Positions 1 to 33,177 of a stretch of DNA of 33,177 bases are shown in pieces (the stretch's first letter is position 1; each line of letters starts with the position of its first letter). The DNA lies in contig JAABRE010000053.1 of NCBI GenBank assembly GCA_011391125.1, forward strand, positions 1 through 33,177. The letters run 5' to 3'. The position numbers and the translations under genes are program-made. The notes under the pieces are model-generated. The model was not told where the DNA came from. It made no database searches and saw only the letters and a list, made by a program, of their open reading frames with translations. This stretch comes from Synechococcales cyanobacterium S06 (lineage in GTDB: Bacteria; Cyanobacteriota; Cyanobacteriia; Cyanobacteriales; JAABRE01).

Positions 1-307
1 ACATCGTGCTTTCACTGACTCTTACTCCCCCTCTTTCCTCCCAAAGCTCACAATATTCCGATAGGGTGTAATCACTGTGTTCTTCTACCATGCTGATAAC
101 TTCTTTTTCCCGCCCGGCTAGTTGACCGGGTTTTCCTCCCCTGGCTTTTTGGGGACTGATGTCTCCTGTCTCTCTTTTTTGTTTGACCAGTTTCTGAACC
201 GTGTTTTTACTCACCCTGAAGCGTTCGGCTACCTTTCTAATAGAGGTGTTGCCTTCATAGTAGGTGCTAACAATTTTTTCTCGAATATCTTTGGATAAAG
301 GGCGCAT
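1..307 (-). CDS. IS630-family transposase, N-terminal part (cut by window edge)
   Basis: The reverse strand reads an open frame from an ATG at 307 to the window edge, about 102 codons. It starts MRPLSKDIREKIVSTYYEG and continues with a helix-turn-helix stretch (RKVAERFRVSKNTVQKLV) and a basic PQKARGGKPGQL segment. This is the usual N-terminal DNA-binding part of IS630-type transposases. The DDE catalytic domain would lie to the left of the window. In some IS630 elements this part is a separate orfA joined to orfB by frameshifting, which cannot be judged here. The element abuts a truncated integrase gene at about 352. Confidence 0.8.
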   Translation of the reverse strand, partial: MRPLSKDIREKIVSTYYEGNTSIRKVAERFRVSKNTVQKLVKQKRETGDISPQKARGGKPGQLAGREKEVISMVEEHSDYTLSEYCELWEERGGVRVSESTM

Positions 308-355
308 TTGAACCTCTCAAAAGTTTTCTCTATTGTCCCATACTGTCTTGCATTA
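1..355 (-). mobile_element. Right part of an IS630-type insertion sequence; end near 352-361
   Basis: The transposase start and about 45 bp of untranslated end sequence lie to the right of the gene. The integrase reading frame stops at 353-355, just inside the apparent element. TA dinucleotides at 353-354 and 360-361 are candidate target sites, because IS630 elements duplicate TA. The exact end is not certain, since the other terminus is outside the window. Confidence 0.6.
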
Positions 356-1366
356 CGCTGTAAAAATTAAATTGTTTTTACTCGGGTTTTTAGGAATTTT
401 TTCAACTAAATTTTTCAACTGATTATTGATAGGAAACAAGCGGGTTTCAACACCATTTTTAGTACCTTCTAATAGGTGTCCATCACGGTAAACTTTATTA
501 AATCTAATGTAGGAGCGCTTTCCCTCTACAATAATGTCATCCCAAGTTAAAGCGAAGGCTTCAGAAGGGCGACATCCCGTTAAAAATCTGAACTCAATTA
601 ACGGAGCATAATGCAGTGCTATAGCCTTGCTATTACGAAAATAATAGATTTTTTGTGTGCCATCTTTTAATTTTCGCTCATGGCATTTTATTAGGTAGTT
701 ACAGTTATAAAAACACTCTATTATCTGTTTAGTTTCTTCTACTGAATAGGCTTTTACTTTCTTTTTTACCCTCGTTTTCTGCATGGCACTTAAGATTACA
801 GATAGTGGATTGTGAGTGATTTTTTTTTGCTTAATAGCCAGATTGATCGCCGCATTTATTGTTACTAAATCTACAATTACTGTAGTTAGTGCGTACTTGC
901 TTTTTAATGTGTTAATAAAATCTTCAATGTTTTCTATTTCTAAGAGTGATGAATCTGTGTTCTCAATAGTTGCGATTCTCTGATCTATTAAATGCCAAGT
1001 GGTTTTAATTGTTACGGGATTAGCGGTCTCGTGGTTAATTGACTTGTAATTTTCCCAAATACTTTTTAAATTTATTGTAGTCGGTATCGGTGCTAAATTC
1101 CGCTCTGATTTGCCATTTAAAATACCAAAATAATCAGATTTCCAGCTCTCCTTATTAAACTTACCAATTCGTAAATCAATGTCAATTTTTTGGCAAATAT
1201 CGGTAATAGCCGACCATTGTTTTTTAGTCTCAAGATTCCCTAACCCGTGGCTATATCGTTGTCCATTAGAGCTAAATCTTAATTTGTAATTACCGGCCTT
1301 CTCTTGAGAAATTGATACTTTGCCCACCTTTACCGTGGAGCTTGTTTTTAGGTTATACTGACTCAT
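353..1366 (-). pseudogene. Tyrosine recombinase (phage/island integrase), C-terminus lost to the IS630 element
   Basis: 337 codons starting MSQYNLKTSS. Residues about 1-85 look like an arm-binding N-terminal domain, and 100-195 like the core-binding SAM-like domain. The catalytic domain begins with LIEFRFLTGCRPSEAFALTW (about 257-276), which supplies the first catalytic Arg (TGCRPSEA). The frame ends at NNLIFTA, so the H-x-x-R box and the nucleophilic Tyr, normally 60-90 residues further on, are absent. The end coincides with the IS630 element, so the gene is best read as inactivated by that insertion. It probably once mobilised the accessory region to its right. The family call is firm; loss of function is inferred from the missing active-site residues. 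Confidence 0.8.
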
Positions 1367-1402
1367 GTTTTTTTCTTTTTAGGGGTTATACCCTGACTTT
1401 TT

Positions 1403-1444
1403 TTGGTCGTAATCAGACCAATAGCAGACACAAATAAAGACCAA
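1403..1444. promoter_or_regulatory. TTGGTC/GACCAA palindromes upstream of the integrase gene
   Basis: TTGGTC (1403-1408) and GACCAA (1416-1421) form a perfect 6-bp inverted repeat with a 7-nt spacer. A further GACCAA follows at 1439-1444 and a related TTGGTT near 1454. Their position just upstream of the integrase start suggests arm-type integrase sites or an autoregulatory operator. This is inference from position and symmetry only. Confidence 0.35.
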
Positions 1445-1539
1445 TCTTTTTTGGTTATCTAGGTCAATAAGTCGGGCATTGGTTACTATATAAGTATTAT
1501 AAGTGATCATTCCTTAAAGAAAAAAAAGTCCAAACATCC

Positions 1540-1829
1540 TAACTAAGGATATTATTTATGATGTCATTGATTTTGTTTCTACTCATTATGAAAATGCCGA
1601 TAATCCCTTAACTTTATTGATCCATTGTCACCAAGGAGTTAGTCGTTCTGCGGCTATGGCCATTACCGTTTATACTGCTATATTTAAAGATTATCAGGAG
1701 GCGATCAAGAGAGTTGCAGGCGATCGCTCCCAAGCAGTTCCCAACCTTGAAATAGTACGTTTAAGCGATGAAATCTTCGGTTTAAAAGATAAATTAATTA
1801 ACGCAGTTTGGGAAGAATTTTATCATTAA
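1540..1829 (+). pseudogene. 5'-truncated copy of the tyrosine/dual-specificity phosphatase gene
   Basis: This is a near-identical copy of the last 290 bp of the intact phosphatase gene at 14614-15114. The match begins abruptly at TAACTAAGGAT (1540, equivalent to 14825). The catalytic loop is present as HCHQGVSRSA, while the intact gene has HCHEGVSRST. The first half of the protein is missing and no good ATG exists in frame; only a TTG at 1617 could start a 70-residue fragment. It lies just upstream of the full-length NYN gene, reproducing the order phosphatase-NYN that is also seen at 14.6-15.25 kb. Confidence 0.85.
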
Positions 1830-1872
1830 TTGTAGATTGAGAGAATAGGCAAAATGCCTGTTCCACCCGACT

Positions 1873-1890
1873 AAGAAAACCCCCTTACCA
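1873..1890 (+). promoter_or_regulatory. Degenerate copy of the shared palindromic operator upstream of the NYN gene
   Basis: The left arm AAGAAAA and a CCCCC centre are intact, but the right arm (CTTACCA) has drifted from TTTTCTT. It lies 46 nt before the NYN start. This is the weakest member of the set, and its -10 region (TAACCT at 1900) is poor. Confidence 0.45.
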
Positions 1891-1935
1891 TCATTAAGAT
1901 AACCTAGAAATTGTCAAGGAAGGGAGTAGGTAAAG

Positions 1936-2661
1936 ATGACAACTAAAACTTTAATTGGTGCAATTTCTGGTTTATTAATCGTCGGTTTAGGAATTGCCAA
2001 AGGAGATATTGCTAATTTTATTGGTGGTGGTTTATTAGTTTCAAATAGTGTCGCAATTACCCGTAAAAAAGATACTAAAATTTCAGATTCTGCTCCCGAA
2101 AATACGGTTAATTCTCAACCTGTTTCTCGCGTTTATATTGATGGTGCAAATACTTTCGGTGCTACCCGTATTTTAGATTTTGAAATTGACTTTAAAGCCT
2201 TAGCTAATCACATTTCTGACGGTAAAGACAATGTAATTTTTAACTTTTACTTCGCTGTTTCTGACACTCCCACTTCTAAAGAAATTGGCTTTATTAATTA
2301 TCTCGAAAAAACTGGTTATAACGTGGTAAAATCCCTTAAAAAACAATTACCCGACGGCAGTTTTAAAAACAAAGGTGATGACGTTCAAATTGCCACTGAT
2401 ATTACCACTGATGCTAATGAAAATGACCATATTATCTTAGTCTCTGGTGATGGAGATTTTACCTATTCCCTAGAAAAAGTTAAAGCCAAAGGTTGTCAAG
2501 TTACTGTTATTTCCACTGCTAATTGTCTTAGTTCTCAATTAAAAAACGTTGCTGATCATGTCATTAATTTAGCCGAAATTAAAACCGAAATTAAACGCCA
2601 AGATACCGTTAAATCCTATCATAAACCTACCTTAAAACGTGATTTAACTAAAGTTTCTTAA
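1936..2661 (+). CDS. Membrane-anchored NYN-domain (LabA/DUF88-like) putative RNase
   Basis: 241 residues. Residues 4-45 are hydrophobic and glycine-rich (LIGAISGLLIVGLGIAKG, then FIGGGLLVSNSVAI), suggesting one hairpin or two short membrane segments. After a polar linker, the NYN (PIN-like) domain spans about 65-215. Its acidic motifs are RVYIDGAN (first Asp), NKGDDVQIATDI and LVSGDGDFTYSLE, the usual metal-binding set of NYN nucleases, so an active RNase is plausible. A degenerate copy of the shared palindrome lies upstream, and the RBS is AAGGAAGGGAG. A truncated copy of its 5' end, with a stop at codon 4, sits at 15198. Substrate is unknown. A NYN nuclease in a CRISPR-accessory neighbourhood suggests a defence role, but that is inference. 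Confidence 0.8.
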   Translation: MTTKTLIGAISGLLIVGLGIAKGDIANFIGGGLLVSNSVAITRKKDTKISDSAPENTVNSQPVSRVYIDGANTFGATRILDFEIDFKALANHISDGKDNVIFNFYFAVSDTPTSKEIGFINYLEKTGYNVVKSLKKQLPDGSFKNKGDDVQIATDITTDANENDHIILVSGDGDFTYSLEKVKAKGCQVTVISTANCLSSQLKNVADHVINLAEIKTEIKRQDTVKSYHKPTLKRDLTKVS

Positions 2662-2667
2662 TCATCC

Positions 2668-2730
2668 TAGGGTGTGTCAGATAAATAATTTAGTAATCAA
2701 AAGGATAAATTATCGCTCTGATGCACCCTA
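2668..2730. repeat. Inverted-repeat element with TAGGGTG / CACCCTA ends
   Basis: About 63 bp with ends TAGGGTGTGTC and GATGCACCCTA, located between the NYN gene and the next promoter. It resembles other short dispersed hairpin elements in the window (7406-7462, 27001-27156) and may serve as a transcription terminator. Confidence 0.5.
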
Positions 2731-2750
2731 CTAAGAAGCTTAAAATTAAT

Positions 2751-2768
2751 AGGAAATACCCTTTTCTT
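2751..2768 (+). promoter_or_regulatory. Shared palindromic operator upstream of the 405-aa membrane protein
   Basis: AGGAAATACCCTTTTCTT matches the consensus AAGAAAACCCCTTTTCTT with a few changes in the left arm. A -10-like TTTAAC starts 8 nt after it (2777), and the gene begins 47 nt downstream of the operator. Confidence 0.65.
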
Positions 2769-2815
2769 AGAGGATGTTTAACTAAATTATGAAATAAAAA
2801 AGGGGTAAATTAATT

Positions 2816-4033
2816 ATGACACAATATAATCAAAATCAATTATCTCAAGCTGATCTCCTTGTAAAATTCATCGAACAAGACCCCAGTTGCAGCGAAGTTT
2901 TTGAAGTTACTAAACAAGGTCAAACTTTAACCCCTAAAACTCAATCTTTATTAGAAAAAACAGCCTCTCTTTTTATTGCTTCTCCCAACGATTTTTATGG
3001 TAATATTTATGTTACAAACGAACTAAAAAAACACGCAAATATTACGGCTCATACTAATACTGTTGCTAATCTAGTCGATTTTATTTCTAATGCTCCTTTT
3101 TATTATTTTAGTTTCCAATTTTTAGGTAATATTCCCGCCGTTATTTTAGGTTTATTCTTAGATACTGGTGTGCTTTATTTCTCTAATATAACAGCAGCTA
3201 ATACCGCTAATCGTAACAAAAAAAATCGCGCTTGGGCGAATATTGGTATGCTAGGAATGATTAGTATTAGTATGGTTAAATCCCTTGTTTCTGGTATTGG
3301 TGTGGAGTTACTCAATAATCCCACGGGAATCCAACAAGAAGCGGCTAATTATTTAATTAATGAACAAATCGAGAAAATCAAATATCTTAAAACCTTAAAT
3401 TCCCCTCAATATGACAATGCAAAACAAGAATGTGAAAAAGGTGAAAATATTTTAAGAAATATGACTAAAGATGATCGTCAATATCATTCTAAATATGCAG
3501 AATATTATGGTACATGGAGTGAACGTAAGACAAATTGGGATAATGCACCTTTAAGTAAACTTCCTGTTTGTCATCGTGTGCAACGTTTAGAAAAAGCTCA
3601 TTATAGTAATTATGAAAATGCGAAAAATGACTTAAATAAAAAGTTAACTCGTCGCACTGAAATTGGCAATGATTTAACCTTTTTAAAACAAGAATTTCCC
3701 GAAGTTTATAACTTTAATTTTGATAAAAATGGTAATTTAAAATCCCCCGTTACTCAAGTTCAAATGGCCACCCTTAGCTTTTTTGGTAAATTAAGTCGAG
3801 GTGAATTTGCTAATTTAGGTTTTGCTTTATTCTGGTTCTCTCTTTCTCTTATTAGTAGTGCAGTTGCGGTTTTAATTACTATTACCTATTCCTGTCGTCA
3901 AGATGTTTTAAAATCTCGGGATGAAGATTTTGCCCGTCAACGTGATATTCAATTAGAAGAAATTTACCTCGAATTACTCACACAAAACCAAGAATTATTA
4001 ACTCAAATTAACCAAGAAAACCACCTTTCCTAA
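2816..4033 (+). CDS. Unrecognised three-TM membrane protein with a long helical middle
   Basis: 405 residues, no family recognised. Residues 1-90 are polar. Hydrophobic segments lie at about 94-123 (FQFLGNIPAVILGLFLDTGV), 141-165 (GMLGMISISMVKSLVSGIG) and 331-358 (FALFWFSLSLISSAVAVLIT). Between the second and third segments is a ~160-residue charged, largely helical region rich in Lys, Glu, Asn and Tyr that may be a coiled coil. The C-terminus (360-405) is again helical and acidic, with a Gln/Asn/Leu-rich tail. Start is supported by AAAGGGG upstream of the ATG. It has its own copy of the shared operator. In type III CRISPR islands, membrane proteins of unknown family are common cyclic-oligoadenylate-linked effectors. 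That possibility is inferred from context only. Confidence 0.7.
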   Translation: MTQYNQNQLSQADLLVKFIEQDPSCSEVFEVTKQGQTLTPKTQSLLEKTASLFIASPNDFYGNIYVTNELKKHANITAHTNTVANLVDFISNAPFYYFSFQFLGNIPAVILGLFLDTGVLYFSNITAANTANRNKKNRAWANIGMLGMISISMVKSLVSGIGVELLNNPTGIQQEAANYLINEQIEKIKYLKTLNSPQYDNAKQECEKGENILRNMTKDDRQYHSKYAEYYGTWSERKTNWDNAPLSKLPVCHRVQRLEKAHYSNYENAKNDLNKKLTRRTEIGNDLTFLKQEFPEVYNFNFDKNGNLKSPVTQVQMATLSFFGKLSRGEFANLGFALFWFSLSLISSAVAVLITITYSCRQDVLKSRDEDFARQRDIQLEEIYLELLTQNQELLTQINQENHLS

Positions 4034-4136
4034 GATAGTTTATCTTAGTAATTGTCACCCAAAAAGTCTAAAAAACCTGGTTTCTTTAAAAGTTATAATC
4101 TCATAAATAGTTATAGGTTAAGAAACCAGGTTTTTT
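4031..4136. terminator. Two hairpins after the membrane-protein gene
   Basis: A small perfect hairpin TAAGATA-gtt-TATCTTA (4031-4047) overlaps the end of the gene. It is followed by a long inverted repeat, AAAAAACCTGGTTTCTTTAA (4070-4089) with TTAAGAAACCAGGTTTTTT (4118-4136). The second ends in a T-run and looks like a bidirectional terminator. Its shape is also that of a short dispersed palindromic element. Confidence 0.65.
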
Positions 4137-4173
4137 GCATAAGTCCTTTTAGTTACTTCAGAGAGAAAAAATA

Positions 4174-4920
4174 ATGAAGACAAGTTTTCTCGATCGCACT
4201 TTCACAGAAACTCACCAAAAAGGAAAAATTAGCGAGGAAAATTTTGCTGACAAAACGTTATTTAAAGAAAGATTAATCAGAAATTTTATTACTTATGTCA
4301 AACAAACAGGAGATTGTAATTATTTAAGCTTATTAAATGCTAACAAATTAGAGCTAAATAAAGATACAAAAATAGAAAGTTTAAAAGAACAAAAAATCTT
4401 AGAAAAAATTAACACATTATATGATGATAATAAATTAGAGGGAAACAAAGAAACAGAAATAGAAACTTCCCAAACACAAAAAATATTAATAAAAATTGAT
4501 ACTAATATTTCCGAAAGTTGTCTCAATTTAAAAGACATTATTAAACAGTTTGCTGAAAGTTTACACCCAACAAATCAAAGTGAAAACATCAGAAACTTAC
4601 TCGAAGATATTACTAACCCTACCCAAACACCCTACTTAATAACTGCTTTAAAAGAAGAACATAAAAAATTAGCTCGTTTTTTAGATTTAATAATAGCTAT
4701 TGCTAAGAAAAAAGGAGATCAATCCCTTAAACAATTTATCCGTGATTTAACCTATTATCGTGAATATATCAGTTATCATGCACAACCTACCAAAATACAA
4801 CATGATTTAAGCCAAATTTCCGATTCATTTTTATATCTAAGAAGATTAAACCAATACTTAGATTTACTTCCCGAAACTGTAACTAATTTAATTGATATCA
4901 TGGCAAATACTTCAGAATAA
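4174..4920 (+). CDS. Unrecognised helical protein, 248 aa
   Basis: No family recognised. Lys/Glu/Asn/Ile-rich and predicted almost wholly alpha-helical, with no membrane segment or signal peptide. Residues about 45-105 contain two imperfect copies of a unit (NKLELNKDTKIESLKEQKIL, then a second starting NKLEGNKETEIETSQT about 25-30 residues later), a local internal duplication. The C-terminal 140 residues contain an ordered-looking helical stretch including LARFLDLIIAIAKKKG and DLTYYREYISYHA. No copy of the shared operator is seen upstream; a hairpin at 4070-4136 separates it from the previous gene. The RBS is weak (AGAGAG). The internal duplication supports a real, evolving gene, but function is unknown. 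Confidence 0.6.
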   Translation: MKTSFLDRTFTETHQKGKISEENFADKTLFKERLIRNFITYVKQTGDCNYLSLLNANKLELNKDTKIESLKEQKILEKINTLYDDNKLEGNKETEIETSQTQKILIKIDTNISESCLNLKDIIKQFAESLHPTNQSENIRNLLEDITNPTQTPYLITALKEEHKKLARFLDLIIAIAKKKGDQSLKQFIRDLTYYREYISYHAQPTKIQHDLSQISDSFLYLRRLNQYLDLLPETVTNLIDIMANTSE

Positions 4921-4933
4921 ATTATTAATTTGT

Positions 4934-4972
4934 TTCTCCCCTCTCCCTTTGGGATGATGGGTTGGGGGTGAG
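4934..4972. repeat. Core fragment of the CCTCTCCCTTTGGGATGA repeat
   Basis: The stretch TCCCCTCTCCCTTTGGGATG followed by a G-rich tract matches the central palindrome of the TA-flanked MITEs at 8006, 9073 and 14478, but without their terminal TAGCA/TGCTA ends. It is a remnant or a solo core element. Confidence 0.55.
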
Positions 4973-5026
4973 AGCAATCTTCATTAGGTATGAGGGTTAA
5001 TAAACTAATAAATAGGAGGAAAAACT

Positions 5027-5761
5027 ATGCTTGACACATTAAAAAAACAAGGACTCTGGTTTAAAGAAACGATAAATCAACAGCAATTTGAGCAACTTTA
5101 TAGCCAAGGAGAAAGAGATTTTCGCGGTTATAAATTTATGGAAGTAGAATTATCAGAATATTTACCCGGTATAGATTTAAGACATTCTGATCTCCGTTTT
5201 GTCAAAGATTTAGCCACCGTTTTAACTAACGCAAACCTCATGAAATTAAACCTAGAAGGAGTTAACTTAGAAAAAGCGAATTTGAGTCATATCGTATTAA
5301 CAAATACCAACCTTAAAAAAGCTCAACTTTCGGGAGCAGATTTAAGAGGTTCATCTTTAACTCATGTTAATTTACAAGAAGCAAATCTCAGTTTTACTAA
5401 CCTCACCGAAGCAGTATTAAGTAACAGTAAATTACAAAAAGCTAACCTTAATAACGCATTTTTACAAGGTGCTAATTTATATCGAGTTAATCTTAAAGGT
5501 GCTAATTTAGCCCATGCAGATTTAGAACAATGTAACCTTAGTTTAGCTAATTTAACTGACAGTAATTTAAGTTGGGCTAACTTACAAAAATGCAATCTAA
5601 GTGGCACAAAATTCCCCAATACCAATCTTGATTCCATCGACTTATATGCTTCTAATTGGAGCAATGCTAAAGTGAAAAAAGTTAATATTGAAAAGGCCAG
5701 AATGTCTCGAAATTTAGACTTAGAAATTCCTAAAAAAGTTAACAAAATTGATTTAGATTAA
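5027..5761 (+). CDS. Pentapeptide-repeat protein
   Basis: 244 residues. From about residue 45 to 220 the sequence is a run of A(N/D)LXX-type pentapeptides, for example ANLMK LNLEG VNLEK ANLSH and SLANL TDSNL SWANL, giving roughly 35 units. These fold as a right-handed quadrilateral beta-helix. The first 40 residues (LDTLKKQGLWFKETINQQQF) are a short helical cap. There is no signal peptide or membrane segment. Start is well supported by AGGAGGAAAAACTATG. Pentapeptide proteins are abundant in cyanobacteria and mostly of unknown role; some mimic DNA and bind gyrase. The gene has no shared operator, so its membership of the putative regulon is not supported. Confidence 0.9.
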   Translation: MLDTLKKQGLWFKETINQQQFEQLYSQGERDFRGYKFMEVELSEYLPGIDLRHSDLRFVKDLATVLTNANLMKLNLEGVNLEKANLSHIVLTNTNLKKAQLSGADLRGSSLTHVNLQEANLSFTNLTEAVLSNSKLQKANLNNAFLQGANLYRVNLKGANLAHADLEQCNLSLANLTDSNLSWANLQKCNLSGTKFPNTNLDSIDLYASNWSNAKVKKVNIEKARMSRNLDLEIPKKVNKIDLD

Positions 5762-5863
5762 TTAAACCAGATCGCCTAATACCAACCCACTCCTAAATAT
5801 CTCATTTTAAGCGGTTTAAATGCGCATTAAGCCTCGATAAACAGCTTTTAGAGTAAAAAACTC

Positions 5864-6004
5864 GTAGGGTGGGAAAAACGGCGATCGACCTAGTCGGAAA
5901 TTCATTGATTAAATCTTTGTTTTGCCTACCTAATCCACACAGTAGGTAATTGCGAATTCTAATCAAAAATTATATTCTCAATTAATTGCGCAATTTCCCA
6001 CCCT
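5864..6004. repeat. Dispersed repeat with GTAGGGTGGG / CCCACCC ends
   Basis: About 140 bp between the pentapeptide gene and the Csx3 promoter. It is related to 12231-12298 and 18743-18878: all share a right part AATTAATTGCGCAATT(T/A)CCCACCCT or close variants. The inverted GTAGGGTGGG and CCCACCCT ends suggest a non-autonomous element. Confidence 0.6.
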
Positions 6005-6011
6005 TTAAATT

Positions 6012-6029
6012 AAGAAATACCCCTTTCTT
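6012..6029 (+). promoter_or_regulatory. Shared palindromic operator upstream of the Csx3-fusion gene
   Basis: AAGAAATACCCCTTTCTT, with AAGAAA/TTTCTT arms. A -10-like TTTAAT starts 9 nt later (6039), followed by an overlapping TATAAT at 6044. The gene starts 50 nt beyond the operator. Confidence 0.7.
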
Positions 6030-6079
6030 ACCTCGTGTTTTAATATAATTGTTGGTTAACAAAATAGGAGCAAATCAAA

Positions 6080-7405
6080 ATGAATAATACACAAGCAAAA
6101 TTTAAAATTGTATATCATACCAATCCTGAAAAATCCGAATTTCTCTTAGAAGTTGCACCCATTTCCGATGAATTTACTGTAATTGACTTAATCAAAGATG
6201 CAAAAAATCAATTAAAGGAATTAATTAACAAAAATATTTTTAGTAATTTTCAAATCTTAAAAATAAATGGTCGTTTACCCTTACCAATTTGTTATCTTTT
6301 TGCCCATGAATTTCAGCATTTCTTTAGTATTATCGCCGTTTATTACCCCCAAAATAACCTTTATGTCGTGACAAATAGCACTAATTCTGATTACCAAATC
6401 GGTGACAGAATTGACCCGATAACTAATGAAAAAATACCCGAAACTTCCCCCCTCGTGAGGGGGGGTAGGGGGGTCACTCCTGTTAAATTATCAGAAAAGG
6501 AAGCTGTTACTGTTAATATTTCAGGAGATACTTTACATATTGATTGTAAATTAGGAATCAAAGATGGAGATTTAGTCGCCAAAGAAGCCGCCGAAAAAAT
6601 AGATAACTTGATAGAAACTCAACAAATAAAAGGAGGTAATTTAATTAAAGTTAACGGAAAAGCCAGCGTTTTAGTAAGTTTTATTATCGCTCATAAATTA
6701 GCTCATTTATACGCCAATGTCCTCGTTTTTGACCCGAAAATTGATGGTTATGTAACCACTATACGTCATGGAGGTAATTTGGCGATCGGTGATTTTATTC
6801 CCGAAAATTCATCTTTTAATAATCAGAAAAAAATTGTTATTGGTGGTAATATTAACCGAGGAAAAACCTTAATAAAAGACGGTTTAAGAATAGTATTATC
6901 TCAATATTTAGATAACAAAAATTACTATCTTATCTCAGGTTGTCCCGATGGTGACGGTGCATGGTATAGTCAAGCTTGTCAAAATAATCCCAAATTGGCT
7001 AAACAATTAAAAGATAAATATAAAGCAAGTTTTACCCTCGAATTTGCACAAAATAAAGCTCAAGAAATTAGGACAATTAATAACCCTTTATTAATCTTTG
7101 ATGTGGGAGGAAAAACTATTAATAATCAATTAACTCCTGAAAATAAAATTATCATGTCAGAGGCCACCCATGCTATTATTGTAGGAGGAAACGAAGCGGA
7201 AATTGCCTTATGGCGTAATTGTTGTCAAGAATTAAACCTAAAAATTAGCGCCGAAATTACCACGAAAATTGAATCTGGTAATGATACTTTTGAGATTAAA
7301 AATGACATTTTGACTACGACAATTCATCAATTAGAAAGGGGTAATAATTTAGTAGAATCCATCGGCATCAATAAATTAGCTGAATATTTATCCCCTGATT
7401 TGTAA
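6080..7405 (+). CDS. csx3: Csx3-Csx3-P-loop NTPase fusion (CRISPR ring-nuclease family)
   Basis: 441 residues. Two tandem Csx3-like domains, about 8-112 and 141-240, are recognisable by the paired motifs KINGRLPLPI...AHEFQH (first) and KVNGKASVLV...AHKLAHLYANVLVFDPK (second). The C-terminal domain (about 250-440) is the P-loop domain known from cyanobacterial Csx3 fusions: VIGGNINRGKTL gives a Walker A (GxxxxGKT), followed by CPDGDGAWY and LLIFDVGGK. Csx3/Crn3 proteins degrade cyclic tetra-adenylate made by type III CRISPR complexes. The second domain keeps the H-x8-D (AHL...FDP) and a later His; the first has YYP instead of FDP and lacks the later His, so it may only bind or support assembly. 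The inter-domain linker (119-134, PETSPLVRGGRG) is encoded by an inserted G-rich repeat at about 6446-6480. Preceded by the shared operator and a GGAG RBS. Confidence 0.85.
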   Translation: MNNTQAKFKIVYHTNPEKSEFLLEVAPISDEFTVIDLIKDAKNQLKELINKNIFSNFQILKINGRLPLPICYLFAHEFQHFFSIIAVYYPQNNLYVVTNSTNSDYQIGDRIDPITNEKIPETSPLVRGGRGVTPVKLSEKEAVTVNISGDTLHIDCKLGIKDGDLVAKEAAEKIDNLIETQQIKGGNLIKVNGKASVLVSFIIAHKLAHLYANVLVFDPKIDGYVTTIRHGGNLAIGDFIPENSSFNNQKKIVIGGNINRGKTLIKDGLRIVLSQYLDNKNYYLISGCPDGDGAWYSQACQNNPKLAKQLKDKYKASFTLEFAQNKAQEIRTINNPLLIFDVGGKTINNQLTPENKIIMSEATHAIIVGGNEAEIALWRNCCQELNLKISAEITTKIESGNDTFEIKNDILTTTIHQLERGNNLVESIGINKLAEYLSPDL

Positions 7406-7462
7406 GGTGCGTCACATTTTCAACATAATTATAAACATTTTACCTTATGGGTGTGTCGCACC
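7406..7462. repeat. Hairpin element with GGTGCG / CGCACC ends after csx3
   Basis: GGTGCGTCACA at 7406 pairs with TGTGTCGCACC ending at 7462. It starts immediately after the stop codon and could terminate the csx3 transcript. Similar to the hairpins at 27001-27156. Confidence 0.5.
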
Positions 7463-7484
7463 CTACTAATTTGAAAATCGCTAT

Positions 7485-7502
7485 AAGAAAACCCCTTTTC
7501 TA
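7485..7502 (+). promoter_or_regulatory. Shared palindromic operator upstream of two small genes
   Basis: AAGAAAACCCCTTTTCTA, consensus except the last base. A -10-like TTTAAT starts 9 nt after it (7512-7517). That promoter overlaps the ATG at 7516, which argues that translation starts at the next ATG (7549). Confidence 0.75.
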
Positions 7503-7548
7503 AGGATAGGTTTTAATGAAATTGTTGAGAGGAAAGGAAGTAAAAAAT

Positions 7549-7767
7549 ATGAGTATTTCAGCTGTTCTTGAACGTCCTAAAAAACAAGTTTCTTTACCAA
7601 AACCTATTCTCAAAACCAAACCTGAACCAATGATTTCAATTAAATATATTACCAGAGAAGAAGCCGAAAAACAAATTTTACAAATCTGTCAAATGTTACC
7701 TAAAGAAAACTTATCCCAATTATTAAATATCACTATTGGACAAATAAAAGCTGATCAAAAAGGTTAA
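7549..7767 (+). CDS. Small basic protein, 72 aa, unrecognised
   Basis: Starts MSISAVLERPKKQVSLPKP. An upstream in-frame ATG at 7516 would give 83 residues, but it overlaps the predicted -10 hexamer, whereas the ATG at 7549 has GGAAGGAAG-like RBS sequence (AGGAAGTAAAAAAT) before it. The first 35 residues are Pro/Lys-rich and probably disordered. The rest is a helical domain, with EEAEKQILQICQMLPKENL followed by SQLLNITIGQIKAD. It resembles the next small gene (7813) in layout: basic disordered head, then an amphipathic helical tail with a (L/I)P...L pattern. Under the shared operator. Function unknown; a small inhibitor or adaptor is possible. Confidence 0.6.
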   Translation: MSISAVLERPKKQVSLPKPILKTKPEPMISIKYITREEAEKQILQICQMLPKENLSQLLNITIGQIKADQKG

Positions 7768-7812
7768 TTTTTCAGAATGTTTGCTGATTTAACTTAGTAA
7801 GAGGTAAAATTA

Positions 7813-7968
7813 ATGAAAACCCCAAAAAACCAAAAACGTCAAGTTTCCCCTAGTCAAACTTCTGTAGAAAAAAACCTTATTTCCAGTTTAGAAAAATTAA
7901 TTCCCCAACTAAGTAATGAAAGTTTATTAGTCGTTTTAAAAGGAGCACACATGGAATTAAACAAATAA
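7813..7968 (+). CDS. Small protein, 51 aa, unrecognised
   Basis: ATG at 7813 preceded by AAGAGGTAAAATTA; stop at 7966-7968. The protein begins MKTPKNQKRQVSPSQTS, a basic disordered head, then a helical part (LISSLEKLIPQLSNESLLVV) ending KGAHMELNK. The helical part resembles that of the 72-aa protein just upstream (LPKENLSQLL versus IPQLSNESLL), so the two may be distant paralogues. It lies 45 nt after that gene and is probably co-transcribed with it from the shared operator at 7485. Too short for the usual gene-calling cut-offs. Confidence 0.5.
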   Translation: MKTPKNQKRQVSPSQTSVEKNLISSLEKLIPQLSNESLLVVLKGAHMELNK

Positions 7969-8005
7969 TTCGTAGGGGAGGTAATGGTGCGATTAATTTA
8001 TGTTA

Positions 8006-8104
8006 TAGCACTTTCTGATTAAGTGTTATATACCCTCACCCCCCAACCCCCCTCATCCCAAAGGGAGAGGGGAAAAAGAGGCAAAATATCAACTAAAAAT
8101 GCTA
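8006..8104 (-). mobile_element. MITE copy A, TA-flanked, ~99 bp
   Basis: Ends TAGCACTTTC and AAAAATGCTA are imperfect terminal inverted repeats, flanked by TA on both sides (8004-8005, 8105-8106). The centre is the G/C-rich CCTCATCCCAAAGGGAGAGG hairpin. It is almost the exact reverse complement of copy C at 14478. The TA target and TAGCA ends fit a non-autonomous IS630/Tc1-type element. Confidence 0.8.
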
Positions 8105-8284
8105 TAATATTTTAGCTATTCTTACACCATTGTCACCTAATCTTAGTGCAGGAAAAACTATAATTATCTCTGATGTGAACCAATATTTATCTGTTTCCCA
8201 ATCCTACTGTGAATGACAAGAACAAAATCAAAAAGTGTCCCCTGTTCCCATTTTTTGTTATTAAACATTATCTGAGAAAAAACT
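8105..8284 (+). other. Intergenic stretch with a possible decayed reading frame
   Basis: About 180 bp before the MNT gene. From about 8138 one frame reads SPNLSAGKTIIISDVNQYLS and continues to a stop at 8214, then stays open for about ten codons. It may be the tail of a lost gene, but I recognise no family. There is no operator of the shared type here. Confidence 0.25.
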
Positions 8285-8599
8285 ATGACTATTTTAATTG
8301 AAAGTAAAAAAGATATTTTTCACCAGTTACAAAAACATCAAAAAACTTTACAAAGTTATGGAGTAAAACGATGCGGTTTATTTGGTTCGTTTCGTCGGGG
8401 AGAAGCTACGGAAAATAGTGATATTGATTTATTAGTTGAGTTTATTCCTGAGTTAAAAACCTTTATGAATTTTATGGATTTATGTTTTTTTCTTGAGGAT
8501 TTATTTGAGCGAAAAGTGGATGTTTTAACTCCTGAATCTTTGAGCCCTATTTTTGGACATAAAATATTGGCGGAGGTGGAATATGTCTCATTCTCCTGA
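8285..8599 (+). CDS. mntA: MNT-type nucleotidyltransferase antitoxin (MntA-like)
   Basis: 104 residues. The signature CGLFGSFRRGEATENSDIDL (about 35-54) gives the GSF-x(9)-DxD motif of minimal nucleotidyltransferases, and KVDVLTPE supplies the later acidic strand. In characterised MntA/HepT pairs this protein AMPylates a Tyr of the HEPN toxin and so neutralises it. It overlaps the following HEPN gene by 17 bp, as usual for such pairs. The active-site residues look intact even though the partner toxin has been disrupted by a MITE. Confidence 0.88.
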   Translation: MTILIESKKDIFHQLQKHQKTLQSYGVKRCGLFGSFRRGEATENSDIDLLVEFIPELKTFMNFMDLCFFLEDLFERKVDVLTPESLSPIFGHKILAEVEYVSFS

Positions 8600-9047
8600 C
8601 GATTATTTAGGTCATATTCTCATCGAAACCTCTTTTATTCTGGAAATGTCTGAGGGAGTGGAGCGAAAAAGCTTCTTAGAAAATCAAACCTTGACCAGAG
8701 CAATGGTGAGGAGTTTGGAGATTATAGGGGAAGCGACTAAAAAGTTATCTGATGATTTTAGAAAACAGCATCCCCAGATTCCTTGGAAGCAAATGGCTGG
8801 TATGCGAGATATAGTGATTCCAATTAAGATTAAAACAGTTGAAAAATCGGTTCGTAGTTGCGCTTTAGCGCTTCTTAGGACTAAAGTCCAACAACAAACT
8901 AAAAACTTTTGTTTAATTTTTATTTGGAATTACTATAAGTTAATTCATGAGTATTTTGGAGTTGACTATAATGTGGTTTGGGATGTGGTTATTAATCAAA
9001 TCCCCCTTTTACATAAGGAAATTCAGGCAATACTAAATCAACAATAA
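8583..9047 (+). CDS. hepT: HEPN (HepT-like) toxin with a MITE inserted in frame in the active site
   Basis: 154 residues from ATG 8583 (MSHSPDDYLGHILIET), preferred over an upstream start at 8553 because GGAGGTGG precedes it. Residues 1-76 and the end (HEYFGVDYNVVWDVV) are ordinary HepT. The normal R-x4-H motif is broken: GMRDIV is followed by 42 foreign residues before HEYFG. Removing the 124-bp element at 8812-8935 plus one TA restores codons for GMRDKLIHEYFGVD, the expected HepT sequence, and a protein of 112 residues. The insertion (126 bp) keeps the frame open, but Arg and His are now far apart in sequence, so RNase activity is probably lost. The gene is best seen as an open-frame pseudogene. 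Confidence 0.85.
   Translation: MSHSPDDYLGHILIETSFILEMSEGVERKSFLENQTLTRAMVRSLEIIGEATKKLSDDFRKQHPQIPWKQMAGMRDIVIPIKIKTVEKSVRSCALALLRTKVQQQTKNFCLIFIWNYYKLIHEYFGVDYNVVWDVVINQIPLLHKEIQAILNQQ
8812..8935. mobile_element. 124-bp MITE inside the HEPN gene
   Basis: The left end TAGTGATTCCAATTAAGATT and the reverse complement of the right end (TAGTAATTCCAAATAAAAAT) are near-identical inverted repeats. TA duplicates flank the element (8810-8811 and 8936-8937). The interior has GTTGCGCTTTAGCGCTT, also found in the hairpin after psbX (26674-26727). It differs from the MITE family at 8006/9073/14478 in its ends but shares the TA target. Confidence 0.85.
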
Positions 9048-9072
9048 AAACAATTTAATTAATCTTTTAATA

Positions 9073-9174
9073 TAGCACTTTCCAAATTTATGAGGACTCT
9101 TTTCCCCCCTCTCCCTTTGGGATGAGGGGGGTAGGGGGGTGAGGGGTTGTATCTCATTTAATCTGAAAATGCTA
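9073..9174 (+). mobile_element. MITE copy B, TA-flanked, ~102 bp
   Basis: Ends TAGCACTTTCC and GAAAATGCTA with TA at 9071-9072 and 9175-9176. The core is CCTCTCCCTTTGGGATGAGG. It lies between the HEPN gene and the CARF gene, 24 nt before the CARF start, so it may supply the leader or displace the original promoter. Confidence 0.8.
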
Positions 9175-9198
9175 TAAATAAAAAAAGGAGCATCAAAA

Positions 9199-10347
9199 AT
9201 GCCTAAAGTAATCGTCTCAACCTGTGGAACAAGTTTATTAACTAATACTCCTGACAGTAATTTAAGACAGTTATTAATGAAAACTGCTAATTATCAAAGC
9301 AAGGATTTTTTGACAGAAGAAAAGAGACAAATTGACAGTCATATTAATAATATTCAAGCTAAATTAACTGAGATGACTTTAACAGAAGTTAAGAAAATTA
9401 GCGCTGAATTAAACGGAATTTTAACCTATTATCAAGATCAAATTCCCACCTTAAAAGGTACTCCAGATACTCATTTTATCCTCGTCAGTGACACTTACCA
9501 AGGAGTTAAAGTTGGCGAAATTATTGCTAATTGGTTGACTAGCAATCAATTATTAGCAGAAGTCATAAAAATTGCGGATTTAGCTACTAATAATCGGGAT
9601 AATTTTCGCTTGGCCATGTCAGAATTGATTAACTGGTGTAATGATACTTTAACGGGTTTTCGTGATGCAGGTTATGAAATCATTTTTAACCTTACTGGTG
9701 GTTTTAAAAGTGTTCAAGGTTTTTTGCAAAGTTTCGGAATGTTTTATGCAGATAAATGTATCTATATTTTCCAATTTAGCTCAGAATTATTAACAATTCC
9801 CCGCCTACCCATTAAGTTAGATATAGAGGAAATTATTGGCAAAAATTTAACTGTTTTCCGTAAATTAGATGACGGTTTTACTGTTAATAAAAATGAATGT
9901 AATAATATCCCGGAAACGCTGTTATTTTACCTTGAAAATGAAGATACCGTTACCCTTTCAGAATGGGGTAAATTAATCTGGTTACAGACGAAAAAACACT
10001 ATTATCAACAGGAATTATTACCACCTTTAAGCGATAAATTAGTGTATTCTGAGGAGTTTAAAAAGAATATTAAAGATTTACAAAATCGCCCAGATCGCTT
10101 AGAATTAGTTAACCTTTGCTGTGATAAATTAAGTCGTTTCCTAGAGTCCCAAACTACCTATAATCCTAAATCTTTAGACTTTAAACCTATTCTTAAAAGT
10201 CCTTTTCCTGATTCTACCCACGAATGTGACGCTTGGGGCGATCAAGATGCCCAAAGATTATTTGGTCATTGGTTAGGAAATGGACAATATATAATCGGAC
10301 ACGCGAAGCGTGCGCGTTGCGAGCGCCTCGCCAAAGGATTACATTAA
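9199..10347 (+). CDS. CARF-domain CRISPR accessory protein (APE2256-like) with RelE-like C-terminus
   Basis: 382 residues. The N-terminal part (1-210) carries the CARF pattern of the APE2256/Csx1-like group: VIVSTCGTSLLTN at the start, FILVSDTYQGVKVGEIIANW (93-112) and FNLTGGFKSVQGFLQSFG (163-180). Such domains bind cyclic oligoadenylate. Residues about 240-270 look like a small helical linker (LSEWGKLIWLQTK). The C-terminal part (281-382: LVYSEEFKKNIKDL, LDFKPIL, STHECDAWGDQDAQRLFGHW) resembles RelE/HigB-type mRNA interferases, the layout of Cami1-type CARF-RelE effectors. The last 15 residues are altered by an inserted repeat (10299-10337). RBS AAAGGAGC. No shared operator is visible; MITE B lies just upstream. 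CARF is well supported, RelE moderately. Confidence 0.8.
   Translation: MPKVIVSTCGTSLLTNTPDSNLRQLLMKTANYQSKDFLTEEKRQIDSHINNIQAKLTEMTLTEVKKISAELNGILTYYQDQIPTLKGTPDTHFILVSDTYQGVKVGEIIANWLTSNQLLAEVIKIADLATNNRDNFRLAMSELINWCNDTLTGFRDAGYEIIFNLTGGFKSVQGFLQSFGMFYADKCIYIFQFSSELLTIPRLPIKLDIEEIIGKNLTVFRKLDDGFTVNKNECNNIPETLLFYLENEDTVTLSEWGKLIWLQTKKHYYQQELLPPLSDKLVYSEEFKKNIKDLQNRPDRLELVNLCCDKLSRFLESQTTYNPKSLDFKPILKSPFPDSTHECDAWGDQDAQRLFGHWLGNGQYIIGHAKRARCERLAKGLH
10299..10337 (+). repeat. Short GC-rich palindromic repeat inside the CARF gene end
   Basis: CACGCGAAGCGTG, then GCGAGCGCCTCGCCAAAGG. It is much more GC-rich than its surroundings and resembles the short dispersed palindromes common in cyanobacterial genomes. 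It is read in frame as GHAKRARCERLAKG just before the terminal LH, so it has rewritten the protein C-terminus. Confidence 0.6.
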
Positions 10348-10517
10348 AATTGGTAGATTAAGATCAACATAAGCATAGCCCACCTTTGGTTTAATTATCA
10401 TAGCTCATAAATTAAGCTTGTTTTTTCTTTCTGCTAAAGTTACCATTAAAGTTAGAGGGTTGACAGGAGACACTGTAAACCCACGTTAATGATGATAAAA
10501 TCATTAATAATTTTTAG

Positions 10518-11103
10518 AGTAATTTAAGTTACAATTTAACTCGGTTAATTGACTCTATTAGTAATAATAGTTACCAAGCTTTTTCTGGTAAACAGGTGTT
10601 TATTCCTAAAAAACAAAATAGTTTGCGTGAATTAAGAATACCTACGGTGAGAGACAGAATCATACAACAAGCATTATTAAATGTTATTGTACCCTTAATT
10701 GATCCCCATTTTTCTGAAGCAAGTTTTGCCTATCGTCCAAATATTTCTTATATTCAAGCAGTGGAAAAAATAGCTTTTTGGCGAGATATTGGTTATCAAG
10801 TTGTCTTAGATGGTGATCTGGTTAAATTTTTTGATAATCTGGATCATCAAAGGTTATTAATTGAAGTGAGAAAATTTATTAATCACTCCGGTATTTTGTA
10901 TTTAATAAAATCATGGATTACTACGGGAATTTTAACAGAAAATGGTCATGTTTTAGCGACTAAAGGTGTTAGTCAAGGTGCTGTTATTTCTCCCCTTTTA
11001 GCTAATATTTATTGACATGAATTTGATCAGATTATTTCTCATTCTGATTTAAAATTAGTGCGTTATGCTGCTAATTTTGTTATTTTAGCCAAGACTCAAT
11101 AAC
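10518..11103 (+). pseudogene. CRISPR-type reverse transcriptase (group II-like), degraded
   Basis: An open frame begins after a stop at 10515. It reads NLTRLIDSISNNSYQAFSGK, then VFIPKKQNSLRELRIPTVRD, IIQQALLNV, SFAYRPN, VVLDGDLVKFFDNLDHQRLL and GVSQGAVISPLLANIY. These are RT motifs 0-4 of the group II-intron-like RTs found beside cas1 in cyanobacterial type III loci. A TGA at 11014 replaces the expected Leu after ANIY. The catalytic YADD box reads YAAN (both Asp lost), and a TAA at 11101 ends the frame. No maturase, cas1 or cas6 sequence follows. The only plausible start left is a GTG at 10596. It lies 300 bp upstream of a CRISPR array, consistent with a former adaptation module. Confidence 0.85.
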
Positions 11104-11409
11104 AAAGCCTGATTAACCTAATTTTGTGCCTCGGGGCTGAAACTAAGAAGATTACCTGAGAACTATTTTGAGCTTAAATCATTACTAGATATAGGATTTA
11201 GCCGTTTCTGGTAGCTTTTAAATGAGAATCTACGCACAAAACCAAATCTCTGCAATCCCTATTCTTTCGTTAACGTCCGTCGATTCCTTACAAAATATAG
11301 CTTTGAGCCTTGTCAATTTAACAATTTTCAGCTATCATTAACTTAGTTTTTCTTGGTGCGTCGATTTGAGGCTTGAAACCCTCTCTGGCTATGCTACCTG
11401 TGACGAACT
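11104..11409 (+). other. Probable CRISPR leader region
   Basis: About 300 bp with no credible gene between the RT remnant and the first repeat. The repeats end in GGAAAC, so transcription is expected left to right and this side should be the leader. It contains GTCGATTTGAGGCTTGAAAC (11358-11377) close to the array and an AT-rich stretch at 11316-11353. No promoter is assigned with confidence. Confidence 0.45.
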
Positions 11410-11822
11410 CTCTCTACTCGCTAGAAAACCTATTTGAATGGAAACCCAACTCTTCAGAAAGAATTAAAGATGAAAATACTTTCTCTCTACTCGCTAGAGA
11501 ACCTATTTGAATGGAAACGCCTGTGGTAGGAGACACAAGCTCTCTTACCGTAAAGTTGCTCTCTACTCGCTAGAGAACCTATTTGAATGGAAACGATATT
11601 ATCTTGAAGTGAGATATTCACCATTCCAGTTAAGGCTCTCTACTCGCTAGAGAACCTATTTGAATGGAAACACTCTGCTTGGCACAGGTCTTCCTTTTCT
11701 CTTTGCAAAGAACTCTCTACTCGCTAGAGAACCTATTTGAATGGAAACATTCATACCACATTGTCCAGATATAGTCTCTGCTCCAACTCTCCACTCGCTG
11801 GAGAACCTATTTGAATGGAAAC
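11410..11822 (+). CRISPR. CRISPR array, 6 repeats of 36 bp, 5 spacers (III-B-like repeat)
   Basis: Repeats at 11410, 11483, 11559, 11636, 11713 and 11787, each 36 bp, beginning CTCTCTACTCGCTAGAGAAC and ending CTATTTGAATGGAAAC. Spacers are 37, 40, 41, 41 and 38 bp and all differ. The first repeat has one change (TAGAAA for TAGAGA). The last has two compensating changes that keep its stem (TCTCCA...TGGAGA instead of TCTCTA...TAGAGA). The repeat resembles the Synechocystis CRISPR3 (III-B) type as I recall it, including the ACTCG loop and TGGAAAC end. No effector or adaptation cas genes are in the window, so crRNA processing would have to come from elsewhere. Confidence 0.97.
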
Positions 11823-11862
11823 AATAAAACTGTTTGAAGATATAAGCATTTTACTGGCTCGC

Positions 11863-12044
11863 CCCCTAGCTGTGGGGTAACGAGCGTGATTGTTGGAAAC
11901 CCATTACAGGAACCATCACAGTTCGCTCATACGGAGGAGCCCCTAGCTGTAGGGTAACGAGCGTGATTGTCGGGTAGGAGCGCAATGTTTACGCCCCTGA
12001 CAACAAACCCTAGCTGTGGGGGTTATACAGCGATTAGGGGAAAC
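11863..12044 (+). CRISPR. Relict second CRISPR array with an unrelated repeat
   Basis: Three related units begin CCCCTAGCTGTGGGGTAACG (11863), CCCCTAGCTGTAGGGTAACG (11940) and CCCTAGCTGTGGGGGTTATA (12008). The first continues AGCGTGATTGTTGGAAAC, a typical cyanobacterial CRISPR repeat ending, to 11900 (38 bp). The second shares 31 bp, then diverges. The third keeps both ends (CCCTAGC, GGGGAAAC) but has a drifted middle. Intervening segments are about 39 and 30 bp and differ. The CCCCTAGCTGTGGGG part can form a stem. The same strand orientation as the first array suggests a decayed array of another subtype. Confidence 0.6.
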
Positions 12045-12230
12045 GGTGGGGGTTCATTGGACGCCAAGTTGATCCCGATCGCCCTTTTGTCAAAGTCAAT
12101 TAAAAGAGGAGATTAGCAATAAGTTATTAATAATTTTTCTTAATAAAGCGCTTTTTATCGGTTAAATATAAAAAAGACTGAAAAGAATTCTCAATAAAGG
12201 TGTATTGAATAGGGTACAGGTGTTTAGGAA

Positions 12231-12298
12231 TTGGTGGGCAATTGCGAATTAATATTTAAACCTATTCTCTCAATTAATCGCGCAATTACCCACCCTAC
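12231..12298. repeat. Partial copy of the GGTGGG...CCCACCCT dispersed repeat
   Basis: Shares its right part (CTCAATTAATCGCGCAATTA then CCCACCCT) with 5864-6004 and 18743-18878. It sits at the 3' side of the macro-domain gene. The stretch between 12045 and 12230 shows nothing else recognisable beyond one GCGATC-rich patch. Confidence 0.55.
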
Positions 12299-12319
12299 TT
12301 ACTCAAATTTCTGAACTTC

Positions 12320-12910
12320 TTAACCATTAATTAAAAGTTGAGGATATTCGGTATTATAAGCCTCCTCCATTGTTTCTTGAATTGAATGGGGATAATATTC
12401 TTGAAAGATATTTTTGTAACAATTATAAGCCTTTTCATTTAAAACTGAGATAGTGATTACCTCAAAAGCTTTAGGGTAAGACTCAATATAATCTATTATT
12501 GCCTCAATAGCGATTTTCGCTCCTTCTTCTATGGGAACTCCATATATTCCACAGGAAATAGCCGGAAAAATAATCGTGCGATAATCATTTTCTCTCGCTA
12601 TTTCTAAGGACCTTTGATAACAGGAATCAAGGGTTGATTCAAAATGCGGTTCTCCATATTTAGGTCCCACAGCATGAATGATTCCTTGGGCATTTTTGAG
12701 ATTATAAGCATCAGTCAAAACAGCGTCTCCCTGTTCACAATGACCAATGGCTAAACATTCATATTCAAGCTCATTTCCGGCAGCTTCAAAAATCGCACCA
12801 CAAACTCCTCCCCCTGGCCTTAAATATTCATTAGCCGCATTGACAATGACATCCACTTCTAATTCAGTAATATCTTTCATCACGAGGCAAAAAGTTTGTT
12901 TAGGAAACAT
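12320..12910 (-). CDS. Macro-domain protein (ADP-ribose or O-acetyl-ADP-ribose binding)
   Basis: 196 residues. Classical macro motifs: VDVIVNAANEYLRPGGGVCG (about 19-38) for the adenine/ribose pocket, IIHAVGPKY (77-85) and IIFPAISCGIYGVPIEEGAK (about 113-132) for the diphosphate/distal-ribose loop. This is the layout of the MacroD/YmdB type, which hydrolyses or binds ADP-ribose derivatives. It is divergent from the coiled-coil gene at 13057, and the intergenic region holds one shared palindrome (12993-13010), which could serve both directions. Together with a Nudix-like and a NADAR-like gene further right, it makes an ADP-ribose theme in the cluster. Which substrate it uses cannot be told. 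Confidence 0.92.
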   Translation of the reverse strand: MFPKQTFCLVMKDITELEVDVIVNAANEYLRPGGGVCGAIFEAAGNELEYECLAIGHCEQGDAVLTDAYNLKNAQGIIHAVGPKYGEPHFESTLDSCYQRSLEIARENDYRTIIFPAISCGIYGVPIEEGAKIAIEAIIDYIESYPKAFEVITISVLNEKAYNCYKNIFQEYYPHSIQETMEEAYNTEYPQLLING

Positions 12911-12992
12911 AGTTTAATTTTTGTTAAATTATCTCAAAAATATATCATTTTTTTGCTAAGATGATAAAGGATTTAAACCAACAATATTCTCT

Positions 12993-13010
12993 AGGAAAAC
13001 CCCTTTTCTT
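12993..13010. promoter_or_regulatory. Shared palindromic operator between macro and coiled-coil genes
   Basis: AGGAAAACCCCTTTTCTT, one change from consensus. On the plus strand TAATAAT starts 8 nt later (13019). On the minus strand a TATTGT lies a few nt beyond the other arm, so divergent control is possible. Confidence 0.75.
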
Positions 13011-13056
13011 GTCTTGGGTAATAATCTATTTTTGTAACTGTAAGAGGACTTAAATT

Positions 13057-13296
13057 ATGGATTTCGCTGCACAATTGAAACAATATCAAGAATATCTTTA
13101 CAGTGAGTTAAGTTCTTTGCAATCTAATGACAAACATAATCGTACTTTAATGGAACAAAAAAGCGAGCAGTTATCAAAATTGTTGGATTTAATTGATAGT
13201 TTAGAAGAAGAAGCCACTAAATATGAATTAATGAAAGATACCCACCTGGAACTAGATCGCATTGAAACTGTGGAATATCCTAATTCTTTTAATTAA
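13057..13296 (+). CDS. Small acidic coiled-coil protein, 79 aa
   Basis: MDFAAQLKQYQEYLYSELSS followed by a continuous charged amphipathic helix (EQKSEQLSKLLDLIDSLEEE) and a short polar tail ending EYPNSFN. No family recognised, no membrane segment. RBS AAGAGGAC. It is the first gene after the shared operator at 12993 and is followed by a second operator copy and the 344-aa protein. Its size and acidity suggest a partner, regulator or inhibitor of a larger protein, but nothing in the sequence specifies which. Confidence 0.7.
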   Translation: MDFAAQLKQYQEYLYSELSSLQSNDKHNRTLMEQKSEQLSKLLDLIDSLEEEATKYELMKDTHLELDRIETVEYPNSFN

Positions 13297-13336
13297 TTTT
13301 TGACACGGAAATTAAGTTTCTTGGGGGAGGTAATAC

Positions 13337-13354
13337 AGGAAACCTCCTTTTCTT
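13337..13354 (+). promoter_or_regulatory. Shared palindromic operator upstream of the 344-aa protein
   Basis: AGGAAACCTCCTTTTCTT, with a TATGAT -10 hexamer starting 8 nt after it (13363-13368). The gene begins 45 nt downstream of the operator. Confidence 0.72.
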
Positions 13355-13399
13355 GCTTAATTTATGATGAGAATTGTTCAGTTTATTCGGGGGTAAAAA

Positions 13400-14434
13400 A
13401 TGTGGTATTTAAGTAAAATTACTTTTACGGGTTCAGAATCTGCCATATCTGAATTGGTTAAACATTATAATAAGTCACCTTACGGAACGAATATCAGCCG
13501 AGAAAAAAATAGTTTTTTTAACACTCTTTTTTATCGACCATCCAGTTTATTTTCTCATCCTGATGCACCCAATGACTCCACCTTACGCAGTAAGCTCAAC
13601 GAAGATTTATTAGTATATAATATTGAAAACTTGGGTTGTTCATTGGTGGGATTAGGATACCTTGAAAAAAGAGACACGGAGTTAGCTACCATTGGTTTAT
13701 TTACTCGTTATAATACTCCTTTGATTGGTTTAGCTAGAATTGCTAATATTCCCGAATATAGTGATGTAACTATTGAGGTTTCCTATCACCGTGTACCCAC
13801 TTCTTCTCAGTCAGAAATTAATAATTATCCCTCTGGTTTTTATCAACTTAAAAATGGTAGATGTTACTCAGAACGTCAGGAAGATCAAGGACAGAAAATA
13901 ACCAAAGAAGAAACCCTAGAATATTTATTAACCAATCATCAAAAATTTGGTGATAACAACAGAAATTATCTATTTTTCGACAAGAGTAAATATGTCAGAG
14001 GAAGTTCGATTTGGCGAAAAGATTTAGATTTTGAAGGAACAATTTTCGAGAAAACCCATCAACAAATCCAAGCTTTACCCACTTGTTTAAAGATATTACA
14101 TTCTTCTGAATGGTTATTTATCATTAATTATTGTGTTTTAAGTAGAGAAGATCGTGAACCTTTAAGTTTTTATCATGGAGAAATAGTTTATCAAAGATTC
14201 GATAATCAAGGTGATGAAGATTATAATTTGTTTTTAAATAGACAATTTACTCTTGATCACGTCTTTAAATCCTTAAAAATTGAACCAGATTTTGTTGCCA
14301 AAAATTCAACTCAAATAATTAAAAAAATGGAGTCTCTGGCCACTAAATTAACTCCTCTAGTTGTTAATCTTCTAAAGCTAAGGGAACTTGAAGAGGAATA
14401 TGCTAATCTTCAATCTAAATTAAACTCAAAATAA
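13400..14434 (+). CDS. Unrecognised 344-aa protein under the shared operator
   Basis: No family recognised. Mixed alpha/beta composition, rich in aromatic residues, without signal peptide or membrane segment. Starts MWYLSKITFTGSESAISELV. Residues about 75-130 are beta-rich (LGCSLVGLGYLEKRDTELAT, IEVSYHRVP), the middle is polar, and the C-terminal 40 residues form a helix or coiled coil (LTPLVVNLLKLRELEEEYAN). A short Cys-His pattern is not evident. Start is fixed by GGGGGTAAAAA before the ATG. It follows the small coiled-coil gene by 100 bp with its own operator copy. An effector or structural role in the regulon is possible but not shown. Confidence 0.7.
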   Translation: MWYLSKITFTGSESAISELVKHYNKSPYGTNISREKNSFFNTLFYRPSSLFSHPDAPNDSTLRSKLNEDLLVYNIENLGCSLVGLGYLEKRDTELATIGLFTRYNTPLIGLARIANIPEYSDVTIEVSYHRVPTSSQSEINNYPSGFYQLKNGRCYSERQEDQGQKITKEETLEYLLTNHQKFGDNNRNYLFFDKSKYVRGSSIWRKDLDFEGTIFEKTHQQIQALPTCLKILHSSEWLFIINYCVLSREDREPLSFYHGEIVYQRFDNQGDEDYNLFLNRQFTLDHVFKSLKIEPDFVAKNSTQIIKKMESLATKLTPLVVNLLKLRELEEEYANLQSKLNSK

Positions 14435-14439
14435 ACCTT

Positions 14440-14457
14440 AAGAAAATCCCTTTTCTT
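14440..14457 (+). promoter_or_regulatory. Shared palindromic operator upstream of the phosphatase gene
   Basis: AAGAAAATCCCTTTTCTT, perfect outer arms. A TAGGAT -10-like hexamer starts 9 nt after it (14467-14472). MITE copy C begins at 14478, so the predicted transcript would start at about the MITE edge and carry it as a leader. Confidence 0.7.
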
Positions 14458-14477
14458 GAATGTATATAGGATAATTA

Positions 14478-14579
14478 TAGCATTTTTAGTTGATATTTCG
14501 CCTCTTTTTTTCCCCCTCTCCCTTTGGGAAGAGGGGGGAAGGGGGGTGAGGGTAGATAACACTTAATCAGAAAATGCTA
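14478..14579 (+). mobile_element. MITE copy C, TA-flanked, ~102 bp
   Basis: Ends TAGCATTTTTAG and GAAAATGCTA with TA at 14476-14477 and 14580-14581. The core CCTCTCCCTTTGGGAAGAGG can fold into a hairpin. Nearly the reverse complement of copy A (8006-8104). It separates the operator/-10 of the phosphatase gene from its start codon. Confidence 0.85.
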
Positions 14580-14613
14580 TAACCATAAATCACTTTCACT
14601 AGGAGCAGATTTA

Positions 14614-15114
14614 ATGTTAGATTTAGATATTATTATTTGTGGTGTCCCCGAAGTTAATGATTATATTGATGATGCAGACCTGGTTATTTCGATTATGAAT
14701 CCGGGTTATACAATTTTTGCACCTCAGTCTATTTTATCTAAAGAAAATGATAATCGTCACAGTGTTTTAAGGTTAGAATTTGATGATGTCTGGTCAGAAA
14801 ACTATCAATTAGGACAAGAACTGGTAACTAAGGATATTATTTATGATGTTATTGATTTTGTTTCTACTCATTATGAAAATGCCGATAATCCCTTAACTTT
14901 ATTGATCCATTGTCACGAAGGAGTTAGTCGTTCTACTGCTATGGCCATTACCGTTTATACTGCTATATTTAAAGATTATCAGGAGGCGATCGAGAGAGTT
15001 GCAGGCGATCGCTCCCAAGCAGTTCCCAACTTTGAAATAGTACGTTTAAGCGATGAAATCTTCGGTTTAAAAGATAAATTAATTAACGCAGTTTGGGAAG
15101 AATTTTATCATTAA
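14614..15114 (+). CDS. Tyrosine/dual-specificity phosphatase-like protein
   Basis: 166 residues, small cysteine-phosphatase fold. The P-loop HCHEGVSRST (about 98-107) fits HC-x5-R with Cys and Arg present, and the preceding segment (VIDFVSTHYENADNPLTLLI) is the usual helix-strand before it. The C-terminal part (AVPNFEIVRLSDEIFGL) matches a group of bacterial phosphatase-like proteins with a PNxxIVxLaDxxLG ending. The general acid is not obvious; Asp residues at FDDVW (about 56) are candidates. RBS AGGAGC. Preceded by the shared operator and MITE C. A 5'-truncated duplicate lies at 1540. Downstream is a dead NYN gene start. Confidence 0.85.
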   Translation: MLDLDIIICGVPEVNDYIDDADLVISIMNPGYTIFAPQSILSKENDNRHSVLRLEFDDVWSENYQLGQELVTKDIIYDVIDFVSTHYENADNPLTLLIHCHEGVSRSTAMAITVYTAIFKDYQEAIERVAGDRSQAVPNFEIVRLSDEIFGLKDKLINAVWEEFYH

Positions 15115-15252
15115 TTGTAGATTGACAGAACAGGCAAAATGCCTGTTTTTCTATACCAAGAAAACCGAGAAATTGTCAAGAAAGGAAGTAACTAAAGATG
15201 AAAACTTGAATTTTAATTGGTGCAATTTACGGTTTATTAATTGCAGTTTATT
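14825..15252 (+). repeat. Right copy of the ~430-bp direct repeat
   Basis: Equivalent to 1540-1989. It includes the phosphatase 3' half, the intergenic AGGCAAAATGCCTGTT hairpin and the first ~55 bp of the NYN gene. The right copy has lost part of the intergenic operator: only AAGAAAACC remains at about 15162. Confidence 0.85.
15198..15252 (+). pseudogene. Remnant of the NYN gene start
   Basis: ATGAAAACTTGAATTTTAAT at 15198 aligns with the start of the NYN gene at 1936, including the RBS context. Codon 4 is TGA, and similarity fades after about 15252. The rest of the gene is absent. To 15347 nothing further is recognised. Confidence 0.75.
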
Positions 15253-15347
15253 GGTTTAATTGTGGCAACTTACCATAATGATAAATTGTCGGGTTCATCA
15301 GATTTTTAACTCCTACTTGTTAGATAAAACTTGATCTTTCACTCACC

Positions 15348-16820
15348 CTATTTATAGATTTCCCAAGCTTTTTGAGAATCTGCCCGCATACGTTGTCTTA
15401 AATCATGGGGACATAATATTTCCACATTATGACCCCAACTTCTTAAACGCATAATGACATCAGCTTCCACATTGTAACCACCTTCTTTACCGTGGCGATA
15501 ATTCATTATATAATAAGCATCATCGGGGTTATTTTCTATTACTTTGCTAATTAATTGTTTATCATTTTCTGTTAATTTTGTCTGAGTTTTTTCTAAACTC
15601 TGATTTAATTTTTGCCAAAATTCTTGCAAATTATTAATATTTAACTGTTTAAAAGTATCATGTCGTTTTGTATTTTTGATGTAATATTTATGAAAATCTT
15701 GGGGAAAACGTAACAACATAGTTTTAAGTTCCCGATCTAAATCTACCCCTAAACCTTCCTGTAATTTATCATAAATATCAGCTGAATTTAACTCCTGTAA
15801 TTCTTCTTTTTTCTTCAGTAATTTTAAATGAATATCAGGATTATCTTCATCCCATTCTTGGGAAAAAATATATTTATTTTTATCCAGTTCCAGAAAATGA
15901 TCTAAACGATAATTATAGTAACCTAAATAAGAAAGATTACTCGGTTTAGAACCATAACCTGTCAGATAAATTCCTCGCTGATTATAGAATAAACAGATAG
16001 GGAAAATAATTAAATCTACAGTTTCTTGCTGACTAGAACTAGCATATTTAATACTAATTAAAGGTATATCTTCCTGTGACCAAACTTTTCTTAATTGATA
16101 CACTATATCTTCAATTTTATCAAGATCATTTCGAGTAACAATGTGTTGAAACTTGATAAAAAAACGTTGTTGTTCTCTAAGACTTTCTGAAGTAGTTTTT
16201 AATAACTCATCGAAAATAATATTATTAGTTTGGTCAGAAAAATTACTATTTTCTAAAGTATTAGTAAGATGAGAAACCGAGATTAATTTCGTGGTAATTG
16301 TTTCTAAATGTAACTTAGTATATTGTTTATTTTTAGATAATAAAAAACTCCTTGTTGCTAAACAAATAAAGTCATTATTAAAAGTTCTAATTCCATTTTT
16401 ACCATTTTTTTCCTTTAAACATTTAAAAGGAATTAAACTAAGTATTTCCTCTTTTTGTTTCTCATTTAAAGTCAGACCAAAACGAGCTTCAAATTTTATT
16501 AACCAATCATGGAGATTAACTTTAAAAGTATCTAACCAAGTAAAAATTGAATATTTTATATAATCGGAATTAAAAACTTCTCTCCAATCTTTTTGAGTAA
16601 AGGTTTCTTGAGGAAAATAAAAATCAGAATTTTCGTCATAAAAACTAATTAATTCCACATACAATCTAAAGGCCTTTTTAATATTATCAAAAAAACTTTT
16701 AAGAGCAGGTTCTAACTTAGGATGATCTGGTTTAGGATATCTTAAATTTTTCGGTGTATCAATTGACCATAAATTAGCAGGAAATGGTGGATATTCTTGA
16801 TAAAAAGGTAATTCTGCCAT
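15348..16820 (-). CDS. TIGR03985-type CRISPR-associated WYL-domain regulator
   Basis: 490 residues. The N-terminal ~150 residues (AELPFYQEYPPFPANLWSID) are typical of the cyanobacterial CRISPR-associated TIGR03985 group. Residues about 250-345 form a WYL-like core (VDLIIFPICLFYNQRGIYLT, YNYRLDHFLEL). The end, YNVEADVIMRLRSWGHNVEI then CPHDLRQRM, is the conserved C-terminal extension of WYL proteins. WYL proteins often act as ligand-sensing transcription regulators of CRISPR and phage-defence genes; in Synechocystis one represses crRNA accumulation. No canonical winged-helix motif is obvious to me. It is divergent from the 58-aa gene at 16975, and the spacer holds the shared palindrome, so autoregulation is likely. 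It is the best candidate regulator of all genes with that palindrome. Confidence 0.85.
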   Translation of the reverse strand: MAELPFYQEYPPFPANLWSIDTPKNLRYPKPDHPKLEPALKSFFDNIKKAFRLYVELISFYDENSDFYFPQETFTQKDWREVFNSDYIKYSIFTWLDTFKVNLHDWLIKFEARFGLTLNEKQKEEILSLIPFKCLKEKNGKNGIRTFNNDFICLATRSFLLSKNKQYTKLHLETITTKLISVSHLTNTLENSNFSDQTNNIIFDELLKTTSESLREQQRFFIKFQHIVTRNDLDKIEDIVYQLRKVWSQEDIPLISIKYASSSQQETVDLIIFPICLFYNQRGIYLTGYGSKPSNLSYLGYYNYRLDHFLELDKNKYIFSQEWDEDNPDIHLKLLKKKEELQELNSADIYDKLQEGLGVDLDRELKTMLLRFPQDFHKYYIKNTKRHDTFKQLNINNLQEFWQKLNQSLEKTQTKLTENDKQLISKVIENNPDDAYYIMNYRHGKEGGYNVEADVIMRLRSWGHNVEILCPHDLRQRMRADSQKAWEIYK

Positions 16821-16909
16821 AATTTTAAGTCCTCAAAAGAATAAATACTAATCTAACATAATTACAATCAAAATAGGTTAACTATTACATAATTGTTACA
16901 ATTTTTATG

Positions 16910-16927
16910 GGGAAAAACCCTTTTCCT
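16910..16927. promoter_or_regulatory. Shared palindromic operator between the WYL regulator and a small gene
   Basis: GGGAAAAACCCTTTTCCT. Both arms carry matching changes (GGAAAA with TTTTCC), so symmetry is kept although the sequence differs from consensus. TTTAAT follows 9 nt later (16937) for the rightward gene. Confidence 0.72.
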
Positions 16928-16974
16928 AAACCATGTTTTAATCATAATTATTAACAAAACAAGAGGTAAAAATT

Positions 16975-17151
16975 ATGACAAAACAAGAAGCTTACGTTAA
17001 AGGTGAACGTGATGGCGCACACAACAATGGTTATCATAACCCGGCCAATGATCCCGCCAATCAAATAGTTTGGTCTGGTGCAAAAGCTAAAGAAATAAGT
17101 GAAGCTTACGCCGAAGGTTTTCGTAATGGTCAAAAAAATAAACCTAAATAA
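16975..17151 (+). CDS. Small polar protein, 58 aa, divergent from the WYL regulator
   Basis: ATG at 16975 with RBS AAGAGGTAAAAATT, stop at 17149-17151. The sequence starts MTKQEAYVKGERDGAHNNGY and ends AYAEGFRNGQKNKPK. It contains two similar AY-x2-G-x3-G units (EAYVKGERDG near the start, EAYAEGFRNG near the end) around an Asn/Pro-rich middle (HNPANDPANQ). This repeated design suggests a compact two-helix binding protein. No membrane segment and no known family. The reverse-strand frame over the same bases is longer in places but lacks an RBS. Its operator, RBS and internal repeat support a real gene. Confidence 0.72.
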   Translation: MTKQEAYVKGERDGAHNNGYHNPANDPANQIVWSGAKAKEISEAYAEGFRNGQKNKPK

Positions 17152-17551
17152 TAAGTAAGTTTAAAGGAGAAAAAAGGGTTTTAAAATTTACTTTTTTCCC
17201 TGTTTAATGCTTATTAAAAGTAATTTGTTTCGATTACATTATTAATGTGGCAAACTTTTTCAATTAATAATAATTAAAGTGTTGGCCCCACCCTTAAGAA
17301 ACAGTTGTCGAGGCGATCGCTGCTTCGGAGCAACTCTTAGTGATCGATACATTGTTAAATTATTGAATAATATTTAATAATTTACATTGGTAATTATTCA
17401 GGTGAGTATTATAAAAGAAGTAAAATAAAGACTAAAATTAGGCGGATAAAAATGATGAATCAAGCTTAATCTATTATTTTTTCAAATAAAAAAGTCTTTT
17501 TTTCGCAAGATAATTTAATATATTATTATATTTTAAAATAAGCTTAAAAAA
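17152..17551. other. 400-bp intergenic region, AT-rich, one GC-rich palindrome
   Basis: Begins with AAAAAAGGGTTTTAAAATTT-like sequence that may terminate the small gene. At about 17310-17350 lies GAGGCGATCGCTGCTTCGGA, a HIP1-containing short palindromic repeat. The remaining sequence is AT-rich with many TTTAAT/TATAAT-like boxes, and I assign no specific promoter for the next gene. No gene seen. Confidence 0.5.
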
Positions 17552-18094
17552 ATGAACATAAATCAATTAAATGACTTTTTATCAAAATACAAGATTAATA
17601 CTCAAGAATGGTCTCCTAAAAAAGGAACAAAAACCGTAGCTGATCTTAAGAATGAAATTGACTCAGGAGAAACAACTTTAGAAATTATTAATAATCAGTT
17701 ATATCGGGTTGTTAAATTAGTTTCTGTGGAAGTTAAAGTGAAATTAGGAGAGCAATTATTTACTTTAGTAGAAGATAAACAAATATTTTTCACAGGAGCA
17801 TTGAGAAAACGAAATTTGAATAAATTAGCCGAGAAAATTATCGCTGATGAAACCCCAGAATTAGCAGCTTTTCGCTGTTTAAAGGAGGAAATTGGCTTAG
17901 ATTTTAAGAAACCTTTAATCTTCCTTGAAAAAACCGAGGAAATTAAACTTTCTCCTAGTTATCCTCACCTTAATTCTGTCTATCAAGTGTTTAATTATCA
18001 GGTTATTTTAGATGAACATGAATTGGAATTTATGCGGTTTTCAGAGTATCAAAAAAATAAGAAAATTACTTTATTTACTTTGGAATTGTGTTAA
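17552..18094 (+). CDS. Nudix-like hydrolase, divergent
   Basis: 180 residues. A Nudix-type box is recognisable at about 106-126: DETPELAAFRCLKEEIGLDF fits x5-E-x7-R-x-L-x-E-E-x-G-L, but the usual first Glu of REUXEE is Cys (RCLKEE) and the GG before the box is missing (TGALRKRN). The N-terminal ~60 residues (EWSPKKGTKTVADLKNEIDS) fit a plant/cyanobacterial Nudix subgroup with this prefix, as I recall it. Nudix enzymes cleave nucleoside diphosphate-X compounds such as ADP-ribose. Catalysis here is uncertain because of the changed box. Located just before the NADAR-like gene. No shared operator is seen directly upstream, and no strong RBS, only AAGCTTAAAAAA. Confidence 0.65.
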   Translation: MNINQLNDFLSKYKINTQEWSPKKGTKTVADLKNEIDSGETTLEIINNQLYRVVKLVSVEVKVKLGEQLFTLVEDKQIFFTGALRKRNLNKLAEKIIADETPELAAFRCLKEEIGLDFKKPLIFLEKTEEIKLSPSYPHLNSVYQVFNYQVILDEHELEFMRFSEYQKNKKITLFTLELC

Positions 18095-18124
18095 AATCCC
18101 ATCATCCCCAAGGAAGATGGGAGT

Positions 18125-18142
18125 AAGAAAACCCCTTTTCTT
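18125..18142 (+). promoter_or_regulatory. Shared palindromic operator, perfect consensus copy
   Basis: AAGAAAACCCCTTTTCTT: seven-base arms AAGAAAA and TTTTCTT are exact reverse complements around CCCC. TATGAT starts 9 nt later (18152-18157), and the NADAR-like gene starts at 18189. This is the type copy of the set. Confidence 0.8.
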
Positions 18143-18188
18143 AATTGCATTTATGATAACTAAAGTTATTAAAAAAGGATAAAAATAT

Positions 18189-18737
18189 ATGTCAATTATT
18201 GTTCAAAGTCATCGTCGTCGTTTAGATAATATTCAAAAAGACTATCCCGAAACCATTATTATTGACGTAACATCTAAAGGTGAAACTCCTTGGGTTAAGT
18301 TCAGTCCCTTTTATCCCCATGGTAACATTCCTGTGCCCTTTTATCCCCGTTGGCAAAGTGAATCTGTGGAAGGAATTTGGCAAGGTTTAAAGGTGTTTGA
18401 AACTGCGGGAATTGACCATTCAAAAATGCAGATTCAGGACATGAAAAATATTAAACGAACTGTTAGGAAATACGGTAAAACTAAAGGTCATTCAGCAGGA
18501 GCAACTAAGTTATTAAGTTACCTAGATGCGAGAAAGTTAATTTACCTTCCTAGTTATCTTTGGGTATTAGAAAATCCCCTCGCTGATTTGGTGGAAAAAT
18601 TGCGAAAAATGTCCCAATCTCAAACTGTTATTCTCTTAGATTATGAAACTAATGGAGACATTAAAAATTGTAAAAAACCCCTTTCCCATGCTTATTTAAT
18701 TAAGTATTATGTCGAGGGAACTTATCCTAGTTTTTAA
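18189..18737 (+). CDS. NADAR-like conserved protein (resembles DUF6939)
   Basis: 182 residues starting MSIIVQSHRRRLDNIQKDYP. Key stretches are IIIDVTSKGETPWVKFSPFY, GNIPVPF, SVEGIWQGLKVFE, MKNIKRTVRKYGKTKGH and ARKLIYLPSYLWVLEN. The order FSPFYP...SVEGIWQGLKVF...KRTVRK is similar to NADAR proteins (FSNF...TVEHYFQAQKF), and I recall the family as DUF6939. NADAR enzymes act on ADP-ribosylated guanine or on riboflavin-type N-glycosides, so an ADP-ribose-related role would fit the macro and Nudix-like genes nearby. The link is by motif resemblance, not proof. It has the perfect copy of the shared operator and RBS AAAGGAT. It is the last gene before the tRNA at the island boundary. Confidence 0.6.
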   Translation: MSIIVQSHRRRLDNIQKDYPETIIIDVTSKGETPWVKFSPFYPHGNIPVPFYPRWQSESVEGIWQGLKVFETAGIDHSKMQIQDMKNIKRTVRKYGKTKGHSAGATKLLSYLDARKLIYLPSYLWVLENPLADLVEKLRKMSQSQTVILLDYETNGDIKNCKKPLSHAYLIKYYVEGTYPSF

Positions 18738-18742
18738 CCTTA

Positions 18743-18878
18743 GTAGGGGGGTAAAACGTAAATTAATTTACTATTAATTCCCTCGATTAAGGCTCTGTTT
18801 TGCCCACCCAATCACAAAGTGGCAATTGTTAGATTAAAACCTATTCTTTCAATTAATTGAGCAATTACCCACCCTACT
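18743..18878. repeat. Dispersed repeat with GTAGGG / CCCACCCTAC ends
   Basis: About 136 bp, same family as 5864-6004 (shared TTTGCC(C/T)ACC and TCAATTAATTG(A/C)GCAATT blocks). It separates the accessory cluster from the tRNA and the core genes. Confidence 0.6.
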
Positions 18879-18952
18879 TATTTTAGAATTGGGAAAATTT
18901 AGGGAAAACATAATTTATAATTAAAGGAAATTGTGAAACCTTTAATTTAAAA

Positions 18953-19026
18953 CGGGCTTGGAGAGACTCGAACTCCCGACCTGCTGATCCGTAGTCAGCC
19001 GCTCTAATCCACTAAGCTACAAGCCC
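18953..19026 (-). tRNA. tRNA-Arg (anticodon ACG)
   Basis: On the minus strand the acceptor strands GGGCTTG and CAAGCCC pair, the D-arm is GCTTAGTGGATTAGAGC, and the anticodon arm GCTGA-CTACGGA-TCAGC shows ACG at positions 34-36. The T-arm is GGGAG-TTCGAGT-CTCTC. 74 nt, no CCA encoded. It lies at the border between accessory and core sequence, a common island attachment site. I found no duplicated tRNA 3' end near the integrase to prove that. Confidence 0.95.
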
Positions 19027-19095
19027 TTAATTGAGTTATTTGCGTTTCGCTTTTTTTACCCAACGATTATTTATATTAACACAGGCTCTGAAAAA

Positions 19096-19590
19096 ATGCA
19101 AGACTTTCGCGAAAAAATTTCTTTGACCCATCTCAATAAGGCCGGAGAGGCGCAAATGGTGGACGTTTCCGAGAAAAACGTTACCTTCCGAGAGGCGATC
19201 GCCAGCGCTCAAGTTAGAATGTTACCAGCAACATTAGCGGCGATCGAAGCGGGGAATGCTCCCAAGGGCGATGTGATTGCTACGGCCAAAATTGCGGGAA
19301 TTATGGCGGCTAAACAGACATCGGCCTTAATTCCCCTGTGTCACCCGTTAGTGTTACAGAAAATTGAGGTTAATATTGCGGCTAATTCCAGCTTGCCGGG
19401 TTATGAAATTCAAGCAACGGTAAAAACCAAAGCGGAAACAGGGGTAGAAATGGAGGCCTTGACTGCTGTTTCTGTGGCTGCTTTGACTTTATATGACATG
19501 GCAAAGGCTCTGGAAAAATCAATGATCATTGAAAATATCCATTTAGTTAGCAAAACGGGGGGAAAGTCGGGGGATTATTCCGCTACTTAA
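19096..19590 (+). CDS. moaC: Cyclic pyranopterin monophosphate synthase
   Basis: 164 residues, full length for MoaC. Converts the cyclic 8-oxo-GTP-derived intermediate from MoaA into cPMP in molybdenum-cofactor synthesis. Family blocks: [14 protein letters not shown] (about 21), [48 protein letters not shown] (about 115-134) and SKTGGKSGD near the C-terminus. The conserved Lys and His residues (AAKQTS, LCHPL, KTGGKSG) are present. Codon use is GC-richer than that of the accessory genes to the left. It stands alone, divergent from the tRNA, with no other moa gene in the window. Confidence 0.97.
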
Positions 19591-19692
19591 TTATTTGATT
19601 TTTGTCTCACGCAAAGGCGCTAAGACGCAAAGGGGGTTTTCCCTTGGAGTCAGGTGTTATGATGGTAAGTTGTGTTTTATTAAGGAGTTTTT

Positions 19693-19947
19693 ATGCCGCC
19701 ACGTTGGCCAAGAAAACCAGATCGAGTAAATGATCCAGCTTTTCGTAAACTTGACGATCGCATGAATTTTGCGGTTCATGTTGCTTTTGCCCTTGCTTGT
19801 AATTCCGGTGTTTGGTTTTTCCATAACCTGAAAAATGCTGACTGGAATTGGATTGTTTGGTTTTCGGGGATTTGGGGTTTATTATTGTTATTACATCTTC
19901 TTTATATTGCAGTAATTGCAGATTATTCGGTGAAAACAAATGGCTAA
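19693..19947 (+). CDS. Small conserved two-TM membrane protein
   Basis: 84 residues starting MPPRWPRKPDRVNDPAFRKL. After a basic N-terminus there are two hydrophobic segments, about 27-45 (FAVHVAFALACNSGVWFF) and 52-76 (WIVWFSGIWGLLLLLHLLYI), as in the bacterial 2TM-domain proteins. RBS AAGGAG. It overlaps the next gene by 8 bp (shared ATGGCTAA), indicating translational coupling. Function unknown. Confidence 0.82.
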   Translation: MPPRWPRKPDRVNDPAFRKLDDRMNFAVHVAFALACNSGVWFFHNLKNADWNWIVWFSGIWGLLLLLHLLYIAVIADYSVKTNG

Positions 19948-20239
19948 TATTACTCAAGAAATCGAACGGTTAGCAGCAGAAATTGGCGAAAATATTTATA
20001 TTGATGTCGCTAATTGGCATTTATATTTAGCAGAAGCTCATCTACATATAACTGTCGCTCAAAACGTTTATTCTTTGTTAGAAAAGGATGAACTGGGTAC
20101 AGAAGAAGTCGAGCAAATTTTGCGCGGTATTCCTGTTAAATTAGGTGGCAAAAAAGATGTTCCTCTCTTAGATTTATTGCCTCAAAAATGTTTGGTATCT
20201 CTCATGGATTTACTCGAAGAATATCAAAAAAACCTGTAA
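19940..20239 (+). CDS. DUF3181 family protein
   Basis: 99 residues, MANITQEIERLAAEIGENIY. Cyanobacterial family of about this length, soluble and helical, with conserved YIDVANWHLYLAEAHLH and the end LVSLMDLLEEYQ. Start overlaps the preceding two-TM gene, and the following DUF2854 gene begins 25 bp downstream, so the three are probably one operon. Role unknown. Confidence 0.88.
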   Translation: MANITQEIERLAAEIGENIYIDVANWHLYLAEAHLHITVAQNVYSLLEKDELGTEEVEQILRGIPVKLGGKKDVPLLDLLPQKCLVSLMDLLEEYQKNL

Positions 20240-20263
20240 TTATAAGAGGATAATTTTCTATCA

Positions 20264-20806
20264 ATGTTTCGTAAATTTTCTTTAGGATCTGCTGGTTTAT
20301 TAGTAGGTGGTGTGTTAACAATTGTCGGTTTTATCGCTTATGCGACTGATAATGCTACCTTAAATTTAGCTGGTTTCTTTTATGGTATTCCTCTTTTATT
20401 AGGTGGATTGGCTCTTAAAGCATCAGAGTTGAAACCTGTACCTTTTTCTGTTGAAACTTCTCCAGAAATTGCAAGTTTAAGAGAACAACAAGCCACGGCG
20501 ACCCAAAAACAAATTATTGGTGATGTTACCCGTTATCGTTATGGCCAAGAAGCGCATTTAGACGAGGTTTTGGGTAAGTTAGGTTTAAGTCCTACTGATG
20601 ACGAACGACCTGTTTTATCTAGCTTAAAAGAGACAGTAATTGAGGGTAATTATGCTTTAATTTTACAGTTTGATTCTCCTTTAATTTCCTTTAAAACTTG
20701 GCAGGAAAAAGAGGAAAAATTAACTAAGTTTTTTGGTCCAGGTATCAAAGCTAATGTTTCTCAACCAGAGGAAGATCGGGTAGATTTAGCGTTAATTCTT
20801 GTTTAA
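20264..20806 (+). CDS. DUF2854 family membrane protein
   Basis: 180 residues. Two N-terminal membrane segments (GSAGLLVGGVLTIVGFIAYA at about 8-27, LAGFFYGIPLLLGGLALKA at about 35-53) are followed by a soluble domain with YGQEAHLDEVLGKLGLSPTD. This is a cyanobacterial and plastid-lineage family with no established function. RBS AAGAGGAT. Last gene of the operon beginning at 19693. Confidence 0.88.
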   Translation: MFRKFSLGSAGLLVGGVLTIVGFIAYATDNATLNLAGFFYGIPLLLGGLALKASELKPVPFSVETSPEIASLREQQATATQKQIIGDVTRYRYGQEAHLDEVLGKLGLSPTDDERPVLSSLKETVIEGNYALILQFDSPLISFKTWQEKEEKLTKFFGPGIKANVSQPEEDRVDLALILV

Positions 20807-20844
20807 TAATGTAGGGGCAATTGTTTAAATTGCCACTACTATTT

Positions 20845-21105
20845 TTATCTTTTTTCTAGTCTGACAACATACCATTGTAGGTATTGACCTGGCCCTAAAT
20901 CTAATTCAAAATAGTTTTCAATTAAATGTTGCGCTTTTTCTTCTATGGTATTGAATTTGTTTAATTCCCGTGGTAAATTATCTCCTTGAGAAACTAAAAT
21001 TTGTTTGAGTTTTTCTCGTAATTCTTCCTCGGTTAAAAATTGCTCTGGTTGATCGGTTTCAAGGACGACAAAAGCATCCTCTTGATACATGATTGAATCT
21101 GGCAT
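20845..21105 (-). CDS. crr7: CRR7-family protein
   Basis: 86 residues with the family core DAFVVLETDQPEQFLTEEEL and the end FELDLGPGQYLQWYVVRLEK. In plants CRR7 (chlororespiratory reduction 7) is needed to assemble the chloroplast NDH-1-type complex; the cyanobacterial homologue probably relates to NDH-1 as well. Convergent with the DUF2854 gene and divergent from selO, with 39 bp between its start and the selO start. Confidence 0.88.
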   Translation of the reverse strand: MPDSIMYQEDAFVVLETDQPEQFLTEEELREKLKQILVSQGDNLPRELNKFNTIEEKAQHLIENYFELDLGPGQYLQWYVVRLEKR

Positions 21106-21144
21106 AATTCTTAATTAATATTCACTTATTTTATTCTAAAACAA

Positions 21145-22581
21145 ATGACCAATTTAAACACAAATCCTTTGCTTAATCTTAATTATGAAAGTGCGATCGC
21201 CGATTTAGGGGATAATTATTATGATGAGGTTTCGGCCGCTGATTTTCTCCAACATATTTTACGGTTTAGAAATGATAGCATTTTACCAATTTTAGGGTTA
21301 ACAAAAGAGGAAGTAACTGATGGTAATTTTGTCGAATGTTTCGGGAAATTTCAGAGTATAACTCCCTTTTTGGCCTTACGTTACCATGGTTATCAATTCG
21401 GTGAATATAACCCCTTTTTAGGTGATGGAAGAGGGTTTTTATATGGTCAAGTTAGGGGAATTGATAATAATTTATATGATTTGGGGACGAAAGGTTCAGG
21501 CAGGACTCCTTATTCAAGAACCGCTGATGGCCGATTAACCTTAAAAGGTGGTATTAGGGAAGTATTAGCTGCGGAAACTTTACATCAATTGGGGGTGAAT
21601 ACTTCGCGGTGTTTTTGTTTAATTGAAACTGGAGAACAATTATGGCGCATGGATGAACCTTCTCCGACTAGATCATCCGTAATGATTCGGTTTAGTAAGT
21701 CCCATATTCGCTTTGGAACTTTTGAGCGCTTATATTATTTGAAACGTTCTGATTTAATCAGAAGATTATTAGACCATGTGATATATTATTACTATCCAAC
21801 TATTAGTAATTCTCCCGAAAAATATAGCTTATTTTACGGTGAATTAGTGGAAAGAGTCGCCCAATTAGCCGCACAGTGGATGGCTGCGGGTTTTTGTCAT
21901 GGTGTTTTAAACACAGATAATATGTCCATTACCGGCGAAAGTTTCGACTATGGTCCCTACGCTTTTATTCCTACTTATAATTCCACTTTTGTGGCGGCCT
22001 ATTTTGATTATGGTGGCCGTTATAGTTACGGAAATCAGCCCTTTATTTGTAAGCTAAATTTAGAGAAATTACAGTTACCTTTGGCCTTAGTAATTCCTGC
22101 TGCTGAATTGGCAAATAGTTTAGGAAAATTTGATGATTGTTATGCTAATAATTACCAAAAATTAATGTTAAAAAAACTGGGTTTTCAAGACTTAAAAATA
22201 GCAGAAGGTCAAGAATTATTAAGGTTAACCATTGAGTTATTACAGCAAAGTCAAGTTGGTTATCATCAATTTTTTGCTGAATTGGCAGGAGGTTTTAATC
22301 ATGGTTGTCGTGATAATCCTAGTCTAATTTTAGAAAATGCCGATTTACCGGAGTTAAAAAAAGTACCAGAATTATTTAAGAAATGGTGTAATTTGTATCA
22401 GGAAATCTTAGCAAAATTGCCATTAGAAATGATGGAAAATATCGGTAATTGTCTGTTAGAAAGTAACCCAAAAACTGCTTTATTACGACCAATAATTGAA
22501 GAGGTTTGGGAGGCGATTTCCACAGAAGATAACTGGCAACCTTTTGATGACTTAGTAACAAGAATACAGCAGAGAGGATAA
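21145..22581 (+). CDS. selO: Protein adenylyltransferase SelO (YdiU/UPF0061 family)
   Basis: 478 residues, full length. A pseudokinase fold that transfers AMP from ATP to protein hydroxyls. Blocks seen: [20 protein letters not shown] (about 92-111), [19 protein letters not shown] (about 132-150), [20 protein letters not shown], and the metal-binding [20 protein letters not shown] with FDYGPYAFI (about 249-277). The Asn of LNTDNMS and the Asp of DYGP, which bind metal, are kept. HIP1 site near the start (21196). Confidence 0.95.
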
Positions 22582-22650
22582 GTTCTTTGTTGTGCTTTAA
22601 CTATTAAAAAATAACTTATAATAAAGAAAACAATAGGGAGAATTTTAATA

Positions 22651-22833
22651 ATGCAGCTAAAAGAATTAATTGAATCGGAAATTAATCAACTACCTGAAGA
22701 ATATTTAGCAGAGCTTTATGATATAATCAAACTTTTTGCGTCAGAAAAAAGTCAGAAAAAAACTGGAATTTTAAGTAAATTAAAAAAGATTAAAATTCAA
22801 GGTCCTAAAGATTTTTCTGAAACAATTTTATAA
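22651..22833 (+). CDS. Small antitoxin-like protein (DUF2281 type)
   Basis: 60 residues: MQLKELIESEINQLPEEYLA then LYDIIKLFASEK and a basic tail IKIQGPKDFSETIL. The layout (helical dimerisation part plus a toxin-wrapping tail with GPxDFSE) is that of DUF2281-type antitoxins. No toxin gene follows; the next gene is a membrane protein. It may be a solitary antitoxin. RBS GGGAGAAT. Confidence 0.7.
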   Translation: MQLKELIESEINQLPEEYLAELYDIIKLFASEKSQKKTGILSKLKKIKIQGPKDFSETIL

Positions 22834-22908
22834 AAAAATAATTCCCCATTTACTTTGCAGATCTGGGAAAATGGAAAAATAAAAGCAAAAAAGGGGAGAT
22901 CAGGAATT

Positions 22909-23328
22909 ATGTCTGGTAATTACCCGCAAAAAATCGCTAGTCTTTGGACTTCATTTCTTTTAGGAATGCTTTTTCATACGGATTTGGGTTTAATGCCAAT
23001 TTTCCATGAAGTGGAAGTTGAACATTCCCACGCAGGGGGGAATTTGGATGCTATCTTTGGTTTTATGTTGCTATTTTTTGTATTGCCAATGTTAGCAATT
23101 ATTGCTTCAACATTTACAGAAGCAAAACCCTATCGTGTTTTTCACTTTGGTTTTACCCTCGTTTATACAATCTTTAATTTAGGTCATTTAATTGCGGATA
23201 TTGCGGTTAAAGCTCCTTGGTATCAACTAATATTAATGACCATTTTATTATTAATAGGAATTGGGTTAAATTTAGTCTCTTTTCAGTGGATAAAATACCA
23301 TCCTCCAAGGATAAAATTAGAGGAATAA
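22909..23328 (+). CDS. Conserved four-TM membrane protein
   Basis: 139 residues from ATG 22909, chosen because AGATCAGGAATT gives an RBS; the frame is open further upstream but only with a weak TTG. Membrane segments at about 9-26, 46-66 (AIFGFMLLFFVLPMLAIIAS), 77-100 and 105-127 (LILMTILLLIGIGLNLVSF). A His/Glu-rich loop (FHEVEVEHSHAGG) between the first two could bind a metal. Function not recognised. Confidence 0.75.
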   Translation: MSGNYPQKIASLWTSFLLGMLFHTDLGLMPIFHEVEVEHSHAGGNLDAIFGFMLLFFVLPMLAIIASTFTEAKPYRVFHFGFTLVYTIFNLGHLIADIAVKAPWYQLILMTILLLIGIGLNLVSFQWIKYHPPRIKLEE

Positions 23329-23338
23329 GCATGGTTTT

Positions 23339-24322
23339 TTAAAGACTAAAACCGTGTAAATTACTGCGAGGATTAAACTTACGAATTGCCTTAATTTTTT
23401 CGTAATATTCTTTTTCTTGGGGGGAAATATCTGGGGGAATTTCTATCTTAATTTTCACATATAAATCGGTGCGATCGCTTTTCGGATTTGTCCAACCTTT
23501 ACCCCGCAAACGTAAAGATTGACCGGTTTTTATTCCGGCAGGAATTTTCATGGTTACCATACCATCAGGGGTAGGAATTTCCACCGAACTACCTAAAACT
23601 GCTTCATCAGGAGTCAGGGGAATTTCACAGGTTAAATTATCACCATCAAAGTCAAAAAACTGGTGTTTTTGTAACTCTACAATCAGGTATAAATCTCCTT
23701 GTAACTTGCTATAGGGGTCAGTTTTCCCCTTACCACGAACGCGAATTTTGCTACCTTGTTTTGCTCCGGCTGGAATACGAACATCAATAGTTTCATTACC
23801 TAAATTAAGGCGTTTTCTTGCACCTCGATAAGCTTCAGAAAAGGTTAAATTAATATTAGCTTCGCGATCTAAAGAGGTGGAACTTGAACTAGCATAATTG
23901 CTATTATAATTACTATTAAAAGGACTACTGTCCGTTTGCTGACGAGAGGAGGAACTTCTTTGTTGACCAGTATTAGAAAACTTACCTAATAATTCATTAA
24001 TAAACTCATCAAAATTGCCGTATTGACTAAAGTCAAAACCGCTCATGTCGACATTACTAGAACCTCCTGGCCAACCTCCTGATCCTGCTTGTTGCCAATA
24101 CTGTCCAAATTGGTCATATTTTTGCCGTTTTTCGGGGTCGGATAAAACTTCATAAGCTTCACTAATCTCTTTAAAACGCGCTTCTGCTTGTTTATTATTG
24201 GGATTGCGATCTGGGTGATATTTTAAAGCTAATTTACGAAAAGATTTTTTAATTTCTTCAGGAGTTGCAGTTTTATTGAGACCTAATAATGAATAATAAT
24301 CTTTAAAATCAGTAGCAGCCAT
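23339..24322 (-). CDS. DnaJ-type co-chaperone (CbpA/class II)
   Basis: 327 residues from ATG 24322, where AGGAGATT precedes the start; a longer upstream frame lacks an RBS. J-domain at about 6-72 with the HPD motif ([10 protein letters not shown]), then a Gly/Phe/Ser-rich linker ([17 protein letters not shown]), then two beta-barrel substrate domains ([35 protein letters not shown] and [20 protein letters not shown]). There is no zinc-finger (CxxCxGxG) module, so this is class II like CbpA rather than DnaJ proper. It stimulates DnaK ATPase. Downstream of glgC on the same strand, separated by a hairpin. Confidence 0.95.
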
Positions 24323-24456
24323 AGAAATAATCTCCTGTTTATTATAGTTAAAGTCTATTTTAAAAAAATATAAATAGTTAGTCTGTTTATAAACTAACAA
24401 ACTTGTCAATCAATTTTAGTTCGGTTGTTATGACACAGAAAAGGGGCAATTGCCGT

Positions 24457-24498
24457 ACTTTATAGAATAGGTGAGCAATACCCACTTATTCTATAAGT
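24457..24498. terminator. Hairpin between glgC and the dnaJ-like gene
   Basis: ACTTTATAGAATAGGTG and CACTTATTCTATAAGT form a ~16-bp inverted repeat with a short loop (GAGCAATACC). It lies downstream of glgC on the minus strand and is the likely end of the glgC transcript, though there is no T-run. Confidence 0.55.
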
Positions 24499-24577
24499 TG
24501 TAATCCATAATTAAGTAGTAGGTAATCAATAGTAGTTTTTTATTATTACTTCTTACTTATTACTTCTTACTTTTTCA

Positions 24578-25867
24578 TTAAATTACTGTTCCATTGGGGA
24601 TGACAGCATTTTTGAGGACAACTACAATACCGCTACGGATATAAAAACCCTGTTCTTCGCGATTAGATTCCTCGACGCGGTCCTTGTTCAGGATTAAGAC
24701 GTTGCGACCAATGCGAGCATTTTTGTCGATGATGGCGCGACGAATGGTACTATCTGCACCGATACCCATGGGAATTTTACCTTCTTCAAGACTAGATTCT
24801 CGTTCGGCTAATGGATCATAATAGTCAGAACCCATCAATAAACTATCTTCAATGACGCAGTTAGATTCAATACGAGTCCGTACTCCTAACACAGAATGAC
24901 TAATGCTACACTCCTTAAGGATGCAACCTTCGCCAATAATGGATTCTCTGACCTTACAATCTAACAACTTAGTGGGAGGTAGATGACGAGGACGGGTGTA
25001 AATGGGAGCTTTCTCGTCATAAAAGCTAAAAGGAGGCTTAGGTTGCTGAGTTAAAGCCAAATTTGCCTCATAAAAAGCCTCGATTGTTCCAATATCTTCC
25101 CAATAATCATCGAACAAATAAGCTTGGACATTATGGGTAGGAGCAGCTTCGGGGATAATTTCCTTACCGAAATCAGTTTGTTCAGGATGAGATTCTAATA
25201 GATTAATTAAAACGTCTTTTTTAAAGACATAAATGCCCATGGAGGCAATATAAGGGCTTTTTTTGGCTTCTTCAGGGGATAAACCGAGGGATGCGGTGTC
25301 AACCTGCATATTTCTCAGTGCTTCACCTTTGGGTTTTTCGCTGAAGTCAACTACTCGGCCGTGCCCATCAATTTTCATTAAACCGAAATCCGAAGCCCTT
25401 TTTTCGTCCATGGGTAAAACCGAAAGGGTAATATCCGCATTGGTTTCCCGGTGACGTTGGACAAATTTACTGTAATCCATGCGATATAAATGGTCACCGG
25501 AGAGGATTACATATTCATCCACATCCCATTCTTTGAGTAACCAGAGATATTGTCTGACTGCATCAGCTGTGCCCTGAAACCAACCAGGATTTTCGGTGGT
25601 TTGTTGAGCGGCCAAAACTTCCACAAAACCTTCACTAATCCCACCAAAATTATAAGCGCGACTGAGGTGACGATTTAAGGAAGCTGAGTTAAATTGAGTC
25701 AAAACATAAATTTTGAGTATTTCTGAATTGATACAGTTACTCACAGGAATATCGATCAAGCGATACTTACTACCTAATGGTACTGCGGGTTTGGCCCTTA
25801 ACTTGGTTAAAGGGTAAAGGCGACTACCAACGCCCCCTCCGAGAATGATACCTAAAACTTTTTTCAT
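24578..25867 (-). CDS. glgC: Glucose-1-phosphate adenylyltransferase (ADP-glucose pyrophosphorylase)
   Basis: 429 residues, full length for cyanobacterial GlgC. Makes ADP-glucose from ATP and glucose-1-phosphate for glycogen. N-terminal [20 protein letters not shown] with the nucleotide-binding loop, [30 protein letters not shown] (catalytic Asp region) and FSEKPKG (substrate Lys) are all present. The C-terminal beta-helix (from about 300) has [20 protein letters not shown] and the activator-site region near the end ([17 protein letters not shown]), consistent with 3-phosphoglycerate activation. Confidence 0.98.
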
Positions 25868-26034
25868 AAAAAGACCTCACGACTGCCATTTTAACTCTGA
25901 CTAAAGTTTAGGTCTCTAGGTGACATCTTTAACGGCAAAAGTAAAGATTTTTTTCAATTTTCCTTTTAAGTAACTTTTAATGGTTAATTTTTACCCAGAA
26001 AAAAGGTTTTATCAAGGGGTTAATTCCCCTACTG

Positions 26035-26108
26035 ATAACAGCTAACAGCTAACAATTAACTGATAACTGATAACTGTTAACTGATAACTGATAACTGTTA
26101 ACTGTTAT
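26035..26108. repeat. Tandem CTGATAACTGTTAA-type tract
   Basis: From about 26035 the sequence alternates AACTGATAACTG and AACTGTTAACTG units, about 75 bp, ending inside the 3' end of the YggT gene. Similar tracts are common in cyanobacterial intergenic DNA. It lies between glgC and yggT, both on the minus strand. Confidence 0.7.
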
Positions 26109-26392
26109 CTCATCGCCATGGTAATCAACCCTTGTTGGCCAAGGAGCATTTCCCGCAATAGAGTAATTATTCCTACCCAAATAATGGGGCTAATATCCAC
26201 ACCCCCCAAAGGTGGGATTAATTTTCGCATGGGGATTAAAAAAGGTTCTGTCGGCCACGCAATCAAATTAAAAGGCAAGTTGTTAAGATCAATATTGGGA
26301 TACCAAGTCAAAACAATGCGGAAAATAAACAAAAAGGTCATCAAACCTAGGAAGATAGCGAGAAAATTACTGGCTATAGTGGGAAAATTCAT
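26105..26392 (-). CDS. YggT/Ycf19-family membrane protein
   Basis: 95 residues with two membrane segments (FLAIFLGLMTFLFIFRIVLT near the start; ISPIIWVGIITLLREMLLG near the end) and the hallmark WYPNIDLNN then WPTEPFLIPMRKLIPPLGGV (about 47-66). Ycf19/YggT proteins are needed for proper thylakoid or nucleoid organisation in cyanobacteria and plastids. The gene ends in the tandem tract downstream. Confidence 0.92.
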   Translation of the reverse strand: MNFPTIASNFLAIFLGLMTFLFIFRIVLTWYPNIDLNNLPFNLIAWPTEPFLIPMRKLIPPLGGVDISPIIWVGIITLLREMLLGQQGLITMAMR

Positions 26393-26531
26393 AATGGCGA
26401 TCGCAAAAAATTAAATTAACTCTAATAAAAAGCGTATCAGTAATAGCAGTGAGTATGTCAAAATAATTAACACTACTCAGGTAAAATACTTGTGTTACAA
26501 TTTTTAAACAAGAAAAAAAGGTAAACAAAAT

Positions 26532-26651
26532 ATGACTCCTTCTTTAGCCAATTTTTTATTCAGTTTAGTCTGGGGTGCGGTAATTGTAGTTATTCCTATC
26601 ACCATCGCTTTATTATTCATTAGCCAAAAAGACAAAATCCAACGTCTGTAA
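26532..26651 (+). CDS. psbX: Photosystem II protein PsbX
   Basis: 39 residues, [20 protein letters not shown] continuing [19 protein letters not shown]. One membrane helix with the characteristic ISQKDKIQR stromal end, so recognition is near certain despite the short length. PsbX is a small peripheral subunit of photosystem II near cytochrome b559, involved in quinone turnover. RBS AAAGGTAAAC. Strong hairpin terminator follows. Confidence 0.97.
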
Positions 26652-26673
26652 TAATTCTGGTTTATTAATCATA

Positions 26674-26727
26674 AAAGCGCTAAAGCGCAACAACGAACCT
26701 GGTTTGTTGTTGCGCTTTAGCGCTTTA
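26674..26727. terminator. Long hairpin after psbX, shared by convergent genes
   Basis: AAAGCGCTAAAGCGCAACAA followed by CGAACC pairs with GGTTTGTTGTTGCGCTTTAG followed by CGCTTT, about 26 bp of stem with one mismatch and almost no loop. It ends the psbX transcript and, from the other side, the HNH gene. The TTGCGCTTTAGCGCTT core also occurs inside the MITE in the HEPN gene, so it is probably itself a dispersed element. Confidence 0.75.
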
Positions 26728-26730
26728 AGA

Positions 26731-26964
26731 TCACTCAAAATGACGTTTAAAACGGGGGTCAAAATGGTGTTTTTTCTTACTATTACAACTCTTACATAAA
26801 GTTTGTAAATTGCTAATATCGTTACTACCTCCTTTAGCTAAAGGAATAATATGATCGACAGTTAAATTATTTTTTACACCGCAACTTTGACAGTGAAAAT
26901 TATCGCGTTGAAAAACGTATTCTCTAACAGTTTGGGGGATATTTATACGGGGAGTTTTTGCCAT
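26731..26964 (-). CDS. HNH endonuclease family protein
   Basis: 77 residues. A compact HNH with two Cys pairs: CQSCG and CKSCN, and the core [20 protein letters not shown] (Asp-His, with Asn later). It is essentially only the HNH domain plus a short N-terminus ([15 protein letters not shown]). Such single-domain HNH proteins are common in cyanobacteria; the biological target is unknown. Confidence 0.9.
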
Positions 26965-27000
26965 AATTTTATAGTTAAGTATTGAGATTATGTTAGTTTA

Positions 27001-27156
27001 GTAGGGTGCGTTAATAAAATGTAACGCACCACAGTTATTATTAGTTTAGTAGGGTGTGTTAATGAAATGTAACGCACCACATAATCTTATTATTAGTTTA
27101 GTAGGGTGCGTTAATGAAATGTAACGCACCACATAATGACAAATGTAACGCACCAC
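27001..27156. repeat. Tandem array of GGTGCGTTA...TAACGCACC hairpins
   Basis: Three full units at 27001, 27049 and 27101 (each GTAGGGTGCGTTAATGAAAT or near, then GTAACGCACCAC) and a half unit at 27142. The unit length is about 50 bp and each forms a 9-bp stem. It lies between the KGK gene 3' end and the HNH gene start. Confidence 0.8.
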
Positions 27157-27205
27157 ATAATGTTATTTTGGTGGATTACGAATCGCGCACTCTTCATCCT
27201 ACAGT

Positions 27206-27583
27206 TTAAGAATTAAGGGTTTTTCTAAATTCATCTAAAGGTGATTCTGGTTCAGAAATTTCTGGTTCATCGGGATAAAATTCTAAACGCACACTAACTT
27301 TAATTTTACCTTTTTTCCAAGTAGGGGAAGCTAATTCTAATACCTCAGCTGTTAAACCTTCTTCAACGGATTTTTTACGCTCTTTATACCTGTCGTTATT
27401 CCAATCAGATACAGAAAGGTCTAATAATTTACATTTAATAAATGTAGCTAAATCACTAACTTTACACATTGAACCTGCTCTATAGATATTATCAGGATTT
27501 TCTTTTAATGAGATAACATCATCTAACGAATTTACCTCAATAAAAACCTCGCCATTTTCATTTACTCTTCTCTGATTGGCCAT
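27206..27583 (-). CDS. KGK-domain protein
   Basis: 125 residues. The C-terminal part with ASPTWKKGKIKVSVRLEFYP, DEPEISEPESPLDEFR matches the cyanobacterial KGK family, which usually has (W)xKGK(I/V)...LEFxPDEPE and a final SPLDDxR. The N-terminal half (VFIEVNSLDDVISLKENPDN) is also typical. Function unknown. Start is supported by GAGGTAACAA before the ATG. Confidence 0.8.
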   Translation of the reverse strand: MANQRRVNENGEVFIEVNSLDDVISLKENPDNIYRAGSMCKVSDLATFIKCKLLDLSVSDWNNDRYKERKKSVEEGLTAEVLELASPTWKKGKIKVSVRLEFYPDEPEISEPESPLDEFRKTLNS

Positions 27584-27656
27584 AATTTGTTACCTCGAAT
27601 ATATTATTATGTTAATTAATCATAGATTAAAAATGTTTATAAGTCAACTATTTTGG

Positions 27657-27688
27657 TCGGGTGGGTTACATTTCATTAACACACCCGA
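27657..27688. repeat. Hairpin TCGGGTGGGTTA / TAACACACCCGA upstream of the phosphoketolase gene
   Basis: A 12-bp stem with one mismatch in the 280-bp gap between the KGK gene start and the phosphoketolase-like gene. The rest of that gap is AT-rich, and I assign no promoter. It is related to the hairpins at 27001-27156. Confidence 0.5.
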
Positions 27689-27862
27689 CAAATTACTTAA
27701 TAAGTGATAAAAATAGGGCTAAAAAATAAGCATAGATAATTATCTATAGTTATCAAAAATAGCACCAATAAAACATTTAATTACTAATAATAATTACTGA
27801 AAAAGGCCACTAAATTGTAAGATTAATAATAATCATGCTCCTAACACAGAGGTAAATCGAAA

Positions 27863-30061
27863 ATGACAACAACTAACGCCATTCCTGCGTTTTGTCACGG
27901 TATTCATTATTTCGCGGAAGAATTAGAAGGTTTAGAACAATTCGGCCAAGAAGCTGCCATTCGTGAAGGGTTGAAGGCGATCGCCTCCCCAACGGATAAA
28001 AACGCTATCTACCAAACCATTTTAGCAGCCGATGCCCTACGTTATCTAACTTTACAGGTAACGGCCGCCAAAGCTTCCGGCCACCCCGGAGGTTTCGCAA
28101 GTGTTGCCGAATGTATTGCGTCCTTAGTCATGCTCGGTTATAAAAACATCATCACCGAAGTTGGCCACCACGCCCCCGGTTTTTACAGCAATATGTTCCT
28201 CGATCGCTCCCTTGAAGACATGGGCATTAAAACCGTGGAAGATATGAGCGAACGTTACCGGGAAATGCACGGATTATTGGGTCATCTTTCCGGGCAAATC
28301 CCCGGATTGTTGAACCCAGCAGGACCATTAGGTCAAGGTCAACATTTCGCTATGGCTGGCGCTAAACTTCATCCTGACGTATTATTCCCTGTCACCATTG
28401 GCGATGGCGGCTTAGGCGAACCTTACATCATGAGTAGTTTTGGTCACTTCCACACTGCGTATCCCAAAGTCACCAATTTCCTCCCGATTTTGGTCTGGAA
28501 TGGCTACTCCCAAGAACATCACAGCATGGTTTCGACCAAATCTAACGAGGAGATGATCAAATTCTGGGAAGGTAACGGTTTCCAAGAGGTAATCCTCGTC
28601 AATGCTAAGGATTATGACGACAGCAACCAAGAAGGCGAATACGTCGATAGTACCGAGTTTACCTTAGAAGGACGCATGGCCTTTACCCAAGCGGTTTTAG
28701 AGGCAACTGACGAAGCTGCCAAGTTTGCTTTAAGTGGTAAATTAACCGTGTTGATTCTTAAACAACTGAAAGGAGCAGGAGTCCACGCTAAAGGCGCGAA
28801 ATCCCACAACTTATACGCGCACCACACCCTCCAAAACGAAGAAATCGTCTCCGCACTCAAAAATCTCGCTTTACCCCCGGCTGCGTGGGAAATCGTGCGT
28901 ACTAACTGGGAGCGCGCTGCTGGCGGTCCCGCTTCCCATCACGTTGTCACCGAGAAGGAGTTACCCTTAGCTGATTTAGGCGAATTGCCCTTAGTTGATT
29001 TCCCTGTGAAGGGTGACAAGCAGGTTGCTACTACTGTCATGGGGGATTTAGTCGTCCACGTGGGCAAAAAAGACCCCAATTTTGTGGTCACAAACGCTGA
29101 CGGTAACGCCGCTTCGGGAATTAATAACATTAACGTCGGCTTAAAAATCGTACACCCCACTACGGATGAAGCCTACTTCCAAGGTCCCACAGGGCAGGTA
29201 TATGAACCATTAAGCGAGGATGCTTGCGCCGGTTTAGCGGTGGGGTTGGCTTTATTCGGAGCGCGCACTTTATGGTGTTCCTATGAGTCTTTTGTCATTA
29301 ATGGTCTTCCAGTTTGGCAAACTGTCACCCAGGCAATGACCGAGTTGAGAAGACCAACTCCTTCCACCATTACCCTGTTTACTGCGGGAGCTTTGGAACA
29401 AGGGCGCAACGGTTGGACTCACCAACGTCCTGAAGTGGAAAATTATTTTGCATCCATGATGCGAAACGGCAACGTTTATCCTTTGTTTCCCTGCGATGCG
29501 AATAGTATTCAGGTGTGCTATGAATGGGCTTTAACCACGAAAAATAAGGGGATTACGATTACTGCGAGTAAGTCTCCTTTACCGGTGTTGACTACTTTGG
29601 AGCAGAATCGCAAGGGGTTGCAAGATGGCGGCATGATTCTTGATGAAACGGAAGGCAAGAAGAAGGTTGTCTTTGCAGTTCTCGGCGATATGACTTTGAT
29701 TCCTGTGTTTGATGCGGCTTTACACCTTGCCAATGAAGGGATTGGGGTGCGCATTGTCTCGGTTATCAACCCTCGTCGTTTATATCGTCCTACTGATGTG
29801 GCATGGGATACTTGCACCAACCCCGACAGTCATTTCCTCAATGATGAAGATTTCGAGATGATGTTCGGTGGTGACGCTTTAATCTGTGTGACGGGTGGCG
29901 CAAGTGGGATGTTAGAACCAATTATGTTGCGTTCTAATGTCAAGCGGGATATTTTCGCTTGGAAACGTGGTGAAACTACTGCTACTGCTGGCCAATTAAT
30001 GGCTTTCAATGGCTTGACTGCTGAAGCTCTTACCCAACGGGCGATCGATTTGTTGAGTTAA
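27863..30061 (+). CDS. Phosphoketolase-family TPP enzyme (short cyanobacterial form)
   Basis: 732 residues, shorter than typical phosphoketolases (about 790-820). N-terminal TPP domain with TLQVTAAKASGHPGGFASVA, MHGLLGHLSGQIPGLLNPAG, GPLGQGQHFAMAGAKL and a GDG loop that reads GDGGLGEPYIMSSFGHFH instead of the usual GDGEAETGP. The middle and C-terminal domains contain EAYFQGPTGQVYEPLSEDAC, LWCSYESFVINGLP and NGWTHQRPEVENYF. Phosphoketolases split xylulose-5-phosphate or fructose-6-phosphate with phosphate into acetyl phosphate and an aldose phosphate. Because the TPP loop differs, this may be the second, less-studied cyanobacterial subgroup, so substrate is unsure. Codon use is GC-rich, like a highly expressed core gene. 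Confidence 0.85.
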   Translation: MTTTNAIPAFCHGIHYFAEELEGLEQFGQEAAIREGLKAIASPTDKNAIYQTILAADALRYLTLQVTAAKASGHPGGFASVAECIASLVMLGYKNIITEVGHHAPGFYSNMFLDRSLEDMGIKTVEDMSERYREMHGLLGHLSGQIPGLLNPAGPLGQGQHFAMAGAKLHPDVLFPVTIGDGGLGEPYIMSSFGHFHTAYPKVTNFLPILVWNGYSQEHHSMVSTKSNEEMIKFWEGNGFQEVILVNAKDYDDSNQEGEYVDSTEFTLEGRMAFTQAVLEATDEAAKFALSGKLTVLILKQLKGAGVHAKGAKSHNLYAHHTLQNEEIVSALKNLALPPAAWEIVRTNWERAAGGPASHHVVTEKELPLADLGELPLVDFPVKGDKQVATTVMGDLVVHVGKKDPNFVVTNADGNAASGINNINVGLKIVHPTTDEAYFQGPTGQVYEPLSEDACAGLAVGLALFGARTLWCSYESFVINGLPVWQTVTQAMTELRRPTPSTITLFTAGALEQGRNGWTHQRPEVENYFASMMRNGNVYPLFPCDANSIQVCYEWALTTKNKGITITASKSPLPVLTTLEQNRKGLQDGGMILDETEGKKKVVFAVLGDMTLIPVFDAALHLANEGIGVRIVSVINPRRLYRPTDVAWDTCTNPDSHFLNDEDFEMMFGGDALICVTGGASGMLEPIMLRSNVKRDIFAWKRGETTATAGQLMAFNGLTAEALTQRAIDLLS

Positions 30062-30071
30062 TTTTTCCACT

Positions 30072-30223
30072 TTTGTAGGGTGGGAAATGGCGGGATTAAT
30101 TAACAACCTAAACCTTAAGATTTATTCGCCATTGCCCACCTTTAATCATGGTGGTGGGGCCAAACGGATTATTCATCAAAGGTTTTTTGACAGAATTTTT
30201 TGCCGTTTTACCCACCCTACAAA
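30072..30223. repeat. ~150-bp dispersed repeat, copy 1
   Basis: Ends TTTGTAGGGTGGGAAATGGC and CCCACCCTACAAA in inverted form. The inside contains TTAAGATTTATTCGCCATTG and a GCCGTTTTACCCACCC end block, shared with 30566, 31399 and 32272. A non-autonomous mobile element is likely. Confidence 0.8.
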
Positions 30224-30263
30224 AGCTGGAGAATTCAATAAATTTTAAATATATTAAATAATT

Positions 30264-30533
30264 TTATTTTTTCTTTTTTCCAAAAGGAGATATACCTATA
30301 CCTATTGCTAGACCTATAGCTGTACAACCAAATATTAAAGTAAAAGGAATTGCTCCTGTTGAAGTGCTACCCAAAATACACATTATCATCGATAAAAAAA
30401 AGCATCCCGCAACAGTTGGAAATAAAACTCCTATTATGAAACCTATACCAATACAACTTAATACTATTACTGTCATAGATTTATCAACAAAATATAGATT
30501 AACTAGATTAATCATACTATAATTAAAAAACAT
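30264..30533 (-). CDS. Small glycine-rich membrane protein, 89 aa
   Basis: MFFNYSMINLVNLYFVDKSM then three hydrophobic Gly-rich segments (VLSCIGIGFIIGVLFPTVAG, MCILGSTSTG..., FGCTAIGLAIGIGISPFG) and a KKKK end. No family recognised. Start is uncertain, with an internal Met at codon 20 possible. It sits between two repeat copies. Confidence 0.5.
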   Translation of the reverse strand: MFFNYSMINLVNLYFVDKSMTVIVLSCIGIGFIIGVLFPTVAGCFFLSMIMCILGSTSTGAIPFTLIFGCTAIGLAIGIGISPFGKKKK

Positions 30534-30565
30534 TTCTACAATCTTAAATAATAGGCTGTAGTTTC

Positions 30566-30712
30566 GTAGGGTGGGTAAGGTTGCGATTAATTGACAACAG
30601 AAGCCTTAAGATTTATTCGCCATTGCCCACCTTTAATCATGGTGGTGGGCAGAACGGATTATTCATCAAGGGTTTTTTCAGTAATTTATTGCCGTTTTAC
30701 CCTAAAAGCCTA
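30566..30712. repeat. ~150-bp dispersed repeat, copy 2
   Basis: Starts GTAGGGTGGGTAAGGTTGCG; right end degenerate (TTTTACCCTAAAAGCC). Shares the AAGATTTATTCGCCATTGCC block with the other three copies. Confidence 0.75.
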
Positions 30713-30765
30713 CAATGAATAAAAATAGGTTAAAATTAAGATGATTTTTAATAGGTAAAATTAAG

Positions 30766-30987
30766 ATGACAACTTTTCAATTTGAAACTAGACTAGAAAA
30801 TGGAACTATAAAAATCCCTCAAGAATATCAACAACAATTAAAACAAACAAATTTAATTAAAGTTACTCTTGAACAAGAAAATTCAGAAACAAAGCAAAAT
30901 TTTTTACAATTTTTGTTAGAAAATCCCTTAAAAATAGAAGAATTAAAACCTATGAAAAGAACAGAAATTTACGAAGAAAATGAGTAA
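30766..30987 (+). CDS. VapB-type antitoxin-like protein
   Basis: 73 residues. MTTFQFETRLENGTIKIPQE is the N-terminal strand pair typical of small AbrB-like or related antitoxins; the C-terminal half (ENPLKIEELKPMKRTEIYEE) is a basic/acidic helix that would clasp the toxin. It overlaps the PIN-domain gene by 8 bp, the usual arrangement of a toxin-antitoxin operon. Confidence 0.75.
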   Translation: MTTFQFETRLENGTIKIPQEYQQQLKQTNLIKVTLEQENSETKQNFLQFLLENPLKIEELKPMKRTEIYEENE

Positions 30988-31393
30988 TAATATGAGGATA
31001 TTTTTAGACTCAAATATCTGGATTTATGCTCTTAATCAATGTCAAGATATGCGCAAACATCAGATTGCTAATGTTTTAGCGAATCAAACGGGTTTATATT
31101 TAAGTACCCAAGTAATTAATGAAGTTTCCGTTAATCTAATCAAAAAAGGTAAGTTTAAAGAAGATCAAATTCAAAATTTAATTCAAGGTTTTTATCAAAT
31201 TCATAATATTATTGAACTTGATATTAATATACTTTTAAAAGCTTCCCAATTAAGAACAAAATATTCCTTATCTTTCTGGGATAGTTTAATTATTGCAAGT
31301 GCCTTAGCTGTTAATATTCAGCAACTTTATTCAGAAGATATGCAACATGGTTTAATTATCGAAAGTTTACACATTATTAACCCTTTTCTTTAA
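30980..31393 (+). CDS. PIN-domain toxin (VapC-like RNase)
   Basis: 137 residues; MSNNMRIFLDSNIWIYALNQ gives the first acidic residue (LDSN). STQVINEVSVNL has the Glu, FWDSLIIASAL the third acidic position and YSEDMQHG the fourth, so the PIN active site is complete. Start could also be at the internal ATG (30992). Paired with the upstream antitoxin-like gene. Confidence 0.88.
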   Translation: MSNNMRIFLDSNIWIYALNQCQDMRKHQIANVLANQTGLYLSTQVINEVSVNLIKKGKFKEDQIQNLIQGFYQIHNIIELDINILLKASQLRTKYSLSFWDSLIIASALAVNIQQLYSEDMQHGLIIESLHIINPFL

Positions 31394-31398
31394 GTTTC

Positions 31399-31539
31399 GT
31401 AGGGTGGGAAATGGCGCAATTAATTGACAACAAAAGCCTTAAGATTTATTCGCCATTGCCCACCTTTAATCCTGCCGTGCATAAGGGATTATTAATTAAA
31501 GGTTTTTTCAGTAATTTATTGCCGTTTTACCCACCCTAC
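31399..31539. repeat. ~150-bp dispersed repeat, copy 3
   Basis: GTAGGGTGGGAAATGGCGCA at the left, TTTTACCCACCCTAC at the right, with the shared AAGATTTATTCGCCATTGCC block. It starts 6 bp after the PIN gene. Confidence 0.8.
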
Positions 31540-31570
31540 AAAGGCTTACAAAAGCTATATTTAAAAAATT

Positions 31571-31918
31571 ATGATTGATTTATATAAACGTTTAAATGCA
31601 AAACCAGAACAATTAACAGAGATTTGTCAACAATGGCAAATTGTGGAATTGGCTTTATTTGGTTCAGTTTTGAGGGAAGATTTTAACCAAAATAGTGATG
31701 TCGATTTATTAGTTTCTTTTGCTCCTCAAGCTAAAATTACTTTTTTTGATCTTGATAATATTGAAAATCAATTTAGTTTATTATTTAAACGTCCTGTAGA
31801 TATTGTCACGAAAAAAGCCATGGAAAAAAGTCATAATTGGATTCGTCAACAAAATATTTTAGGTAATGCAAAAGTAATTTATGAACAGAAATCAAGAAGC
31901 AATTTTGGATTTAATTAG
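31571..31918 (+). CDS. mntA: MNT-type nucleotidyltransferase antitoxin (MntA-like)
   Basis: 115 residues. LALFGSVLREDFNQNSDVDL (about 28-47) gives GS-x10-DxD, and RPVDIVTKKAME the later Asp. Same class as the protein at 8285 but a different sequence. It overlaps the HEPN gene by 38 bp. Confidence 0.88.
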   Translation: MIDLYKRLNAKPEQLTEICQQWQIVELALFGSVLREDFNQNSDVDLLVSFAPQAKITFFDLDNIENQFSLLFKRPVDIVTKKAMEKSHNWIRQQNILGNAKVIYEQKSRSNFGFN

Positions 31919-32225
31919 AGCTGCTAATTTAATTATTGAATTTTGTCAAAATTTAGATTATCATAGTTTTTCTCAAGATTTAAAAACCCAGTCCTCTGTT
32001 TTATATCAAATAGTTATTATTGGTGAGGCCATTAATTCACTTTCCCCTGATTTTATCGCATCTTATCCGAGCATTCCTTTTTCATCTATTCGAGGAATGC
32101 GCAATCGTGTTGTTCATGAATATAAAGAAGTGGATATAGACATTTTGTGGCAGGTAATTCAAACCAGTATTCCCGAATTATTAACTCAAATTGAAAAGGT
32201 TAATAATGAGCAGGAAAATTGGTAA
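31881..32225 (+). CDS. hepT: HEPN toxin (HepT-like), intact active site
   Basis: 114 residues. QIVIIGEAINSLSPDFIAS and SSIRGMRNRVVHEYKEVDID, with the R-x4-H motif (RNRVVH) and the following Tyr in HEY, the site of AMPylation in known MNT/HEPN pairs. This is a good internal comparison for the MITE-disrupted HEPN at 8583. Confidence 0.9.
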   Translation: MNRNQEAILDLIRAANLIIEFCQNLDYHSFSQDLKTQSSVLYQIVIIGEAINSLSPDFIASYPSIPFSSIRGMRNRVVHEYKEVDIDILWQVIQTSIPELLTQIEKVNNEQENW

Positions 32226-32271
32226 TTTTTTGGTAAAATTTTTCACCTAATGGGCGATCGATTAACTTTAT

Positions 32272-32378
32272 GTAGGGTGGGAAATGGCGCGATTAATTAA
32301 CAACAGAAGCCTTAAGATTTATTCGCCATTGCCCACCTTTAATCATACCGTGCAGAAGAGATTATTAATCAAGTCTTT
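32272..32378. repeat. ~150-bp dispersed repeat, copy 4 (3'-truncated)
   Basis: GTAGGGTGGGAAATGGCGCG and the AAGATTTATTCGCCATTGCC block are present, but the right-end TTTACCCACCCTAC is missing. Confidence 0.7.
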
Positions 32379-32454
32379 TGGGGAAGAAACACACTTCCTG
32401 ATATTTCTATTTATGTTATTATACAATTAAAAATTAAATTTTATTAGACAAATT

Positions 32455-32760
32455 ATGGCTAATTTAAACATTGAAAATTTACCAGATCGACTTTACTTAG
32501 AATTACAAAAATTGGCAACTAAAAATCAAAAATCTCTGGGAGAACAAGTGGTTATTTTATTAGAAAATTCCCTAGAAAATTCCTCTCAATCTATCAATTT
32601 TTTCCTCTCTCCTGACAATGATCCTAATTGGGAAATAAGATGTAAAAATGTTCCTAATATTCTCGCAGAAATTAATCAAAGATTAGAAAAAAGGAATATT
32701 TCTCACTCTCATAATTTACCTGATAGTACCATTTTATTGAGAGGCGATCGTGAGCGATGA
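32455..32760 (+). CDS. FitA/VapB-type ribbon-helix-helix antitoxin
   Basis: 101 residues. The N-terminus (ANLNIENLPDRLYLELQKLA, KNQKSLGEQVVILLEN) is a ribbon-helix-helix DNA-binding unit with the LxIxNLP...L..LA pattern of FitA-like antitoxins. The remaining C-terminal half would bind the toxin. Its stop overlaps the start of the broken PIN gene (ATGA), so the pair was once an operon. With the toxin dead it may now be an orphan. Confidence 0.85.
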   Translation: MANLNIENLPDRLYLELQKLATKNQKSLGEQVVILLENSLENSSQSINFFLSPDNDPNWEIRCKNVPNILAEINQRLEKRNISHSHNLPDSTILLRGDRER

Positions 32761-33136
32761 ATAATTCTTTTAGAGGTGTTATTGATGCTAGTGTGGGAAT
32801 TAAACAATTTATTCCTGATCCTTTATCCTCTAAAGTTAATCGACTTTTTAGTTACTTAGAAAACCCAAAAACAGAGTTATTTATTCCGCGATCTTTGTTA
32901 TATTGAATGTACCAATGTTCTCTTAAAATATGTTCCTGCTGACCTTTATAGCATTACAGATTTGAGAGCTGATATTATTAGTTTAAAATCCTTACCTCTG
33001 TTTGTTATTTCTACTGCTGAATTAATGCAGCAAGCAACTGAAATCGCTTTAAATTATCGTTTATCTGCTTATGATTCTTGCAGAAATGGTGAAAATTGTT
33101 ACAAAACTTAACATTTATGATCAGACAAATCCCTAA
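32757..33136 (+). pseudogene. PIN-domain toxin (VapC-like), frameshifted and deleted
   Basis: Starts MNNSFRGVIDASVGIKQFIP (PIN first Asp). The frame meets a TGA at 32904-32906, but a shift gives YIECTNVLLKYV, LRADIISLKSLPLFV and EIALNYRLSAYDSC, all expected PIN sequence. A second shift is needed near 33080 to reach AEMVKIVTKLNIYDQTNP and the stop at 33136; the residues normally between SAYDSC and this end are missing. The toxin is therefore dead. Confidence 0.85.
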
Positions 33137-33177
33137 TTAAGCTAAATTATCGTGCTAGACTAATGCGTCTAAACCAG

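Follow-up and report, generated by a model that had tools for sequence, protein, structure and literature searches.

To our knowledge, the connection between WYL proteins and type III CRISPR loci is a decade old, and for most of these proteins neither operators nor targets are known. The occurrence of WYL regulators beside CRISPR genes is already known, as is TIGR03985 as a named family; in the literature searched, we found no operator, binding site or regulon for any TIGR03985 protein. Here we propose, for this family, an operator together with its promoter geometry and a list of target genes, all of which can be tested in Synechocystis 6803. The protein that we started from is encoded in a stretch of 33,177 nucleotides from the Synechococcales cyanobacterium S06 (GenBank assembly GCA_011391125.1, contig JAABRE010000053.1), the whole of which was analysed and is called the window below.

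The closest described system is that of DriD in Caulobacter, which is switched on by single-stranded DNA in its WYL domain, and whose sites overlap the -35 at a constant distance from the -10, the driD promoter being bidirectional (PMC12340889). DriD is the best structural match to the window regulator and shares with TIGR03985 proteins the wHTH-WYL-WCX layout (in the window regulator as modelled, with a putative winged helix), a 20-bp pseudopalindrome over the (here predicted) -35 region and a bidirectional promoter. However, DriD recognizes ATACGAC-N7-GTCGTAT and governs a DNA-damage regulon, whereas the TIGR03985 pattern is RGAAR-N6-YTTCY and lies before type III CRISPR genes; the two proteins are 14% identical over the aligned part, and the response to single-stranded DNA is that of DriD. 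Mycobacterial PafBC (PMC11804915) and SiwR (PMC10693628) are two other WYL proteins that activate from a position upstream of the -10, and resemble TIGR03985 in that the -35 is replaced or a palindrome lies upstream of the -10. They differ in that PafBC is a heterodimer that uses a -26 motif and sigma adaptation, and in that both regulons belong to DNA damage or stress. CapW (CBASS) and BrxR (BREX) are, like TIGR03985 proteins, WYL regulators of defence loci with palindromes in their own divergent regions, but the CapW operator lies over the -10 (PMC9122588) and the BrxR operator downstream of it (PMC9122601). Furthermore, these two belong to different wHTH-WYL families and match the window regulator less well in structure.

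A further precedent had been seen, in an earlier sequence-only reading of the window, in Synechocystis Sll7009, a WYL protein said to lower crRNA levels. Sll7009 is indeed a negative regulator of crRNA (PMC10212523) and, like the window regulator, a WYL protein beside CRISPR genes. However, it belongs to a different WYL family: SGL_RS00670, which lies beside the type I-D cas genes and was equated with Sll7009 by position, has no TIGR03985 match and gave E = 1.0 in BLASTP against the window protein. The family member in Synechocystis 6803 is Sll7078 (344 bits; 31% identity to the window regulator), which we took to be SGL_RS00995 of pSYSA because that gene and the csx3-AAA gene slr7080 (PMC9676260) are divergently oriented. 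Around the CRISPR3 region there are several operator-like sites, the best-fitting one at pSYSA 94658, before an AlkB-like gene and with a predicted -10 at 8 nt; a -10 box is also predicted at 96282. In contrast to the situation in the window, these sites are more degenerate and Sll7078 lies beside complete type III systems. A passage of PMC6789036 lists Sll7078 among 'transcriptional repressors' of crRNA.

The TIGR03985 protein of the window

The candidate palindrome binder is a protein of 490 aa encoded at 15348..16820 on the minus strand, by the sole TIGR03985 gene of the 4.8-Mb genome. The NCBIfam profile of the family, for which the curated threshold is 60 bits, scores 204.7 bits over its full length (1-249) on residues 218-490, and the earlier description of a CRISPR-associated WYL-type TIGR03985 protein is therefore correct. 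Pfam WYL (255-311) and WCX (452-485) match weakly, and PADLOC labels the protein HTH-WYL, under CRISPR 'associated_signaling', with 223-263 bits. The family's CRISPR-associated context is present as well: the neighbours are type III accessory genes, namely those for an NYN nuclease (1936), C3a124 (2816), Csx3-AAA (6080) and CARF7-RelE (9199), with a short CRISPR array of six repeats at 11408-11830. The CARF7-RelE (Csm6-like) effector gene (9199..10347, plus strand) is 46% identical to Synechocystis SGL_RS00920, equated with Sll7062 by map position, and no operator was found in front of it in the window.

An AlphaFold model of the regulator based on 80 sequences (pLDDT 85.9) shows a helical, winged N-terminal part followed by a WYL barrel and WCX domain. 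Its best match in the PDB is DriD (Z 12.8, rmsd 3.7, 195 residues), followed by CapW and BrxR (Z 7-9) and PafBC (8.7). The match to DriD covers the C-terminal domain, where the Sm-like WYL fold and the WCX domain agree with the weak Pfam matches, so that the C-terminus as modelled is clearly of the DriD-like WYL-WCX type. In the WYL pocket, Y285, L286 and R305 are invariant among 80 relatives, and C276 and R282 are at least 90% conserved. The N-terminal domain, expected from the earlier reading to bind DNA, is modelled with confidence when taken alone (pLDDT 86.2) and may be a winged-helix domain, its matches to winged-helix regulators being modest (Z 5-6.7). A sequence search of the PDB with the family profile gave no meaningful match, and a search for TIGR03985 relatives in viral contigs found none.

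Palindromes and their downstream genes

The window contains nine good palindromes, all on the plus strand and in the same orientation, with the consensus TARGAAAA-YCCC-TTTTCTTR, and one decayed copy. With up to three mismatches, the consensus has six matches in the window (0.02 expected) and eight in the whole genome (4.8 Mb), so that six of the eight lie inside the window; the looser pattern RGAARN6YTTCY was observed 11 times in the window against 1.35 expected. At eight of the ten sites, the palindrome ends 44-49 nt before an ATG.

The decayed copy (1872..1891; PWM score 17.4 bits) lies 44 nt from the ATG of the NYN-domain (nuclease) gene (1936-2661, plus strand; NYN 89.5 bits). The candidate operator at 2750..2769 is 46 nt from the ATG of C3a124 (2816-4033, plus strand; 344.8 bits), a PADLOC type III accessory family with no assigned function, and that at 6011..6030 is 49 nt from the ATG of a Csx3-AAA fusion gene (6080-7405, plus strand; PADLOC Csx3-AAA 281.7 bits) with two weak Csx3-like stretches. 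Three more precede open reading frames on the plus strand: 4013..4032, with a TATCTT -10 at 8 nt, before 4174-4920; 7484..7503, before a small frame starting at 7516 or 7549; and 13336..13355, with a TATGAT -10 at 7 nt, before 13400-14434. The site at 12992..13011, which has a similar promoter stretch in a second genome, G172 (L069:2706), lies upstream of a 79-aa ORF (13057-13296, plus strand), and that at 14439..14458 upstream of a dual-specificity-phosphatase-like gene (14614-15114, plus strand). Finally, a perfect candidate operator, TAAGAAAACCCCTTTTCTTA, is found at 18124..18143, followed by TATGAT at 18152-18157 and, after 45 nt, by the ATG of a DUF6939 gene (18189-18737, plus strand); both this gene (80% identity) and its operator are conserved in G172.

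The remaining good palindrome, GGGGAAAAACCCTTTTCCTA (16909..16928), lies in the spacer (16821-16974) between the regulator gene and a divergent ORF of 58 aa (16975..17151, plus strand) that starts MTKQEAYVKGERDGAHNNGYHNP and has no family match. The palindrome that had been noted in the divergent spacer of the regulator is thus real, and belongs to a set well above chance. The further claim, of a site in the regulator's own promoter, holds only in that the spacer is common to both genes. A -10-like TTTAAT stands 8 nt downstream of the palindrome on the plus strand and faces the 58-aa ORF, the ATG of which (16975) is 46 nt away, whereas towards the TIGR03985 gene no TANNNT was found at 7-8 nt; direct autoregulation is therefore not supported in the window. 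The 58-aa ORF is apparently the predicted target of this site, and it is possible that it encodes a small regulatory or anti-defence protein. In G172, the site at the orthologous regulator gene (L184) has a TATCAT 8 nt away that faces the regulator, and there direct autoregulation is supported.

Two observations on these promoters may be added. The 79-aa ORF behind the 12992 operator, which begins 45 nt after it, is an unlisted one whose product is charged and probably a coiled coil. Several operators, both in the window (4013-4060) and in G172 (L069 near 1160 and 7413; L185 near 3100 and 3868), are followed by a conserved stretch, TTTATCTTAGTRATTGTY, that continues beyond the -10 and into the predicted start of the transcript, and which may represent an additional element of the promoter or of the RNA.

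A footprint across the family

For comparison, the order was sampled evenly, which yielded about 100 TIGR03985 loci, and 80 named loci were taken from genome contigs. Upstream of these genes, the window palindrome generalizes to RGAAR-N6-YTTCY. In the first set (101 genes), the N6 spacing accounts for 51 sites, which lie upstream of 50 genes, against seven at N3 and 0-3 at the other spacings; dinucleotide shuffles gave 1.66 on average and never more than 5. Among 153 non-redundant proteins, the N6 architecture is present upstream of 71 genes. The result was replicated on the 52 further proteins alone (21 genes at N6; 0-2 at other spacings) and persisted after clustering at 50% identity (12 of 23 clusters, against 0-1 for any other spacing). 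A relaxed pattern, RGAA-N8-TTCY, adds 24 genes; about 38% of TIGR03985 genes have no palindrome even so, among them most of the highest-scoring clade (24 of its 30). The excess at N3 in the spacer test (nine genes) was set aside, since most of it comes from an internal reading of the N6 palindromes (AGAAG-N3-CTTCC within GGAAGAAG). At 30 of the 153 loci, a Csx3-AAA gene is immediately divergent from the TIGR03985 gene, with a strict operator between the two in 14.

The palindrome also follows the family across genomes. A TIGR03985 gene is present in 155 of the 391 genomes sampled, and TTGGAARN6YTTCCAA occurs in 59 of these 155 but in 44 of the 236 negative genomes (83 and 51 sites; Fisher p = 3e-5), whereas the same pattern read backwards, as a control, gives 38 and 48 sites (p = 1). 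The co-occurrence of palindrome and regulator predicted from the window alone is accordingly seen, with the footprint upstream of genes across the family. Palindromes in genomes without a TIGR03985 protein, which would have counted against this link, were inspected: in the site-richest negative genomes, G085 and G102, all sites but one are copies of a coding stretch that we take, from its translation, to be psbA, and the same is true of one of the two sites in G134. None of the sites in these three genomes has a spaced -10. A genome-wide search for the exact pattern with a -10 was rejected as confounded by one conserved coding stretch (GGAAACTCGYCTTTCCATGATTGGCTAYGAT). Clusters of the window type are confined to G000 and G172 among the genomes searched; the G172 regulator is 63% identical to that of the window, and its sites stand before orthologous genes, such as that for DUF6939.

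Promoter geometry

A predicted -10 (TANNNT) lies exactly 7 nt past the 20-bp palindrome at 46 of 72 sites in the direction of the TIGR03985 gene and at 31 of 72 in the direction of the divergent gene, against a background of 2-3% at other offsets; 24 sites have it on both sides. After removal of promoters at least 70% alike, the counts are 35/58 towards the regulator and 22/58 away from it. In the window, G172 and Synechocystis, a distance of 8 nt is favoured. Operators located elsewhere than at the TIGR03985 gene again peak at these two distances (7 nt, 31 sites; 8 nt, 36 sites; other offsets, 3-15), and the genes that they precede include those for Cas10b, Cmr4, CARF-RelE, CARF-DUF2103, Csx3, Csx3-AAA and a Cas8a-like protein. 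Besides the regulator itself, the commonest targets are Csx3 and Csx3-AAA genes (for example at L235, L114, L139, L161 and L171). No TTGACA-like box (up to two mismatches) at a spacing of 15-19 bp was found in the promoters examined. A fixed -10 spacing without a -35 implies that the operator spans about -39 to -20, with its centre near -30, and replaces the -35. Thus, the palindrome covers the predicted -35 region at a constant distance from the predicted -10, as DriD sites do, and, unlike a CapW or BrxR operator, it stops 7-8 nt short of the predicted -10 on the upstream side.

Proposed mode of action

That the TIGR03985 protein binds the palindromes of the cluster is, from the sequence comparisons, very likely, because the palindrome stands at a fixed distance from the -10 before about half of its relatives' genes and before many type III CRISPR genes. 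The earlier proposal that this protein is the natural binder draws further support from the co-occurrence and from the structural model. We envisage a homodimeric winged-helix/WYL/WCX transcription factor. The dimer would bind RGAAR-N6-YTTCY (in the window, the longer consensus given above) about 30 bp upstream of the start, at the -35 position, and, as DriD does, would recruit or stabilize RNA polymerase at promoters in which a -10 is present and a -35 is missing. One operator may serve two divergent promoters, and the switch would be a ligand in the WYL pocket, probably a single-stranded nucleic acid or a nucleotide. In the window, the predicted regulon would be the local type III accessory set (the Csx3-AAA, C3a124, NYN, DUF6939 and phosphatase genes); elsewhere, it would also take in Cas10, Cmr4 and CARF-RelE. 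Taken whole, this account, in which a type III CRISPR accessory regulon is activated in DriD-like fashion under the control of a ligand, seems to us probable. Activation is its less certain part: given binding, we hold it to be somewhat favoured by analogy, and repression to be rather unlikely. As the closest structure is DriD, with its -35-overlapping and -10-spaced site, DriD-like activation is the likeliest mode, and the agreement in geometry with the WYL activators favours ligand-gated activation over repression. The repression of the Sll7009 type suggested earlier is therefore not what the promoters point to. Should the protein activate transcription, the type III CRISPR of cyanobacteria would be an inducible response with the same promoter logic as the DNA-damage response of DriD, which bears on what the WYL regulators of defence loci sense.

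The nature of the ligand can be narrowed by the gene content. Searches of the window's genome found neither a RAMP (PF03787) nor a Cmr2 (TIGR02577) gene, and the one candidate Cas10, a weak match to PF22335 (Cas10-palm), is a GGDEF/EAL protein; in G172, RAMPs lie beside the regulator. If the assembly is complete in this respect, cyclic oligoadenylate made by Cas10 cannot signal to the window member. By analogy with DriD and PafBC, the TIGR03985 protein more likely responds to a nucleic acid. The most specific version of our proposal, in which these proteins are DriD-type activators that make -35-less promoters on both sides of one palindrome for the type III CRISPR machinery of cyanobacteria (Cas10, Cmr, CARF effectors and the ring nuclease), are switched by nucleic acid instead of cyclic oligoadenylate and, in the window's genome, govern an orphan accessory regulon, is offered tentatively, as a possible one.

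A repressor that covers the -35 region and is released by a ligand during infection, in the manner of CapW or BrxR, is the alternative that survives best, although we consider it unlikely. Such a protein would leave a similar footprint, CapW and BrxR are themselves WYL repressors of defence loci, and repressors typically regulate themselves through divergent promoters; moreover, Sll7078 is cited as a crRNA repressor in the passage of PMC6789036 mentioned above. However, the spacing between palindrome and -10 is exact to the nucleotide in many genera and in both directions, without a -35, and occlusion needs none of this. The operators of the known WYL repressors lie on or after the -10, and the closest structure is that of an activator.

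It is improbable that another factor, be it some other regulator or an alternative sigma factor, reads the palindrome and that TIGR03985 is merely one of its targets. An association in gene position does not prove binding, the strict motif is absent from more than half of TIGR03985 genes (and the relaxed one from the fraction given above), and the similar -10 at every site could be explained by a sigma factor. Against this, the motif tracks the presence of TIGR03985 genome-wide, it is found at 24 of 78 loci that have no csx3 homologue nearby, and no other DNA-binding regulator was recognized in the window with Pfam and NCBIfam. A dyad common to two divergent promoters is also more readily explained by a dimeric regulator than by a -35 box for sigma.

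A MerR-like mechanism, in which the left arm TTGGAA would be a weak -35 (two mismatches to TTGACA, at 20-21 bp in 13/35 and 11/35 promoters) and the protein would untwist the over-long spacer, is very improbable, since TTGGAA is simply the conserved palindrome arm, the spacer exceeds the 19-20 bp of MerR promoters, and the fold is WYL rather than MerR.

Other features of the window

The product of ORF 4174 was considered as a DNA-binding regulator and rejected, its match to TraM being weak and below threshold. A 300-nt duplication with 98% identity links 1540-1839 to 14825-15124, which is the 3' part of the phosphatase-like gene. The less similar sequence beyond both duplicates (1896-1979 and 15158-15241) indicates that a decayed start of the NYN gene and a decayed operator follow 15114. 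Towards the right end of the window, an intergenic repeat of about 108 nt is present in four diverged copies, at 31396-32379 and 30072-30673, which flank small toxin-antitoxin-like genes (PIN and a nucleotidyltransferase/HEPN pair).
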